Translations under genes and position numbers: made by a program | Part shown: positions 1-64,000 of the stretch, piece after piece | How positions within the stretch are numbered: position 1 is the first letter of the stretch | Layout of the letters: the number at the start of each line of letters is the position of its first letter | Origin: Bacteroidaceae bacterium | Lineage (GTDB): Bacteria; Bacteroidota; Bacteroidia; Bacteroidales; Bacteroidaceae | Reading direction: 5' to 3' | Length of the DNA: 64,000 bases | Assembly (NCBI GenBank): GCA_902362375.1 | Contig: CABIVS010000003.1 | Span: 538,060 to 602,059, forward strand | Notes under the pieces: generated by a model | Told to the model about the DNA's origin: nothing | Databases searched by the model: none | What the model saw: only the letters and a program-made list of their open reading frames with translations

Positions 1-1719
1 GGAATCCTTTCTTCCCTTAGTTCGCAAGTGCTCGGAAATTCCGATTTCTTCACCGGAGCTTTTCCGGCTGAATATGGAAATGCCGTATCCGGCGTGTTCG
101 ATATGAAGCTGCGCAACGGTAACAATCAAAAGAATGAAAACACGATTCAGGTGGGAATCATGGGGATTGATGTTGCTTCCGAAGGCCCGTTGAGCAAGAA
201 GCATAAGGCATCTTATATTTTCAATTACCGTTACTCTACCACCGGACTGCTGAATCTTGACGGAGGGACAATGGATTATCAGGACTTGAACTTCAAGCTG
301 AACTTCCCGACAAGGAAAGCCGGAACATTCTCCGTCTGGGGAACCAGCCTGATAGATAAGTTCAAAAGCGACATGGAACGTGACACAGAGAAATGGGAGT
401 ATCTGGGTGACCGTAGCGAATCGAAAGACAAACAGTATATGGCAGCCGGAGGTATCAGCCACCGTTATTTCTTCAATAATGATGCATCATTGAGAACGAC
501 CGTTGCCGCCACCTATTCGCAACTGGACGGAGGGGCATCTTTGTTCAATCATGCTTTGGAGTCCACTCCCTATATGGATCTCGAGTCGAAACATACGAAC
601 CTGATACTGACGACCACTTTCAACCGTAAATTCAGCAACCGGTTTACCAATAAGACAGGATTTACCTACACCGCTATGTTTTATGATATGAATCTGTCCA
701 TTGCTCCTTATGAAGCCCAATCACTGGAAACCGTATCTCAAGGCAACGGCAACACCAGCCTGATTTCCGCCTACAACAGCTCTTCCGTAGGATTGGGCGA
801 ACGGTGGACACTGAATGCCGGTATCTACGGGCAGTTGCTGACGTTGAACAACAAATGGTCTGTCGAACCCCGTGTGGGACTGAAATGGCAGACTGCTCCG
901 AAAGCTACCTTTGCGCTTGCTTACGGTATGTACAGCCGCATGGAGAAAATGGATGTCTATTTCGTGAAAATGAAAGGGACGGAAAATAAGTCCGTCAACA
1001 AAGACCTGGATTTTACTAAGGCACAGCACCTCATGTTGTCCTTCGGTTACAAGATTTCCGACCGCATGAATCTGAAAATAGAACCTTATATCCAGTTCCT
1101 TCACGACGTACCTGTAATGGCAGACAGTTCGTACTCCGTACTCAACCGCTCCGACTTCTACGTAGAAGATGCATTGGTCAATAAAGGAAGAGGGCGTAAT
1201 GTGGGAATTGACATCACCCTTGAACGTTTTTTGGAGAAAGGACTTTATTACATGATTTCGGGCTCTTGGTTCGACTCCCGTTACCGCGGTGGAGACGGTG
1301 TATGGTATAACACGAAGTTCAACCGTAATTATGTCATCAACGGACTGATTGGCAAGGAATGGATGCTGGGACGCAACAAGCAGAATATCCTTAGTGTCAA
1401 CCTGAAACTGACTCTGCAAGGAGGCGACCGCTATTCTCCTTTCGATAGGGAAGCAACGATGAATCATCCGGACAAGGAAGTGCAGTATGATGAAACGAAA
1501 GCATTCTCCAAACAGTATTCGCCCATGTTTATCGGTAATTATACAGTCAGTTATCGCATTAACAAACGGAAAGTATCTCATGAATTTGCCGTGAAGGGAC
1601 TAAACTTTACCGGAGCAAAAGAACACTACGGGCATGAATATAATGTGAAAACCGGGAAAATAGATGCGACTGATGGTTCTACGGTATTGACAAATGTGAG
1701 TTATAAACTTGAATTCTAA
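1..1719 (+). CDS. TonB-dependent receptor, C-terminal part (5' end outside window)
   Basis: The reading frame is open from base 1 with no start signal before the conserved end of a plug domain (FPAEYGNAVSGVFDMK), so the gene begins upstream. The visible 573 codons are mostly outer-membrane beta-barrel: alternating aromatic and polar strands, ending in the sorting-type C-terminus YKLEF. It lacks SusC-type landmarks in the visible part and no SusD gene follows, so it resembles FecA-type or OMP_b-brl receptors rather than a glycan SusC. It stops 39 bp before a LytS/LytTR regulatory operon on the same strand, which suggests co-transcription or regulation by it. The ligand cannot be told from the sequence. 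Confidence 0.85.
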   Translation, partial: GILSSLSSQVLGNSDFFTGAFPAEYGNAVSGVFDMKLRNGNNQKNENTIQVGIMGIDVASEGPLSKKHKASYIFNYRYSTTGLLNLDGGTMDYQDLNFKLNFPTRKAGTFSVWGTSLIDKFKSDMERDTEKWEYLGDRSESKDKQYMAAGGISHRYFFNNDASLRTTVAATYSQLDGGASLFNHALESTPYMDLESKHTNLILTTTFNRKFSNRFTNKTGFTYTAMFYDMNLSIAPYEAQSLETVSQGNGNTSLISAYNSSSVGLGERWTLNAGIYGQLLTLNNKWSVEPRVGLKWQTAPKATFALAYGMYSRMEKMDVYFVKMKGTENKSVNKDLDFTKAQHLMLSFGYKISDRMNLKIEPYIQFLHDVPVMADSSYSVLNRSDFYVEDALVNKGRGRNVGIDITLERFLEKGLYYMISGSWFDSRYRGGDGVWYNTKFNRNYVINGLIGKEWMLGRNKQNILSVNLKLTLQGGDRYSPFDREATMNHPDKEVQYDETKAFSKQYSPMFIGNYTVSYRINKRKVSHEFAVKGLNFTGAKEHYGHEYNVKTGKIDATDGSTVLTNVSYKLEF

Positions 1720-1758
1720 CTGGAAAAGTTCTATCTTCGTCTTTTAAATATAAAATGA

Positions 1759-2835
1759 ATGATAACTGAAACTGCTACGGCAAGTAAAGAATCCACCTTA
1801 TTGTACCGATTTCTCACAAGCCCGGAGCTTCGATGGGGGCGTTATCTGCTGCTTATTGCCATATTAAGTGTGATTTCCTTAAATCAGGTCTTTATTATTT
1901 TTATAGACTACCGGGAGGTATTGGGGGGATGGGTTTATGTGTTTACCTTTTTGTACCTGCTCGCCTATCTTGCCGTGATCTATCTGAATCTTTTTCACTT
2001 ATTTCCGCAATATTTGCTGAAAAGACGTTATCTAGCTTATCTGTCACTGCTCTCTGCGGCCATGATAGCCGCACTCGTAATGCAGATGGTAACGGAATAT
2101 ACTGTTTTCTCAAATTGGCCGGAGCTTCAGGTGCGGAAATATTACTTCTCGCTACCTATGATAATGGATTATATTTCTTCCTTTTTGCTGACCACGCTCT
2201 GCATGATAGGAGGGGCGGTGACGTTGCTTTTGAAAGAGTGGATGGTAGATCATCAGCGTGTCTCGCAAATGGAAAAAGCCCATGTGCTGTCGGAAGTGGA
2301 GCAGTTGAAGGAACAGGTGAGTCCCGAACTCCTTTTCAAGACACTGCATCGTGCGGGACAACTCACGCAGGACGATCCGGAAACGGCCTCGAAGATATTG
2401 ATGAAATTAAGCCAGTTGCTCCGTTATCAACTTTATGATTGCAGTAGGGCCAAAGTTTTGCTTGGCAGTGAAATTACCTTCCTTACCAACTACCTGACAT
2501 TGGAACAGAATTTTCAGCCCCGGTTCAGCTACTTGTTTACTTCGGAAGGAGACGTGAACCGGATGTTGGTTCCGCCCTTGCTTTTCGTTCCTTTTGTGAA
2601 ACATATAGTGGAGCAGATAAGTGAACAGCAGGTATCGGCTCCTGTTTCTTTGAATATCCATCTGAAAGCGGAACAGGGCACGATACGGTTTACTTGCCTT
2701 TGTCCGGAAGTCAATCTGTCGGCGGATAGAGGGCTGGAACAAATCAGGCAGAGATTGAACTTGCTGTATGGCAATCGTTACGGGCTATTATTGACGGAAT
2801 GTAGTATACAACTGGAACTGAAAGGAGGCGAATGA
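1759..2835 (+). CDS. LytS-family membrane sensor lacking catalytic residues (probable pseudokinase)
   Basis: This 358-aa protein has about four hydrophobic segments (residues 28-50, 57-79, 92-111, 134-157), then a His_kinase/HATPase-like cytoplasmic region. The alignment with the next gene is obvious, but the key positions are changed. The LytS phospho-acceptor block NPHFLFN reads SPELLFK, with Glu190 in place of His. The N-box ENAVKH reads KHIVEQ (281-286). The G-box GGIGLANIQ is reduced to DRGLEQIR. A functional kinase is therefore unlikely; a partner or sensor subunit for the following intact kinase is the best inference. The stop codon overlaps the next start (ATGA), implying translational coupling. 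The reading frame is intact, so this is not simple gene decay. Confidence 0.85.
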   Translation: MITETATASKESTLLYRFLTSPELRWGRYLLLIAILSVISLNQVFIIFIDYREVLGGWVYVFTFLYLLAYLAVIYLNLFHLFPQYLLKRRYLAYLSLLSAAMIAALVMQMVTEYTVFSNWPELQVRKYYFSLPMIMDYISSFLLTTLCMIGGAVTLLLKEWMVDHQRVSQMEKAHVLSEVEQLKEQVSPELLFKTLHRAGQLTQDDPETASKILMKLSQLLRYQLYDCSRAKVLLGSEITFLTNYLTLEQNFQPRFSYLFTSEGDVNRMLVPPLLFVPFVKHIVEQISEQQVSAPVSLNIHLKAEQGTIRFTCLCPEVNLSADRGLEQIRQRLNLLYGNRYGLLLTECSIQLELKGGE

Positions 2836-3941
2836 TGGGATGGAAAGAAGATGATAAAGGCAGGACGGGCAGAAACCGGAATGATAAAAGCATAAAAGAG
2901 TTGACAGTCCCCTCTTTTCTGTTGAGTCCTCATTACAGGATATACAGGCATTTGCTGTTACAGGCGGTGCTCTTGTTGATTGCCATCAATGTTTTTGGGT
3001 ATGAGCCTTTGCAGGGTGTTTCCCTCTGGCGTCGTTTGGGAGGATGCTTTGTGTATTTTGCATCAATGAACATAGTGATATATGTCAATTTATATTTATT
3101 GGTTCCCTGTCTTTTGCTGAAGAATCGTTGGGGGAGGTATGTGCTGGCGGCTTTAGCTACAAATATAGCAGTGATTATCTTTCTTTCGGTTACTCAAGGA
3201 TTGCTTTTCGAGGTGATTCTGCCGGGTAATCCTGATCCGTATACAACTGCTATCAATGTGATTTCCGGGTTGCTCACTATCGGATTTCTCACGGCAGGTT
3301 CCACGACAATATCTCTGTTTACCCATTGGCTTCGCTACAATCTGCGCATTGACGAACTCGAGTCCACTACTTTGCAATCCGAACTGACATTTCTCAAGAA
3401 TCAAATCAATCCGCATTTCCTTTTCAATATGCTGAATAATGCCAATGTCCTGATAAAGAAAAGTCCGGAAGAAGCTTCCAAAGTACTTTTCAAACTGGAA
3501 GATTTGCTACGGTATCAGATTAATGACAGTTCGCGTGAAAGAGTTTCGTTGGCTTCGGATATCCGTTTCCTGAATGACTATCTGAATTTGGAAAAGATAC
3601 GCCGTGACAATTTCCAGTTTACGTTGAGGCAGGAGGGAGAAGTGGATTCCATTTGGATTCAGCCTTTATTATTCATTCCTTTTGTGGAAAATGCGGTGAA
3701 ACATAGTTTTGATAGTGAGCATTCTTCGTATGTCCATGTCTTTTTTAAGGTGGATGCTCACCGGTTGGAATTCCGGTGTGAGAATTCTAAACCGGCTGTT
3801 GCAGTCCGGCAGGGTAAAGTCGGTGGAATCGGACTTGCCAATATTCAGCGTAGGTTAGGATTACTGTATCCTGAACATTATAAGTTGGAACAAAAAGAAG
3901 ATGAAAATCTCTATTCTGTAATTTTAAGTATAACATTATGA
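2832..3941 (+). CDS. LytS/YehU-type sensor histidine kinase
   Basis: A 369-aa membrane kinase that phosphorylates the downstream LytTR regulator, judging from family knowledge and the 4-bp overlap with it. A charged N-terminus is followed by about four transmembrane segments (38-55, 72-95, 101-125, 143-165), a short coiled linker, and the His_kinase domain with NPHFLFN (His195), the N-box ENAVKH (286-291) and the G-box GGIGLANIQRRL (331-342). All residues degraded in the preceding paralogue are intact here. The signal is unknown; the receptor upstream is a candidate source. The ATG at 2832 overlaps the previous stop. An internal ATG is possible because the first 25 residues are hydrophilic and unlike the paralogue. 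Confidence 0.93.
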   Translation: MMGWKEDDKGRTGRNRNDKSIKELTVPSFLLSPHYRIYRHLLLQAVLLLIAINVFGYEPLQGVSLWRRLGGCFVYFASMNIVIYVNLYLLVPCLLLKNRWGRYVLAALATNIAVIIFLSVTQGLLFEVILPGNPDPYTTAINVISGLLTIGFLTAGSTTISLFTHWLRYNLRIDELESTTLQSELTFLKNQINPHFLFNMLNNANVLIKKSPEEASKVLFKLEDLLRYQINDSSRERVSLASDIRFLNDYLNLEKIRRDNFQFTLRQEGEVDSIWIQPLLFIPFVENAVKHSFDSEHSSYVHVFFKVDAHRLEFRCENSKPAVAVRQGKVGGIGLANIQRRLGLLYPEHYKLEQKEDENLYSVILSITL

Positions 3942-4654
3942 ATTGTATCATTGTAGATGATGAACCCTTGGCACGTGAGGCCATGAAGTTATTGATAGAC
4001 GAACTCGATAGCCTCCAGTTGATAGGCAGTTTTAACAGTGCTGTAACTGCTTCCGACTTTATGGAGCAACAGGCAGTCGATCTGGTTTTTCTGGATATTC
4101 AGATGCCCGGGATTACAGGAATAGAGTTTGCCCGTACGATTTCCAAAAAGACACTGGTTATTTTCACCACAGCTTATACAGAATATGCGTTGGATAGCTA
4201 TGAAGTAGATGCAATCGACTATCTGATCAAGCCTGTCGAAGCGGAACGTTTTCAAAAGGCAGTGGATAAAGCGTTATCCTACCATTCTCTATTATTGAAA
4301 GAAGAGAAAGAAGCTATCGAAACGATTGTTGCCGCTGAATATTTCTTCGTAAAGGCAGAACGCCGGTATTTCAAAGTGAATTTCTCCGATATCCTTTTTA
4401 TTGAGGGATTGAAAGATTACGTCATTCTTCAACTGAACGACCAGCGTATCATTACTCGCATGAGTCTGAAAGCTATATTCGATTTATTACCCAAATCTAT
4501 TTTTTTGCGGGTGAATAAATCCTATATAGTCAATACCGATCACATCGAATCATTTGACAATAATGATATATTTATAAAATCGTATGAAATTGCTATTGGT
4601 AATAGTTACCGGGACGACTTTTTTGAGGGTTTTGTAATGAAACAAAGATTGTGA
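3938..4654 (+). CDS. LytTR-family response regulator
   Basis: A 238-aa two-domain regulator. The receiver domain (about 1-120) has the acidic pair Asp7/Asp8, phospho-acceptor Asp53 in FLDIQMPG, Thr77 and Lys98 in YLIKP. The LytTR DNA-binding domain occupies about 130-235, starting FFVKAERRYFKVNF and containing the typical LRVNKSYIVN block. It overlaps the sensor kinase by 4 bp, so the three genes form one operon of pseudokinase, kinase and regulator. By family knowledge it binds direct repeats upstream of target promoters; the upstream receptor gene is a plausible target, but no site could be assigned here. Confidence 0.95.
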   Translation: MNCIIVDDEPLAREAMKLLIDELDSLQLIGSFNSAVTASDFMEQQAVDLVFLDIQMPGITGIEFARTISKKTLVIFTTAYTEYALDSYEVDAIDYLIKPVEAERFQKAVDKALSYHSLLLKEEKEAIETIVAAEYFFVKAERRYFKVNFSDILFIEGLKDYVILQLNDQRIITRMSLKAIFDLLPKSIFLRVNKSYIVNTDHIESFDNNDIFIKSYEIAIGNSYRDDFFEGFVMKQRL

Positions 4655-4663
4655 TTTTTCATT

Positions 4664-4699
4664 TTTGTTTGGTTACATAATTTTCAAATGGTATATTTG
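4664..4699 (+). promoter_or_regulatory. Bacteroides-type promoter for the ECF sigma gene
   Basis: TTTG at 4668-4671 and TATATTTG at 4692-4699 are separated by 20 nt, matching the Bacteroides -33/-7 consensus (TTTG, 19-21 nt, TAnnTTTG). Transcription would start near 4706, only about 13 nt before the GTG start chosen for the sigma factor. This rules out a start at 4665 for that gene. Confidence 0.7.
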
Positions 4700-4718
4700 T
4701 AACCAAAATAAAGAATAC

Positions 4719-5267
4719 GTGATTGGCACAACAGACTATATTAGTATTAAGTTAACTGATGAGACGCAGTTTCGTTCTATATTCGACAAATATTACATAT
4801 CTCTATGTATGTTTGCTAATCAGTATGTCGAAAATGATGCATTAGCGGCTGATATTGTTCAGGAGTGCTTTGTGAAGTTGTGGCAGTTGCGCGATGATTT
4901 CATGTATGTGCATCAGATTAAATCATTCCTCTATACGTCAGTACGCAATAAATCTTTGAATGAATTGGAGCATACCAAGGTAATGAACGAGTATGCACAG
5001 AAAGTTTTGGAAATGAGTAAAGATTCTTTTTTTCAAGACAAGGTCATAGCAGAAGAAAGTTACCGGATATTGGTGGAGGCCATTGAAAAACTGCCACCAC
5101 AAATGAAAAGCATTATGCAACTGGCGCTTGAAGGAAAAAGCAATCCGGAAATTGCTGAAACACTGAATATTTCCGGCGAAACGGTACACTCCCAGAAAAA
5201 GATTGCCTACCGTAAATTACGTGTATATTTGAAAGACTATTATTACTTGGTTTTTTACTTTTTATAG
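4719..5267 (+). CDS. ECF (RpoE-type) sigma factor
   Basis: About 182 aa from GTG at 4719; the in-frame TTG at 4665 lies inside the promoter and was rejected. Sigma region 2 is clear (FDKYYISLCMFANQYV, DIVQECFVKLWQLR), as is region 4 (LPPQMKSIMQLALEGKSNPEIAETL then SGETVHSQKKIAYRKLR with the helix-turn-helix). It precedes a FecR gene and a SusC with an STN domain, the arrangement known for trans-envelope signalling in Bacteroides: substrate-loaded SusC signals through FecR, which releases the sigma factor to transcribe the transporter genes. The C-terminus is aromatic and hydrophobic (DYYYLVFYFL), as in the second sigma factor of this window. Confidence 0.92.
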   Translation: MIGTTDYISIKLTDETQFRSIFDKYYISLCMFANQYVENDALAADIVQECFVKLWQLRDDFMYVHQIKSFLYTSVRNKSLNELEHTKVMNEYAQKVLEMSKDSFFQDKVIAEESYRILVEAIEKLPPQMKSIMQLALEGKSNPEIAETLNISGETVHSQKKIAYRKLRVYLKDYYYLVFYFL

Positions 5268-5351
5268 TTTCTTTTTAAAAAAACATTTTTAATACACCCT
5301 GATTTTCAATTCACCTGTTTTAGTATAAACAACGATTAAAACATGTGAATT

Positions 5352-6521
5352 ATGATAAACCAACATTTCTATATTGCAAGACTCATTGCCAGATACTTAT
5401 CTGATGAAATCGGGGAAGAGGAACAGGCGGTATTGACCCGGTGGAGAAATGAATCACCCGAAAACGAACGCCTTTTTCAGGAAATCTGCAAAGAAGAGAA
5501 CATAAAGCAGAATATGCAGAAGCGGCAAACTTTCCATGCAGAGGACGGATGGGAAGGAGTGCAAAGAAAAATCCAACGCCATCGGTTCAGAAACCGGATA
5601 TTGAATATATGTAAATATGCTGCCATTTTCATCTTTCCGGTGGCTATTGCTACTGTTGCAATATATAAGAGCGGTAATGAACCCCAGCCGTTATCTCAAG
5701 CAACGGAGCAAATTGTTCCGGGTGGTAAGAAAGCCGTTCTTATTCTGGATAATGGAGAAGCAATTGATTTGAAGTCCACCTCCGGTGTGGAATTGAAAGA
5801 AAAAGACGGTACAGTCATTCAGGTGGATTCTACAGCATTGAATTATCAGCAGGCTCCCGCCCGGACATCCGAGAAACTTGCATATAATAAGGTAAATGTT
5901 CCTCGTGGTGGTGAATATCAGCTGACGTTGAGCGATGGAAGTAAAGTACAGTTGAATTCCATGAGTTCCATCCGGTTCCCTGTTCAGTTTGCACAGGATT
6001 GCCGTTTGGTAGAACTGGAAGGAGAGGCCTATTTTGAAGTAAGCAAAACCGGACAGCCTTTTATCGTGCAAACCAAAGGGATGAAAATAGAAGTATTAGG
6101 AACTACTTTTAATATATCAGCTTACCCAAACGAAGAATATCAGACTACACTTGTCAGCGGTTCTGTAAAAGTACAGACTGAAAATGGAAGTAACCGGATT
6201 TTGAAACCATCGGAACAGGCTTGTATTACTCCGGGCAGCAACCAGATCAATGTACGCAATGTAGATACTGCATTTTATACTTCATGGATACATGGAAAGA
6301 TCAATTTCAAAGATCAGCGGTTGGATGACATCATGAAAACTCTTGCCAGATGGTATGATATGGATGTAGTCTATGAGAATGAGGTGACCAAGGAGTTACG
6401 CTTCGGTTGCTATGTTAACCGCTATAATGAGATTACCCCATTGGTGAAATTGTTGGAGCAAACGGGTAGAGTAACTGTCACAGTAGAAGGAAAAACTATC
6501 AAAATATTCACTAATCATTAA
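5352..6521 (+). CDS. FecR-family anti-sigma factor
   Basis: A 389-aa inner-membrane protein. The N-terminal cytoplasmic part (1-80) would bind the sigma factor, a single transmembrane helix lies at about 88-105 (YAAIFIFPVAIATVAIY), and the periplasmic FecR domain (about 180-280, NVPRGGEYQLTLSDGS, LEGEAYFEV, VLGTTFNISAY) is followed by a C-terminal domain (about 315-385, INFKDQRLDDIMKTLARWY) typical of Bacteroides FecR proteins that contact the STN domain of SusC. It lies 84 bp after the sigma gene and 10 bp before SusC. Role assignment comes from family and context. Confidence 0.93.
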   Translation: MINQHFYIARLIARYLSDEIGEEEQAVLTRWRNESPENERLFQEICKEENIKQNMQKRQTFHAEDGWEGVQRKIQRHRFRNRILNICKYAAIFIFPVAIATVAIYKSGNEPQPLSQATEQIVPGGKKAVLILDNGEAIDLKSTSGVELKEKDGTVIQVDSTALNYQQAPARTSEKLAYNKVNVPRGGEYQLTLSDGSKVQLNSMSSIRFPVQFAQDCRLVELEGEAYFEVSKTGQPFIVQTKGMKIEVLGTTFNISAYPNEEYQTTLVSGSVKVQTENGSNRILKPSEQACITPGSNQINVRNVDTAFYTSWIHGKINFKDQRLDDIMKTLARWYDMDVVYENEVTKELRFGCYVNRYNEITPLVKLLEQTGRVTVTVEGKTIKIFTNH

Positions 6522-6531
6522 TCCCTGTTTT

Positions 6532-9500
6532 ATGGAAAAACTACGTAATGTTGCCAGATTTGGGAAATATGGAAAACGTCTTTGTATGATGTTCCTTTTT
6601 CTCTGTATTACGACTTCAGGGCTGATGCGCGCATCTGTATTCGCACAGACCACGGTTACAGCCAAATTCAGAAATGTAACACTGAATGAGGTTCTTTGGG
6701 AAATTCAGAAACAAACGGACTTTACCTTTATCTACAGCACAAATGATGCGAAGAAAGTCAGAGTGGAAAATCTGGATGTGAAGAATGAGCTGATTTCTGA
6801 AGTGCTAAACAAATGCCTGCGAAATAGCGGACTGACTTATACGGTTCATGATGGAGTTATTGCCATCCGTAAGGCTGAACCCGTTAGGACGGAAACTGTT
6901 GCACGTGAGAAATATACGATTACAGGGAAAGTAATTGAAGATAGTGGAGAGCCGATAATCGGAGCTAATGTCATCGTGAAAGGTACAACTAACGGTATGA
7001 TGACTGATATGGATGGTAATTTTCATCTGGAAGTTACAGACAAGAAAGTGACTCTGATGGTTTCTTATATCGGTTATACGTCACAGGAAGTCGTTGCAAC
7101 TCCCGGCAAGCCGATGAGTATAATCCTGAAAGTGGATAATAACCTGTTGGACGAAGTGATTGTAACGGGATATGGTACTTTCAAGAAATCGGCTTATGCA
7201 GGTTCTGCCAGTATCGTAAAGACAGATGCTGTGAAAGATGTGCCTAATGTATCTTTCCAACAGATGTTGGAGGGTGCGGCTCCCGGTGTCAGCGTGAATA
7301 CCGGTTCGGGTATACCGGGTTCGTCAACGTCCATCCGTATCCGTGGTATGGGGTCGTTCAATGCCTCCAATTCTCCGCTGTATGTGGTGGATGGTATTCC
7401 CGTATTGTCAGGTAATATTGGTGCATCCGGTAGTGATTCCGGTTTGGATGTAATGTCTACCTTGAATACATCGGATATTGAGAGCATCACTGTTATCAAG
7501 GATGCCGCTGCTGCTTCACTTTATGGTTCGCGTGCAGCGAATGGTGTTGTCATTATTACCACGAAACAAGGAAAAGCAGGTAAACCGGTCTTTAAATTGA
7601 AATCGGATTGGGGCTTCTCTAATTTTGCCATGCCTTTCCGCGAATTGATGGGCGGACAGGAACGTCGTAACCTGATTCACGAGGGGCTTCGGAATTATGC
7701 TTTAACTTATAGCGGTAAGACCGATGATGAGGTAGGACTTCATCAGGGAATGACCGAGAATGAAGCATGGGCTTATGCCGATTCGAATATTGACCAGTAT
7801 GCACCGATTCCTTGGTGTGGTTTTGTGAACTGGGATGATTATTTGTTCCGTAATGGTAGCCACCAGAATTACGAGTTTTCAGCTTCCGGCGGACAGGAAA
7901 AGATTAAATACTATACGTCCATTGGTTATATGAAGCAGGATGGTGTTACGATAAACTCCGGTCTGGAACGTATTTCTGCACGTTTGAATGTAGACTATCA
8001 GATGGCTAAATGGATGAATATCGGTGCAAAGATACAGTTCTCCAAAGTGAATCAGGATACTTATTCGGAGGGTACATCGTATACTTCTCCAATTTACGGT
8101 ACGCGTAATGGAGCCACACCGTCTGACCCTATATGGAATGAAGACGGCACTTGGAACCGTGCATTAATCAAATTGGATGACCGTAACCCGATGTTATCAA
8201 ATTCTTATAATTTTAAGAGAGAATATGCGACTCGTTCTTTCAATACTGTATATGCATCATTCGATATTTGGAAAGGAATCAAGTTTGCGTCTACATTCAG
8301 CTATGATTTTGTGATGAATAAGTCTCGTGCATGGAAAGACCCGCGCACCAGTGACGGTGACGATGATAACGGACGTTTCAGCAAGGATTACAATGATATT
8401 ACCAATATGACATGGTCTAATATCCTGACTTATCAGACAAAGATCAAGAAAAAACATAATCTGGACCTTTTGGCTGGTTATGAAATCAACAGTAAGGAGT
8501 CGGATGGGCTGGGAACTACTATCTCTAATTTTGCACGCTGGGATAAACCGGAAGTGAACAATGGTGTAGTGTATCAGAGTATGGGAGGTTCTAACAGTAC
8601 GACGCGTATTGTTTCTTATATCACACGTGCCAACTATGACTATGACAACAAATACTATCTGGGAGCGAGTTGGAGAACAGACGGAAGTTCGCGATTGGCA
8701 AGAGAGAATCGTTGGGGAAATTTCTGGTCATTGTCCGGTGCATGGAGAGTGAGTAGCGAGAGTTTTATGAAACCTCTTCAGAACTGGTTAAGTGACCTGA
8801 AACTTAGAGTCTCTTACGGTGTGAACGGAACATTGCCGTCTTCTTATTATGGATATATGGGATTGAGCAGTCTGACCAGTAATTATAATGACAATCCGGG
8901 TATCACGCAGTCGCAACTGGAAAACAAGGAACTGACTTGGGAAACCAACTACAACTTCAACTCCGGTATCGACCTGGGATTCTTCGACAACAGGCTGAAT
9001 GTTACATTTGAATATTATGTCCGTACAACGAAAAACCTGCTTTACAGCCGTCCATTATCTCTTGCAACAGGTTTCTCCAGTTATCTTGCCAATATTGGTA
9101 AATTACAAAACAAGGGATATGAATTGGAAATTCGTTCAACTAATATCGAGACAAAAGATTTTCGTTGGAGCACAAGTTTGAATCTGGGACATAATGCCAA
9201 TAAAATCCTGAAGTTGGACGGAGATTTGAAACAAGTAACCAGCGGGACATCTATTCATAAGGTCGGTTTGCCCTATTCTACCTATTACATGATTGAATTT
9301 GCAGGCATCGACCCGGCAGACGGCGAACCGATGTTTTATAAGAATACGACGGATGAAAATGGAAACCTGAACAAAGAAACTACTAAAGATCCTCGTAGTG
9401 CGGAAAAAGTGATACTGCAATGTGCCGATCCTACTATCACCGGTGGACTGGGTAACAGCATCTCTTATAAGTGGTTTGATCTGAATTTTAACGTGAATTT

Positions 9501-9909
9501 CTCTTTTGGAGCATGGAACTATGACGGCTCGGCAAGCAAACTGGAACATGGTGGCAACGGAACACTGAACATTCCTATTTATTACCGGAAACGCTGGCAG
9601 AAGGAGGGCGATGAAACTAACATTGAACGTTTTGTGATCGGTAGATCTATATCAATGACAGACTATGCTACGACACGCCGTTTATATAGTGGAGATTATG
9701 TTCGTCTGAAGAATCTGACTTTCGGCTTTACACTGCCGAAGACATGGACCCGGAAAGTGGGTATAGACAATATACGTCTGTATGCATCGGGCAATAACCT
9801 GCTAACTTGGGCGGCATACGATTATATTGACCCCGAATCGGGTTCATCACCTAGTTGGGATACTCCTCCGATGAGAACCTATACATTCGGTTTGGAAGTG
9901 AAATTCTAA
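6532..9909 (+). CDS. SusC-like TonB-dependent transducer with STN domain
   Basis: A 1125-aa outer-membrane importer. A signal peptide (about 1-39, ending SVFAQ) is followed by an STN domain (40-112, FRNVTLNEVLWEIQKQTDF), a carboxypeptidase-regulatory-like domain (about 128-212), a plug (DEVIVTGYGTFKKSAYAG, RIRGMGSFNASNSPLYVV, AASLYGSRAANGVVIITTK) and a barrel ending in GLEVKF. The STN domain links it to the FecR protein just upstream. With the SusD at 9936 it forms the usual barrel-and-lid pair. The following metallophosphoesterases, rather than glycosidases, hint at a phosphate-bearing ligand; this is inference. Confidence 0.96.
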   Translation: MEKLRNVARFGKYGKRLCMMFLFLCITTSGLMRASVFAQTTVTAKFRNVTLNEVLWEIQKQTDFTFIYSTNDAKKVRVENLDVKNELISEVLNKCLRNSGLTYTVHDGVIAIRKAEPVRTETVAREKYTITGKVIEDSGEPIIGANVIVKGTTNGMMTDMDGNFHLEVTDKKVTLMVSYIGYTSQEVVATPGKPMSIILKVDNNLLDEVIVTGYGTFKKSAYAGSASIVKTDAVKDVPNVSFQQMLEGAAPGVSVNTGSGIPGSSTSIRIRGMGSFNASNSPLYVVDGIPVLSGNIGASGSDSGLDVMSTLNTSDIESITVIKDAAAASLYGSRAANGVVIITTKQGKAGKPVFKLKSDWGFSNFAMPFRELMGGQERRNLIHEGLRNYALTYSGKTDDEVGLHQGMTENEAWAYADSNIDQYAPIPWCGFVNWDDYLFRNGSHQNYEFSASGGQEKIKYYTSIGYMKQDGVTINSGLERISARLNVDYQMAKWMNIGAKIQFSKVNQDTYSEGTSYTSPIYGTRNGATPSDPIWNEDGTWNRALIKLDDRNPMLSNSYNFKREYATRSFNTVYASFDIWKGIKFASTFSYDFVMNKSRAWKDPRTSDGDDDNGRFSKDYNDITNMTWSNILTYQTKIKKKHNLDLLAGYEINSKESDGLGTTISNFARWDKPEVNNGVVYQSMGGSNSTTRIVSYITRANYDYDNKYYLGASWRTDGSSRLARENRWGNFWSLSGAWRVSSESFMKPLQNWLSDLKLRVSYGVNGTLPSSYYGYMGLSSLTSNYNDNPGITQSQLENKELTWETNYNFNSGIDLGFFDNRLNVTFEYYVRTTKNLLYSRPLSLATGFSSYLANIGKLQNKGYELEIRSTNIETKDFRWSTSLNLGHNANKILKLDGDLKQVTSGTSIHKVGLPYSTYYMIEFAGIDPADGEPMFYKNTTDENGNLNKETTKDPRSAEKVILQCADPTITGGLGNSISYKWFDLNFNVNFSFGAWNYDGSASKLEHGGNGTLNIPIYYRKRWQKEGDETNIERFVIGRSISMTDYATTRRLYSGDYVRLKNLTFGFTLPKTWTRKVGIDNIRLYASGNNLLTWAAYDYIDPESGSSPSWDTPPMRTYTFGLEVKF

Positions 9910-9935
9910 GTGCATTAATCTATAAATGAATAAGT

Positions 9936-11393
9936 ATGAAAAAGATAAAATATATAGCTTTAGGTGTCTTTGCAACCTTATTGAGTAGTTGCGGAAATGA
10001 CTGGTTAGATTTGCAATCTTCCACAGCTATAGAAACCGACGGTTCATTGACCGAATTAAGGGATTTTGAATTTGTGCTGAACGGTGCATACAGCAGTATG
10101 CAGTCATCCAGTTATTATGGAGCGGATATGTTCTGCTATGGTGATTTGAGGGGAGATGACATGAAATCTTATAAGTCTTCCAGCACCAATGTCAGTTTCT
10201 ATACATTCAAGTATAATAAGACGAATGGACCTAGTGGCTTCTGGGGAATGTACTACGGTATTGGTAAGAACCTGAACATTTTATTCAGGGATATTGAAAA
10301 GATAAGGCTTGTTCCCGATCGGGAAATTACAACTCCGAAACTGGAGAAACTGACAGAGCAGGAGTATTATAATGATTTGAAAGGAGAGGCTTTGGCAATA
10401 CGTGCTTTGTTGCTGTTCGATATGACACGTATTTACGGGTATCCTTATCTGAAAGATAACGGGGCATCATTGGCTGTGCCCATCATTGATAAAGTGGTAG
10501 AAGATAAGAATATCAAACCTTCCCGCAATACGACTGCCCAATGTTATAAGGCCATCACAGACGACCTGACAGATGCGGTGAAACTGCTTCGTCCGGTAAA
10601 GAAAGAGGGTAAAATCAATAAATGGGCGGCTATGACATTATTGAGCCGGGTTTACCTCTACATGGGTAATGACGGTGAGGCGTATAATGTGGCTGCTGAA
10701 GCTGTCAAAGGTGCGGAAAAACAAGGCTATAAGTTGTGGACCAATGATGAATATGCTGAGATATGGGCTACTCCGTTCAATAGTGAACTGTTGTTCGAAA
10801 TTGTGAATCTGACAACTGATAGTCCGGGAAAATCATCCATCGGTTATCTTAGCACGAAATATAATCTGATAGCTACCGAAAAGTATTGGAAAAACTACAT
10901 GAAAGATAATTCCGATGATGTCCGTAGTCAGATGGTTTCTACGGCAAGTAGCAGTAAACCTTATTGTTTGAAATATCCGGCACAAGGTTCTAAATCGTAT
11001 GAAGATGCCAATATCCCGGTTTTCCGTTTGTCGGAACTCTATCTGAATGCGGCTGAAGCTGCGGTTAAGAAGAATGATATACCTAATACGCGCAAGTATC
11101 TGAAACCGATTTATGCACGTACGGGCAAGGACCTGGATGCTGTGGCGGACGAAGACATAAATTTGGATCTGGTGCTTGAACAGCGTCGCATTGAATTCTG
11201 GGGCGAGGGACAACGTTTCTTTGATCTGCTTAGAAACAACAAGAAAGTGATACGTGAAGACTATTTGAGCGAAGTTCCCAATGAAGCAGTTGAGTTTGAT
11301 TGGAGTTATTATAAAATCGTTCTTCCTGTTCCTAACCACGAAATGGAGTACAATGAGAATATGGTTCAGAATCCGGAATATGAATTGCATTAA
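9936..11393 (+). CDS. SusD/RagB-family substrate-binding lipoprotein
   Basis: A 485-aa surface lipoprotein with lipobox LLSSC (Cys19), the SusD-like N-terminal domain (DWLDLQSSTAIETDG), helical TPR-like region (GEALAIRALLLFDMTRIYGYPY, KWAAMTLLSRVYLYMGND) and the C-terminal SusD block (FRLSELYLNAAEAAVKK, LVLEQRRIEFWGEGQRFFDLLR). It follows its SusC partner by 26 bp. It would cap the SusC barrel and bind ligand at the cell surface. Confidence 0.96.
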   Translation: MKKIKYIALGVFATLLSSCGNDWLDLQSSTAIETDGSLTELRDFEFVLNGAYSSMQSSSYYGADMFCYGDLRGDDMKSYKSSSTNVSFYTFKYNKTNGPSGFWGMYYGIGKNLNILFRDIEKIRLVPDREITTPKLEKLTEQEYYNDLKGEALAIRALLLFDMTRIYGYPYLKDNGASLAVPIIDKVVEDKNIKPSRNTTAQCYKAITDDLTDAVKLLRPVKKEGKINKWAAMTLLSRVYLYMGNDGEAYNVAAEAVKGAEKQGYKLWTNDEYAEIWATPFNSELLFEIVNLTTDSPGKSSIGYLSTKYNLIATEKYWKNYMKDNSDDVRSQMVSTASSSKPYCLKYPAQGSKSYEDANIPVFRLSELYLNAAEAAVKKNDIPNTRKYLKPIYARTGKDLDAVADEDINLDLVLEQRRIEFWGEGQRFFDLLRNNKKVIREDYLSEVPNEAVEFDWSYYKIVLPVPNHEMEYNENMVQNPEYELH

Positions 11394-11417
11394 TTAACGC
11401 ATTAACGTATAGAAATT

Positions 11418-12584
11418 ATGAAAAAGATATATAGCATCTATTTCCTTTTGGGTTTGTTCATCACGGCCTTTTATTCGTGCGGGGAAGATCTGACTCCCGT
11501 GGGACCGGATATAGCTGAAATCACTCATTTCCGTAATGATGGTCCTTACCTTTTCTATGAAAACGGTAAACTTAAAATTCTGGAAGTGACTAAAGATAAT
11601 GCATTGAACATTCGTGAAGAGTCCGGATTACCGGCCGGATTGAAACTGGATGTGTATTCGGATGATAATCAACTCCTTTTTCAGGTACCCATTAATAAGA
11701 TTGAGAATTTTGAACGTCCGGCATGGGAAGACCGTACAGAGTATGCTAAAACATTTGCCGTATCCGACCTTCACGGGCGTTTCGACTTGTTTGCCGCTAT
11801 TCTGAAAACAGGGGAAGTGATTAATGATAAATATGAATGGATATATGGCAGTAACCATTTGGTGATTGATGGTGATATTTTCGATCGTGGGGCAGACGTG
11901 CTTCCTATTTTATGGCTCATATACAAATTGGAATTTGAGGCGAAAGCCGTTGGTGGCAGAGTGACAACCATCTTGGGGGATCACGAAGAAATGATAATGC
12001 GTGATAATCTGAAATATACGTATGCCAAATACAACACTCTTTCGCAAAGAGCGATGAACATGACCTATGGAAAAATGTGGGGACTGACGAATGTGATGGG
12101 TAACTGGCTGCGTTCTAAAAACACCATTCAGATTGTAGGTGAAAACCTTTATGTTCATGCAGGATTGAGTAAGGCGTTTATGGAACGCGAAGAGACGATT
12201 CCCGAAATCAATGAACTGGTGAGCAAGAGCATTTACCTTTCAAAAGAGGAACGGAAAAAACAATATCCGGAGATTGCCGATTTCCTTTATAGTGATAGTT
12301 ATAACGGTCCGTTGTGGTATCGCGGAATGGTTAAGACTGGCAGTGAGTACAGTCCGATAAAAGAAGCGGATGTAGATAAACTTCTGGCTCAATATGATGT
12401 CAAACGTATTATTATCGGTCATACGGAAAATAGTCGTGTGAAGTATACCTATGATAAAAAGGTATATGATATTTGTGTCAATCATCCCAAGGCTTTTGAA
12501 AAAGAAACTCGTGCCGTAGTTATTGAAGGGGATGATATTAGAGCCATCAATGACGAAGGAGAATTAGTAACGATTAAAAAATAA
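11418..12584 (+). CDS. Calcineurin-like metallophosphoesterase lipoprotein
   Basis: A 388-aa predicted lipoprotein (Cys21 in FYSC) of the PPP-type metallophosphatase fold. Motifs are SDLHGR (116-121), GDIFDRG (152-158), a third motif GDHE (187-190), VHAGLS, and a terminal GHTEN. The third motif is GNHE in most of the superfamily, so the metal-bridging Asn is replaced by Asp here. It lies 25 bp after SusD and 20 bp before a paralogue with about the same length and layout. It probably removes phosphate from the ligand handled by the SusCD pair, either at the surface or in the periplasm. The substrate is unknown. Confidence 0.85.
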   Translation: MKKIYSIYFLLGLFITAFYSCGEDLTPVGPDIAEITHFRNDGPYLFYENGKLKILEVTKDNALNIREESGLPAGLKLDVYSDDNQLLFQVPINKIENFERPAWEDRTEYAKTFAVSDLHGRFDLFAAILKTGEVINDKYEWIYGSNHLVIDGDIFDRGADVLPILWLIYKLEFEAKAVGGRVTTILGDHEEMIMRDNLKYTYAKYNTLSQRAMNMTYGKMWGLTNVMGNWLRSKNTIQIVGENLYVHAGLSKAFMEREETIPEINELVSKSIYLSKEERKKQYPEIADFLYSDSYNGPLWYRGMVKTGSEYSPIKEADVDKLLAQYDVKRIIIGHTENSRVKYTYDKKVYDICVNHPKAFEKETRAVVIEGDDIRAINDEGELVTIKK

Positions 12585-12604
12585 ACTTCAAGAAAGAAAA
12601 GAAT

Positions 12605-13753
12605 ATGAGCACTCGTTTTTTGAGATTATTTCTTTCCACTCTTGTTCTCGTTTTAATAAGTTCCGGCATTCAGGCCGGAACTTATCATTCAGGAGATAAG
12701 AAGAAAGAGAAAAAAGAGAAATTGTCTGGTGACGGACCTTATATACTCTATCAGGCAGACGGTAGTACACGGGTTATTAATGTCAATAAGAAAGGACGGA
12801 TTACAGACAAGACTTATGCGACATTACCTAAAGATTTCAGTTTCCGTGTGACGGATCATGAGGGACGGTATCCATTTGATGTAAAACTCCATCCATTGAA
12901 AAGACCGGAGTGGCAATATACCCGTCCGGAAAAAGTTTTTGTGATGTCCGATCCTCATGGGCGGCTGGATTGCGTGATTAGTCTGTTGCAAGGAAACGGA
13001 GTGATTAATGATAACTATCAGTGGAATTTCGGTAGCAATCATTTGGTGATTATCGGAGATATTTTCGACCGTGGCAAGGATGTACTGCAGATCTTCTGGC
13101 TGTTCTATAAATTAGAATACGAAGCGGCTAAAGCAGGAGGTCATGTCTCTTTCCTTTTGGGAAACCATGAGGCTCTGGTGTTGTCCAACGATCTTCGCTA
13201 TACAAAAGATAAATATAAATTGCTGGCAGAAAAACTGGGAGTGGAATATCCTTCATTATTCGGCACAAATACCGAATTGGGGCGTTGGCTTGCAACACGT
13301 AATACAATGCAAATCATTGGAACCGATTTATATGTACATGCCGGATTAGGAAAATTATTCTATGATAAGGAATTGAATATCCCCACTGTAAATGAGGAAA
13401 TGAGCCGGGCACTTTTCATGAGCAAAAAAGAGCGTAAGGCACTTTCTCCATTGACTGATTTTCTGTATGGCAATGACGGTCCGATCTGGTATCGCGGCCT
13501 GGTGAGAGAAGATCCCAAGTATAAACCGTTGGTACAGGACTCTTTACAAATGATGTTGGATCGTTATATGGTAAAACACATCCTTGTGGGGCACACTATC
13601 TTCAAGGATATTTCAACCTTTTATAATGGTAAAGTCATCGCTGTCAATGTTGACAATAAGGAGAATCGGAAGAAAAAACGTGGACGGGCTGTATTGATAG
13701 ACAATGGGGTTTATTACGTTGTTGGTGACGACGGTGTTCAGAGAAAACTATAA
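12605..13753 (+). CDS. Secreted calcineurin-like metallophosphoesterase
   Basis: A 382-aa paralogue of the previous gene with an N-terminal signal segment (about 1-24, LSTLVLVLISSGIQA) but no lipobox, so it is probably periplasmic or exported. A lysine-rich stretch (DKKKEKKEK, 31-39) follows. Motifs are SDPHGR (115-120), GDIFDRG (151-157), a canonical GNHE (186-189), VHAGLG and GHTIF. The paralogue's GDHE difference is absent here, so the pair may differ in metal or substrate use. It is the last gene of the sigma/FecR/SusCD operon and is followed by a strong hairpin. Confidence 0.86.
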   Translation: MSTRFLRLFLSTLVLVLISSGIQAGTYHSGDKKKEKKEKLSGDGPYILYQADGSTRVINVNKKGRITDKTYATLPKDFSFRVTDHEGRYPFDVKLHPLKRPEWQYTRPEKVFVMSDPHGRLDCVISLLQGNGVINDNYQWNFGSNHLVIIGDIFDRGKDVLQIFWLFYKLEYEAAKAGGHVSFLLGNHEALVLSNDLRYTKDKYKLLAEKLGVEYPSLFGTNTELGRWLATRNTMQIIGTDLYVHAGLGKLFYDKELNIPTVNEEMSRALFMSKKERKALSPLTDFLYGNDGPIWYRGLVREDPKYKPLVQDSLQMMLDRYMVKHILVGHTIFKDISTFYNGKVIAVNVDNKENRKKKRGRAVLIDNGVYYVVGDDGVQRKL

Positions 13754-13771
13754 TGAGCCTAATTAGAACTA

Positions 13772-13806
13772 GCCCTCTATCCATCTTCTAAAGACGAATA
13801 GAGGGC
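13772..13806. terminator. Bidirectional hairpin between convergent genes
   Basis: GCCCTCTAT (13772-13780) pairs perfectly with ATAGAGGGC (13798-13806). It lies between the plus-strand phosphoesterase and the minus-strand thioredoxin gene, where it can serve both. There is no long T-run. Confidence 0.6.
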
Positions 13807-13838
13807 AGTCACCATGACGAGAAAAAAGTCGAAGTCTA

Positions 13839-14333
13839 TTACTTTGCTTCGTTATTTTGTTTCAGAAGAAATTCATCAATTGCTTTTTTAAGCTGGTCTT
13901 TGGGCATAGCTCCCTGCATGATTCTAGGTTCCTCTTTCATCGGAATCATCAATAGGGTAGGGATGCTGCGGATACCGAATGCCGCTGCCAGATCTTGTTC
14001 TTTGTCCACATCAATCTGATAGATATCTGCTTTACCGCTATATTCTTTACTCAGTTCTTCCAGAATCGGGTGCATCACCTTACATGGACCACACCAGGTA
14101 GCATAGAAATCTACGATCGCAGGACGGCTGCCCTCAAATTTCCAATCGTTCGGATTGGCTTCATAATTATATACTTTCTTTAAAAAATCTGCTTTATTTA
14201 ATGCTACTACTTCCATTTTATTGTCCTCCTTAGTTGATTCATTACTCTTTTTATTTTCTCCGCTGTTGCCTGCGCAAGCTGTGGTTGCCAATACAACGGC
14301 AAAAGCACTCAATAAACCTTTCATTAGTTTCAT
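13839..14333 (-). CDS. Thioredoxin-fold lipoprotein
   Basis: A 164-aa protein with lipobox ATTAC (Cys20), a Ser/Lys/Glu-rich linker (22-39), and a thioredoxin domain with the active site ATWCGPC (Cys81, Cys84) and the cis-Pro block IRSIPTLLMI. The membrane-anchored form suggests disulfide reduction or exchange in the periplasm. A TATCTTTG -7 element on the minus strand (14365-14372) lies about 30 bp upstream. A second in-frame ATG three codons downstream would also leave a signal sequence. Confidence 0.9.
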   Translation of the reverse strand: MKLMKGLLSAFAVVLATTACAGNSGENKKSNESTKEDNKMEVVALNKADFLKKVYNYEANPNDWKFEGSRPAIVDFYATWCGPCKVMHPILEELSKEYSGKADIYQIDVDKEQDLAAAFGIRSIPTLLMIPMKEEPRIMQGAMPKDQLKKAIDEFLLKQNNEAK

Positions 14334-14498
14334 ATACTATTCTTTCTTTTTGTTTTCTCTGTTGCAAAGATAGGGGATATAAAGGGAGTAAAAAATAGCA
14401 ATTTGACAGAAACTCTTGGCAAAACTTCCCTCGGATAGTTACTGAACGCTAAAATTTGTCTATTCACCCTTTAAAAACCAGATTAGAAAAGAATATAT

Positions 14499-14584
14499 TT
14501 AGGCACGGATTACACGGATTAACGCGGTCACTTTGCAGTAATGATAACACTAAAAACCGTGAAATCCGTGTAATCCGTGCCTAA
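14499..14584. repeat. Dispersed 86-bp palindromic repeat, copy 1
   Basis: Perfect 22-bp inverted arms begin TTAGGCACGGATTAC and end in the complement GTAATCCGTGCCTAA. The core contains CTTTGCAG and AACACTAAAA. Each arm is itself a tandem of an ACGGATT-type unit. Copies 2 and 3 are at 20188-20274 and 26522-26607. It lies in the gap downstream of the lactate permease. The rest of the 14334-14721 gap holds only the thioredoxin promoter element and otherwise nothing I recognise. Confidence 0.9.
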
Positions 14585-14721
14585 TTCCTTATTTATAATT
14601 TCACTCATAACCGTACCAAAATGAGCTAAATGCTTTGCCATCTAATGGCTAAACGGAAATATTGTCACGCATTATCTCGCTTTGTTAACGGTACTATTAT
14701 CTTCTTCTATTTTTGGGGGAA

Positions 14722-16221
14722 TTAACTGAAAATATAAACAATAATTCCGGTAATCGCTACATATACTAATGCATACGGAATAGCCGCTTTCAGTATTTCA
14801 CCTTCTTTTCCCTGTTGGTTTCCGGCAGAAGTGGCAATAGCAATACTTTGCGGAGAGATAATCTTACCACCTGTAGCGCCTACTGTATTTGCCGCAGACA
14901 ACCAATCCGGACTGACATGAATCTGTCCTGCCACACTTGCTTGCAACTTGCCGAAGAGGATGTTGGAAGACGTATCGCTTCCGGTGATAAATGTTCCCAG
15001 ACAACCGATAACCGGAGCAAATAACGGATACAAACTTCCGGTAGCCGTAGCCAGTGCTGTGGCAATCACAGCGATCATTCCGGAACTATCCATAATAGTA
15101 GATAACCCCACGAGGCAGATAACCGTAATGAATGTTTTCTTCAACTGCTTCACGGTATTCCAAAGAACGATGAACAGATCTTTTACTTTAGCCCCCTGAA
15201 TCAATCCACCGATAAAAGTACCGATGAAAAGCAATACTCCGGCATGAGTCAGCCAGGAAATAGTATAATTGACGGTGGACGCATTGATAGGCAGACTGAT
15301 TCTCGTAATCCAATTGTTCTCTAAAGTATGACGCAATCCCGGAAAGAGCGGACTGGTCAGGATAATCAGAAACAGAATCAGTAAATAAATGCTCCATGCA
15401 TTTAATATATCTTTCGTTTTCAGATGACTTTTTCGTGCTTTCTCTTCTTTAGATGCAGTAAGTTTTCCATAAATAACGATTACGATAATAGAAAGAATAC
15501 TGCCGATTATGGCCGGAGATTCAGCACCCATATATTTTGCTGCCAGATATTGACTGACTAAAGAAACTCCGCCTACCAATAAAGCCAGGAATATATTTTT
15601 CGGGAGCGATTTAAGTTTGGAGTCAGTAAGGAAAAGTAGAACCAGCGGAATCAGGAACATTAAAACGGATAATTGCAATACGACATTTGTACTAAGATGC
15701 AATACGTCCAAATTCGTTTCTTTGGCCAATACCAATACCGGAGTTCCGATTGCTCCGAAAGCAGTGGCTACACTATTGGCAATCAGACTCACCGTTGCCG
15801 AAAAGATAGGCTTGAATCCCAGACTGATAAGAATTGCCGCCGGAATAGCTACTGCTGTTCCGAAACCGGCCATAGCTTCCAATAGACCTCCGAATCCCCA
15901 AGTCAGTAATAACACCTGAATACTTTTATCGGTAGAAATAGAAGCGAATTGCTGTTTAATAATCTCCATCTTTTCAGTTTTCAACAATACATTATAACTG
16001 AAAATAGCCATCAGAATAATGATTAAGATAGGAGAGACCGCTTTTAATGCTCCATATAAAAAGGAGTAAAACAGATTGTCTACCGAGAAAGCGAAGCCGA
16101 AAAGAGCAATCAGCATCGTCACAATCAGAGAAATGATACTACTTTTATCACCTGACATTTTAAAAAATGCCATCAGTATAATCAACAGTAACACAGGAAT
16201 AACGGCAAGGATCAAGGTCAT
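14722..16221 (-). CDS. L-lactate permease (LctP/LldP family)
   Basis: A 499-aa polytopic inner-membrane protein with about 12-14 hydrophobic helices. Family hallmarks are FGGLLEAMAGFGTAVAIPAAILISLGF near residue 113 and GCLGTFITGSDTSSNILFGKLQ near residue 405. Proton-coupled uptake or exchange of lactate or related hydroxy acids is the known family role. No lactate dehydrogenase is adjacent. A hairpin lies just upstream of the start, between it and the OmpA-like gene on the same strand, so its expression may depend on read-through. Confidence 0.92.
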   Translation of the reverse strand: MTLILAVIPVLLLIILMAFFKMSGDKSSIISLIVTMLIALFGFAFSVDNLFYSFLYGALKAVSPILIIILMAIFSYNVLLKTEKMEIIKQQFASISTDKSIQVLLLTWGFGGLLEAMAGFGTAVAIPAAILISLGFKPIFSATVSLIANSVATAFGAIGTPVLVLAKETNLDVLHLSTNVVLQLSVLMFLIPLVLLFLTDSKLKSLPKNIFLALLVGGVSLVSQYLAAKYMGAESPAIIGSILSIIVIVIYGKLTASKEEKARKSHLKTKDILNAWSIYLLILFLIILTSPLFPGLRHTLENNWITRISLPINASTVNYTISWLTHAGVLLFIGTFIGGLIQGAKVKDLFIVLWNTVKQLKKTFITVICLVGLSTIMDSSGMIAVIATALATATGSLYPLFAPVIGCLGTFITGSDTSSNILFGKLQASVAGQIHVSPDWLSAANTVGATGGKIISPQSIAIATSAGNQQGKEGEILKAAIPYALVYVAITGIIVYIFS

Positions 16222-16235
16222 AATTATCAGATTTA

Positions 16236-16285
16236 AAAAGTGGAACGTCGTTTATTATTGATATAACAAACGAACGCCCCACTTT
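16236..16285 (-). terminator. Hairpin between OmpA-like gene and lactate permease
   Basis: On the minus strand AAAGTGG (complement of 16279-16285) pairs with CCACTTT (complement of 16237-16243), with a second inner helix, and is followed by TTAAAT. It sits about 16 nt before the permease start, so it could be a terminator or attenuator for the upstream pair. Confidence 0.5.
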
Positions 16286-16313
16286 GGTCGGTTGAATAAA
16301 TAGATTTTTCTGT

Positions 16314-17768
16314 TTATTTCATCTTCACACTTAAAATTTGTTGTAATTGTTTTAAGTTGGCAAGGGCAGCTTCGTTACCTAGCTTTGCTGCCTGCTCGAA
16401 TGCAGCCATGGCACGGTTGATGTCTCCGTTAAGGAAATTGTAGACTCCGGTATTGTTTATAAACTCGGCAGTATTATGATCGGCTTTCTCCATAAACTTC
16501 ACTGCTGCATTCAAATCCTTTTGTGATAATGCGACGGCTCCTGCGTTCAGGTTAGCTACGGCGTCAGTAGGATACATACGTACGGCAATATCGAATACAT
16601 TCACAAAATCCTTGCTGCCTTTCGGATAACTGTTGGCCACCTGATACATTTCGTTCAGACTAAGATATTTCGGATTTTCCCGGATAATGATACGCCCTTG
16701 TTCAACATCGAAATTGACAACGGTATAGTCGATCTTGCAGTTTACTTTACGCAATCCCGGATAAATCTCTTTCAGCATGCTACGGTAAGGAGCTCCGCCG
16801 CCTACACGCATGATTTCCTGTTTACGTTTGGCATCGTCAGTCGTATTCTTGATGATGTTCAGGAATGTTTCCTTCTCCTTCATCGAAGAAGATTGGAGTG
16901 CTTTTACTAATCCATCCCAGTTTTCTCCACCGAAAGTCACTTTATATAGTTTGGAAGACACTTTTTCGTTCTTGACCAGATAATCCTTCAAAGCTTCCGC
17001 ACGTTTTTTGGAAAGCTGTTCATTGAAGGCAAGAGGTCCTTCCGGCGAGGCGAAACCTTCGATACTAATACCTTTCACAGTCAGGTTCCGGTCATTCTGT
17101 ATTTTGTCAAACATGGCATGGATATTCACCAATTCAGCATGATTGTTCATGAAGTCGGTCTGAATTACCGATTTGTTGACCGGGAAATCCAGATGAGCTT
17201 CATATTGTTCGCTACGGTTTTTGACCACTTCTACGGTTGGCTGGATATAGGCAATGATAGGAGACATAGCACTTAAGCGTTTGGCTTCGGTAGATACATC
17301 ATTGGTAATCAGTTCCTGTGCATTCATTTCCTGATAATTGCCGCATCCGCATAAATTCTCTACAAGTTGCAAACTGGCATTAGCCATCCAGGGTTTGTAA
17401 GGAATCACCTGCGTATAATTAAAAGTTTCCCTTTTATTATAAGGAACGATAATGGCGGTTGGTTCTTGCTTGGTTATTGCCAGACCGCGGATATATGCTT
17501 TTTCGCGTCTTTTACCATTGACGATGATTTCTTGCAAAGGTACATTATGCTGTCCGTCTGTCAGCAGGGGGATAAGGCTTAAACTTCGGGCGGAACCTAT
17601 TGTCAGATTCTTCATGTCGAAAGTCATGCCGACATAAAGAGAGTTACCTTGTTGCCATAAAGATACGTTTGAGAGAGTGAGCGCATCGTTCAGGAATTTT
17701 TGTGCATGAGCCGGCAGAATAGTGGCTGCAAGAGCTATAAATAGATAAATAAGTTTTCTTTTCATCAT
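16314..17768 (-). CDS. DUF3868-like protein with OmpA-like and TPR regions
   Basis: A 484-aa exported protein with a signal peptide (about 1-22, ILPAHAQ). The N-terminal 150 residues resemble the DUF3868 region. An OmpA-like peptidoglycan-binding segment follows (about 230-290, GISIEGFASPEGPLAFNEQLSKKRAEALKDYL), and the C-terminus carries two TPR-like repeats (VANLNAGAVALSQKDLNAAVKFMEKA and FLNGDINRAMAAFEQAAKLG). It lies 21 bp after a DUF3575 gene. In Bacteroides this pair usually precedes Mfa/Fim-type fimbrial subunit genes, but none is present here. It is probably a cell-envelope anchoring protein. Confidence 0.8.
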   Translation of the reverse strand: MMKRKLIYLFIALAATILPAHAQKFLNDALTLSNVSLWQQGNSLYVGMTFDMKNLTIGSARSLSLIPLLTDGQHNVPLQEIIVNGKRREKAYIRGLAITKQEPTAIIVPYNKRETFNYTQVIPYKPWMANASLQLVENLCGCGNYQEMNAQELITNDVSTEAKRLSAMSPIIAYIQPTVEVVKNRSEQYEAHLDFPVNKSVIQTDFMNNHAELVNIHAMFDKIQNDRNLTVKGISIEGFASPEGPLAFNEQLSKKRAEALKDYLVKNEKVSSKLYKVTFGGENWDGLVKALQSSSMKEKETFLNIIKNTTDDAKRKQEIMRVGGGAPYRSMLKEIYPGLRKVNCKIDYTVVNFDVEQGRIIIRENPKYLSLNEMYQVANSYPKGSKDFVNVFDIAVRMYPTDAVANLNAGAVALSQKDLNAAVKFMEKADHNTAEFINNTGVYNFLNGDINRAMAAFEQAAKLGNEAALANLKQLQQILSVKMK

Positions 17769-17789
17769 TGTAAGTTTTAGAAATTTCGA

Positions 17790-18377
17790 TTATTTGATGA
17801 CATAAATGAAGCTAAGACCGACTTTGGTCGGGCCGAAATAATTACGGGTGTTGTGTCCCAGCTTTTCACATTTACAATCACGGGCATATTTATCATATTC
17901 CAGACGGGCATATCCCACGCCGATGGTTGCTTCCATACTCCAGCGCTTGCTTATGAGCCATTGGTATCCATAGGAAATGCCGGCTCCGTACAGATTGCCG
18001 TCGTAACGGTCATGTCCCATTCCGAATATATTCAGATTGCTGACATTCATTTCTCCGTAATGTCCGTGCAAACCGAAGAAACTTCCGTTGAAACGTTCGC
18101 AGAGCCAATAGCGTAATTCCGGCTGAACGAGCCAATGCTTGATTTGACGGTCGTCACCAAACTTCCACGGATTGTAATTACCGGATATGTCGAGAGTCAG
18201 TTTCTTTGCCAGTCCCACTTCGATTCCTAAGTTGGGTGTAGTAGTGGCCCAATAGAGAGCATTGGTCTTGATGGCAAATTTGGGTAGATAGGTTTCATTC
18301 CGTTGTACCTGTGCATGAATACTTGTACCGAACACGAGCAGGAAACCGGCTGCTAATAAGATTTTAATTGTTCTCAT
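17790..18377 (-). CDS. DUF3575 outer-membrane protein
   Basis: A 195-aa protein with a signal peptide (about 1-22, GTSIHAQ) and an eight-strand-like barrel pattern: FAIKTNALYWATTTPNLGIEVGL, the NPWKFG block, LRYWLCERFNGSFFGLHGHY, and a C-terminal GLSFIYVIK. It is the first gene of a two-gene minus-strand operon with the OmpA-like protein. The family has no defined activity and is linked to fimbriae elsewhere. Two Cys residues (DCKCEKLG) occur near the C-terminus. Confidence 0.82.
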   Translation of the reverse strand: MRTIKILLAAGFLLVFGTSIHAQVQRNETYLPKFAIKTNALYWATTTPNLGIEVGLAKKLTLDISGNYNPWKFGDDRQIKHWLVQPELRYWLCERFNGSFFGLHGHYGEMNVSNLNIFGMGHDRYDGNLYGAGISYGYQWLISKRWSMEATIGVGYARLEYDKYARDCKCEKLGHNTRNYFGPTKVGLSFIYVIK

Positions 18378-18623
18378 TTTGTTAGGGTATAGGTTTTATT
18401 AAAAATGATAAGCGATAAACAGAAAAGCATGGACATTTGTTGTCGCAACCTGCAAAAAAAGCTTCCTGAATAAATAGAAAAAGATGTTTTAAGGCATAAA
18501 TGCTAACAAATTCCGTACACGATGCGTTCATTATATAAAAGTATCTTTGTGTAATCAATATGACAATGATTTCATTTATTACTATTTATTTTTACACACA
18601 TACAATTTTAATAACTACAGCCT

Positions 18624-20168
18624 ATGAAAGAGCTTATTAACAATCTGGAAGAACTGAACAGGAAAGCAGAAAAAGGCGGCGGAGACGCTCGCATTGAAAA
18701 ACAACATTCTGTGGGCAAACTGACCGCCCGTGAACGCATCGATTTATTATTGGAGAAAGGTTCGTTTATCGAACTGGATAAGTTGGTAACCCATCGGTGT
18801 ACCGATTTCGGTATGGAAAAGCAGAAATTTGCCGGAGACGGGGTGGTGACGGGATATGGTATGATTGGCAAGCGCTTGGTTTATGTATTCGCACAGGATT
18901 TCACCGTATTTGGAGGAGCTCTTTCAGAAACGCACGCTAAGAAGATCTGCAAAGTGATGGACATGGCTATGCAGATGGGAGCGCCTATCATCGGATTGAA
19001 TGATTCGGGAGGCGCGCGAATTCAGGAAGGGGTACGTTCTTTGGCCGGATATGCCGAGATATTCCTGCGCAATTCTATGGCATCCGGAGTGATTCCACAG
19101 ATTAGCGCGATCATGGGACCTTGTGCCGGTGGTGCGGTTTATTCTCCTGCATTGACCGATTTTATTCTGATGGTGAAAAACTCCGGTTATATGTTTATTA
19201 CAGGACCGGATGTGGTGAGAAGCGTGACACAGGAAGAAGTGACTAAAGAAGAACTCGGCGGAGTAGGCGTGCACATGACAAAGTCCGGTGTAGCCCATCT
19301 TTCTGCGGAGAATGATATTGAGTGCATCAATTATATTCGCGAATTGATCTCCTATCTGCCGGGGAATAATATGGAAGAGCCTCCGTTTGTAGCGACCAGC
19401 GATTCGCCGACTCGCCTGACTCCGGAACTGGCAGATTTGATTCCGGCCAATCCGAATCAGCCATATAATATAAAAGAGATGATAGAAGCGGTGGCTGATG
19501 ATAATAGTTTCTTCGAACTTCAGGCAGAATATGCTGCGAATATTGTGACGGGTTATATCCGCCTGAATGGAAAAACGGTGGGAGTGGTGGCTAATCAGCC
19601 ATTGGTGCTTGCTGGTACACTGGATATCAATGCGTCTGTCAAAGCCGCCCGTTTTGTCCGCTTCTGTGATGCTTTTAATATTCCTTTACTGACATTGGTA
19701 GATGTGCCGGGATTCCTTCCGGGAGTCGATCAGGAATATGGTGGAATTATCCGTAACGGGGCAAAACTGCTTTATGCTTATTGCGAGGCTACGGTGCCGA
19801 AAGTGACGGTTATTACCCGCAAAGCATACGGTGGTGCTTACGATGTGATGAGTTCCAAGCATATCCGTGGAGATGTAAATCTTGCTTTCCCTACTGCCGA
19901 AATCGCGGTGATGGGACCGGATGGAGCTGTGAATATCCTTTTCCGTAAGGAAATAGATAAAGCCGAGAAACCCGAAGAGAAACGGAAAGAACTTCAGGAT
20001 GATTATCGCGGAAAGTTTGCCAATCCTTACCGGGCGGCGGAACTGGGATATGTGGATGAAGTGATCGATCCGGCGGTAACCCGTTTGCGGTTGATTCGAA
20101 GTTTCGAGATGCTTGCCAACAAACGGCAATCGAATCCTCCTAAGAAACATTCTAACCTACCGCTTTAG
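18624..20168 (+). CDS. Acyl-CoA carboxylase carboxyltransferase subunit (propionyl-CoA/methylmalonyl-CoA type)
   Basis: A 514-aa carboxyltransferase of the PccB/MmdA family. It moves carboxyl between biotin and an acyl-CoA. Hallmarks: [14 protein letters not shown] near 32; [18 protein letters not shown] and [12 protein letters not shown] in the first half; and [23 protein letters not shown] and [13 protein letters not shown] in the second. With the biotin carboxylase and carrier genes that follow, it makes a complete enzyme for propionyl-CoA carboxylation in the succinate/propionate route. Sequence alone does not separate the carboxylase and decarboxylase directions, and no membrane subunit of a sodium-pump decarboxylase is nearby. 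A TATCTTTG element at 18542-18549 is the likely promoter. Confidence 0.92.
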
Positions 20169-20187
20169 GCTTGTTTATGGATTGAAT

Positions 20188-20274
20188 TTAGGCACGGATT
20201 ACGCGGATTTCACGGTTACTTTATGTGGTAACCTTTATTCTGCAAGCAATGTAATCCGCGTAATCCGTGCCTAA
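20188..20274. repeat. Dispersed 87-bp palindromic repeat, copy 2
   Basis: The arms begin TTAGGCACGGATTACGCGG and end with the exact complement. Relative to copy 1, ACACGG is changed to ACGCGG in one arm and CCGTGT to CCGCGT in the other, a compensatory pair that keeps the helix. It sits between the carboxyltransferase and biotin carboxylase genes of one operon. Confidence 0.9.
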
Positions 20275-20323
20275 TATTATTTGATTGCTCTTTTAAGTTT
20301 TTATTTCTAAAAAGAAAAAGATT

Positions 20324-21835
20324 ATGATAAAGAAAATATTAGTAGCCAACCGGGGTGAGATAGCGATGCGTATCTTCCGCACTTGCCGGGTGATGAATAT
20401 CTCGACAGTGGCTGTTTATACCCATGTAGATCGCGGGGCTTTGCACGTCCGTTATGCAGAAGAAGCCTATTGCATTTCCAATTCGCCGGAAGATACCTCT
20501 TACTTGAAGCCGGAATTGATATTGTCCATTGCCAAAAAGACCGGAGCCGCTATTCATCCGGGATACGGTTTCCTGTCAGAGAATGCGGATTTTGCCCGTC
20601 GTTGTGAAGAAGAGGGAGTGATTTTTATCGGACCGAGTGCGGATATTATTTCCAAAATGGGAATCAAGACGGAAGCCCGTAAGATTATGCGTGAAGCAGG
20701 ATTACCCATTGTGCCCGGAACCGAAACGCCCGTACAGGGCATTGATGAGGTGAAGAAGGTCGCTAATGAAGTCGGCTACCCCATTATGTTGAAAGCACTT
20801 GCGGGAGGTGGAGGCAAGGGGATGCGTCTGGTACGTACGGAAGAAGAGGTGGAAACAGCTCTCCGTTTGTCACAATCCGAAGCAGGGACCTCCTTTGGCA
20901 ATGATGCGGTTTATATTGAAAAATATATTGAGAATCCGCATCATATCGAAGTTCAGATCATGGGAGACAAGTATGGAAATGTCGTTCATCTGTATGAACG
21001 TGAATGTTCCATTCAGCGTCGTAACCAAAAGGTGATAGAAGAAAGTCCTTCTCCTTTTGTGAAAGAAGAGACGAGAAAGAAGATGTTGAAGGTAGCTGTG
21101 GAAGCCTGTAAGAAAATAGGTTATTACAGTGCCGGGACATTGGAGTTTATGATGGATAAAGATCAGAATTTCTACTTCCTTGAGATGAATACCCGTTTGC
21201 AGGTGGAGCATCCTGTGACGGAGGAGTGCACAGGCGTTGACCTGGTACGGGATATGATCACTGTTGCTGCCGGAAATCCGTTGCCTTATAAACAGGATGA
21301 TATACAGTTTAGCGGAGCAGCGATCGAATGTCGTATTTACGCCGAAGATCCGGAGAATAACTTCATGCCTTCTCCCGGTGTGATTACTGTCCGTGAAGCT
21401 CCCGAAGGCCGTAACCTGCGTCTTGACAGTGCCGCTTATGCGGGATTTGAGGTCTCTTTGCATTATGACCCGATGATTGCAAAGCTTTGTTGTTGGGGAC
21501 GTACCCGTGCTTCGGCCATTTCCAATATGGCACGTGCTTTACGAGAGTATAAGATTCTGGGAATTAAAACGACAATTCCTTTCCATCAACGTGTATTGAA
21601 GAATGCGGCTTTCCTGAAAGGTGAATACGATACGACATTTATCGATACGCGTTTTGATAAGGAAGATCTGAAACGTCGTCAGAATACTGATCCGACTGTG
21701 GCTGTCATTGCTGCCGCAGTGAGACACTACGAAAGGGAGAAAGAAGCGGCTTCCCGTGCCACTACACTTCCCGTAGTGGGCGAATCGCTCTGGAAGTATT
21801 ACGGTAAATTGCAGATGACTGCTAATAATTATTAA
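20324..21835 (+). CDS. Biotin carboxylase subunit
   Basis: A 503-aa ATP-grasp enzyme that carboxylates carrier-bound biotin with bicarbonate and ATP. Landmarks are the N-terminal KILVANRGEIAMRIFRTCR, IHPGYGFLSENADFA, the glycine-rich ATP loop KALAGGGGKGMRLV, FLEMNTRLQVEHPVTEE and IECRIYAEDPENNFMPSPG. The C-terminal 50 residues are longer than in a minimal AccC. It lies between the carboxyltransferase and carrier genes. Confidence 0.94.
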   Translation: MIKKILVANRGEIAMRIFRTCRVMNISTVAVYTHVDRGALHVRYAEEAYCISNSPEDTSYLKPELILSIAKKTGAAIHPGYGFLSENADFARRCEEEGVIFIGPSADIISKMGIKTEARKIMREAGLPIVPGTETPVQGIDEVKKVANEVGYPIMLKALAGGGGKGMRLVRTEEEVETALRLSQSEAGTSFGNDAVYIEKYIENPHHIEVQIMGDKYGNVVHLYERECSIQRRNQKVIEESPSPFVKEETRKKMLKVAVEACKKIGYYSAGTLEFMMDKDQNFYFLEMNTRLQVEHPVTEECTGVDLVRDMITVAAGNPLPYKQDDIQFSGAAIECRIYAEDPENNFMPSPGVITVREAPEGRNLRLDSAAYAGFEVSLHYDPMIAKLCCWGRTRASAISNMARALREYKILGIKTTIPFHQRVLKNAAFLKGEYDTTFIDTRFDKEDLKRRQNTDPTVAVIAAAVRHYEREKEAASRATTLPVVGESLWKYYGKLQMTANNY

Positions 21836-21879
21836 ATTAAAAATTGAGAATTGAAAATTAAAAAATAACGGAATTGGTT

Positions 21880-22404
21880 ATGGGTACAACATTAGCTACA
21901 TATTACGCCAAGCTTCAGGATATGCCGGACAGTGAATATAAGGTAGAAATTCTGGAGGACGGGCCAATCAAGAAGATTGCGGTCAATGGTAAGATATATG
22001 AGGTCGATTATAATATGGGTGGTGACTCCATTCATTCGATCATCATCGATCATCACTCGCATGGAGTGCAGATTTCTCCTTCTTCCAATAATTCATATAC
22101 GATTATGAATAAAGGGGAGCTTTATCAGATTGAATTGCAGGGAGAAATGGAGAAGATACATAATGCCCGCACTGCTGCTGAATCCGTAGGGCGTCAGGTG
22201 GTACAGGCACCGATGCCGGGAGTTATCTTGAAGACGTATGTAAAGAAGGGGGACCTCGTGAAACGGGGTGATCCGCTTTGTGTATTGGTGGCGATGAAAA
22301 TGGAGAATGAGATACGTTCGGTGACGGATGGAGTCGTGAAAGAAGTATTCGTGGAAAATGGCATGAAGGTGGGATTAAACGACCGGATTATGGTTATTGA
22401 GTAA
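21880..22404 (+). CDS. Biotin carboxyl carrier protein
   Basis: About 174 aa from ATG at 21880; the TTG two codons earlier is unlikely. The N-terminal 105 residues are a spacer and assembly region. The C-terminal 70 form the biotinyl domain with the AMKMEN motif, Lys140 being the biotinylated residue, preceded by QAPMPGVILKTYVKKGD. It receives carboxyl from the preceding biotin carboxylase. It needs biotin, which the minus-strand cluster 2.5 kb downstream makes. Confidence 0.93.
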   Translation: MGTTLATYYAKLQDMPDSEYKVEILEDGPIKKIAVNGKIYEVDYNMGGDSIHSIIIDHHSHGVQISPSSNNSYTIMNKGELYQIELQGEMEKIHNARTAAESVGRQVVQAPMPGVILKTYVKKGDLVKRGDPLCVLVAMKMENEIRSVTDGVVKEVFVENGMKVGLNDRIMVIE

Positions 22405-22420
22405 TTCTTTGAAAAAAACA

Positions 22421-22483
22421 GGGTAAATACGTGCTTTTATTCAAAAAAATATTTACTTTTGGCAGATAAGTACGTATTTACCC
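22421..22483 (+). promoter_or_regulatory. Hybrid-kinase promoter framed by a perfect inverted repeat
   Basis: TACTTTTG (22454-22461) fits the Bacteroides -7 element. It lies between GGGTAAATACGT (22421-22432) and its exact complement ACGTATTTACCC (22472-22483). The right arm ends 9 bp before the kinase start. The dyad could be a split operator, or a stem that ends the carboxylase transcript. Confidence 0.6.
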
Positions 22484-22492
22484 CGTTACATC

Positions 22493-24850
22493 ATGAGCAT
22501 CGAACAAAGCAAAGAAGCATTAGTAGAACAGTTAGAAGCACTTAAAAAAGAAAATGAGCAGCTTAGAAAAGAGCTTTCTGTTCTTAGGGATGAGAAGCGT
22601 AGCAATCATCCTGTTAGTTTTAAAGAGAAATACGCTGTTAGGATACTAGATTCTCTTCCCGATATGCTGACTGTCTTCAATCAGAGTGAGGTAGGCATTG
22701 AAGTTGTTTCTAATGAAGAAACCAACCATGTAGGAATATCAAACAAGGATTTTAAAGGGATGCGCATGCAGGATATGGTTCCACCGAAAGCGTATCAGAA
22801 TGTTCACTCCAATATGCAGCAGGCTGTTACTACCGGAACTGTTTCAACTGCACATCACGAACTGGATTTTAATGGTGAACGCCATTATTACGAGAACCGT
22901 ATTTTTCCGCTGGATGAGGAATACGTGCTGATTATGTGTCGTGATATAACGGAACGGGTAGCTACCCAAAGGCAACTGGAAGTTTTTAAAAGTGTGCTTG
23001 ATAAGGTGAGTGACAGTATTCTTGCTGTGGCGGAAGATGGAACGCTGGTTTATGCGAATAAGCAATTTATAGAAGAATACGGTGTAACGCAGGAGTTGGG
23101 TACACAAAAAATATATGATTTGCGTGTCTCTATGACAACAAAGGAAGCATGGGAACAAAAGCTGCAGGATATTCGTGATAATGATGGTAGCTTTGCTTAT
23201 CGTGCTGCTTATGTACGTCAGGGAGAAACTAAGGAGAGAGTACATCAGGTATCAACTTTCCTGATTCGTGAGAATAATCAGGAACTCACATGGTTCTTTA
23301 CGCAGGATATCACTGATGTTATCAAGAAACGGGATGAACTCCGCGAACTGAATCTGTTGTTGGATGGTATTTTGAATAATATTCCGGTCTATCTGTTTGT
23401 GAAGGACCCGGAAGATGATTTTAGATATTTATATTGGAATAAGGCATTTGCCGATCATTCAGGCATTCCGGCGTCTAAAGCTATCGGGCATACGGATTAT
23501 GAGATATTTCCGGTGCACGGAGACGCGGAGAAATTCCGTAAGGATGATTTGGAATTACTCCAGACTCATAAGCGTATTGATATGCAGGAAACTTATCTGT
23601 CGGCTAATGGAGAAGCGCGTATTGTGCAGACTTTGAAAGCGCTTGTACCGATGGAGGGACGTAAACCGTTGCTGATTGGCATTTCGTGGGATATTACTAA
23701 TCTTCAGAATATTGAGCAGGAACTGATCAAGGCAAGGATTAAAGCGGAGCAATCCGACAGATTGAAAAGTGCTTTCCTCGCTAACATGAGCCATGAGATC
23801 CGGACTCCGCTGAATGCTATTGTAGGATTCTCCCAATTATTGCCTTCTGCCGAAACTGCTGAAGAGAAAAATCTTTATTCGGGTATTATCAATCAGAACT
23901 CGGATATTTTGTTGCAATTGATTAATGATATTCTGGATTTATCGAAGATAGAGGCCGGAACACTCGAATATATCAAGCGTCCAATGAATCTGGGAGAGGT
24001 CTGCCGGACAATTTATACAGTTCATAAAGAACGTGTGAAAGAAGGGGTAACTCTCGTTTTGGACAATGAAGAGGAGGATTTGCTCATTGAGGGAGACCAG
24101 AACCGCATTATGCAAGTGATAACGAATTTCCTGACTAATGCAAGTAAGTTTACCTATGAAGGAGAGATCCGTTTTGGTTTTGAGCGAATGGATAAAGATA
24201 TCCGTGTGTACGTGAAAGATACAGGAATAGGGATAGAGCCGGAAAAGGTGGATCATATCTTCGAGCGTTTTGTCAAACTGAACTCTTTTGCGCAAGGGAC
24301 GGGATTAGGACTCTCTATCTGTCAGATGATTATCGAAAAGATCGGTGGAGAAATCGGGGTAACTTCCGAATTGGGTAAAGGCTCTACCTTCTACTTCACA
24401 ATTCCTTATGAAGAAACCGGAGAACTCGGTAATTTCTTCAAAGAGACAAAGGTGGAATCTAAAGGGAATACTGTCAATCGTGTACAACAAATTAAGAAGA
24501 TTCTGGTGGCAGAAGATGTGGAGAGTAATTTCATCCTATTGAAGAATCTGATTGGCAGGGAATATACATTGCTTTGGGCTAAAGACGGAGTGGAAGCTGT
24601 CGAAATGTATAAGCAGTACCAACCGGACTTAATCCTGATGGATGTGAAAATGCCGCGTATGGATGGACTGGAAGCAACCCACATTATCCGCTCTTATTCT
24701 AAAGAGATTCCTATCATTGCCTTGACGGCTTATGCTTTCGGGACTGATAAGGAACAGGCCTTAGAGATGGGGTGTAACGATTATGTGACTAAACCAATTT
24801 CGGAAAGATCATTGAGAAAGGCTTTGGATAAATATTCGACTACTGTTTAA
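22493..24850 (+). CDS. Soluble PAS-containing hybrid histidine kinase
   Basis: A 785-aa protein with no transmembrane segment. It has an N-terminal coiled coil (4-35); three PAS-like regions (about 47-155, 162-275, 285-405); HisKA with NMSHEIRTPLN (His434); HATPase_c with NFLTNASKF (N-box, 545-553), DTGIGIEPE (G1) and GTGLGLSIC (G2); and a C-terminal receiver (about 668-782) with Asp717 in LILMDVKMPRMDG and Lys in NDYVTKPIS. Cytoplasmic PAS domains suggest redox, ligand or metabolite sensing. There is no DNA-binding output domain, so phosphotransfer to another protein is expected. It sits between the biotin carboxylase operon and the convergent biotin synthesis operon. Confidence 0.93.
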   Translation: MSIEQSKEALVEQLEALKKENEQLRKELSVLRDEKRSNHPVSFKEKYAVRILDSLPDMLTVFNQSEVGIEVVSNEETNHVGISNKDFKGMRMQDMVPPKAYQNVHSNMQQAVTTGTVSTAHHELDFNGERHYYENRIFPLDEEYVLIMCRDITERVATQRQLEVFKSVLDKVSDSILAVAEDGTLVYANKQFIEEYGVTQELGTQKIYDLRVSMTTKEAWEQKLQDIRDNDGSFAYRAAYVRQGETKERVHQVSTFLIRENNQELTWFFTQDITDVIKKRDELRELNLLLDGILNNIPVYLFVKDPEDDFRYLYWNKAFADHSGIPASKAIGHTDYEIFPVHGDAEKFRKDDLELLQTHKRIDMQETYLSANGEARIVQTLKALVPMEGRKPLLIGISWDITNLQNIEQELIKARIKAEQSDRLKSAFLANMSHEIRTPLNAIVGFSQLLPSAETAEEKNLYSGIINQNSDILLQLINDILDLSKIEAGTLEYIKRPMNLGEVCRTIYTVHKERVKEGVTLVLDNEEEDLLIEGDQNRIMQVITNFLTNASKFTYEGEIRFGFERMDKDIRVYVKDTGIGIEPEKVDHIFERFVKLNSFAQGTGLGLSICQMIIEKIGGEIGVTSELGKGSTFYFTIPYEETGELGNFFKETKVESKGNTVNRVQQIKKILVAEDVESNFILLKNLIGREYTLLWAKDGVEAVEMYKQYQPDLILMDVKMPRMDGLEATHIIRSYSKEIPIIALTAYAFGTDKEQALEMGCNDYVTKPISERSLRKALDKYSTTV

Positions 24851-24858
24851 AAAATAAA

Positions 24859-24909
24859 GGATTATGGCTATATGTATCCGGTGAAAGTTACTTATGATAG
24901 CCATAATCC
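24859..24909. terminator. Long hairpin between convergent kinase and bioD genes
   Basis: GGATTATGGCTAT (24859-24871) pairs with ATAGCCATAATCC (24897-24909), 13 bp. Its position between two converging genes suggests a shared terminator, although T-runs are short. Confidence 0.55.
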
Positions 24910-24958
24910 ACAAAAGAGTACGATTGTTGTCGAGTGAAAGTAGTCGGTGATTGCTTTT

Positions 24959-25612
24959 CTATAGATTCTTTTTTATTTCCGGAACCAGTATAAATTTCGT
25001 TTCCGGAAAATACTTTTTCAGCCAGGTCCGGATAAATTCCATAGTATCATTCTGAATTGTCTTGTCTTCTACCGTAGGATATAAATTATATAATACGGTA
25101 TCTAGTACAATGCCGCGTTTTTGTATTGCTTCGAGACTAAGCAGGGTGTGATTGATGCTTCCTAGTTTGCCCGAAGTGACAAAGATTAGCGGATATTTCT
25201 CTTGAGCGATGTAGTCAATGGTCAAAAGTTCGGTAGTGAGGGGAACCAGAAGGCCGCCTGCTCCTTCGAGTAAAACAGAGTCATACCGTTCACTCAATTC
25301 TTCAGTTGCACGTTTTATTTTATCAAAGTCAATGGGACGGTTATCCAGTTGGGAAGCAAGATGCGGAGAGGCGGGATAAGAGAAAATCTCCGGCATGGTT
25401 AGTCCCTCTTGGTCTTCTTTGGTGAAAGGGATTCCCATGATTTGCCGGTGTAGGTCAATATCTTCGGAATGACCTACATTTCCCGTTTGAATAAATTTCT
25501 GGGTGATGGTGCGATGGCCGTTCTTGTTCCATTCACGAGCTAGAAAGCCGGTGGCATAACTCTTTCCGGCATCTGTATCGATACCGCTTACGAAATATAC
25601 ATTCTGTTTCAT
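24959..25612 (-). CDS. bioD: Dethiobiotin synthetase
   Basis: A 217-aa ATP-dependent enzyme that closes the ureido ring of 7,8-diaminopelargonic acid. The P-loop variant [17 protein letters not shown] is at 8-24, followed by Thr/Lys residues [10 protein letters not shown] and the catalytic loop [12 protein letters not shown]. It is the last gene of the biotin cluster and overlaps bioC by 4 bp. Confidence 0.93.
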
Positions 25613-26457
25613 ACTTTTTTCTTTTTTGCGATGATATATATAGGGTGATATGTTAAGGACACGGAAGTGCCCTGAGTAAATTCCTGCGTGTAACGTTCAC
25701 AGAAGAGTTGCAAGTCACGACGAGTCCACTGCTGTTGGGGAAGATTGTTCTTAGATTTATTTTTTGAATTGTCGTCTGATGAACACAAATCGTTCTCTTG
25801 TCTTCCGGCAGTAGAGGATTGCGTTGATAAACCATTGACTCCGGTTTGCTTCAAGTGATATAGTACTTTTATCGGGTCTTTGAACGAAAGCGGGATAAGC
25901 TCTTCTTCTGAATACAGTATGTCAAAATGGGGTGATAAAGCTGCTTCAAGCTCTTCCCGTGAACGATAAGGAAGTCCGTTGCCGGTAAGTTCGCGTATTT
26001 CTTTCATGTTTTCTTTTCCGAAAGTGCTAAAAGCGAAATAACCCTGATTATTGAGCAAGGTATTACACCTTTCGAAGAAGTTTTCCGGTGACTCGAACCA
26101 TTGCAGGGCGGAACAGGAAGTAATCAGTGTGCTTTCGGCGGGGAAAGAGACTGTCTCGGCATCTCCCGGAAGAAAAGAAACTTGCTTTTTCTTTAATAAG
26201 TCTTCGCAGCAATATTTCATATCGGGGCAAAGGTCATTGAGTAATAACTCTTCCGGACGGAGGGTTTGGAGCAGCATACGGGAGTAAATACCGGTTCCGC
26301 AGCCAAATTCAATCACCTTCGAGCAGGGAGAAGATATATGTTCTGTAAGCAGATGGATCATTTTATCTGCTATTTGCCGTTGCACGTTTGCTTCCCTTGG
26401 ATAGGTAGTGATAGCTTTTGAAAAACGTTCTGCGATTAGTTGTTTATTCATAATCAA
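25609..26457 (-). CDS. bioC: Malonyl-ACP O-methyltransferase BioC
   Basis: A 282-aa SAM-dependent methyltransferase that starts pimeloyl synthesis by masking the malonyl carboxyl. Motif I is [16 protein letters not shown] (about 45-60); later motifs are [10 protein letters not shown] and [13 protein letters not shown] polar, Asn/Ser/Lys-rich insertion (about 218-242, with [10 protein letters not shown] and [11 protein letters not shown]) lies in the C-terminal third just before the conserved [16 protein letters not shown]. It looks like a surface loop expansion. bioC and bioD overlap by 4 bp, so they are translationally coupled. Confidence 0.9.
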
Positions 26458-26521
26458 TATTTATTTAATAGGCTGATTTCCTGATGGTAATTGTACGTCA
26501 CTAATTAATTGCTAGCATCTT

Positions 26522-26607
26522 TTAGGCACGGATTACACGGATTTCACGGTTGCTTTGCAGCAACGACAACACTAAAATCCGTGTTAATCCGTGTCATCCG
26601 TGCCTAA
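26522..26607. repeat. Dispersed 86-bp palindromic repeat, copy 3
   Basis: The arms begin TTAGGCACGGATTACACGG and pair with the 3' arm with one mismatch. The core CTTTGCAG...AACACTAAAA is almost that of copy 1. It lies between bioG and bioC inside the biotin operon. Confidence 0.9.
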
Positions 26608-26646
26608 ATTATTATATGAACCAATAATGAACACATCAGTATCCGG

Positions 26647-27297
26647 CTACATGAGTATTGTATTAAAAAGCTCCTGTTGGTAATGTGCCGCTTCCACTTG
26701 TTTAAGAGAGTCCACTTGGTTTTCCCATGCCAAATATTGGTTATCCGGGAGGAAAATGCGGTCGCCTTTTCCTATGATAGCTTTTTGCCATTTAAAATCA
26801 GAGGGAGGCAATGATAAATATTGTTGTTGTATGGCGGCAAGTTCTTCTTTAAGTTCTTCAACCGGACGTTGGGGGGATATGGTTTGAAAAGCTTTATAGT
26901 CAGCTATTGAACCACACATTCTTCTTTGGAATTTCTGCAAGGTTTGTTCGTTCAGCCCTTGGAGTGTACCATCAAAAATGGAGGGAGCAATACCTTTGGT
27001 TTCGTGTATGGGATAGAGGGTACCGTTGATGGCGATACGTTGGGAGACAGGCAGATGTGGATGCTGCTTTATGAGTTGAGAAGCTGCCCAGACTCCCATC
27101 GACCAGGCGATGAGTGTAATCTGGGAATAGGTTTCCAATAAACCGACATCAAATGTTAATGAACGGTAGTCATAGCAAATCATCCAGTCCTTGTCAACAG
27201 GATGAATGGTCAGGAAAGGTGTTTCGTCCATTCCCCAACCGGCGAAGAAAAGCAATAGATGCTTCTGATTATTCTTTATGATAAAATGCTGTTTCAT
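26647..27297 (-). CDS. bioG: Pimeloyl-ACP methyl ester esterase BioG (DUF452)
   Basis: A 216-aa alpha/beta-hydrolase-like protein. It opens with LLLFAGWGMDETPF, and the nucleophile elbow AWSMGVWAA carries the catalytic Ser. By family knowledge BioG replaces BioH and removes the methyl group placed by BioC. Its place between bioF and bioC fits this. It overlaps bioF by 4 bp. Confidence 0.9.
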   Translation of the reverse strand: MKQHFIIKNNQKHLLLFFAGWGMDETPFLTIHPVDKDWMICYDYRSLTFDVGLLETYSQITLIAWSMGVWAASQLIKQHPHLPVSQRIAINGTLYPIHETKGIAPSIFDGTLQGLNEQTLQKFQRRMCGSIADYKAFQTISPQRPVEELKEELAAIQQQYLSLPPSDFKWQKAIIGKGDRIFLPDNQYLAWENQVDSLKQVEAAHYQQELFNTILM

Positions 27298-28448
27298 TCG
27301 TTTATCAGTTTGATGAGTTGGTCAATTTCATGTTCTGTGATGTCCGCTGTCAGTGAGAAGCGGATCCGTGAGGTTCCGTCGGGTACGGTAGGCGGGCGGA
27401 CGGGCAATGCATAGAATCCTTTGCGTTGGAGTTCTTCTGCTTTCATTATGGTATCTTCACAGGTTCCTATAATCATAGGTACAATATGGCTCACCGATGG
27501 GCAATTATATCCTTTGGCTGTAAGGGCTACCTTTAGCTTTTCGCTGATTTGTAGCAGGTGAGCCCTCTTATGTTGTAAAGCTGAAAGGTGTTCTAACACC
27601 CATGAAGTCCACTGAATATTGATAGGAGGGAGTGCGGTGGTGAATATAAACGTGCGCATTTTATTGATAAGATATTCCCGAATGAGTTCCCGGCAGACGA
27701 TATAAGCTCCTGCCGAAGCAATGGCTTTTCCAAATGTTCCTACCAGAAAGTCTATATCGTTGATACAGTCCTGTTCTTCAGCACATCCTAATCCCTTTTC
27801 CCCTCGTACACCAAAAGCATGAGCCTCATCTACATAAAGAAGAACATTGGAATAACTCTTTTTGAGCAGAATGAGAGCGCGAAGATCAGCTTCATCGCCA
27901 TCCATGCTGAAGATACTTTCGGTAACAATGATAATCTGCTCATAAGCGTTATGATTTTCAGCAATCAGTCGTTGCAACTGGGAAATATCATTGTGACGAT
28001 ACCGGATACATTTAGCTGATGATAATTTAATTCCGTCTATCAGGCTTGCATGTACCAGCTTGTCAGCAAGAATCAGTGTATGAGTATTGCAAATGGCAGG
28101 AAGTATTCCTGTATTGGCATGATAACCACTGTTGAATATGAGTGCACTTTCCGTTCCGAACATGGTGGCTAGCTGTTGTTCCAGCTTCTGATAGTCACTA
28201 AAATTACCGGTCAATAACCGGGAAGAAGAGGAGGTAGGCAGGAATGTTTCGGGAGTGAGTGTCTTTAAGAATTCCTCCCTCAATGAGATGTCATTGGCCA
28301 GTCCGAGATAATCATTAGAAGATAGGTTCAACATTCGTTGTCCGTTCAACAGAACATCTCGACCCTCGTGGATTAGCGGTGGGAGAGAACGGTAGTTCTT
28401 TTTCTCTTTCAAGGTCTGTAGTTCCTGGTTTATATACTCTAATGTCAT
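27294..28448 (-). CDS. bioF: 8-amino-7-oxononanoate synthase
   Basis: A 384-aa PLP enzyme of the alpha-oxoamine synthase family that condenses pimeloyl-ACP/CoA with alanine. Motifs are LNLSSNDYLGLA, SSSRLLTGN, IFNSGYHANTGIL, YVDEAHAFGVRGEKG and the PLP-lysine block VGTFGKAIASAGAY. It lies 221 bp after the bioBA gene, and that gap contains a cluster of short palindromes. It overlaps bioG by 4 bp. Confidence 0.93.
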   Translation of the reverse strand: MTLEYINQELQTLKEKKNYRSLPPLIHEGRDVLLNGQRMLNLSSNDYLGLANDISLREEFLKTLTPETFLPTSSSSRLLTGNFSDYQKLEQQLATMFGTESALIFNSGYHANTGILPAICNTHTLILADKLVHASLIDGIKLSSAKCIRYRHNDISQLQRLIAENHNAYEQIIIVTESIFSMDGDEADLRALILLKKSYSNVLLYVDEAHAFGVRGEKGLGCAEEQDCINDIDFLVGTFGKAIASAGAYIVCRELIREYLINKMRTFIFTTALPPINIQWTSWVLEHLSALQHKRAHLLQISEKLKVALTAKGYNCPSVSHIVPMIIGTCEDTIMKAEELQRKGFYALPVRPPTVPDGTSRIRFSLTADITEHEIDQLIKLINE

Positions 28449-28547
28449 GAATTGTTATTTTAAGTAATCAGTATTCGATATATGAATGATTGAAAGTGTA
28501 ATTAGTTGCCTATAAGATGTTTATCATCAGAAGAACTATTCTGAAAG

Positions 28548-28629
28548 TTTCTCACCGACCAAGGCATCCTTCCTCGGTGAGGAAAGGCCCGTTCCTCACC
28601 GAGGAACACTCTTTTGCTCACCGAGGAAC
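28548..28629. repeat. Cluster of TTCCTCACCGAGGAA-type palindromes
   Basis: Four related 15-mers are packed in 82 bp: a degenerate unit at 28548-28562, TTCCTCGGTGAGGAA at 28570-28584 (opposite orientation), TTCCTCACCGAGGAA at 28592-28606, and a TTGCTCACCGAGGAA unit ending at 28628. They lie between bioBA and bioF and can form alternative hairpins in the operon transcript. Confidence 0.85.
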
Positions 28630-28669
28630 AGATTCTTGGGTGAAAATCCGGTAATATTCTTCTTGTCTG

Positions 28670-31084
28670 TCATCTTTTTTGGATAACTTTAAGTAACCCG
28701 GAAGTCAGTTTACTTAATTGTTCCGAAGTGATGATGAAAGGTGGCATCAGATATACCAGTTTGCCAAAGGGACGTACCCAGATTTTTTCTTCCACAAATC
28801 GTCGTTGCATATAGCCCATATTTACCGGACGCTTCATCTCAATGACTCCGATAGCTCCGAGTATTCGTACATCAGCCACTTCCGGAAATCCCCGTGCAGG
28901 TGCCAGTTCTTCTTTCAGTTGGGTTTCGATTCGCTTCACATTCTCTTGCCAACCGGATTCGAGTAATAGGCGGACGGAGGCGCAAGCCACTGCACACGCG
29001 AGTGGATTCCCCATAAATGTAGGTCCGTGCATAAAAGCTCCCGGTGCGTGGTTGGAGATGGTATCTGCTATCCGGTTACTGGTCAATACAGCAGAAAGTG
29101 TCATATATCCTCCGGTCAGTGCTTTGCCGATGCACATGATATCCGGTTCTACTCCGGCGTGTTCCCACGCAAAAAGTTTGCCGGTACGTCCGAATCCCGT
29201 TGCTATTTCATCGAAGATAAGAAGAATATCGTGTTTCCGGCAAAGCTTTTCAGCTTCACGTAGGTACTGCGGATGATAAAACCACATTCCGCCTGCTCCC
29301 TGTACCACGGGTTCCAGGATAAGTGCCGCCAACTCTTTTGAATGTTTTTCAATCATCTCTTGTAGAGGTAGTATATCTTCCGGATTCCATTCTCCGTCAA
29401 ACCGGGAAGTGGGGGACGGAACAAAATAACGTACAGGCAATGCTGAACCGAAAAGACTGTGCATACCCGTCACCGGATCACATACAGACATGGCATTCCA
29501 CGTATCACCGTGATAGCCGGAACGGATGGTCACGAAATTGTTCTTTTCCGGTTTTCCTGCTGCGTACCAATATTGTACAGCCATTTTCAATGCCACCTCT
29601 ACGGCTACCGAACCGGAGTCTGCATAGAATATTTTCTGCATGGAGGAAGGAACTAAAGGCAATAACAGTTTCCCTAGTTCAATAGCCGGACCGTGCGTCA
29701 ATCCCCCGAACATGACATGGGACATTTGATCTAATTGTTCTTTTGCCGCCTGATTCAATACCGGATGATTATATCCATGCACTGCACACCACCAGGAAGA
29801 CATTCCGTCAATGAGCGTTCGTCCGTCTTCGAGGGTAATGGTAACACCGTCTGCCCGTTTCACTTTGTAGACAGGAAGCGGATCGGTAGTCGATGTGTAC
29901 GGATGCCAGATATGTTCGCGATCAAATTGGGAACCGGCAAAATGATAGCCTTCTTCCTGAATCATCTTTTTATCTTCCGATACTTTGGAGCCGAGTGTTG
30001 TCAATAGGTCGCCTACGATAGCCGAGTTAATTCCGATATATAATGCCTTGTGCATCGCTTCGGAAGAAAGTTGTGAACGTCCTCCGGCAAAACGCAGAAA
30101 AGCGGTCGGATTGATGAAACGAAAGAGTGCGATGGTTTTAAGTATTTCTTCTTCGCTTAAAGGCTGCTCGTTTTCCAGTGGAGTGCCCGGAATCGGGCTA
30201 AGCAGGTTGATAGGTATGGATTGAACATTCAGTTCTGCCAGTGTGAAAGCGAATTCAATCCGTTGTTCCATCGTTTCTCCCATGCCGATGATACCTCCGC
30301 AACAGATATCCATGCCTACACGACGGGCTGCATCGAGGGTAGCCAGTTTCTGTTCTTGCGTATGCGTAGAGCAGAGTTTGGAAAAATGAGACGGGGCAGT
30401 TTCCAGATTACAGTGATAACGGGTGATCCCGGCTTCATGCAGGGAACGCAATTCCTCTTCATTGAGCAGTCCTAGAGAAGCACAAAGTTGAATCGACGAA
30501 TGTCGACGCATATAGTGGACTGTATCGCAAAGTTGGGTAATCTGTTTGGGGGATGGTTTTCGTCCGCTGGTAACGAGGGAAAATCGGTTGACGTCCTGGG
30601 CTTCATTGTATTGGGCCTGTCGAAGACATTCTTCAGCGGGAAGGAGATCGTAAATCTCGGCTTTGGTTTGGTAGTGGGAGGATTGTGCACACCATTTGCA
30701 GTTTTCCGGACATCGGCCGGACTTGGCGTTGATGATGGAACACATGTCGAACTCGTGCGAAGCACGTGCGACGGTAATCTCATGTGCGGCGGCATAAAGC
30801 GCCTCGCTGTTAGCCATATTGGCTAGCCAAGCAGCTTGGTCGGGTGATATGTCGATACCCGCCAACACTTGGTCTTTGATTTCTTGAAGTGTCATAAATG
30901 TATGGTAAGGGATAGTTTGTGCAGCATTCTGCTTACGAAGAGCAACGTCCACTACATTGGTATGCAGATGACCGATCTGGAATTCGCGTCCCATACTTGC
31001 AAAGGCAGCATAGTTCTTTCTTCCCCAGTAGCGAAAGCGGGAAAGAAGAGTGCGTGTGGTCTGTATGTGGCGTTGTTGCTTCAT
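28670..31084 (-). CDS. bioB-bioA: Fused biotin synthase / DAPA aminotransferase (BioB-BioA) with N-terminal extension
   Basis: An 804-aa fusion. Residues 64-375 are biotin synthase, a radical-SAM enzyme with the cluster motif CPENCKWC (Cys125, 129, 132). Residues about 385-804 are adenosylmethionine-8-amino-7-oxononanoate aminotransferase: [35 protein letters not shown], and PLP-lysine near 654 in GKALTGGY. One polypeptide thus holds the last step and the DAPA step of the pathway. The start at 31084 is set by a promoter whose -7 box overlaps the upstream TTG. Residues 1-63 precede the usual BioB start MTLQEIK and contain an unusual basic-aromatic block, [17 protein letters not shown]. Such bioB-bioA fusions are known in Bacteroides. 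Confidence 0.93.
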
Positions 31085-31115
31085 TGATTTTTTACTTTTG
31101 CTCGTTAGAACGTGG

Positions 31116-31146
31116 CAAATGTACAAAGATTCTTTGGATTAGCAAA
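31116..31146 (-). promoter_or_regulatory. Promoter of the biotin operon
   Basis: Read on the minus strand: TTTG (complement of 31143-31146), 19 nt, TACATTTG (complement of 31116-31123). This is a full match to the Bacteroides consensus. The leader before the 31084 start would be about 25 nt. No BirA- or BioR-type palindrome was recognised. Confidence 0.75.
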
Positions 31147-31175
31147 CAAGTTGATGATTTCTAGTTTCTGTGGTA

Positions 31176-32285
31176 TTATTTCTTTTTCCTGTATTCTTTG
31201 CGGGTGTTGAAGTTGAATCCGGCATATATTTGGAGAGTACCGAATCCATTGTCTACAGAGAAATTGTTACGATGATAATTGTAGTTTTTTCCAACAAAGG
31301 AAGTACCTATGTAATATTTCCCGGTGTTGTAGACAATCCCTGCGCGAAGCAGAAAATCCAGATTGAATTTACCGTACCACGCTTTTGCCTCATTCGTTTC
31401 TGCGTCCACATCGGAAGCTTTGTAGGCAATGGCAGGAGTGAGAGACAGACACGCCAGGCAGTTGCGGGCAAAGACCCAATTGTAGGCATAGCCGAAACTG
31501 ATGTTGGCATTGGTGTATTTAATATCTTTGACTTTCATGGCAGGATTCATCGCCTCCTGGATAAATCCCGGAAGTGCTGTATAATCGAAGTCGAGATGAT
31601 GCTTTGAAATGGAAAAACCTGCAATAAATGTACCTGCATTGCGTCGTTGATTGGTGGACTGACTGAATGCGGCAGGGTAGGAGAATTTACGGTTATTGAA
31701 GATATAATATAGGTTCAGTCCTTTGATATCTACCTTTATTCCGCTGAAATCTTCGGAATAGTTGGAGGGTATATCGTCTGAAAATCCTCTGATTTTGTGT
31801 ATCTTGTAATTATTACCGGTGCGGCGATAGAAGATATCCACGCCTAATTTGGAACTGTATAAGCTAAGATCGAACTCTGTTCCCCTGTTCTTTCGGGTGC
31901 CTTTTTTGAAAATATCGTTCACATCTACAGACCATCCCAGGAAAATCCATCGCCAGCCGAAATACAATCCTATCTTGTTGTGCGGGTTGGGAGAAAAACT
32001 AAGTTTCTGTGGCTGCGGCAATTCACTGGTGATAGAATAATACTCAAAGTTACTGAAATGAGTAACCATCAGCGCATAGTTATAACGGTTAGGACTGATA
32101 TAGAGCGTATCGAAATCACTGAAGTTCATAAACTTCTTGATCGCTCTTTTAAAAGCACTTGGCTTGGCGGTTGCTGTGGAATCTACTTCTGTACTATCGT
32201 TGCCCAAAGAGACTTTCTCTTCAGTCTGTGCCTGTAAGGACAGTGAAAATAACAGAAAAAGATATAGAATAACCCGTTTCCCCAT
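31176..32285 (-). CDS. DUF4421-family outer-membrane protein
   Basis: About 369 aa from ATG at 32285; the upstream in-frame GTG would bury the signal peptide (MGKRVILYLFLLFSLSLQAQ). The body is a beta-barrel pattern with many aromatic strands: YISPNRYNYALMVTHFSNF, GLYFGWRWIFLGWSVDV, KLGVDIFYRRTGNNYKI, FIAGFSISKHHLDFDY, GYAYNWVFARNCLACLS, ending IYAGFNFNTRKEYRKKK. I recognise the DUF4421 family, whose role is unknown. It lies 91 bp upstream of the biotin operon on the same strand, probably as a separate unit. Confidence 0.8.
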   Translation of the reverse strand: MGKRVILYLFLLFSLSLQAQTEEKVSLGNDSTEVDSTATAKPSAFKRAIKKFMNFSDFDTLYISPNRYNYALMVTHFSNFEYYSITSELPQPQKLSFSPNPHNKIGLYFGWRWIFLGWSVDVNDIFKKGTRKNRGTEFDLSLYSSKLGVDIFYRRTGNNYKIHKIRGFSDDIPSNYSEDFSGIKVDIKGLNLYYIFNNRKFSYPAAFSQSTNQRRNAGTFIAGFSISKHHLDFDYTALPGFIQEAMNPAMKVKDIKYTNANISFGYAYNWVFARNCLACLSLTPAIAYKASDVDAETNEAKAWYGKFNLDFLLRAGIVYNTGKYYIGTSFVGKNYNYHRNNFSVDNGFGTLQIYAGFNFNTRKEYRKKK

Positions 32286-32442
32286 GTGGTTCTTTGTTGG
32301 TATAGATATTTTTTGTTTCACGAATGTACTACCTTTCGTTGATTTATACTAGCAATCCTCTAAAAAATGTTTCGTTTCCTAAACAAAAAAGTTCAATGTA
32401 CTGTTAGTTACAACAAGCAAATAAATCTTAAGCCACAAAATT

Positions 32443-35400
32443 ATGAGAATCTATTTACGTTTATTAGTCGTGTCTCTTCTGCTTTTTGCAGGAAATATAG
32501 TATATGCGGAAGCACAGCAGGAGAAACGCGTGACAGGCACGGTGACTTCTGAAGGAGAACCTTTGCCTGGTGTCTCCGTACAATTGAAAGGAGCATCTTC
32601 CGGCACCATTACCGATATGGATGGAAAGTATTCGATTGAGACTCCTGCTACCGGCACTTTAGTGTTCCGTTTTGTAGGAATGAGAACGGTGGAACAACCG
32701 GTGAATAACCGGAGTGTGATTAATGTTACGTTGGAATCGGAAAGTAAGGAACTGGAAGAAGTAATGGTAGTAGCTTATGCTACCGCTAAAAAGTATAGTT
32801 TTACCGGAGCAGCTTCGACGATGAAAGCAGGTGAGATTGAAAAGTTACAGACTTCCAGCATATCACGTGTATTGGAGGGTACGGTATCCGGAGTACAGGC
32901 GAGTGCGGCAAGCGGCCAGCCGGGTACGGATGCGGAAATCCGTATTCGTGGTATCGGATCTATCAACGCTTCCAGCGCTCCGCTTTATGTAGTGGACGGT
33001 GTCCCGTTCGATGGTAGTGTGAACTCTATCAATCCGGATGACATATCTTCGATGACAGTATTGAAAGATGCGGCCTCTGCTGCTTTGTATGGTTCCCGTG
33101 GTGCAAACGGTGTGATTATTATCACCACCAAACAGGGAGACCAGAATACCAAAGCAACAGTAAAGGTAAAAGCTTCGTTAGGAGGTTCCAACCGTGCCGT
33201 ACGCGATTATGATCGTGTCAGTACCGACCAATACTTCGAATTATATTGGGAAGCACTTCGCAATCAGTACGCCAAGAGTGCGGATTATACTCCGGCAACT
33301 GCCGCGACACAAGCATCCAAAGATTTGGTAACGAAATTGATGGGAGGTGGTCCGAACCCCTATGGCCCTCAATATGCGCAACCGGTCGGTACAGATGGAA
33401 AGCTGGTGGCAGGTGCCCGTCCGTTATGGAATTCTGACTGGAGTGACGCCATGGAGCAACAGGCACTTCGCACAGAGTTAAATCTAAGTGTTTCCGGAGG
33501 TGGAAAAGCGAATCAGTATTTCTTTTCTGCCGGATACCTGAATGATAAAGGTATTGCACTCGAATCCGGTTACCAGCGTTTTAATCTTCGTTCCAATATC
33601 ACCAGCGAGATGACTTCCTGGTTGAAGGGAGGCGTCAACTTGAGTTTCGCACATTCCATGCAGAATTATCCGGTTTCTTCCGACTCCAAAACCAGTAATG
33701 TGATTACCGCAGGACGTACCATGCCGGGATTTTATCCCATTTATGAAATGAATACGGATGGTAGCTACAAATTGGATGAGAGTGGAGACCGTATTTATGA
33801 CTTCGGTTCCTATCGTCCTTCCGGTTCGATGGCAAACTGGAACCTTCCGGCTACTTTGCCTTTGGATAAATCGGAACGAATGAAAGATGAAGTCTCCGGC
33901 CGTACTTTTCTGGAAGCTACGATTATTGAAGGACTGAAATTCAAGACAAGTTTCAACTTCGACTTGATCAATTATAATACGTTGGATTATACGAACCCGA
34001 AGTTAGGTCCGGCTAAAGAGAACGGAGGCGGCGTCAGCCGGATGAATACCCGTACTTTCTCCTGGACGTGGAATAATATCGCTACGTATGACAAGACAAT
34101 CGGTGAACATCATTTTAATGTCCTTGCCGGTGTGGAAGCCTATTCTTACCGTTACGATGAACTGACAGCATCGCGTTCTAAGATGGCGCAACCTGATATG
34201 CCGGAATTGGTAGTCGGTTCACAGCTGACCGGAGGTTCGGGATATCGTATCGACTATGCATTGGTGGGTTATCTGACTCAAGCGTTATATGATTATCAGA
34301 ATAAATATTTCTTCTCGGCATCTTATCGTCGCGACGGTTCTTCACGTTTTGCGCCCGAAACCCGCTGGGGAAATTTCTGGTCGCTGGGTACTTCTTGGCG
34401 TATCGACCGGGAAGAGTTTATGGCAAGCACTTCCGACTGGTTGTCTGCCTTAACTTTGAAAATGAGCTATGGTGCACAAGGAAACGATAACCTGGGTACG
34501 TATTATGCGAGTAAAGGACTTTATACCATTGTTTCCAATTTGGGAGAAAATGCGTTAGTGTCCGATCGTATGGCGACCCCGAACCTGAAATGGGAAACGA
34601 ACCTCAACTTTAATGTAGGTATCGACTTCTCCCTGTTCAATAACCGTTTTTCCGGTTCGTTTGACTTCTTTACCCGTCGTTCGAAAGATTTGCTTTACTC
34701 ACGTCCGATAGCTCCTTCCCTGGGATATGGTTCTATTGACGAGAATGTAGGAGCCTTGAAGAATACAGGTATAGAAATGGTGTTGAACGGAACGATTATC
34801 AATCAGAATGGTTGGGTATGGAAACTGGGGATGAATCTGACACATTATAAGAATAAGGTGACGGATCTTCCTTTGAAAGATATGCCGCAAAGTGGAGTGA
34901 ACAAGTTGCAGGTAGGCCGTTCTGTTTATGATTTCTATATGATAGAGTGGGCGGGAGTAGATCCGGAGAACGGAGATCCGTTGTGGTATATGGATGAAGA
35001 AGATGAAAATCACAATCCGACCGGAAAACGTGTCACAACAAACGATTACGGTTCGGCTGACTATTATTACGTCAATAAATCGTCTCTTCCGAAGGTGTAT
35101 GGTGGATTCAATACCTCTCTTTCCTGGAAAGGATTTGATCTTTCTGCCATCTTTGCTTATAGTATCGGTGGATATATCTACAATCGTGATATTACAATGA
35201 TTTTGCACAACGGAAGTCTGGAAGGACGCGACTGGTCGACGGAGATTCTAAAAAGATGGACTCCCGACAATCGTAATACAGATGTTCCTGCTTTGAGTAC
35301 TACCACTAATAACTGGAACTCGGCTTCTACCCGTTTCTTGCAGAATAATTCGTATATGCGATTGAAAAACCTGACTCTTTCCTATAACTTACCCAAACAA

Positions 35401-35571
35401 TGGATTAGTAAGTTGGCATTGAGCAGTGTGCAGGTATATGTACAAGGAGATAATCTGTTTACCATTCACCGGAATCAGGGACTAGACCCTGAACAGGGAA
35501 TTACCGGTATCACTTATTACCGCTATCCGGCTATGCGAACGATCTCCGGAGGTATCAACGTTTCTTTCTAA
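32443..35571 (+). CDS. SusC-like TonB-dependent transporter (no STN domain)
   Basis: A 1042-aa receptor with a signal peptide (1-25, NIVYAEAQ), a carboxypeptidase-regulatory-like domain (28-110, VTGTVTSEGEPLPGVSVQLKG), a plug (ELEEVMVVAYATAKKYSFTG, RIRGIGSINASSAPLYVV, SAALYGSRGANGVIIITTK) and a barrel ending GGINVSF. It lacks the STN signalling domain and has no sigma/FecR pair, so regulation must come from elsewhere. It is followed after 14 bp by SusD. No glycoside hydrolase, protease or sulfatase is adjacent, and the ligand is unknown. Confidence 0.95.
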   Translation: MRIYLRLLVVSLLLFAGNIVYAEAQQEKRVTGTVTSEGEPLPGVSVQLKGASSGTITDMDGKYSIETPATGTLVFRFVGMRTVEQPVNNRSVINVTLESESKELEEVMVVAYATAKKYSFTGAASTMKAGEIEKLQTSSISRVLEGTVSGVQASAASGQPGTDAEIRIRGIGSINASSAPLYVVDGVPFDGSVNSINPDDISSMTVLKDAASAALYGSRGANGVIIITTKQGDQNTKATVKVKASLGGSNRAVRDYDRVSTDQYFELYWEALRNQYAKSADYTPATAATQASKDLVTKLMGGGPNPYGPQYAQPVGTDGKLVAGARPLWNSDWSDAMEQQALRTELNLSVSGGGKANQYFFSAGYLNDKGIALESGYQRFNLRSNITSEMTSWLKGGVNLSFAHSMQNYPVSSDSKTSNVITAGRTMPGFYPIYEMNTDGSYKLDESGDRIYDFGSYRPSGSMANWNLPATLPLDKSERMKDEVSGRTFLEATIIEGLKFKTSFNFDLINYNTLDYTNPKLGPAKENGGGVSRMNTRTFSWTWNNIATYDKTIGEHHFNVLAGVEAYSYRYDELTASRSKMAQPDMPELVVGSQLTGGSGYRIDYALVGYLTQALYDYQNKYFFSASYRRDGSSRFAPETRWGNFWSLGTSWRIDREEFMASTSDWLSALTLKMSYGAQGNDNLGTYYASKGLYTIVSNLGENALVSDRMATPNLKWETNLNFNVGIDFSLFNNRFSGSFDFFTRRSKDLLYSRPIAPSLGYGSIDENVGALKNTGIEMVLNGTIINQNGWVWKLGMNLTHYKNKVTDLPLKDMPQSGVNKLQVGRSVYDFYMIEWAGVDPENGDPLWYMDEEDENHNPTGKRVTTNDYGSADYYYVNKSSLPKVYGGFNTSLSWKGFDLSAIFAYSIGGYIYNRDITMILHNGSLEGRDWSTEILKRWTPDNRNTDVPALSTTTNNWNSASTRFLQNNSYMRLKNLTLSYNLPKQWISKLALSSVQVYVQGDNLFTIHRNQGLDPEQGITGITYYRYPAMRTISGGINVSF

Positions 35572-35585
35572 ATTCAGACTAAATT

Positions 35586-37067
35586 ATGAGAAAAATAAAA
35601 ATTAAATCCATTCTTGCCGCAGTTGCCGGACTTTTCCTGGCAACGAGTTGTAGCAGCAGTTTTTTGGATACGGACCCAACGGATGCGGTAAGTTCAGAAA
35701 AAGTACCTGTGCCCGAAAATGTGGAGGCACTTGTGAATGGTGCCTGGTATAATCTGTTTGATTATTCAAGTACCTATGCCAATATCGGTTATCGGGCACT
35801 TCAGTGTCTGGACGACATGATGGCAAGTGATGTTGTTTCCCGTCCGAAATACGGTTTCAACTCTTCGTATCAGTTTAACGATATAGCGTTGCCTTCAAAC
35901 AATAGAACAGAGTTTGCTTGGTATCTGATATATAAAACGATCGATAACTGTAATACTGCCATTTCCATCCAGGGAGATTCGGAGGAACTACGGCAAGCGC
36001 AGGGACAGGCATTGGCATTACGTGCTTTCTGTTATTTACACTTGGTACAGCATTATCAATTTACTTACTTGAAAGATAAAGATGCTCCGTGCGTTCCTAT
36101 ATATACCGAACCGAGTAATAGTTCGACAGTTCCGAAAGGAAAATCAACGGTGGCACAGGTCTATCAGCGTATTTTTGATGATCTGAATCTGGCACAGGAT
36201 TATTTGAAGAACTATGTCCGGAGTGGTGATAATCAGAAATTCAAACCGAATGTTGCCGTAGTGGATGGCCTCTTGGCTCGTGCTTATCTGTTGACAGGGC
36301 AGTGGGAAGAAGCAGCGAAAGCAGCTGAAGCTGCACGTACAGGATATGCGTTGATGACAACTACGGCCGAGTATGAAGGCTTTAATAATATTTCCAATAA
36401 AGAATGGATATGGGGATTCCCTCAAATACCTTCCCAGTCGGATGCCAGCTACAACTTTTATTATCTGGATGCAACATACGTCGGAGCTTATAGTAGTTTT
36501 ATGGCCGATCCTCATCTAAAAGATACCTTTACCGAAGGTGACATTCGTCTGCCTTTGTTTCAGTGGATGCGTGAAGGGTATCTGGGATATAAGAAATTCC
36601 ACATGCGTGCAGACGACACAGCTGATCTGGTCTTGATGCGTGCTTCTGAAATGTATTTGATAGAAGCGGAGGCGAAAGTTCGTGATGGAGTGGCTTTGAA
36701 TCAGGCTGTCATTCCGTTGAATACGTTGCGCAATGCCCGTGGAGTGGGAGATTATGACGTGACAGGGAAATCACAGGAAGATGTTCTTAATGAGATTCTG
36801 ATGGAACGCCGCCGCGAACTTTGGGGAGAGGGATTCGGTATTACAGATGTACTTCGTACACAGGGTTCCGTAGTACGTACTGCTTTATCTGATGAAATGC
36901 AGAAGACAGAAGTCGATTGCTGGCAGGAGGGTGGTAGCTTTGAAAAACGAAATCCTTTGGGACATTGGTTCCTTAACTTCCCGAACGGTAAACCGTTTAC
37001 AGTAAATAGCACCTATTATTTGTATGCTATCCCCCAGAAAGAAATAAACGCTAACCCTAATATATAA
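35586..37067 (+). CDS. SusD/RagB-family lipoprotein
   Basis: A 493-aa lipoprotein with lipobox ATSC (Cys22), the N-terminal SusD segment (SSSFLDTDPTDAVSSEKV), helical repeats (QGQALALRAFCYLHLVQHYQF) and the C-terminal block LMRASEMYLIEAEAKVRDG, NEILMERRRELWGEGFGITDVLR. It is the partner of the preceding SusC. A strong terminator follows, so the unit is just this pair. Confidence 0.95.
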   Translation: MRKIKIKSILAAVAGLFLATSCSSSFLDTDPTDAVSSEKVPVPENVEALVNGAWYNLFDYSSTYANIGYRALQCLDDMMASDVVSRPKYGFNSSYQFNDIALPSNNRTEFAWYLIYKTIDNCNTAISIQGDSEELRQAQGQALALRAFCYLHLVQHYQFTYLKDKDAPCVPIYTEPSNSSTVPKGKSTVAQVYQRIFDDLNLAQDYLKNYVRSGDNQKFKPNVAVVDGLLARAYLLTGQWEEAAKAAEAARTGYALMTTTAEYEGFNNISNKEWIWGFPQIPSQSDASYNFYYLDATYVGAYSSFMADPHLKDTFTEGDIRLPLFQWMREGYLGYKKFHMRADDTADLVLMRASEMYLIEAEAKVRDGVALNQAVIPLNTLRNARGVGDYDVTGKSQEDVLNEILMERRRELWGEGFGITDVLRTQGSVVRTALSDEMQKTEVDCWQEGGSFEKRNPLGHWFLNFPNGKPFTVNSTYYLYAIPQKEINANPNI

Positions 37068-37107
37068 AATAGCTCTCTTAATTTTTTGACTTTGACCTTA
37101 ACTTGTA

Positions 37108-37152
37108 GACCGGTATACGTCGTGACGATGCATACCGGTCGTTTTCTTTCTT
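37108..37152 (+). terminator. Rho-independent terminator after SusCD pair 2
   Basis: GACCGGTAT (37108-37116) pairs with ATACCGGTC (37132-37140), followed by GTTTTCTTTCTT. Confidence 0.8.
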
Positions 37153-37240
37153 CTGTTAAGTATGTTAATAGAATAGAGTTTCGTAGGTTATGTAACTGTT
37201 TTATTGTAACTTTGTATAATAAAGAAAGGAGATAATTAAT

Positions 37241-37507
37241 ATGTCTACAATGGAACTTAGGGCTTCACTTCTTAAAGAGGTGGCTGCTATTATTGCTGAT
37301 GATGATCTAACGGCTGAAGCTTTAAAAGCCTTAAAAGCTTTGCGTCGCAAATCGCGTGTTGCGCGTAAAGAGCAGGAAGCGGAATCTCCCTGCAAAGATG
37401 AAATAGAATGTATAAAGAAACGTGCAGAAAGTGCTTTAGTACGCTATAAACAAGGAGAATATGCTTCGCAGGATGAGATGTTGAAGCGTACGGAACGATG
37501 GAAATAG
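37241..37507 (+). CDS. Putative antitoxin of a type II toxin-antitoxin pair
   Basis: An 88-aa helical, charged protein with an Ala/Leu/Lys-rich centre (TAEALKALKALRRKSR) and a Tyr-containing C-terminus (VRYKQGEYASQDEMLKRTERWK). I recognise no DNA-binding fold with confidence. Position and size fit an antitoxin: its last codons overlap the ParE-like gene by 10 bp. A good Shine-Dalgarno-like AAAGGAGA precedes the ATG, and a TAACTTTG -7 box lies at 37207-37214. Confidence 0.7.
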   Translation: MSTMELRASLLKEVAAIIADDDLTAEALKALKALRRKSRVARKEQEAESPCKDEIECIKKRAESALVRYKQGEYASQDEMLKRTERWK

Positions 37508-37824
37508 TATGGGATTACGAGGCATTGGATGACTTAGAGGTCATCCTTTGTTATATTGAAACCCAGTTTTCGATGAAAGAGGCTCGCCTTTTCAGACAAC
37601 AAGTTGTACATGTTATTCGGAATTTATGTGAGTTTCCATTTCTTGGAAAAGTAGAGCCTTTGCTGGAGGATTTTGAAGAGATGGAATTACGCTCTATTCC
37701 TGTTGATAGACTATGCAAACTTGTGTATGCAGTTATGAGTGATCGTGTTTTTATTATCGCCCTTTGGGATACTCGTCGTAATCCCAAAACTTTAGAACAT
37801 GAGGCTAAAGGAAGACTTCGTTAA
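37498..37824 (+). CDS. RelE/ParE-family toxin
   Basis: A 108-aa protein with the RelE/ParE fold signature: an N-terminal helix pair (DYEALDDLEVILCYIETQFSMKEARLFRQQV), a central PFLGKVEPLLEDFEEMELRSIPVDRLCKLVYAV sheet, and VFIIALWDTRRNPKTL near the C-terminus, matching the RxxP-type ending. ParE members poison gyrase and RelE members cut mRNA; the sequence does not say which. It overlaps the upstream antitoxin by 10 bp. Confidence 0.85.
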   Translation: MEIVWDYEALDDLEVILCYIETQFSMKEARLFRQQVVHVIRNLCEFPFLGKVEPLLEDFEEMELRSIPVDRLCKLVYAVMSDRVFIIALWDTRRNPKTLEHEAKGRLR

Positions 37825-37929
37825 TAATTAGAATAAATAATATAGTGACTTATTGGAATACCGTATGGTGAATATTAGTATTTTTGTAGGATAATTATTA
37901 CTCACACTCACAAATTAACAAATTAAAGT

Positions 37930-38727
37930 ATGAAAACTAGACTTTTATTTTTATTGTTGTTCATTGGCTTAGGATTAGTATCCTGTGATAACGATGATGA
38001 ACGTTTCTTTCTTTATGAAATAGATGATATTTATTTCCCAGATCAACCTATTAGTGATATAGTAATGGAGATAACTGATGGTGCTGCTGTAGGAATGACA
38101 GGTGGGGTAGCTCCTTATACTGTAGAAACTGGTGATGAAGAGATAGCAAAAGCTAAGATTCAGGAAGAATATGGTTATGTGATGATAGCTCCCGTTCAAT
38201 TGGGAACAACATTTCTTGTAGTGAAAGATGCGAATGGACTGACTGCTAAAATTGATGTAAAGATAATCAAAGGTACGAAATCGTTTACTACAAAGAAAGT
38301 AAGTGTAAAAGTCGAAGGACTTGAGGGTGATGAGAAAGTAGATTTAGAAAATCAAGTTATTGCAAGCTCGGATATGCATGTAACTGGCGGAATTAAATTT
38401 ATTTATGATACAAAAGATAGTGGTACGCTTACTGTAATTCCTTCAAAGGATGATATATCTAACATTATTACTGCTTCTTTTACCAGAGAGATAAGGCAAA
38501 CGGATGAAAAGACATTTACTTCTTTTATTTATGTGAATTATAATGATATAGACCATGTGCTTTATTTCACCTCTCCGGAAAAAACTCCATCAGAAGATGA
38601 TGCTACTCGCGCTCTTGGCCCACTGTATTGTTGGTTAGTAGAAGATGTAACGAAAATATATAATAAAACATATCCCAATGTCACTTCTGTGAAACGTATC
38701 TATGAAGGGCAATCAAGTAGATATTGA
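37930..38727 (+). CDS. Lipoprotein of unknown function
   Basis: A 265-aa predicted lipoprotein with signal MKTRLLFLLLFIGLGLVSC (Cys19) followed by an acidic DNDDE surface-export-like stretch. Residues 40-115 look like an Ig/Big-type beta domain (VGMTGGVAPYTVETGDEEIAKAKI, FLVVKDANGLTAKIDVKII). The rest is mixed alpha/beta without a family I recognise. It is A+T-richer than its neighbours. A TATTTTTG -7 element at 37879-37886 suggests its own promoter, and a bidirectional terminator follows. Confidence 0.75.
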   Translation: MKTRLLFLLLFIGLGLVSCDNDDERFFLYEIDDIYFPDQPISDIVMEITDGAAVGMTGGVAPYTVETGDEEIAKAKIQEEYGYVMIAPVQLGTTFLVVKDANGLTAKIDVKIIKGTKSFTTKKVSVKVEGLEGDEKVDLENQVIASSDMHVTGGIKFIYDTKDSGTLTVIPSKDDISNIITASFTREIRQTDEKTFTSFIYVNYNDIDHVLYFTSPEKTPSEDDATRALGPLYCWLVEDVTKIYNKTYPNVTSVKRIYEGQSSRY

Positions 38728-38767
38728 AGCTAAAAATGTGAAGACGAGTTCAGATTATAAATAATAT

Positions 38768-38804
38768 AAATCGCCCCACTATAATCATTATAGCAGGGCG
38801 ATTT
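38768..38804. terminator. Bidirectional terminator
   Basis: AAATCGCCC (38768-38776) pairs with GGGCGATTT (38796-38804), with an inner CTATAAT/ATTATAG helix. T-runs on both sides serve the converging lipoprotein and MFS genes. Confidence 0.8.
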
Positions 38805-38819
38805 TATTTATATAGATTT

Positions 38820-40025
38820 CTATCCAATCTTTTTCTTCTTCAAATTAGGCAAAAAGAACGTGACTAATCCCAGTAGCGGCATATAAGCACAGATGTTATA
38901 TACATATTCAATGCTCGTTTTATCCGCTAAATTGCCAAGTACGGCAGATGCTACACCGGCCACTCCGAAAGCAAATCCAAAGAACAAACCGGATATCAAT
39001 CCAAGTTTGGTAGGAAGCAACTCCTGTGCATAAAGCAATATGGCAGGAAAAGCGGAAGAAAGCATCAATCCCACACAGAAGCTAAGGATAATAGTCCACA
39101 GCAGATTGGCATGTGGCATTAGTAAACTGAATGGGGCAGCTCCTAAAATAGAAGCCCAAATCACGTATTTACGTCCAATTCGGTCACCTACCGGTCCGCC
39201 AATTAATGTTCCGATAGCAGTAGCTACCAGGAAGATAAATAAATATAGCTGCGAATCTTGTACGCTTACATTGAATTTATGAATCAAGTAGAAAGTATAA
39301 TAACTCGTGAGACTCGCCATATAGATATATTTGGAGAAAATCAGGATCAGCAATATCGCGATTGAAAGGGCCGTTTTATCCATAGGCAAAGGAAGATGAA
39401 CAGGTTTTCTGATACTGACAGTCTGTGCTTTCATCCGGTTTAGATATGATTTATACCATTTGCAAATGGGGTACATCACTCCGATAGCAGCTAAGGCCAC
39501 AAATGCAAAAACGATGAGATGTTGCCTGCCATAAGGAGCCACCAACAGGGCAACCAACAAAGGACCTAATGAACCTCCGAAGTTACCACCTACCTGAAAG
39601 AGTGATTGTGCCAGTCCACGTTTTCCGCCGGAAGCAAGGAACGTGATACGGGAGGCTTCCGGATGCAGTACGGAAGAGCCAATTCCGATTAAGAATACGG
39701 AGGCTAATATCCAGTATAGATTATCAGAGAATGCTAAGTTTATCAAACCAATCAGTGTAAAGCTCATTCCGATAGGCAATGACCATGCGACGGGATGCTT
39801 ATCAAAGAAAATTCCGGTAATCGGTTGAAAAACTGAAGCGGAAAGTTGATAAACTAGTGTGATAAGTCCGATTTGCGCGAAACTAAGTCCTAAATCATCT
39901 TTGAATAAAGGATAAGATGCTGATAGCACCGACTGTAAGAGATCGTTGAGGCAATGCGAAAGACTCAATGCGATTAAAATGGAAAATGTAATTTTTCCTA
40001 CGGGTTGTTCCTGATTCTGTACCAT
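38820..40025 (-). CDS. MFS transporter, fosmidomycin-resistance (Fsr) type
   Basis: A 401-aa, 12-helix major facilitator. The N-terminal signature HCLNDLLQSVLSASYPLFKDDLGLSFAQIG, GSSVLHPEASRITFLASGGKRGLAQSLFQVGGNFGGSLGPL, and GPVGDRIGRKYVIWAS in the second half match the Fsr family. Efflux is the family expectation; the substrate is unproven. A TACCTTTG element on the minus strand (40067-40074) is the likely -7 box. Confidence 0.88.
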   Translation of the reverse strand: MVQNQEQPVGKITFSILIALSLSHCLNDLLQSVLSASYPLFKDDLGLSFAQIGLITLVYQLSASVFQPITGIFFDKHPVAWSLPIGMSFTLIGLINLAFSDNLYWILASVFLIGIGSSVLHPEASRITFLASGGKRGLAQSLFQVGGNFGGSLGPLLVALLVAPYGRQHLIVFAFVALAAIGVMYPICKWYKSYLNRMKAQTVSIRKPVHLPLPMDKTALSIAILLILIFSKYIYMASLTSYYTFYLIHKFNVSVQDSQLYLFIFLVATAIGTLIGGPVGDRIGRKYVIWASILGAAPFSLLMPHANLLWTIILSFCVGLMLSSAFPAILLYAQELLPTKLGLISGLFFGFAFGVAGVASAVLGNLADKTSIEYVYNICAYMPLLGLVTFFLPNLKKKKIG

Positions 40026-40186
40026 AATACCTATTTACTTTTGAAGTGGTCCTGAAAAATTGGCTGCAAAGGTACGTAAACTTCCCGTTTCTCTAAGACT
40101 AAGGATTGTAAATAGTCGTTAATTCGGTTTTGTGTTATTGAACTATTCTTCATACCCACTGTTGTTAAATAAAAAAGGAGGATTAT

Positions 40187-40432
40187 ATGAGCTTTATTTG
40201 GTATATCATTATTGGTATTGTGGCTGGATTCCTCGCAGGTAAAATAATGCGCGGCGGAGGTTTTGGTCTTGTTATAAACTTATTACTTGGTATTCTTGGA
40301 GGTGTACTGGGCGGTTGGGTATTTGCCCTTTTCGGACTGGCAGCTTCAGGACTGATCGGAAGTTTGATAACTTCCACCGTAGGAGCTATCCTTGTATTGT
40401 GGATTGCTTCCTTATTCTCGAAATCTAAATAG
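40187..40432 (+). CDS. GlsB/YeaQ/YmgE-family membrane protein
   Basis: An 81-aa protein with three hydrophobic helices and the family's glycine pattern: IIIGIVAGFLAGKIMRGGGFGLVINLLLGILGGVLGGW. Members are small stress-associated inner-membrane proteins of unclear activity. An excellent ribosome-binding site (AAAAAGGAGG) precedes the ATG. It is followed after 40 bp by another small membrane-associated protein. Confidence 0.9.
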   Translation: MSFIWYIIIGIVAGFLAGKIMRGGGFGLVINLLLGILGGVLGGWVFALFGLAASGLIGSLITSTVGAILVLWIASLFSKSK

Positions 40433-40472
40433 ATATATAATTTATTTTTAATCCTAAAAACAGAACTTAATT

Positions 40473-40760
40473 ATGGAATGTAGACATGGGAATTTCTGGA
40501 TTGGACTTGGAATTGGGTCAATCCTCGGCGCAGTAGCTTATCGTCTTTCACGTACAGCAAAAGCAAAACAATTAGAAAGTGAAATTTATAATGCTATCCA
40601 TCGCATAGGTCGTGATGCTGAAATAGCTGCTGCTCATGCTGAAAGAAAAGCAGTGGATCTTGGACTTAAAGCAGTAGAAACCGGTGCGGAAATTGCTGAT
40701 AAAGTAGCGGAAGAAGCCGATAAAGTGGCCGGAAAAGCAAAAGATAAGTGGGGGAAATAA
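40473..40760 (+). CDS. Small YtxH-like membrane-anchored protein
   Basis: A 95-aa protein with one short N-terminal hydrophobic segment (FWIGLGIGSILGAVAYRLS, 8-26) and a long amphipathic helix rich in Ala, Glu and Lys ending in AEEADKVAGKAKDKWGK, like YtxH/CsbD-type stress proteins. Probably co-transcribed with the GlsB-like gene and closed by the following terminator. Confidence 0.7.
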   Translation: MECRHGNFWIGLGIGSILGAVAYRLSRTAKAKQLESEIYNAIHRIGRDAEIAAAHAERKAVDLGLKAVETGAEIADKVAEEADKVAGKAKDKWGK

Positions 40761-40767
40761 GCCCTCC

Positions 40768-40815
40768 AAAACGGGTAATCGTTTTAAATAGAATCGGTTA
40801 CCTGTTTTGTTTTAT
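40768..40815 (+). terminator. Terminator after the small stress-protein pair
   Basis: AAAACGGGTAATCG (40768-40781) pairs with CGGTTACCTGTTTT (40795-40808), with one or two mismatches, followed by GTTTTAT. Confidence 0.75.
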
Positions 40816-40863
40816 ATATGTATAATCTTTTATTTCTAGCCTCATCAGTCATTATCTGAATAA

Positions 40864-40879
40864 TGTGTGCTCGAACACA
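40864..40879. promoter_or_regulatory. Candidate LacI-family operator, distal
   Basis: TGTGTGCTCGAACACA is a near-palindrome matching 13 of 16 positions with the proximal site at 41072-41087. The two are 208 bp apart, which would allow looping. The rest of the 40816-41150 gap is A+T-rich with no other recognised feature. Confidence 0.55.
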
Positions 40880-41071
40880 TATTGGTGTATATTCCCCATT
40901 ATTTTCACTTCCTTCAAGAATAAAAAGCTACTTTTTTTCTGATTTCTCATCTGATAAGTGCTTTTTTCTCTATACTATCTTTACTTTTTCTTATGTTTAA
41001 CAACATGTATACTTCCTGAATGTTGTAGTTAAAATGTTGATTATTAATAATATATTCTTTGTTGTGTATTA

Positions 41072-41121
41072 TGTGTGTGCGCACACACTATTGCTTAATT
41101 CAATAATTCATTTTACTTTTG
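41072..41121 (+). promoter_or_regulatory. LacI-gene promoter with overlapping operator
   Basis: The perfect palindrome TGTGTGTGCGCACACA (41072-41087) abuts a -33 element ATTG (41090-41093), followed after 20 nt by the -7 box TACTTTTG (41114-41121). Operator binding here should block the promoter, so autoregulation by the LacI protein is the natural inference. Confidence 0.65.
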
Positions 41122-41150
41122 CCGATGAAAAACAAGATACTTATCAATAG

Positions 41151-42224
41151 ATGGATAAAGAGTTTTCAAATATTCGGATTGTAGACATTGCCAAGATGGC
41201 AGGTGTCTCTGTTGGCACGGTAGATCGTGTCATCCATAATCGTGGAAGGGTATCTGAAGAAAATAGGAAAAAGGTACAGGCGATTCTGGAAATGGTACAT
41301 TACCAGCCCAATCTAATGGCACGTTCATTGGCAGCCTCCAAAAAGCAATATCATCTCCTTGCAGTTACTCCTTCTTTTGTTCAGGGAGAGTATTGGGAAG
41401 CTATTTCCGAAGGTATAGATAAAGCGGCGTCGGAAATGGAATCGTATAACATCACCATTACCAAACTCTTTTTCGATCAATATAATAACAAGACTTTTGA
41501 TGATATCATCCGCAATCTGCTGCATGAGAAAGTGGATGGGGTACTGATTGCGACTCTGTTTACGGATTCTGTTATCCGGCTTTCGCAGGAACTTGACAGG
41601 AATGAAATACCTTATGTATATGTTGACTCCAACATTGGAGGGCAACATCAACTGGCTTATTTCGGAACGGAGTCTTATGATGCCGGAGTGATTGCTGCCA
41701 GATTATTGATGGACCGGCTTTCTTCGTCTTCCGATATATTGATGGCGCGAATTATTCATAGTGGGAAGAATGACTCAAATCAGGGAAAGAACAGGCGGGA
41801 AGGTTTTTGCCATTATCTCACGCAAACAGGATTCAATGGAAATCTGCACGAAGTGGAACTGAAAATAAATGATTCAGTGTATAACTTCATGAAGCTGGAT
41901 GAAATCTTTGAAGCTAATCCAAACATAAATGGGGCTGTTATTTTTAATTCAACTTGCTATATCTTAGGGAATTATCTGAAAGCGAGAGGAATGCAGTCTG
42001 TCAAACTGGTTGGTTATGACCTTATCGGGAGAAATACACAGTTACTTTCCGAAGGTGTGATAACCGCATTGATTGCACAGCGTCCGGAGCGTCAGGGATA
42101 TGAGGGTGTTAAATCATTGTGCAATCATCTGTTATTCAAACAGAACAGTGAAAAGGTGAATTTGATGCCTATCGATATTCTCCTTAAAGAGAATCTGAAA
42201 TATTATCTGAACAATAAATTATAA
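41151..42224 (+). CDS. LacI-family transcriptional regulator
   Basis: A 357-aa regulator with an N-terminal helix-turn-helix (RIVDIAKMAGVSVGTVDRVIHNRGRVSEENRKKV, about 9-42), hinge (YQPNLMARSLAASKK) and a periplasmic-binding-protein-like effector domain (YHLLAVTPSF onwards). It is the first gene of the mannonate cluster, 21 bp before the SDR gene, so a hexuronate-pathway sugar acid is the likely effector. Two matching palindromes lie upstream. Confidence 0.92.
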   Translation: MDKEFSNIRIVDIAKMAGVSVGTVDRVIHNRGRVSEENRKKVQAILEMVHYQPNLMARSLAASKKQYHLLAVTPSFVQGEYWEAISEGIDKAASEMESYNITITKLFFDQYNNKTFDDIIRNLLHEKVDGVLIATLFTDSVIRLSQELDRNEIPYVYVDSNIGGQHQLAYFGTESYDAGVIAARLLMDRLSSSSDILMARIIHSGKNDSNQGKNRREGFCHYLTQTGFNGNLHEVELKINDSVYNFMKLDEIFEANPNINGAVIFNSTCYILGNYLKARGMQSVKLVGYDLIGRNTQLLSEGVITALIAQRPERQGYEGVKSLCNHLLFKQNSEKVNLMPIDILLKENLKYYLNNKL

Positions 42225-42245
42225 ACATATAAATTTGTAAGAACC

Positions 42246-44260
<2,015 letters not shown>

Positions 44261-44290
44261 GTAGAAATATATAATTAGTATTTTATCATA

Positions 44291-44338
44291 AAACACTACG
44301 GCTATTATTGATTGAAATAGTAGTTGTAGTGTTTTTTA
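44291..44338 (+). terminator. Rho-independent terminator after uxuA
   Basis: AAACACTAC (44291-44299) pairs with GTAGTGTTT (44326-44334), with an inner CTATT/AATAG helix and a trailing T-run. Confidence 0.8.
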
Positions 44339-44932
44339 TTTGTTTTTTTTCATCGGTTGAGGAATGAGTGAAGCAAATAAATCTCTCACATGTGTATCTT
44401 TGTCGGTTTTCTTCGCTTTTTTTGCTTTTTGGGGTTCGGGAATAATAAGTAAAGCTATTTGTGCACAAGCTTCGGCGTCTGCTAATGCGTGATGATGGTT
44501 CGTTAAGTCATATCCGCACCGGGCAGCTACCGTATGTAATTGATGATTGGGTAATTCTTTTCCGAATACCTTTCTCGAAGCGCGGCATGTGCAGTGAAAC
44601 TTGTAATTAGGGTAAGTCATCTCCCACAGTTCGTGAACTGCCCGAAGGCAACCTTCGTCAAAAGGACTGTTGTGCGCTACAAGTGGCAGACCGTCTATCA
44701 ACGGTTTGATTTCCGCCCATACTTCCGGAAATTCATCAGCTTCCATCGTGTCGTCGTAAGTTAAGCCATGGACAGCTGTTGTCCATTGAGTATAATAATT
44801 AGGGCGGGGACGGATCAGGCGATAGATTTTATTCGTTATTTTCCCTTCCCTTACAATGACAACTCCCACACTGCATACACTGGTACGTTTGCCGTTGGCT
44901 GTTTCAAAGTCTATAGCTGCAAAATTCCTCAT
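44336..44932 (-). CDS. DnaQ-like 3'-5' exonuclease
   Basis: A 198-aa DEDDh exonuclease. Exo I is FAAIDFETA; Exo II is LVAHNSPFDEGCL; Exo III is HHALADAEACAQIALLII, with the His-Asp pair. It resembles the stand-alone PolC/DnaQ-type exonuclease of Bacteroides. The C-terminal 35 residues are Lys-rich (KAKKAKKTDKD), perhaps for nucleic-acid contact. It is divergent from the AraC gene. Confidence 0.9.
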   Translation of the reverse strand: MRNFAAIDFETANGKRTSVCSVGVVIVREGKITNKIYRLIRPRPNYYTQWTTAVHGLTYDDTMEADEFPEVWAEIKPLIDGLPLVAHNSPFDEGCLRAVHELWEMTYPNYKFHCTCRASRKVFGKELPNHQLHTVAARCGYDLTNHHHALADAEACAQIALLIIPEPQKAKKAKKTDKDTHVRDLFASLIPQPMKKNK

Positions 44933-45007
44933 TTTATTTTATTGTTTTGGAATACAAATGTATGAATTAGAATTTATTCTCTTTATATTTGTCTGTAAAA
45001 TATATCC

Positions 45008-45832
45008 ATGTATACAGAATATCAGCCTTCTCATTTACTTGTTCCCTACATTGATAACTATTGGGAATTTAAGGGCAATCCGGAATATGGTATGCGCATC
45101 CATATTCTGCCGGATGGTTGTACCGATTTTATATTTACGCTGGGAGAGGTGGCTAATGCTGTTGAAGAAGGAAGTCTGATTATGCAACCTTATCGTTCCT
45201 ATTTCGTAGGACCCATGACGAAGTACTCCGAACTTGTCACTTATGCTGAATCCGTTCATATGTTTGGCGTTCGTTTTTTACCTTGTGGTCTGTCTTGCTT
45301 TACAAACCTGCCTTTGCACGAGTTTGTGAATAGCAGAATCAGTGTTAATGAGATGAAGGCTGTTTTTGATGACACTTTTATTGAAAAATTAGGTGAGCAG
45401 AAGCATGTGGCAGATCGAATACGAGTAGTGGAGGAATATTTGCTGGCATATTTGGCGCGCCATTATCAGCCTGCTGATTCGCACGTCGCTATGGCAGTGA
45501 ACATGATTAATCATTCCGGAGGAAAACGTTCAGTTCGCAGCTTGATGGATGACGTCTGTTTGTGTCAGCGTCATTTTGAGAGGAAGTTCAAGCATTATAC
45601 CGGATTTACTCCTAAAGAATACAGCCGTATTGTCAAATTTAAGAATGCTGTGGAATTATTGAGAACCACGACATCAGCCAACCTGTTGACTACGGCGGTT
45701 GATGCAGGATATTATGATTTAGCGCATTTTTCAAAAGAGATTAAGTCGATGTCCGGCAATACTCCTGCGTCTTTTCTTTCCCTTACAGTTCCGCAAGAAA
45801 CCACACTTACTTATATCGAGCCACAGAGATAG
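45008..45832 (+). CDS. AraC-family transcriptional regulator
   Basis: A 274-aa regulator. The N-terminal half (YQPSHLLVPYIDNYWEFKGN, ILPDGCTDFIFTLG, FGVRFLPCGLSCFTN) matches the DUF6597-type domain found in AraC proteins. The C-terminal HTH_18 domain is at about 165-265 (SVRSLMDDVCLCQRHFERKFKHYTGFTPKEYSRIVKFKNAV). The next gene, a PNPOx-like protein, is on the same strand and could be its target. A TATATTTG -7 box lies at 44984-44991. Confidence 0.9.
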   Translation: MYTEYQPSHLLVPYIDNYWEFKGNPEYGMRIHILPDGCTDFIFTLGEVANAVEEGSLIMQPYRSYFVGPMTKYSELVTYAESVHMFGVRFLPCGLSCFTNLPLHEFVNSRISVNEMKAVFDDTFIEKLGEQKHVADRIRVVEEYLLAYLARHYQPADSHVAMAVNMINHSGGKRSVRSLMDDVCLCQRHFERKFKHYTGFTPKEYSRIVKFKNAVELLRTTTSANLLTTAVDAGYYDLAHFSKEIKSMSGNTPASFLSLTVPQETTLTYIEPQR

Positions 45833-45912
45833 ATTGGTAAAAGTCGCTTTTTTACAATAGAATGGGAAGATATGCCGTTACCTTTGCAAGGTTAATAAAA
45901 ACCAATCAGTTT

Positions 45913-46329
45913 ATGACCACAAAAACAATGAAAGAGAAAGCAGCAGAATTGTTGCAAAGATGTGAAGTAGTTACCCTTGCTTCTGTGAATAAAGAAGGTT
46001 ATCCCCGTCCTGTACCGATGAGTAAAATCCTGGCAGAAGGAATTGCCACTATCTGGATGTCTACCGGAGCAGATTCACTAAAAACAATAGACTTCTTATC
46101 GAATCCGAAAGCAGGATTATGCTTTCAGGATAAAGGAGACAGCGTGGCGTTAACGGGGAAAGTGGAAGTTGTAACCGACGAAAAGATGAAGCAGGAACTT
46201 TGGCAGGACTGGTTTATCGATCATTTTCCCGGTGGCCCCGCTGATCCCGGCTATGTCTTGTTGAAATTTGAATCGAATCACGCAACTTATTGGATTGAAG
46301 GAACATTTATCCATAAGAAACTCGACTAA
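45913..46329 (+). CDS. Pyridoxamine 5'-phosphate oxidase-like flavin protein
   Basis: About 138 aa from ATG at 45913. An earlier in-frame ATG at 45862 precedes a TACCTTTG -7 element (45879-45886) and is unlikely. The split-barrel fold is shown by VTLASVNKEGYPRPVPMSKI, IWMSTGADSLKTIDFLSNPKAGLCFQ and VALTGKVEVVTDE. This family includes general-stress protein 26-like members that bind FMN, F420 or heme. The substrate is not predictable. Confidence 0.85.
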   Translation: MTTKTMKEKAAELLQRCEVVTLASVNKEGYPRPVPMSKILAEGIATIWMSTGADSLKTIDFLSNPKAGLCFQDKGDSVALTGKVEVVTDEKMKQELWQDWFIDHFPGGPADPGYVLLKFESNHATYWIEGTFIHKKLD

Positions 46330-46372
46330 TTTTACTCGGAAAGATAAGGAATACCGGATTGATTTAATGAGA

Positions 46373-46495
46373 GTGTGTCAAAACGCAGATTATCGCAGAT
46401 TATTTCAATTGTATTGATGTATTAATCGACGACTTATAAAATTATTTCTGCGATAATTTGCGTTAATCTGCGTTTTATTATTCATTATGACACAC
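46373..46495. repeat. Palindromic element with CGCAGATTA tandem units
   Basis: GTGTGTCA (46373-46380) and TGACACAC (46488-46495) bound the element. Inner arms carry tandem CGCAGATTA units that pair as a helix of more than 20 bp, with an 11-nt insertion in the 3' arm. It differs in sequence from the TTAGGCACGG repeats but has the same design. It lies between the converging PNPOx-like and ABM genes. Confidence 0.85.
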
Positions 46496-46508
46496 CTTCG
46501 TAATTCAT

Positions 46509-46784
46509 TTAGAATTCGAATCTCTCTAATTTCATTTCAGCCAATTTCTGAATGATACCTACATATTGAGCGAAATGAGGAGATTTTTCGTGTGCTGCCA
46601 ATACTTCGGCATTCTGCCAAGTTTCGCAAATCATGAAAACGTCAGGACGCGTGCTGCTTTCGAAAGTATCATAAGCAATGCATCCTTCTTCTTTTAAAGA
46701 ACAGGCAGTCAGTTCTTTTGCCGCTTTTATCGCTTCTTCGCGGTTGGATTCGTTTACACGAACAAAAACATTTAATCTGATCAT
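46509..46784 (-). CDS. Antibiotic biosynthesis monooxygenase (ABM/YgiN-like) protein
   Basis: A 91-aa ferredoxin-like-fold protein: MIRLNVFVRVNESNREEAIKAAKEL, KEEGCIAYDTFESSTRPDVFMICETWQNAEVLAAHEKSPHF. Such small proteins act as quinol monooxygenases or carry no proven activity. A TATCTTTG element on the minus strand (46848-46855) is the likely -7 box. Confidence 0.88.
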   Translation of the reverse strand: MIRLNVFVRVNESNREEAIKAAKELTACSLKEEGCIAYDTFESSTRPDVFMICETWQNAEVLAAHEKSPHFAQYVGIIQKLAEMKLERFEF

Positions 46785-46927
46785 AGTCTTTTTTATTTAT
46801 ATGATTAAAAGAATCACTTTCTCACAGTATCTGTGAAAAGCCGAAGGCAAAGATACTATTTTTCTATACTTCTGGTGAGCTTATTTCAAAATTTCATATA
46901 AACTTCATGCCATCCTGAAAAAACTAT

Positions 46928-46935
46928 TATATTTG
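46928..46935 (+). promoter_or_regulatory. -7 element upstream of the rteC-like gene
   Basis: TATATTTG at 46928-46935 fits the Bacteroides -7 box, without a clear TTTG at -33. If used, it gives an unusually long leader of about 235 nt before the gene at 47178. I see no named RNA motif in that leader; the rest of the 46785-47177 gap holds only the ABM promoter element. Confidence 0.45.
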
Positions 46936-47177
46936 CATCTGAATTCTAAAAGCAATGATTTTGGGCACAATTCTTAAATTTGTTATAGCTTACTATTAGC
47001 CTCATAAACCACAGGCTAATTTCTTTCGTTTGAGTAGTTCTATACTTGAACAGGTTTTTCATTTTATCATTTTTATTATTCACTGCATCGTTTTTCAAGA
47101 CTGATGCAATTTAGCTATTCAAGCTTTCAGTCCGGTTCATAGTAATCAGATGGGAGTGGTGGATGCGTTGAGAATGA

Positions 47178-48017
47178 ATGGAAAATTTCGTAAGAAATAG
47201 TAAGCTGAACATAGAAGAAGAAATAAAAAGGATCGAGCTACAGTCGGTTGATCCTTTGGATAGAATCAGGCAGATCATTGGTGTCCTACAGGTTTCACTG
47301 ACTTCGCTGAAAACAGCAGTTGCCGGATATCAGTTTCGAAGTGCTGAAGAAGAGATTCTTTTCTTTAAAGTATCGAAACCGCAGATTTCCGGTCTGTTGA
47401 TGTTTTATGTCCGTTTGTATCAGATTGAAAAGAATCGTATCGGCAAATCTCTGTCCTCCCAATGCAGATATCTGAAGATTGAATTGGAGAACCTGCAAAA
47501 AACATTTTCGAATAATAGCTTTTATGAATATTATCGTGCCGGTCGGACAGAGTTTGATAACCACTATTTTATTCGGGAGAATTATGATATTCTTTCTGAT
47601 ATACATTGTCATCTATTGGATAGAGATACTTCTTTTACCACCTTGCATGATTCGAGTGTTGCAGAAATTCTGGCGAATAATCGTTTGATAGAATATATGT
47701 CGGAGGAAATTGAGCAGCTGACAGAGAAACTTCATCTTAAATTTACTTCCATTGTAGACAGTAAGCTGTTGCAATGGACGGACAGTAAAGTGGCTTTGGT
47801 TGAGTTTATCTACGCTTTGTATGCAGGTAAATGCTTTAATAATGGAAATACGAGTTTGAAAGACATTGCTTTTTGTTGCGAAACACTGTTTAATATCGAG
47901 ATAGGTGACTTTTATCGTATATTCTTGGAAATCAGGAATAGAAAGAAAAGCAGGACCCTATTTCTGGATAAGTTGAAAGAACAGATTATAAAGATGATGG
48001 ATGAGCTTGACAGATAA
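47178..48017 (+). CDS. RteC-family protein
   Basis: A 279-aa protein whose C-terminal half matches RteC, the CTnDOT excision regulator: LLQWTDSKVALVEFIYALYAGKCFNNGNTSLKDIAFCCETLFNIEIGDFYRIFLEIRNRKKSRTLFLDKLKEQII, a winged-helix-like domain. The N-terminal helical region is more divergent. No integrase, excisionase, rteA/rteB or mobilisation gene is nearby, so this is an orphan chromosomal member. The start at 47178 is one of two close ATGs; the other is out of frame. Function beyond DNA binding is unknown. Confidence 0.85.
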   Translation: MENFVRNSKLNIEEEIKRIELQSVDPLDRIRQIIGVLQVSLTSLKTAVAGYQFRSAEEEILFFKVSKPQISGLLMFYVRLYQIEKNRIGKSLSSQCRYLKIELENLQKTFSNNSFYEYYRAGRTEFDNHYFIRENYDILSDIHCHLLDRDTSFTTLHDSSVAEILANNRLIEYMSEEIEQLTEKLHLKFTSIVDSKLLQWTDSKVALVEFIYALYAGKCFNNGNTSLKDIAFCCETLFNIEIGDFYRIFLEIRNRKKSRTLFLDKLKEQIIKMMDELDR

Positions 48018-48125
48018 ATTTCAGGGCGTCTTGTGACATCTTGTGAATTATACAAATGGCTAATCTCCAACTTTGCGGAGAAATATAATTGATTCACAAA
48101 GAAAGATAATCGCTTTTGTATAGTT

Positions 48126-48728
48126 ATGGAAACAACATTTACATGGGAAATAAGGGTGAAGAATTGCCCCTTATTAATTAAGAAATGCAGTCACTGTGAT
48201 AGTGACCGCTTTTATTGCAGTGATAAGTTCAGGATGAATGCACAAAAGAAAAACATTGATGTCTGGCTGATTTATAGATGTGTGAAATGTGATAACACTT
48301 GTAATATGACTCTGTTATCACGAACAAAAACCGACTTGATAGATAAGAAGCTCTTTCACAGCTTTTCTATGAATGACAGGGAAGTTGCCTGGCAATATGC
48401 TTTTTCTGCCGGAGTGGCAAGCAGGAATAATCTTCAATTAGATTATGACAGTGTTGAATATGAAGTGATAAATACCGTCTCTTTAGAAGATATCCTGAAT
48501 ATGAGTAGTGAGATCATAAGTATCCGAGTCAAATGTGATTTCGACTTGAACCTTAAATTATCTTCGTTGATAAAAAGATGTCTTCCTCTTTCCAGTACCC
48601 GCTTGAAGCTGCTGTTTGAAAAAGGGTATATTTCTTTACTTTCCGGCAAAACATCTTCCAAGTGTAAGGTAAAGAATGGCGATACTATTTTGATAGATCG
48701 AAAAAGCCTGATTGATTTCTTGGGATAA
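48126..48728 (+). CDS. DUF1062-family protein
   Basis: A 200-aa protein with two N-terminal Cys pairs (KKCSHCDSDRFYCSDKFRMN and RCVKCDNTC) that look like a zinc ribbon, and a C-terminal half ending KCKVKNGDTILIDRKSLIDFL reminiscent of an S4-like RNA-binding end (LIKRCLPLSSTRLKLLFEKGYISLL). The DUF1062 family has no known function; the zinc-ribbon plus S4-like layout suggests RNA binding (inference). It lies 108 bp after the RteC-like gene. Confidence 0.8.
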   Translation: METTFTWEIRVKNCPLLIKKCSHCDSDRFYCSDKFRMNAQKKNIDVWLIYRCVKCDNTCNMTLLSRTKTDLIDKKLFHSFSMNDREVAWQYAFSAGVASRNNLQLDYDSVEYEVINTVSLEDILNMSSEIISIRVKCDFDLNLKLSSLIKRCLPLSSTRLKLLFEKGYISLLSGKTSSKCKVKNGDTILIDRKSLIDFLG

Positions 48729-48813
48729 AATCGGTTTTACAGTTTTTTTTAATAGCTTTGTGAAATGATCATTCGCATTCTGTAAAAGAGGTTGTACTAT
48801 TAAGATTGAAGAT

Positions 48814-49515
48814 ATGAAAAAGGTATGTTTATTCGCTTTTATTTTGTTTGCTTGGAGTATCGTTGTGAATGCACAGGAAAGTGATGGACGATACGTTGAA
48901 GTGACCGGTTCTTCTGAAATAGAAGTCGTTCCGGATGAGATTCATTTTCTGATTCAGATTAAGGAGTATTGGCAAGAAGAATACACCGGTAAATCAAAAA
49001 AAGAAGAAGATTTCCGGACGAAAGTGCCATTGGCAATGATAGAGAAAGATTTGCGTAAAAGTTTGCGCAAAATCGGAATAACGGATGATGCTATCCGCAC
49101 ACAGGAAATAGGAGATTATTGGCGCCAGAGAGGAAAGGAATTTCTGATAGGTAAGCAATTGGATATCCGGCTTACGGATTTTGAGCAGATTAACTCTATT
49201 ATTCGTTCGGTCAATACGTGGGGAATTGAGTCCATGCGCATCGGAGAACTCAAACATAAGGATTTGCCAATGTATCGGAAACAGGGTAAGATTGAAGCAC
49301 TGAAGGCTGCCCGTGAGAAAGCATCTTATCTGGTGGAAGCGATGGGGCAGCAGTTGGGTGAAGTGATTCGTATCATCGAACCTGCCGATAATAACATAAG
49401 CCGTTATCTTCCTTTCGAGGCGCAGAGCAATGTAAGCATGGGTACGGCAGCTACCGAGCAGTACCGGGTTATCAAGCTACGGTATGAAATGACGGCTCGT
49501 TTTGCCATTCAATAA
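48814..49515 (+). CDS. SIMPL-domain (DUF541) exported protein
   Basis: A 233-aa protein with a signal peptide (1-20, SIVVNAQ) and the SIMPL domain: RYVEVTGSSEIEVVPDEIHFLIQIKE, IRTQEIGDYW, and GKIEALKAAREKASYLVEAMGQQLGEVIRI. These proteins are periplasmic and of undefined role. Single gene with promoter upstream; the rsgA promoter starts right at its 3' end. Confidence 0.9.
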   Translation: MKKVCLFAFILFAWSIVVNAQESDGRYVEVTGSSEIEVVPDEIHFLIQIKEYWQEEYTGKSKKEEDFRTKVPLAMIEKDLRKSLRKIGITDDAIRTQEIGDYWRQRGKEFLIGKQLDIRLTDFEQINSIIRSVNTWGIESMRIGELKHKDLPMYRKQGKIEALKAAREKASYLVEAMGQQLGEVIRIIEPADNNISRYLPFEAQSNVSMGTAATEQYRVIKLRYEMTARFAIQ

Positions 49516-49531
49516 AAATAGTCTATCTTTG
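49501..49531 (+). promoter_or_regulatory. Consensus promoter for rsgA
   Basis: TTTG (49501-49504), 19 nt, TATCTTTG (49524-49531): a full consensus match, with the -33 box inside the end of the SIMPL gene. It implies a leader of about 195 nt. Confidence 0.75.
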
Positions 49532-49537
49532 TCGCAT

Positions 49538-49732
49538 GACAAGAAATAATAAATCGGATTTGGTTTAGTAAACAATCTGTGTTGCTGATACAGATTGTCC
49601 TTTCGTTTGCTCTCGGATGATTCCTTCCGGGAGTACTCTTTATGTCTTTATAAATTCAATTTTTAACTTGCGTACAAGGGTGCTAAAAGCATCGTGGTGC
49701 TTTGTAACGTGTGCGCTGTATACATTAAGATC
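49538..49732 (+). other. Structured 5' leader of rsgA
   Basis: The inferred untranslated leader holds a 9-bp hairpin (ACAATCTGT 49572-49580 with ACAGATTGT 49590-49598) and a second small hairpin (AAAGCA/TGCTTT near 49686-49703) close to the start codon. It matches no riboswitch I recognise. Confidence 0.45.
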
Positions 49733-50821
49733 ATGAATAACGAAAATCAAACAATTCACAAATTCGACGTTAATTTAAACTGGTATGGCTGGAATGATAA
49801 ACTAAGCCGACTAAAACAAGAATCACTCTACAGCACTCTTCCTCATGGACGTATATCCATAGTACACCGTACCTGCTACGAGGTCGTTTCCGAAAACGGA
49901 TTGTTGCAGTGTGAACTCACGGGAAACATGATGTATGGGAAATCTGATGCTGAATTACCCTGTACGGGTGATTGGGTGCTTTTTCAACCATTTGATGAGA
50001 ATAAAGGGATTATTGTCGATATACTGCCTCGTGAGCGGACATTGTATCGCAAGAAAAGCGGTACAATTGCCGATAAGCAGGCCATTGCTTCTTACGTCGA
50101 TAAAGCATTTATTGTGCAGAGCCTTGACGATAATTTCAATGTTCGCAGAGTAGAACGTTTTATGGTTCAGGTATTGGAAGAAAATATCAAGCCTGTATTG
50201 GTACTTAATAAATCCGATTTAGATTTTGACAGGCAGAGTGTTGAAGAACAAATAAAGCATATCTCCAATCAGATACCCGTATTTTTTACGAGTATTCATC
50301 AACCCCAAACGATTCTCCGGCTGCGGGAATCCATATCAGAAGGAGAAACTGTTGTATTTGTCGGTTCTTCGGGTGTCGGGAAAAGTTCTCTGGTAAATGC
50401 ACTCTGTGAAAAATCTGTGTTACTTACCACCGATATAAGCCTGTCCACAGGAAAAGGCCGGCATACATCGACCCGTCGGGAAATGGTATTGATGAATGAT
50501 TCGGGTGTTTTAATCGATACTCCGGGTGTGCGTGAATTTGGCTTGGTTATCGACAATCCGGATTCACTGGCCGAAGTACTTGAAATCTCTGACTATGCAG
50601 AATCGTGCCGTTTCAAAGATTGCAAGCATATCAACGAACCGGGTTGTGCTGTTTTAGAAGCAGTCAATAGCGGTGTATTAGACTATAAAGTTTATGCAAG
50701 CTATCTGAAACTTCGCCGGGAAGCGTGGCACTTTTCTGCTTCCGAACATGAGAAACGTAAAAAGGAGAAGTCCTTTACAAAACTTGTAGAAGAAGTAAAG
50801 AATCGTAAGGCAAATCGCTGA
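49733..50821 (+). CDS. rsgA: Ribosome small-subunit-dependent GTPase A
   Basis: About 362 aa from ATG at 49733; the in-frame GTG 13 codons earlier is less likely. It is the circularly permuted GTPase that assists late 30S maturation. An OB-fold occupies the N-terminus. G4 (LNKSDL) precedes G1 (GSSGVGKSSLVNAL) and G3 (DTPGVREFG), as expected for the permuted family. A C-terminal zinc site is CRFKDCKHINEPGCAV. A basic tail (HEKRKKEKSFTK) follows. The next element downstream is the tRNA-like RNA cluster. Confidence 0.95.
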   Translation: MNNENQTIHKFDVNLNWYGWNDKLSRLKQESLYSTLPHGRISIVHRTCYEVVSENGLLQCELTGNMMYGKSDAELPCTGDWVLFQPFDENKGIIVDILPRERTLYRKKSGTIADKQAIASYVDKAFIVQSLDDNFNVRRVERFMVQVLEENIKPVLVLNKSDLDFDRQSVEEQIKHISNQIPVFFTSIHQPQTILRLRESISEGETVVFVGSSGVGKSSLVNALCEKSVLLTTDISLSTGKGRHTSTRREMVLMNDSGVLIDTPGVREFGLVIDNPDSLAEVLEISDYAESCRFKDCKHINEPGCAVLEAVNSGVLDYKVYASYLKLRREAWHFSASEHEKRKKEKSFTKLVEEVKNRKANR

Positions 50822-50885
50822 TTTCTATTTAAACGATGCAGGTATTGGAATTTATTTTTTTCTTCAAAAGAGCAAAAAAGTTTTA

Positions 50886-50924
50886 GCTGCGCAAAAAGGC
50901 TGCGCACCACTGCATCTATCTTTG
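50886..50924 (+). promoter_or_regulatory. Promoter of the small-RNA cluster with a repeat at the -33 position
   Basis: TATCTTTG (50917-50924) is a good -7 box, but no TTTG occurs at -33. That place is taken by GCTGCGCA (50886-50893) repeated 13 bp later (50899-50906). TGCGCA is self-complementary, so the pair is also a dyad. An activator- or repressor-controlled promoter is the inference. Transcription would begin near 50931, just before the first hairpin RNA. Confidence 0.55.
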
Positions 50925-50937
50925 TCGAAGAAACAAG

Positions 50938-51018
50938 AAAACAGGTCAAGTACGGGTTACTTCAACAACTCATTTAAGGTATGGAAATCACTCATACGAT
51001 TATCCGTTTTCCTGTTTC
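50938..51018 (+). ncRNA. Hairpin RNA 'A' with AGGTCAA-N7-TTACTTC motif
   Basis: Hand-folding gives a 7-bp closing stem AAACAGG (50939-50945)/CCTGTTT (51011-51017), an internal loop containing CAA, a second stem ACGGGT (50952-50957)/ATCCGT (51002-51007), and an apical hairpin GTATG (50979-50983)/CATAC (50993-50997). The motif is AGGTCAA at 50943-50949, spacer 50950-50956 and TTACTTC at 50957-50963. No open reading frame of interest lies here. Whether it is a separate RNA or part of one precursor is unknown. Confidence 0.6.
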
Positions 51019-51023
51019 GCAAA

Positions 51024-51143
51024 GGGGCAGTAGCTCAGTGGGTAGAGCATCATCTTTAATCTTGAGATTATCCTGATGAAAAAGGTCAATTAAGATTTAC
51101 TCCTATCCCGTGACCGTCGTCGGTTCGACTCCGACCTGCTCCA
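51024..51143 (+). ncRNA. tRNA-like RNA 'B' with rebuilt anticodon and variable arms
   Basis: Canonical parts: acceptor GGGGCAG (51024-51030)/CTGCTCC (51136-51142), discriminator A51143, D-arm GCTC-AGTGGGTA-GAGC (51033-51048), and T-arm GTCGG-TTCGACT-CCGAC (51119-51135). The anticodon stem TCATC (51050-51054)/GATGA (51075-51079) is in the standard place, but the 7-nt loop is replaced by 20 nt with its own hairpin TAATC-TTGA-GATTA (51057-51070). The variable region is 39 nt, with stem GGTCA (51084-51088)/TGACC (51111-51115), and carries the motif AGGTCAA-N7-TTACTCC (51083-51103). It cannot decode as a normal tRNA. It resembles in principle the tRNA-mimic modules of bacterial Y RNAs. Confidence 0.8.
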
Positions 51144-51157
51144 CAAAAAAATATATA

Positions 51158-51257
51158 GAGGTAGGACAGCAGCTTCGGGATTATCTGAAATGAGGTCAAC
51201 CGGGGCTTACTTCTTAACGGTGGATAACGCTGGTTCGAATCCGGCCTGTTCTACCTC
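51158..51257 (+). ncRNA. tRNA-like RNA 'C' with 12-bp acceptor-type stem
   Basis: GAGGTAGGACAG (51158-51169) pairs along 12 bp with CTGTTCTACCTC (51246-51257), with one G-U pair. A perfect T-arm GCTGG-TTCGAAT-CCGGC (51229-51245) joins it directly. There is no canonical D-arm; instead a TTCGG/CTGAA hairpin (51174-51189) follows, then the motif AGGTCAA-N7-TTACTTC (51193-51213). Its spacer CCG (51200-51202) pairs with CGG (51218-51220). A T-run follows the 3' arm, so it could also end transcription. Confidence 0.75.
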
Positions 51258-51267
51258 TTTTTATCAA

Positions 51268-51339
51268 CTAAGGTCAAGGAAGACTTACTTCAAAACCGCA
51301 GGAATGCTCCATTGATTCACAGTCTTCCGATTACCTTAC
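51268..51339 (+). ncRNA. Hairpin RNA 'D' in the leader of the RING/TerD-like gene
   Basis: Stem 1 is TAAGGT (51269-51274)/ACCTTA (51333-51338). The internal loop is CAA opposite GATT. Stem 2 is GGAAGACT (51278-51285)/AGTCTTCC (51321-51328). The motif AGGTCAA-N7-TTACTTC is at 51271-51291. It ends 17 nt before the ATG at 51356, with no Shine-Dalgarno between, so it is probably also a control element for that mRNA. Confidence 0.65.
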
Positions 51340-51355
51340 TTAAAAAAACAAAGTT

Positions 51356-53602
51356 ATGAATAAAGATTTGTTGAAAGTGTCTATCAGGCAGAATGCAATC
51401 TATTTGCCTTTGATAGAAGGAGAGAAAAAGCAGGAAGAGTTGACTTCGACTACCATTGCATTGGTAGCCCAACTCCGTAAAGTAGGATATAGCTTGTCCG
51501 AAGAACTGCTGCATGCTGTTAATCAGTTATATCCGGCTCAACAGATGATGATTCTTCAGGTGATGAAAGAAGCATTGGGTGTGACGCTAAACTGGGCTCC
51601 ATTGGTGAAAGGGTGGGATGTACCTACCGGAGAAACGCGTTTGGATCATCTGGTTACATGGATCGCTAACCTGTTTAATACCCCCAAAGGCGTTAAACTA
51701 CCTTGCGGACACGTGATCCCTGATAATACATTCCCTATGGAACGATACAATGGTTGTCCGTTCTGCGGAACTCCGTTCCAAACGGCTACTACGGAATACT
51801 TCGGACAGGGAAGTAAACTGAAAGTGCTGGAACTTTGGCAGGACAAGGAGCTGAATGCTTTTTTCTGTGACTTGCTTGAATCGCGTACGGCTCTTGATGT
51901 CACACAAGCAGATAGCTTGAAAATGATGCTTGGCGAACTTCCGTTACCGGCAGTCGGAATCAAAATGAAGGAGACATTGATGTTGGTGATAGATACATTG
52001 GTGGAACAGGATAGAGCGCAGGAAGCGCAAATCTATTTCTCTACTCCGAATGATATATTGCGTTATCTGTGGTATAAGAAAACCGGATTCCTGCAAATCA
52101 TAGAGCCTAAGACTATTATCCGTAAAACAGGTAGAAACAACACACATATATGTGGAGTTTTGGATAAAAGTCGTTCGGCAGCCCAAGCGAAACGTGAGGA
52201 GTTGAAGTTGAAATATACGCGTCGTGAATGTAAAATGGTAGCTCTTTGGTTGAACAACCTGACAATGGCTCCGGAGAAGGCTTGCGAAATCATGCATCCG
52301 AAAAGAGAGATGTGGGTACGTATGATACGTGCGTTGCGTCTGGCGGAATATGCCCGTAAGCCGGAATTCGGAAATTTGAAGGAATTGATGGATATATTCT
52401 ACCGCGAGGCATATACCGTTTGGCAGGGAGAAGTGGAGCGCAACCGTTTGAAGGCGGATGCGGAACAGACATTTGCTTTGTTAAAGCAGCGACCGGGTAT
52501 GTTTGCACGTTCTTTATTTGCGAATATGCTTTGGTTCGGAGCGGAAGAGACGTTGGCTGCATTTAAAGAAGTGGTTCATTTGTTGCCGGCACGTTTGGTC
52601 GTTACTTTGGGTATGTATGCGGAGAGCTACTTTGAACCGGGACGTAAGAGAATGGTGAAACCTTTAGGGGGGAATGCTCTTTTGATAGAACCACACTATT
52701 TGGTGGGGCTGTATATGGAGGATCAGCTAAAAGCGATGGTGAAGGATGTGCAGGATTTGTGTAAGGAAGTCGTAGCTGCCCGTTTCGCCGGTGTAGCTGC
52801 CGGAAGTGAAAACAAAAGTATGTATATTGACCCTATGTTGTTCCATATCCCGTTGTCTATCGGCGATCGTAGCGAAACAATTCAGGATACTTCCTGTGCT
52901 TTGCAGGGAACACGTTTTCCGGTAGAGGGGGATAAAGTGCGGTTGTTTATGCAGTGGGGAAAAGGGCTTCCGGCACAGCATCTTGATATGGACTTGAGTT
53001 GTCATATTGCTTTGCCTTCCACAACAGAAGTTTGTTCTTACTTCAACTTGCAGGCTATTGGTGCTAAACATAGCGGGGATATCCGAAGTATTCCTAATAA
53101 GAAAGGTACTGCCGAATATATCGAGCTGGATTTGAACGAACTGAACCGTGTAGGTGCGGAATATGTTGCTTTCACTTGCAATGCATATAGCAACGGGACT
53201 ATCTCTCCTAATCTGGTGGTAGGTTGGATGAACTCTGCCTATCCAATGAAGATATCGGAAAGAACAGGAGTAGCTTACGATCCTTCTTGCGTGCAACATC
53301 AGGTACGTATTTCCCAAAGTTTGCAGAAAGGACTTGTTTTCGGAGTTCTGAAAGTGAAAGAACGGGAAATCGTTTGGCTGGAAATACCTTTTGGTGGACA
53401 GACGATTCTTTCTTTGGATACACAGACCATCGAAAAGTATCTGGATAAACTGGAAGCGAAAACAACTGTCGGTGAACTGTTGACTGTCAAAGCGCAGGCA
53501 CAGGGATTGAAGTTAGTTGATATTCCGGAAGCGGACGAGATATATACTCGTGAATGGGCATTGAATACTGCCGCTGTGACTAAATTACTGTTAGGTGATT
53601 AA
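51356..53602 (+). CDS. RING-like zinc finger plus TerD-like domain protein (MXAN_6230/SCO0854-like)
   Basis: A 748-aa cytoplasmic protein without signal or membrane segment. A helical N-terminal region (1-110) is followed by a small zinc site, LPCGHVIP...CPFCGTPF (Cys117, His119, Cys134, Cys137), which is half of a RING or a zinc knuckle. A long helical region (about 180-500, with RRECKMVALWLNN and LLKQRPGMFARSLFANMLWFG) resembles HEAT-type repeats. A C-terminal beta-rich TerD-like domain (about 525-725) has MDLSCHIAL, KHSGDIRSIPNKKGTAEYIELDL, FTCNAYSNG, and VGWMNSAYPM. I recognise the overall layout as that of the MXAN_6230/SCO0854 family, of unknown activity. The four small RNAs directly upstream point to RNA binding. 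That link is inference. Confidence 0.75.
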   Translation: MNKDLLKVSIRQNAIYLPLIEGEKKQEELTSTTIALVAQLRKVGYSLSEELLHAVNQLYPAQQMMILQVMKEALGVTLNWAPLVKGWDVPTGETRLDHLVTWIANLFNTPKGVKLPCGHVIPDNTFPMERYNGCPFCGTPFQTATTEYFGQGSKLKVLELWQDKELNAFFCDLLESRTALDVTQADSLKMMLGELPLPAVGIKMKETLMLVIDTLVEQDRAQEAQIYFSTPNDILRYLWYKKTGFLQIIEPKTIIRKTGRNNTHICGVLDKSRSAAQAKREELKLKYTRRECKMVALWLNNLTMAPEKACEIMHPKREMWVRMIRALRLAEYARKPEFGNLKELMDIFYREAYTVWQGEVERNRLKADAEQTFALLKQRPGMFARSLFANMLWFGAEETLAAFKEVVHLLPARLVVTLGMYAESYFEPGRKRMVKPLGGNALLIEPHYLVGLYMEDQLKAMVKDVQDLCKEVVAARFAGVAAGSENKSMYIDPMLFHIPLSIGDRSETIQDTSCALQGTRFPVEGDKVRLFMQWGKGLPAQHLDMDLSCHIALPSTTEVCSYFNLQAIGAKHSGDIRSIPNKKGTAEYIELDLNELNRVGAEYVAFTCNAYSNGTISPNLVVGWMNSAYPMKISERTGVAYDPSCVQHQVRISQSLQKGLVFGVLKVKEREIVWLEIPFGGQTILSLDTQTIEKYLDKLEAKTTVGELLTVKAQAQGLKLVDIPEADEIYTREWALNTAAVTKLLLGD

Positions 53603-53686
53603 ATTCTTGGGAGGAATTGTCTTTTTCTTCCTAAGATTTAAAGGTCGTATCGCATAAAGTTATACCTTTGCATGCGATAGATTAAT

Positions 53687-53772
53687 CGTCTGACAGCTGT
53701 TGAACTTTCGTCTGACAACTGTTATCTTTCCGTCTGACAACTGTCAGACGAAAAAGATACAGCTGTCAGACG
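53687..53772. repeat. Cluster of CGTCTGACA-type inverted repeats
   Basis: CGTCTGACAGCTGT (53687-53700), CGTCTGACAACTGT (53709-53722) and a 20-bp near-palindrome starting CGTCTGACAACTGT (53731-53750) are followed by ACAGCTGTCAGACG (53759-53772), the exact complement of the first unit. Alternative hairpins are possible. It fills the gap between the RING/TerD-like gene and the HU-like gene; a TACCTTTG -7 box lies at 53663-53670. Confidence 0.85.
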
Positions 53773-53871
53773 ATTATTTTTATATGAACTGAAGATTAAA
53801 GTTCAATGAACAGACGATTAAATATACGCAGTGAAAGTAATAAATGTATGAACTAATAAAAAGATATACTT

Positions 53872-54492
53872 ATGAGTGCTCAATATGATTTGTATGAAAC
53901 GCCGGATCCTGATAGTACCGGAGAACAAAAGCCTTTGCATGCCCGTATCGTTCCAAATGGAACTTACTCGAAAAAAGAATTCCTGGAACGTGTATCTCGT
54001 TCTTCCCAGACTTTTAACTATAACGTGATAGATGCGGTAGTAGGAGTTGTATTGGATGAACTTGCCGAAACGTTAGCGGAGGGATATATCGTAGAACTTG
54101 GCGAACTCGGGCATTTCAGCATCTCTTTGAAATGTACGCATAAAGTAATGACTAAACGGGAGATTCGTGCCGAATCAATCTGTTTTGATAACGTGCATTT
54201 GCGCACTTCCAAAGAGTTCAAAAGGAAGATTAAACGTGAGATAGAGTTGGAACGTGTGGATAAATCCAGACACTCTTCTCAAAAAGTGGAATTTTCTATG
54301 GAGCAACGCCAGCAGCTTTTACAGGAATTTCTAAAGAAAAATGGTGGTATTACCCGATTGGAATATAGTAGCCTGACCGGACTTTCCCGGCTGAAAGCAA
54401 TAGATGATTTGAATACTTTCATTGAGAAAGGGATTCTTCGTAAACGTGGAGCTGGAAGAACCGTGTTTTATGTCTGGCAACAAGAGCAATAA
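53872..54492 (+). CDS. HU-family DNA-binding protein with C-terminal winged-helix-like extension
   Basis: A 206-aa protein of the long Bacteroides HU type. The HU domain occupies about 25-125 (YSKKEFLERVSRSSQTFNYNVIDAVVGVVLDELAETLAEGYIVELGELGHFSISL, then VHLRTSKEFKRKI). The C-terminal 70 residues (MEQRQQLLQEFLKKNGGITRLEYSSLTGLSRLKAIDDLNTFIEKGILRKRGAGRTVFYVW) look like a winged helix. It binds DNA as nucleoid or local regulatory protein. There is no close operon partner. Confidence 0.88.
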   Translation: MSAQYDLYETPDPDSTGEQKPLHARIVPNGTYSKKEFLERVSRSSQTFNYNVIDAVVGVVLDELAETLAEGYIVELGELGHFSISLKCTHKVMTKREIRAESICFDNVHLRTSKEFKRKIKREIELERVDKSRHSSQKVEFSMEQRQQLLQEFLKKNGGITRLEYSSLTGLSRLKAIDDLNTFIEKGILRKRGAGRTVFYVWQQEQ

Positions 54493-54570
54493 TAATCAAT
54501 TCAAAGATTTCTTCTTGTTATTGCTAACAATTTTGTACCTTTGTTTGTCTATAGAAAAAACAGTAGGATT

Positions 54571-56283
54571 ATGGCAAGAATAACAATTCCTTATGCAGTA
54601 GCAGATTTCATAGAAATGCGTGAACGTGGTTTCTATTACGTAGATAAGACCCAATATATAACTAAGCTTGAAGATTATAAGGCTCCTGTATTTCTGCGTC
54701 CCCGTCGCTTTGGGAAGAGTTTGTTAGTCTCTACTCTAGCTTGCTATTATGACCGTACGAAAGCGCATCGGTTTGACGAACTGTTTGGAGGAACTTGGAT
54801 TGGTAATCATCCGACAAAAGAACATAACCGTTATATGATAATCCGTTATGACTTCTCCGCAATGGTAATGTCAGACCATATTCAAGGGCTGGCACAGAAT
54901 TTTAATGACCTGAATTGCGGTCCGGTAGAAGTAATGGTAGCACATAATCGTGATTTGTTTGGTGATTTTGAATTTAGCAATCGTGGCGATGCATCTAAAA
55001 TGCTGGAAGAAGTGCTTACTTACGCCCGCTCTCACGAACTGCCTAAAGTTTATATTTTGATTGATGAATATGATAATTTCACCAATCAATTACTTACTGC
55101 CTATAATGACCCACTCTATGAAGAAGTTACTACTAATGACAGCTTTCTGCGTACTTTTTTTAAAGTAATTAAAAAAGGTATTGGTGAGGGGAGTATCCGT
55201 ACTTGTTTTTGTACAGGTGTGCTGCCCGTCACTATGGATGATTTGACCAGTGGATATAATATTGCAGAGATATTGACTCTTGAGCCTAATTTCCTGAATA
55301 TGCTTGGGTTTACATACGAAGAAACAGAAACATATCTACGTTATGTACTGGATAAATACTCTACGGGACAGGAGCGTTTTGACGAAATCTGGCAACTAAT
55401 TGTAAGCAACTACGATGGCTACCGTTTCCGTCCCAATGGAGATCGGTTATTCAATGCCACTATCCTTACTTACTTCTTCAAGAAATTTGCAGCCAATGCC
55501 GGCAGTATTCCGGACGAGTTGGTAGATGAAAATCTACGTACTGACATTCATTGGATTCGTCGGTTGACTCTTTCGCTGGATAATGCGAAAGCGATGTTGG
55601 ATGCATTGGTAATTGACGATGAACTGCCTTATAATGTGGCTGACCTTGCCAGTAAGTTTAATAAGAAAAAGTTTTTTGATAAAGAGTTTTATCCCATTAG
55701 TTTGTTTTATTTGGGAATGACAACGTTGAGGGATAAATTTGTGACAACATTGCCCAATATGACGATGCGTAGTGTATACATGGACTACTATAATCAACTG
55801 AACAAAATAGAAGGTAATGCACAACGTTATGTCCCTGTGTATCGGCACTATGATTCCAATCGAAGCCTGGAACCACTCGTTCAGAATTATTTCGAACAAT
55901 ATTTGGGACAATTTCCAGCACAAGTTTTTGATAAGATCAATGAAAACTTTATCCGGTGTTCTTTCTACGAACTGGTGTCACGTTATTTAAGTAGTTGTTA
56001 TACCTTTGCCATCGAACAGAATAATTCAGTAGGCCGATCAGACTTTGAAATGACCGGTATTCCCGGTACGGATTACTATATGGATGATCGTGTGGTCGAA
56101 TTTAAATACTATCGTATGAAGGAAGCTGAAAAGATGCTTGCACTTTCCGAGCCTCTTCCCGAGCATGTGGAACAGGTGAAAAGATACGGTGAAGACACTA
56201 AGAAAAAGTTTCCCAATTATAATGTGCGGACATATGTGGTGTACATTTGTGCTAATAAGGGATGGAAATGTTGGGAAGTATGA
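54571..56283 (+). CDS. AAA-ATPase-like / PD-(D/E)XK nuclease-like protein
   Basis: About 570 aa from ATG at 54571; the upstream TTG overlaps a TACCTTTG promoter box (54536-54543). The N-terminal AAA-ATPase_like domain has YVDKTQYITKLEDYKAPVFLRPRRFGKSLLVSTLACYY with the Walker A variant RRFGKSLL, and Walker B-like VYILIDEYDNF. The C-terminal part has a PDDEXK_9-type nuclease core: RSDFEMTGIPGTDYYMDDRVVEFKYYR. This family is strongly expanded in Bacteroides and its role is unproven; a link to mobile or defence functions has been suspected. Confidence 0.9.
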   Translation: MARITIPYAVADFIEMRERGFYYVDKTQYITKLEDYKAPVFLRPRRFGKSLLVSTLACYYDRTKAHRFDELFGGTWIGNHPTKEHNRYMIIRYDFSAMVMSDHIQGLAQNFNDLNCGPVEVMVAHNRDLFGDFEFSNRGDASKMLEEVLTYARSHELPKVYILIDEYDNFTNQLLTAYNDPLYEEVTTNDSFLRTFFKVIKKGIGEGSIRTCFCTGVLPVTMDDLTSGYNIAEILTLEPNFLNMLGFTYEETETYLRYVLDKYSTGQERFDEIWQLIVSNYDGYRFRPNGDRLFNATILTYFFKKFAANAGSIPDELVDENLRTDIHWIRRLTLSLDNAKAMLDALVIDDELPYNVADLASKFNKKKFFDKEFYPISLFYLGMTTLRDKFVTTLPNMTMRSVYMDYYNQLNKIEGNAQRYVPVYRHYDSNRSLEPLVQNYFEQYLGQFPAQVFDKINENFIRCSFYELVSRYLSSCYTFAIEQNNSVGRSDFEMTGIPGTDYYMDDRVVEFKYYRMKEAEKMLALSEPLPEHVEQVKRYGEDTKKKFPNYNVRTYVVYICANKGWKCWEV

Positions 56284-56317
56284 GACAATAAAATCTGCAA
56301 TATTGCACTAACTGTTT

Positions 56318-56893
56318 ATGAAAAATGAGAGTCATATTATCTCTCGAATGATTTCCGGAGATATAAATGCTTTTAAACTTCTTTTCGATCGTTACTATTC
56401 TCAAGTGCGTTTTTTCACATTGGGGATAGTGAAAGATTCTTTTGTTGCCGACGATATAGCCCAAAATGTATTTATCAAGGTCTGGACAAAAAGAGAATTG
56501 ATTGATTGCGAGCGGAAGTTTAACAACTATTTGTATTCCATCACAAAGAATGAGATAACAGATTATTTCCGTTCTTTAGTTATTTCAGAACCCTTGGAAA
56601 GCATCTCTTATCTGAAGGATAGCGATCATACAGATGAAATGATAGAAAGTGTTTATGATCTGTCTCATATTAAAGAACTGGTAATGAAAGAGGTGGATAA
56701 TATGCCGCCGCAGCGTCGTGCAGTATTTGTAATGAGTCGTTTGCAAGGATTGTCTAATGATGAGATAGCCTCTGAACTAGGAATATCCAAACGCACGGTA
56801 GAACGCCATCTGAATATAGCATTGCACATACTTCGTGAAAAACTGGGAGGGTTTCTTTATTGGATTGCTGCTTTGTTTATTCTTTCACTCTGA
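56318..56893 (+). CDS. ECF sigma factor (second unit)
   Basis: A 191-aa sigma factor with region 2 (FKLLFDRYYSQVRFFTLGIV, DDIAQNVFIKVWTKRE) and region 4 (MPPQRRAVFVMSRLQGLSNDEIASELGISKRTVERHLNIALHILREKL). A strongly hydrophobic tail follows (GGFLYWIAALFILSL). It starts the second sigma/FecR/SusCD unit, 145 bp before FecR. Confidence 0.93.
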   Translation: MKNESHIISRMISGDINAFKLLFDRYYSQVRFFTLGIVKDSFVADDIAQNVFIKVWTKRELIDCERKFNNYLYSITKNEITDYFRSLVISEPLESISYLKDSDHTDEMIESVYDLSHIKELVMKEVDNMPPQRRAVFVMSRLQGLSNDEIASELGISKRTVERHLNIALHILREKLGGFLYWIAALFILSL

Positions 56894-57038
56894 TTTTAAT
56901 TTTTCCGCTCTGCCATACTACTTTCTGTTACACCTCTATCCTTCAATTAATAGTTTATAAATGTTAAAGTCGAAAAAGCATTGGGTGTACTTTTCATAGC
57001 TTCCGTATATCAGATATAACCAGATAATACGAAGAAAA

Positions 57039-58037
57039 ATGAAACTCTTACCTCCCGGAATATTGAAAGACTATTTCTATAACTTGAAGAAGGATATCAC
57101 TTCAAGTGCATTTGGACGATGGTTCATAGAGAATGAGTCTAAACCGGAATTCGATCAGGAATTGCAAGAAATTTGGAAAGAATCGTCTCAAGTAGCCTGT
57201 GACCGGGAAATGACCTCTTCTGCCTTTGTGAAGGTCTGTGAAGCTATTGGCGGAGTAGCTCCGTCTCCTCAAAAGAGTACATTCACGAGAACAATACATT
57301 ATCTGATACGTGTTGCAGCTATTCTGTTTATTCCTTTATTGGGAGCTACTCTTTATCTATATCTGGATAATAAGGAATCACAAGTCAACTGGATAGAAGT
57401 CTATGCCGAATATGGGCAAAAGAAAGAAGTTGTTTTGCCCGACCAGAGTAAAGTCTGGCTGAATTCCGGTACACATATTATCTATCCCGAACGGTTTACC
57501 CAAGTTCGCCAGATATTTGTTAGTGGAGAAACCTTTCTGGAAGTGACAAAAGATCCGGAACGTCCTTTTATTGTAGATACAAAAGATTTAAGCATCAAAG
57601 TACATGGAACAAGATTTAATGTACGTTCTTATACGGAAGATAAAGGCACGGAAGCCACACTGCTTGAAGGAAGTATTTCTTTGTTGGTAAAAGGAGATTT
57701 AAATCAGCATGATATTTTCCTTGTTCCGGGTGAGAAAGCCATACTGGATAAAAAACAAGTTAAACTTGAAAAGTTTGACGTCGATGGGTATCAATCCTGG
57801 CGAAACGGACAGTATACATTCAGAGACAAGACACTGCAAGAGATTATAACGGAACTTCAACGTCTGTTCAATGTTCAGATTGTGATAAGGGATAAAGCGC
57901 TACTCAAAGAAATTTTCTTTGTCACATTTGCCCAGGGACTTTCTTTGGATGAGATGCTCGAAGCATTGAATATAGACAATGAATTATGTATCAAGCGAGA
58001 TCAGGATATTATTGAAATTTCAAGAAAGACGAGATAG
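57039..58037 (+). CDS. FecR-family anti-sigma factor (second unit)
   Basis: A 332-aa membrane protein: cytoplasmic N-terminus (1-85), transmembrane helix at about 87-108 (YLIRVAAILFIPLLGATLYLYL), FecR domain (125-235, WIEVYAEYGQKKEVVLPDQSKVWLNSG, VSGETFLEVTKDPERPFIV, VHGTRFNVRSY) and the C-terminal STN-contact domain (QYTFRDKTLQEIITELQRLF). It transmits ligand occupancy from the SusC at 58183 to the sigma factor. Confidence 0.93.
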   Translation: MKLLPPGILKDYFYNLKKDITSSAFGRWFIENESKPEFDQELQEIWKESSQVACDREMTSSAFVKVCEAIGGVAPSPQKSTFTRTIHYLIRVAAILFIPLLGATLYLYLDNKESQVNWIEVYAEYGQKKEVVLPDQSKVWLNSGTHIIYPERFTQVRQIFVSGETFLEVTKDPERPFIVDTKDLSIKVHGTRFNVRSYTEDKGTEATLLEGSISLLVKGDLNQHDIFLVPGEKAILDKKQVKLEKFDVDGYQSWRNGQYTFRDKTLQEIITELQRLFNVQIVIRDKALLKEIFFVTFAQGLSLDEMLEALNIDNELCIKRDQDIIEISRKTR

Positions 58038-58099
58038 ACAACCCAGTTATTAACCTTAAAATACATGTGCGGAATGGATGGATAAACAAATAAAAAAAT

Positions 58100-58136
58100 A
58101 AACGAGAAAGTGGTTGCGACACTTTCCCGTTTTGGA
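58100..58136 (+). terminator. Hairpin between FecR and SusC (possible attenuator)
   Basis: AAACG-A-GAAAGTG (58100-58112) pairs with CACTTTC-C-CGTTT (58120-58132), then TTGG. It could end the sigma/FecR transcript or reduce read-through into SusC. Confidence 0.6.
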
Positions 58137-58182
58137 AATCAGTTAACAAAATTAATTATTAACTTAGATCATTGCCAAAGGT

Positions 58183-61100
58183 ATGAAATATCATGAAAAA
58201 CCGGCTCATTTTAGAGAGCTATTTAGCAATCTTTTACCAATTCTATTGGCGCTATTTATCTGGACGAATCCGGTATTGGCGCAGAATAATGGAGAACTTA
58301 TCACGCTTAGTCTCAAAAATAAGACAATTGGTGAGGCGTTGGAAACAATCAATAAGCGATACAACTACACGTTTGTTCTTCGAACACCGGATATTGATAC
58401 AAAAAGAAAAGTTTCAATAGACGCCAAACAACAAAAGATCGAAGATGTACTGAATAACCTGTTACGGGGGCAGGATGTCTCTTTCGATATCAATAACAAG
58501 ACTGTCCGTATCTCCAAGAATGTCAGGCAGAAAGACGCAGAATCTACACAGGCGGCTACTGCCAGAAACGTGACAGGACAAGTTACGGATAGTTCCGGCG
58601 AACCGATGATAGGTGTCAGTGTGATGGTGAAAGGAAGTAATAATGGAGTGGTGACCAATATGGATGGTAAGTACGAAATCAAAATCGATCATCCTAATCA
58701 AGTACTTCAATACTCTTTTCTCGGTTATCTGTCCCAGGAGAAAAGAATCGGAGACAACCGGATGCTGAATGTAACTTTAGAGGAAGATGTGAAGAAACTG
58801 GATGAGGTAGTTGTAGTAGGCTATAGCGTACAGAAGAAGAAAGATATAACGGGAGCTGTATCTACTGTTCTGGCAAAAGATATAGAAAATATTCCCGTGA
58901 ATGATTTCGGTTCGGCACTTGCCGGACGTTCTCCGGGAGTACAAGTTATCACCCCTTCGGGAAAGCCGAATGAAGGTTTCTCTATCCGTGTCCGGGGAGC
59001 TACGTCTATCAATGCAGGAAACGAACCTTTGTATGTGGTGGATGGAGTGCCGACCAGTGACACAAAAACGATCAACCCTTCCGAAATAGAAAGTATTACG
59101 GTATTGAAAGACGCTTCTTCTGCTGCAATCTACGGAAATGCAGGTGCAAATGGGGTAGTACTGATTACCACCAAAAGAGGCCGGAAAGGTGAAGCGCAAA
59201 TTGAGTTGAATGCTTACTATGGCTTTTCGGAACGTGCCAAGAGAATAGATGTCTTGAATAAAGATGAATATCAGGATTTACTTTCCGATTTGGGATATCC
59301 GGCCATGGATACATCCGTGTATAATGCCAATATCGACTGGCAGGATGAAATGTTTCGCAATGCGGCCATGCAGAATTATCAGTTATCCATTTCCGGTGGA
59401 AACGAAAAATCCCTTTATTACATTTCAGCCGGATTTATCAAACAGGATGGTATTGTCAAACCATCTTCGTTTGAACGTATGAATTTTAAGATCAATCTGG
59501 AGCAGGAATTGAAAAAATGGGTAAAGATCGGAACGAACCTAAGTTACAGTAAGATCAATGATGTCGATGTTTCGGATGGAAATTCCGAGACCGTTATTCT
59601 GCAAGCCATCACCACTCCATCTGTGGTAGGTAAATATAATGCGGACGGAACATTTCCTACGCTACCGTTTTTGTCTTCTTTGGAGAATCCTTTAAGTGCG
59701 GTAGAGTCATATACTCGTGATTATGTATATCATAAATTGTTGGGTAATCTCTATGCGGAGATTTCTTTTACCCCGGATCTGAAGTTAAAAACAAGTATGG
59801 GTATCGAAATGGGTGCTTCCCGGTACAAGGAATTTCTGGACCCGTTCAGTTCAGCTTGGGGACGTAACCAGCAGGGACAAGCGAGTTATAACACTTCGTT
59901 AAATTACAAATGGATCAACGAAGAAATTCTGACTTATAGCAAGAAGATAGGCGATCACAGTTTCTCAGCTTTGGCAGGGTTTGTAGCTTCCCGTTATGTG
60001 GGAGAATCGGCAAACAGTTCTATACGTGGATTCTCTGATAATAAAATACATTCAATGAACGCCGGAACTGTATTAAACAAGCCCAGTGAAGATTATGGTG
60101 CATCTACCAATGCTTCTGTATTGGGGAGAGTGACCTATGACTACCAGAATAAGTACCTCGCCACTGTCAATTTCCGTGCCGACGGTTCTTCCAAGTTTGG
60201 TGTGAACAACCGTTGGGGATATTTCCCTTCCTTCTCTTTGGGATGGAGACTGACTGGGGAGGAATTTATGAAACCATTGGATTGGTTGAGTGATTTGAAA
60301 CTGCGTGTCGGCTGGGGACAGGTTGGTAATGACCAGGTGGGTTATTATAGTTCCTATGGAATTTATGGAATAGGAGCGAATTATAATATGGATGGCGTTA
60401 TTCTACCGGGATATTATCAGAGCCAGATAGGTAATGATAAGCTACGTTGGGAGAGGACTACCCAAACAAATGTGGGACTCGACTTTTCTTTCCTTAATGG
60501 AAGAATAACGCTGACTGCCGATGCATACTATAAGAAAACAACCGATTTGTTACTAATGGTAAAACTGCCTCAAACTTCCGGATTTGATTCGGGTATGCAG
60601 AATGTAGGTAGCGTGGTTAATAAAGGACTGGAGTTCCAACTGACTACCCGTAACCTGACCGGAGAGCTGAAATGGACAACAGATTTCAATATCTCTACTA
60701 ATAAGAATGAGGTGACAGATATGGCAGGAAGTCCTGCTATCTTTACCGGATCACTTGATAAGAAAATCTCCGGAAATGTGTCTATCATTCAGAAAGGACA
60801 GGCTTTAGGTTCTTTTTATGGTTTTCAGGCAGCAGGAGTAAACCCGCAAAACGGACGTATGATGTACGAAAAGGCTAACGGAATGTTAGTGTATGAAGAA
60901 GATTTGAGTGCAGATGAAGACCGCCGGATCTTAGGTTGTGCACAGCCGAAATTTTTGTATGGCATCAACAATGTCTTTTCATATAAGAATTTTGACCTGT
61001 CTTTCTTCTTTCAGGGTTCATACGGGAATGATATTTATAATGCCACCCGTATGTTTACCGAAGGAATGTTCGACTCCCGCAACCAGTCCGACCGTGTCCT

Positions 61101-61437
61101 GATGCGTTGGCGTAATCCGGGAGACTACACTACTGTGCCCCGTGCGGAGAAAGATAAATACCCGGCTATTTCTTCCCGTTTTGTAGAAGACGGATCTTAC
61201 TTTAAACTGAAAAATGTGAAACTGTCATATACTTTGCCGCGTTCGTTGACCCGGAAGGCGTTGATGGACAGAGTGACGGTCTATATATCAGGAGATAACC
61301 TGGTGACTTTTACCAATTACAGAGGTTATGATCCTGAAGTGAATATCGGTGGGGGCAGTTCTTCGGCTATGGGAATCGACCAAGGTGTTTTCCCCCATGC
61401 GAGAACTTATATTCTGGGAGCTACTATTGTATTTTGA
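58183..61437 (+). CDS. SusC-like TonB-dependent transducer with STN domain (second unit)
   Basis: A 1084-aa receptor: signal peptide (about 1-34, ALFIWTNPVLAQ), STN domain (40-112, LSLKNKTIGEALETINKRYNYTF), carboxypeptidase-regulatory-like domain (128-212, VTGQVTDSSGEPMIGVSVMVKG), plug (KLDEVVVVGYSVQKKKDITG, RVRGATSINAGNEPLYVVDG, AAIYGNAGANGVVLITTKRG) and barrel ending GATIVF. The STN domain pairs with the FecR protein upstream. Its SusD follows at once. Ligand unknown. Confidence 0.96.
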   Translation: MKYHEKPAHFRELFSNLLPILLALFIWTNPVLAQNNGELITLSLKNKTIGEALETINKRYNYTFVLRTPDIDTKRKVSIDAKQQKIEDVLNNLLRGQDVSFDINNKTVRISKNVRQKDAESTQAATARNVTGQVTDSSGEPMIGVSVMVKGSNNGVVTNMDGKYEIKIDHPNQVLQYSFLGYLSQEKRIGDNRMLNVTLEEDVKKLDEVVVVGYSVQKKKDITGAVSTVLAKDIENIPVNDFGSALAGRSPGVQVITPSGKPNEGFSIRVRGATSINAGNEPLYVVDGVPTSDTKTINPSEIESITVLKDASSAAIYGNAGANGVVLITTKRGRKGEAQIELNAYYGFSERAKRIDVLNKDEYQDLLSDLGYPAMDTSVYNANIDWQDEMFRNAAMQNYQLSISGGNEKSLYYISAGFIKQDGIVKPSSFERMNFKINLEQELKKWVKIGTNLSYSKINDVDVSDGNSETVILQAITTPSVVGKYNADGTFPTLPFLSSLENPLSAVESYTRDYVYHKLLGNLYAEISFTPDLKLKTSMGIEMGASRYKEFLDPFSSAWGRNQQGQASYNTSLNYKWINEEILTYSKKIGDHSFSALAGFVASRYVGESANSSIRGFSDNKIHSMNAGTVLNKPSEDYGASTNASVLGRVTYDYQNKYLATVNFRADGSSKFGVNNRWGYFPSFSLGWRLTGEEFMKPLDWLSDLKLRVGWGQVGNDQVGYYSSYGIYGIGANYNMDGVILPGYYQSQIGNDKLRWERTTQTNVGLDFSFLNGRITLTADAYYKKTTDLLLMVKLPQTSGFDSGMQNVGSVVNKGLEFQLTTRNLTGELKWTTDFNISTNKNEVTDMAGSPAIFTGSLDKKISGNVSIIQKGQALGSFYGFQAAGVNPQNGRMMYEKANGMLVYEEDLSADEDRRILGCAQPKFLYGINNVFSYKNFDLSFFFQGSYGNDIYNATRMFTEGMFDSRNQSDRVLMRWRNPGDYTTVPRAEKDKYPAISSRFVEDGSYFKLKNVKLSYTLPRSLTRKALMDRVTVYISGDNLVTFTNYRGYDPEVNIGGGSSSAMGIDQGVFPHARTYILGATIVF

Positions 61438-61469
61438 GCATTGTTCAACTCATTAAATCTAAAAAAGAC

Positions 61470-63023
61470 ATGAAACAGATATATTCTATATTTATATCCG
61501 CAGCTTTGCTGCTCAATGTAGGGCTGACCTCCTGTGATAGTTTCCTGACAGAAACACCACGGGGAGAACTGACCGAAGCCAATGCTTTTACTTCCATAAA
61601 AGATGCGGAAGCACTGATTATCAGTTGCTATGACGGAATACAGAAAGGGCATGAAGAATATTATATGTGGTATTACATGATTCTTGCAGACTGTTTTGCG
61701 GATAATGCATACAGTGGCGGTGATGATGTGGATATCAATAATGTGTTCTTGCGCGACCTGACTCCCCGTAATGCGGTTGTTATGAAATCATGGAAGTCAC
61801 TTTACGGAAGTATTATGCGTTGTAATGTAGCTTTGAAATATATACCTCAAATTAATGATCCGTTATTGGACGCAGAAGCTTTTACCGGAGTGAGTAAACG
61901 TGAAGAAATGCTTGGAGAAGCTTCCTTCTTGCGGGCGTTGCATTATTTTAATTTAGTAAAGACTTGGGGATGTGTGCCTGTTGTGACTACTACGGGAAGC
62001 ACTGCTCCGGCTGATGTGCAAGTGCCTCGTGCCGATTCGGAAGAGGAAGTTTATGCACGTATCATTGAAGATTTGGAATTTGCGTTGACCCGTTTACCGG
62101 ACAAGCGTGCTACGGAAGCTGAAACCAGGGGATTTGCCAGTAAAGGGGCGGTTAACGCTTTGTTTGCAAAAGTGTATGCAACGAAAGGTGCACCCGGCAA
62201 TGTAGAATGGGATAAGGTGAAGACCTATTCGGAAGCAGTGATGAATTCGCCGGTATACCGATTGGTGGATACGTATGACCATCTGTTTGACGATGAACAT
62301 CGTAATAATAGTGAGACGATTCTGGCTGTACAGTATATTGCCAACAGTACGGAAAATAATTACGTACCTGTTCTTCTATTGCCTCCTTCCATGACAGAGC
62401 AGAATTGGCGTAAATATCTGACACCTTCCCAAAGTTTGCTGAAAGCTTTTGATGACGAAGGAGATCAGGTTCGTAAAAACTCTACGGTCATCTTTGAGGA
62501 CATTAATAATATTTGGTTCGACCAGTATTATGCGCAACTGAAGAATGGACAATGGGAAACCCGTACATTGCCTTTCCCTTACAAGTGCAGGGCAAAGAAT
62601 CGGGTAGGATGGGATTGCGGAGACTTGATCTATATTTTCCGTCTGGCTGATATTGTTCTGTTGCATGCAGAAGCAGTCAATGCTTTGTCCGGTCCGGCAA
62701 CTGCAATAGCGGAACCCAATCTGCAAAAGATTCGTACTCGTGTCGGACTTCAGGAATTGAATGCCAGTTCAAGAGAAGAACTGACCCGGCTCCTTTTGAA
62801 AGAAAGACGCTTGGAACTGGCTTACGAAGGAGAGCGATTCTTTGATTTGAAACGTTATGGAATTGCTCAAAGCACCCTGTCAAGTCTGACGTGGTCGGAA
62901 ATTGTGGATGGAGAGCAAACGACTGTTACGGGTAAATTTCCCGCACACATGTTGCTGATGCCTATTCCACAGGAAGAAAGGGATCGTAATCCGAACCTAA
63001 CTCAAAATCCGGGGTATAATTAA
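61470..63023 (+). CDS. SusD/RagB-family lipoprotein (second sigma unit)
   Basis: About 517 aa from ATG at 61470; an in-frame TTG at 61434, overlapping the SusC stop, would hide the signal peptide. Lipobox LTSC (Cys22), N-terminal SusD block (DSFLTETPRGELTEANAFTS), helical repeats (LGEASFLRALHYFNLVKTWG, GAVNALFAKVYATKGAP) and C-terminal signature (FRLADIVLLHAEAVNALSG, LLLKERRLELAYEGERFFDLKRYG). Partner of the preceding SusC. Confidence 0.95.
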   Translation: MKQIYSIFISAALLLNVGLTSCDSFLTETPRGELTEANAFTSIKDAEALIISCYDGIQKGHEEYYMWYYMILADCFADNAYSGGDDVDINNVFLRDLTPRNAVVMKSWKSLYGSIMRCNVALKYIPQINDPLLDAEAFTGVSKREEMLGEASFLRALHYFNLVKTWGCVPVVTTTGSTAPADVQVPRADSEEEVYARIIEDLEFALTRLPDKRATEAETRGFASKGAVNALFAKVYATKGAPGNVEWDKVKTYSEAVMNSPVYRLVDTYDHLFDDEHRNNSETILAVQYIANSTENNYVPVLLLPPSMTEQNWRKYLTPSQSLLKAFDDEGDQVRKNSTVIFEDINNIWFDQYYAQLKNGQWETRTLPFPYKCRAKNRVGWDCGDLIYIFRLADIVLLHAEAVNALSGPATAIAEPNLQKIRTRVGLQELNASSREELTRLLLKERRLELAYEGERFFDLKRYGIAQSTLSSLTWSEIVDGEQTTVTGKFPAHMLLMPIPQEERDRNPNLTQNPGYN

Positions 63024-63057
63024 TCCTCTTCCTTTATTAATCTTTAAATGAAGAAAT

Positions 63058-64000
63058 ATGAAAACGAATTTATATAAGCTTGTTTCATTCTATATATTTA
63101 TCGGGTTACTGGCTGTTTCTTGCCAGAATCAGGATGAAATGTTTTTCGATCCGTCTGCCGAAGCACCTGTCATTGGAAAGTTATCCTTGAATCAGGAACA
63201 GTTGCAATATGGTGGGTCGGTAAAATTAAACGTGGAGGTGACGGATGCAGATGCCTTGTCGCACGTAGAAATACGTTTGGTTGCCAATCAGGCGGTGCTT
63301 TATTCCAAAACTCTTCCGGGAAATAATCAAAAGACATTGAAAGTGGAAGAAGAAATCGAAGTGCCGTTCGGACGTTTGTGTGGCGAGCAACTTGCTTCTC
63401 TGGAGGTTGTGGCTACAAATAAAAATGTGAAAACAGCAGAACAATCTTACGAGATTCCATTGGAAAGGCCGGATTTTGCACAATTATATGTAGTGGTTGG
63501 TGAAACAGGGGAAGAAATTGTGCTGCAAAGGGATGAAAGTAATCCGTTAACTCCTTATTTATATAAGGCTACTGTAGACTTGCCGAATAATACAAATGTG
63601 TTTATATATAGCGAGCCGGAAAAGAAAGGAATGGTATGGGGATTTGATGCCAGTACGAATACTTGTGAGTTGGCTTCGTCGCGTCCGGTTTCCCTTTGTG
63701 ATTCACAGAGTACGGAAGAGAAAGTGAGAGAGGTGGTATTCGATGCTTTTTCTTTTGAGATTTCACCTCTGAAAAAGGAAATGACAGTAAATGATGTTGT
63801 CTTCATGCTGTATAAGAAGAATGCGTCGGATAATGATTTTGTAAATAATACACTTCGTGCCCAGAATGTTTCTTTGACAAACGGTGAAGAAGTGAGGACA
63901 GAATTGATTGATCTCAATGCGTTGAAGTTTGATCCGGATTTCTTTAAACTGGAAGGAGATAAGTTGATGTATATCGGGCAGACAGGTAATGTGACGTTAT
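63058..64000 (+). CDS. Surface lipoprotein in SusE/SusF position (3' end outside window)
   Basis: The frame is open from ATG at 63058 to the window end (314 codons). Signal MKTNLYKLVSFYIFIGLLAVSC gives a lipid-anchored Cys22. Residues 35-120 look like an Ig-like beta domain (IGKLSLNQEQLQYGGSVKLNVEVTDADALSHVEIRLV), and the rest is beta-rich, with FVNNTLRAQNVSLTNG near the end. The position right after SusCD suggests an auxiliary ligand-binding lipoprotein such as SusE/F, but I recognise no named family. Confidence 0.75.
   Translation, partial: MKTNLYKLVSFYIFIGLLAVSCQNQDEMFFDPSAEAPVIGKLSLNQEQLQYGGSVKLNVEVTDADALSHVEIRLVANQAVLYSKTLPGNNQKTLKVEEEIEVPFGRLCGEQLASLEVVATNKNVKTAEQSYEIPLERPDFAQLYVVVGETGEEIVLQRDESNPLTPYLYKATVDLPNNTNVFIYSEPEKKGMVWGFDASTNTCELASSRPVSLCDSQSTEEKVREVVFDAFSFEISPLKKEMTVNDVVFMLYKKNASDNDFVNNTLRAQNVSLTNGEEVRTELIDLNALKFDPDFFKLEGDKLMYIGQTGNVTL

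What the first reader, a model, noticed from the sequence alone, without database searches (positions are those of the whole stretch)
50938..51339. Four-copy motif AGGTCAA-N7-TTACTTC: a family of small RNAs in one intergenic region
Seen directly: the motif occurs at 50943, 51083, 51193 and 51271, each time 7+7+7 nt. The outer sevens are invariant except one base in copy B, while the inner seven differ completely. In copies A, C and D the variable seven (or part of it) pairs with a strand further down, and AGGT forms an outer helix in A and D with CAA left in an internal loop. Constant loops plus covarying helices suggest selection on an RNA structure with a shared binder. The layout (closing helix, GGUC, conserved internal loop, upper helix) recalls Y RNAs, but the sequence is different. 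The Y-RNA comparison is inference.
Basis: partly seen in the sequence, partly recalled or inferred. Interest (0 to 1): 0.93.

Follow-up and report, generated by a model that had tools for sequence, protein, structure and literature searches.

The report
Y-RNA-like RNAs without a Ro partner
Next to a gene for a RING- and TerD-domain protein, a Bacteroides-type genome carries four copies of one conserved RNA fold, two of them built into tRNA-like shapes, which likely become small RNAs that this protein binds as part of an RNA-repair system resembling the Ro/Y-RNA particle.

Summary
The motif is real and belongs to a conserved RNA family. The module is GGU-CAA-[helix s2]-UUACUUC pairing with s2'-N-AUU-ACC. 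Of 92 non-redundant upstreams of orthologues of the 51356 gene across Bacteroidota, 89 hold a supported copy, with strong covariation. Copies A and D are hairpins. In B and C the module runs in the opposite order inside a tRNA-like RNA, in place of the anticodon arm: a circular permutant of the bacterial Y RNA YrlA. Y-RNA-like RNAs beside Ro genes of Bacteroidota, and the Rfam D. radiodurans Y RNA, carry UUACUUC after the matching helix, and Ro genes share the operator palindrome. The partner gene is not TROVE but a RING/helical/TerD protein, linked to RtcB mainly in Flavobacterium and to rtcR in Variovorax. A related module lies beside distant homologues in Vibrio, Deinococcus and Streptomyces and passed a test on further loci, mostly of the same genera. 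Transcription and protein binding are untested. It works like a Y-RNA system but is not a Ro Y RNA: a new variant with a different partner.

The parts
50888..50906 (+). Palindromic operator TGCGCA-N7-TGCGCA, predicted binding site of a WYL-domain regulator
   Evidence: Only match in the window, one mismatch allowed; TRCGCA-N7-TGCGYA occurs at one place per genome in G001, G010 and G013, each time at this promoter; same palindrome in 11 of 14 Ro loci. The link to WYL is inference.
50917..50924 (+). TATCTTTG, fits the Bacteroidetes-type TAnnTTTG -7 promoter element (consensus recalled)
   Evidence: Read; a TTTG follows within 30 nt of 94 of 96 palindromes, the full TAnnTTTG in 33 of 96; the first RNA motif lies about 32-38 or 57-79 nt after most palindromes.
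50938..51014 (+). RNA A: hairpin module (GGU 50944-50946, CAA 50947-50949, s2 50950-50956, UUACUUC 50957-50963, s2' 50991-50997, AUU 50999-51001)
   Evidence: 6 of 7 s2 pairs; A-type copies recur across loci. Weak point: the single-sequence MFE does not show this helix, z -1.04.
51024..51143 (+). RNA B: tRNA-like RNA with acceptor, D and T arms and the module in place of the anticodon arm (s2' 51059-51065, AUU 51067-51069, AGGU 51083-51086, CAA 51087-51089, s2 51090-51096, UUACUCC 51097-51103)
   Evidence: Rfam RF00005 49.8 bits, gathering 29; 10-locus alignment, 97.8% of cells paired, 0 of 500 shuffles as high.
51158..51257 (+). RNA C: tRNA-like without D arm: 12-bp acceptor-like stem, T arm, and module (s2' 51172-51178, AUU 51180-51182, GGU 51194-51196, CAA 51197-51199, s2 51200-51206, UUACUUC 51207-51213)
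   Evidence: MFE fold shows this, z -3.75; Rfam tRNA only 19.2 bits, below gathering.
51264..51343 (+). RNA D: hairpin module nearest the gene (UAAGGU 51269-51274, CAA 51275-51277, s2 51278-51284, UUACUUC 51285-51291, s2' 51322-51328, AUU 51330-51332, ACCUUA 51333-51338)
   Evidence: MFE fold as modelled, z -4.51; 27-locus alignment, covariation 0.659 against 0.191 shuffled.
51356..53602 (+). 748-aa protein: N-terminal part, RING-like zinc site (C117, H119, C134, C137), helical middle, TerD domain (about residues 511-700): the predicted RNA partner

Best explanation
The four motif copies are copies of one conserved RNA module that likely yield Y-RNA-like small RNAs, each predicted to be bound through that module by the RING/helical/TerD protein encoded next to them, which would form an RNA-repair particle that works like the Ro/Y-RNA particle but without Ro. 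Shown: the module (outer stem GGU/ACC, internal loop CAA/NAUU, 7-bp covarying helix s2, then UUACUUC); its conservation beside the gene across Bacteroidota; two topologies, hairpins (A, D) and a tRNA body whose anticodon arm is replaced by the module (B, and C without D arm). Inferred: transcription starts just 3' of the palindrome under a WYL-domain regulator; tRNA-processing enzymes cut B and C, and so the whole precursor, apart; the protein reads GGU-CAA/AUU-ACC plus UUACUUC; the tRNA bodies of B and C serve as tRNA mimics that bring in tRNA-handling enzymes or shield the protein's RNA site until damaged RNA arrives; RtcB or other ligases then act.
For: Conservation: 89 of 92 non-redundant upstreams have at least one supported module, 177 hairpin-order and 58 reversed copies. 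Pairing: 219 of 265 strict hits have a partner with 6-7 of 7 pairs at the fixed position before N-ATTA, against about 75 when s2 is dealt among copies; 65 different s2 among the 219. Covariation score of D copies and tRNA-type copies: 0 of 500 shuffles as high; slid controls far lower. Reversed copies sit in tRNA-like RNAs: T-loop within 110 nt downstream of 57 of 58 reversed but 11 of 177 hairpin-order copies. Y-RNA link: UUaCuuC in Rfam RF01053 and (T/A)TACTTC in RNAs beside Ro genes. Shared regulation: palindrome in 11 of 14 Ro loci. Repair context, of 93 loci: a WYL gene cluster upstream in 43, RtcB in 31 (direct comparison; 33 by clustering), RlaP cluster 9, T4-type RNA ligase 8, PNKP 4, Hen1 4 (one representative of each cluster identified by Pfam). 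In Bacteroides, RtcB in 3 of 3 gene-bearing against 1 of 5 other genomes and a 72-73% WYL orthologue in 3 of 3 against 0 of 12. Variovorax homologue on the opposite strand from rtcR with three small genes between and a sigma-54-like TGGCACG-N4-TTGCA site upstream (read; consensus recalled). Similar architecture beside distant homologues: 9 found, 0.17 expected, in six further loci.
Against: No transcript, binding or phenotype data. RNA A's helix is not in its MFE fold, and B's MFE keeps the tRNA arms but not the module arm. On the D alignment one measure is not above chance: pairs with a change on both sides, 9 against 7.9 shuffled, 110 of 500 as high. Protein and TROVE profiles show no similarity, so the Ro-like function rests on context and on the RNA. 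In the window no repair gene was found beside the locus; RtcB and WYL are absent from it by tblastn. The Bacteroides comparisons use only 3 gene-bearing genomes and comparison genomes that I picked; one WYL orthologue (G013) has an internal TGA. In Variovorax two TTCCTTC elements do not pass the module scan. 3 of 92 loci (L004, L060, L090) gave no supported module, though L090 has one motif and L004 a look-alike by eye.
Confidence: 0.72

Rival explanations
1. The elements are cis-acting leader structures of the 51356 mRNA: four tandem regulatory hairpins, two tRNA-like, that the protein binds to control its own expression.
For: In a scan of both strands from 1500 nt upstream to 3500 nt downstream the pattern lies almost only upstream of the gene and on its strand; own-leader autoregulation would need the same module.
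Against: In both Vibrio loci the modules lie downstream of the gene; loci hold 1 to 5 supported copies with different distal domains; B and C have tRNA acceptor and T arms suited to release from a transcript; bacterial Y RNAs, the closest relatives, are separate RNAs (PMC8394870, passages).
Confidence: 0.13
2. The tRNA-like RNAs are decoys for anticodon nucleases: tRNA bodies without an anticodon that titrate or inhibit a tRNA-cutting toxin, with the protein as a carrier.
For: tRNA body kept with the anticodon arm replaced; RNA-repair genes nearby in many loci; a competitive-inhibitor role was proposed for YrlA in PMC7790460 (passages).
Against: Does not explain the hairpin-order copies (177 of 235) nor the 37 loci whose supported copies are all of that kind (89 with a module, 52 with a reversed copy).
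Confidence: 0.08
3. They are ordinary Ro-type Y RNAs that serve a Ro60/TROVE protein encoded elsewhere, and the neighbouring gene is incidental.
For: Shared UUACUUC element and palindrome with Ro loci.
Against: No TROVE match in the four gene-bearing relatives G001, G010, G013, G014; the two lower signatures do not mix: 306 CAA-type and 0 Ro-type sites in the 92 upstreams, 33 Ro-type and 0 CAA-type in the Ro loci; a like module stays beside this protein family in other phyla.
Confidence: 0.04
4. Degenerate tRNA genes and chance repeats, without function.
For: ARAGORN calls no tRNA here and C is below Rfam's gathering score.
Against: Changes on both sides in 16 of 27 pairs of B across 10 loci, 8.4 in shuffles; covariation score of D 0.659 against 0.191.
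Confidence: 0.02

Closest known systems
Bacterial Y RNAs / YrlA with Rsr (Ro60), rsr-yrlBA-rtcBA RNA-repair operon
   Same: Stem, internal loop, helix, UUACUUC; a tRNA-like domain with the module where the anticodon arm would be; several RNAs per locus beside a partner gene; link to RtcB and to damage-controlled regulation; palindrome shared with Ro loci of Bacteroidota.
   Different: Partner is a RING/helical/TerD protein, not TROVE; lower signature CAA/NAUU instead of GYYGUA; in B and C the chain ends are at the tRNA acceptor stem instead of the Y stem, a circular permutation of YrlA's order (T arm, closed acceptor hairpin, D arm); no Rfam Y-RNA model hit in the window.
MXAN_6230/SCO0854 family RING domain protein (NCBIfam NF041916)
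   Same: Homologous, two matched stretches, best 353-682; a like RNA module beside Streptomyces and Kitasatospora members.
   Different: 139.7 bits against a cut-off of 600, so outside the curated family; I saw no function or RNA partner for it.
tRNA
   Same: RNA B: acceptor, D and T arms, Rfam tRNA at 49.8 bits.
   Different: No anticodon arm; the module occupies its place; ARAGORN does not call it.
Scaffold proteins with cognate tRNA-like RNA in RNA-repair systems (Burroughs and Aravind 2016, recalled; not held)
   Same: A protein scaffold with a cognate ncRNA beside RNA ligases; recalled from its abstract: Rot/TROVE and SPFH/Band-7 modules with Y RNAs and a novel tRNA-like molecule.
   Different: As recalled, that tRNA-like RNA goes with SPFH/Band-7, not RING-TerD; could not be checked.

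Membership tests
Bacterial Ro Y RNA / YrlA | Partner gene encodes a TROVE (Ro60/Rsr) protein | tested here: not met
   No TROVE in the 51356 protein by Pfam; profile comparison with 14 TROVE proteins, probability 0.3%. A fold-level relation of the helical part was not resolved.
Bacterial Ro Y RNA / YrlA | Ro-type lower signature (GYYGUA before the upper helix, as read in RNAs beside Ro genes) | tested here: not met
   Ro-type pattern 0 in the 92 upstreams, 33 in 13 of 14 Ro loci; CAA-type pattern 306 in 90 of 92 upstreams, 0 in Ro loci. Without fixing the loop in the pattern, 281 of 305 (T/A)TACTTC sites in the upstreams have CAA at the expected place.
Bacterial Ro Y RNA / YrlA | UUACUUC-like element directly after the upper helix | tested here: met
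   TTACTTC in 271 of 307 pattern hits (the pattern itself fixed [TA]TAC); UUaCuuC in the RF01053 consensus. That this element defines Y RNAs is my reading, not a published criterion that I could check.
Bacterial Ro Y RNA / YrlA | At least one RNA of the locus has a tRNA-like domain | tested here: met
   RNA B Rfam tRNA hit; 52 of 92 loci have a reversed copy.
Bacterial Ro Y RNA / YrlA | Scores above Rfam's threshold for a Y RNA family | tested here: not met
   No Y RNA, YrlA or Deinococcus Y RNA hit in the window at gathering score, nor at E up to 5 in 50800-51400 (three lower-scoring overlapping hits of the tRNA clan were left out there).
Bacterial Ro Y RNA / YrlA | Bound by the partner protein in a stable RNP | not testable with these tools
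   -
tRNA | Cloverleaf with anticodon arm | tested here: not met
   Acceptor, D and T arms present in all 10 aligned copies, anticodon arm replaced by the module.
NCBIfam RING_SCO0854 | Score at or above 600 bits | tested here: not met
   139.7 bits, E 1e-40: a relative, outside the curated cut-off.
TerD fold | C-terminal TerD domain | tested here: met
Rtc RNA-repair operon | RNA ligase gene in the same locus | tested here: not met
   RtcB not in the window by tblastn, though it adjoins the gene in 31 of 93 loci and is present elsewhere in 3 of 3 gene-bearing Bacteroides genomes.

The most novel reading that the evidence does not exclude
Y-type RNAs are not a Ro-only invention. A second, ancient and widespread RNP class exists in which RING/helical/TerD proteins carry their own Y-like RNAs, in Bacteroidota, Pseudomonadota, Actinomycetota and Deinococcota, and evolution has used both circular permutations of the same tRNA-with-a-protein-binding-arm molecule: ends at the arm with Ro, ends at the tRNA acceptor with the RING-TerD protein.
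Probability: 0.6. Interest if true: 0.92.

Novelty: new variant of a known kind. Interest (0 to 1): 0.87.

Why it matters
Y RNAs are studied as Ro60 partners, in bacteria and in human autoimmunity. If a different protein family runs on the same kind of RNA, comparing the two shows which parts of a Y RNA are for Ro and which are general, and gives a likely role to a widespread uncharacterised RING-TerD family, with predicted RNA partner, regulator and repair enzymes to test at once. The tRNA-type copies are a natural circular permutation of YrlA, a ready experiment on tRNA mimicry.

Tried and rejected

Search by RF02553 (YrlA) in relatives gave only sub-threshold hits in 32 of 61 genomes, none of those listed at this locus, and also in E. 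coli and B. subtilis controls, so it discriminates nothing. A pattern-based scan of IMG/VR found 11 stretches, none a relative; three phages hold partial homologues.

Mutual exclusion of TROVE and RING-TerD: with NF041916, one search shows 8 of 296 genomes with long matches; TROVE is in 23 of 292; one (G689) has both. About 0.6 shared would be expected by chance, and NF041916 misses some members that one search found (such as G285 and G348), so no exclusion is claimed.

Palindrome counts with the loose pattern (62 of 93 upstreams) have no clean control: the downstream stretches (30 hits in 107 kb) hold other promoters that may belong to the same regulon. The genome-wide count is better evidence; there Flavobacterium-type genomes have 2-5 places each, not all at this gene.

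That UUACUUC follows s2 in the 28 distinct copies beside Ro genes, and that the lower loop reads GYYGT or CAA, is partly by construction, because the patterns asked for it. The independent support is the RF01053 consensus and the cross-counts. Partner strands for 26 of 28 copies have no shuffle control. Rfam sub-threshold Y-RNA hits were in 12 of the 14 Ro loci.

The scan was designed after seeing those loci (5 found, 0.2 expected; Variovorax 0 of 2 elements, phage L112 none). One search ran it unchanged on six other loci: 9 modules in 5 of 6 loci, 0.17 expected, 0 of 500 shuffles as high, 0 on the reverse strand. These loci are of the same genera (Streptomyces, Vibrio, Deinococcus) plus Kitasatospora, so they are held out but related; the Vibrio stretch is 94% identical to the first one, leaving 7 modules in 4 loci; S. 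halstedii (L167) has the element but no full module.

In one search the scan found supported modules in 21 of the 23 loci given, but one of these, L053, is a duplicate that has the strict motif.

Papers seen as passages: PMC7790460, PMC7824862, PMC8394870, PMC4012209, PMC7159879; others as search listings only. Not held: Chen 2014, Sim and Wolin 2018, Sim 2020, Burroughs 2011 and 2016. No paper joining this protein family to an RNA was found in the listings, which cover open-licence papers only.

Full report
OBSERVATION. In 61 relatives the exact pattern GGTCAA-N7-TTACTTC occurs in several copies only in three genomes that hold the neighbouring gene (4, 4 and 3 copies in G001, G013 and G010), each time just upstream of it; elsewhere it occurs singly in four genomes, fewer than the reversed control pattern.

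ORTHOLOGUES. The 748-aa protein at 51356-53602 is patchily distributed: 4 of 61 relatives, 7 of 396 genomes of the class. One scan of named genomes found 157 relatives and kept 80 loci, from Bacteroides, Dysgonomonas, Odoribacter, Prevotellaceae, Flavobacterium, Chryseobacterium, Aquimarina, Chitinophaga, Emticicia and others. Most of their upstream regions hold the same motif.

THE MODULE. Reading the upstreams and scoring them gives one module: outer stem ending in GGU (5') and ACC (3'), internal loop CAA against N-AUU, a 7-bp helix s2/s2', and UUACUUC straight after s2. Of 265 strict hits in 70 of 92 loci, 219 have a partner with 6 or 7 of 7 pairs at the fixed place before N-ATTA; dealing the s2 strings among copies gives about 75. 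The 219 have 65 different s2 sequences. Most remaining loci, mainly Prevotella and kin, use variants with GGA/TCC or GGC/GCC outer stems and CCA/CTA loops. With a combined pattern 89 of 92 loci have at least one supported module (misses L004, L060, L090). With the loop left open, 281 of the 305 (T/A)TACTTC sites in these upstreams have CAA just before a 7-nt s2.

COVARIATION. For the copy nearest the gene (D; 27 loci that I chose from 56 to limit near-duplicates) 92.3% of cells pair and the covariation score is 0.659 against 0.191 in shuffles, none of 500 as high; slides by 1-3 columns give 0.10-0.22. One of the five measures is not above chance: pairs with changes on both sides, 9 against 7.9, 110 of 500 as high. 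For the tRNA-type copy (10 loci that I chose) 97.8% of cells pair, 16 of 27 pairs have changes on both sides (8.4 in shuffles), covariation 0.568 against 0.230, none of 500 as high; further pair types are reached by 3 of 500. In that set all seven s2 pairs, five of seven acceptor pairs and three of five T-arm pairs have changes on both sides; the four D-arm pairs never vary.

TOPOLOGY. A and D run GGU-CAA-s2-UUACUUC-loop-s2'-NAUU-ACC. B and C run s2'-NAUU-AUC-loop-GGU-CAA-s2-UUACUUC, inside a tRNA body. B is an Rfam tRNA (49.8 bits) with acceptor, D and T arms, and the module stands where the anticodon arm would be; C has acceptor-like and T arms only. Of 58 reversed copies 57 have a T-loop within 110 nt downstream; of 177 hairpin-order copies 11 do. 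In YrlA the order along the chain is Y stem, T arm, closed acceptor hairpin, D arm, Y stem (Rfam alignment): the same body with the ends moved. B is therefore a circular permutant of YrlA with its ends at the acceptor. Folding single sequences supports C (z -3.75) and D (z -4.51), B as to its tRNA arms (z -2.89), and not A (z -1.04).

LINK TO Y RNAS. TROVE genes were found in 23 of 292 Bacteroidota genomes; 14 loci were read. Beside 12 of the 14 lie sub-threshold YrlA or Deinococcus Y RNA hits. RNAs of the form GUGYYGU(A)-s2(8)-(U/A)UACUUCG stand in 13 of 14; 26 of 28 distinct copies have a downstream partner of 7 or 8 of 8 (without shuffle control). The Rfam Deinococcus Y RNA consensus has UUaCuuC at the same place. 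The two lower signatures do not mix: in 92 upstreams of the RING-TerD gene 306 CAA-type and no Ro-type sites; in the Ro loci 33 Ro-type and no CAA-type sites. In 11 of 14 Ro loci the palindrome TGCGCA-N7-TGCGCA (or its TACGCA form) occurs, in 10 just upstream of the Ro gene. The same palindrome stands at the promoter here (50888-50906), once in the window and at one place in each of three Bacteroides genomes. The two systems thus share an RNA element and an operator, but the lower RNA signature and the protein differ.

CONTEXT. Among 93 loci, some near-duplicates, clustered flanking genes include a WYL+WCX regulator (43 loci, nearly all on the opposite strand upstream), RtcB (33 by clustering, 31 by direct comparison, nearly all Flavobacterium), RlaP (9), T4-type RNA ligase (8), PNKP (4) and Hen1 (4); one representative of each cluster was identified by Pfam. 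In the Bacteroides genomes searched the WYL and RtcB genes are elsewhere, though in one Bacteroides locus (L007) a WYL gene is adjacent: the WYL orthologue is present at 72-73% identity in 3 of 3 gene-bearing genomes and in 0 of 12 others picked by me (best other 31%; one of the three has an internal TGA), and RtcB in 3 of 3 against 1 of 5. In Variovorax the homologue lies on the opposite strand from rtcR, with three small genes between, and a sigma-54-type TGGCACG-N4-TTGCA site (consensus recalled) precedes it; in Salmonella RtcR controls rsr-yrlBA-rtcBA in response to tRNA fragments (PMC7790460, passages). Vibrio homologues lie about 3 kb from an RNA ligase gene.

BEYOND BACTEROIDOTA. Next to distant homologues on plasmids stand hairpins of the same architecture with (U/A)U(A/C)CUUC after the upper helix: Vibrio two, Deinococcus two, Streptomyces one. 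The scan was fixed on these and then run unchanged on six further loci, of the same genera plus Kitasatospora: 9 modules in 5 of 6 loci against 0.17 expected, none on the reverse strand; two of the nine are in a 94% identical Vibrio stretch. Variovorax has two TTCCTTC elements downstream of the gene that fail the scan, and the phage locus has none.

MECHANISM. Most likely the operon is switched on by a WYL regulator at the palindrome when RNA is damaged; the precursor is cut apart at the tRNA-like RNAs; the protein binds each RNA by the shared module; tRNA-like bodies recruit tRNA-handling enzymes or occupy the protein's RNA site; ligases such as RtcB finish the repair. The module, its conservation, its position and its genomic company are shown; every step of the action is inferred.

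NOVELTY. No Rfam family covers the module in the window, and no paper joining this protein family to an RNA turned up in the searched open-licence library; the most relevant papers are not held. It works like a Y-RNA system but fails the Ro-partner and signature tests, so I file it as a new variant.

Noticed in passing
L032:3071-4317: Aquimarina locus has 11 predicted tRNA genes directly upstream of the RNAs; L088 has three. May be tRNA replacement beside a repair system.
   Followed up: no
L107:8447-9481: Variovorax: two repeats with TTCCTTC after a GC-rich arm downstream of the RING-TerD gene, in the rtcR locus; they fold as stacked hairpins but fail the module scan.
   Followed up: partly
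L112:5944-8478: Salicola phage SCTP-2 gene 244 matches residues 12-159 of the protein (26% identity); Ruegeria and Rhodobacter phages match the TerD part.
   Followed up: no
window 54541-56283 and 53872-54492: Downstream of the system: an AAA-ATPase_like plus PDDEXK_9 protein and an HU-HIG protein; the HU-HIG gene is also beside the gene in L001, L002 and L006.
   Followed up: no
window 47178-48017: RteC-type protein (PF09357, E 3.7e-73), usually tied to Bacteroides mobile elements (recalled), a few kb upstream of the locus.
   Followed up: no
L033, L050, L056, L085: Some Flavobacterium-type loci carry six or seven motif copies, apparently from a duplicated segment; the palindrome is also repeated in L085.
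   Followed up: no
L109, L167 and L171 flanks: VWA-domain genes, with an AAA/MoxR ATPase or an RNB ribonuclease, lie near Streptomyces and Deinococcus homologues.
   Followed up: no
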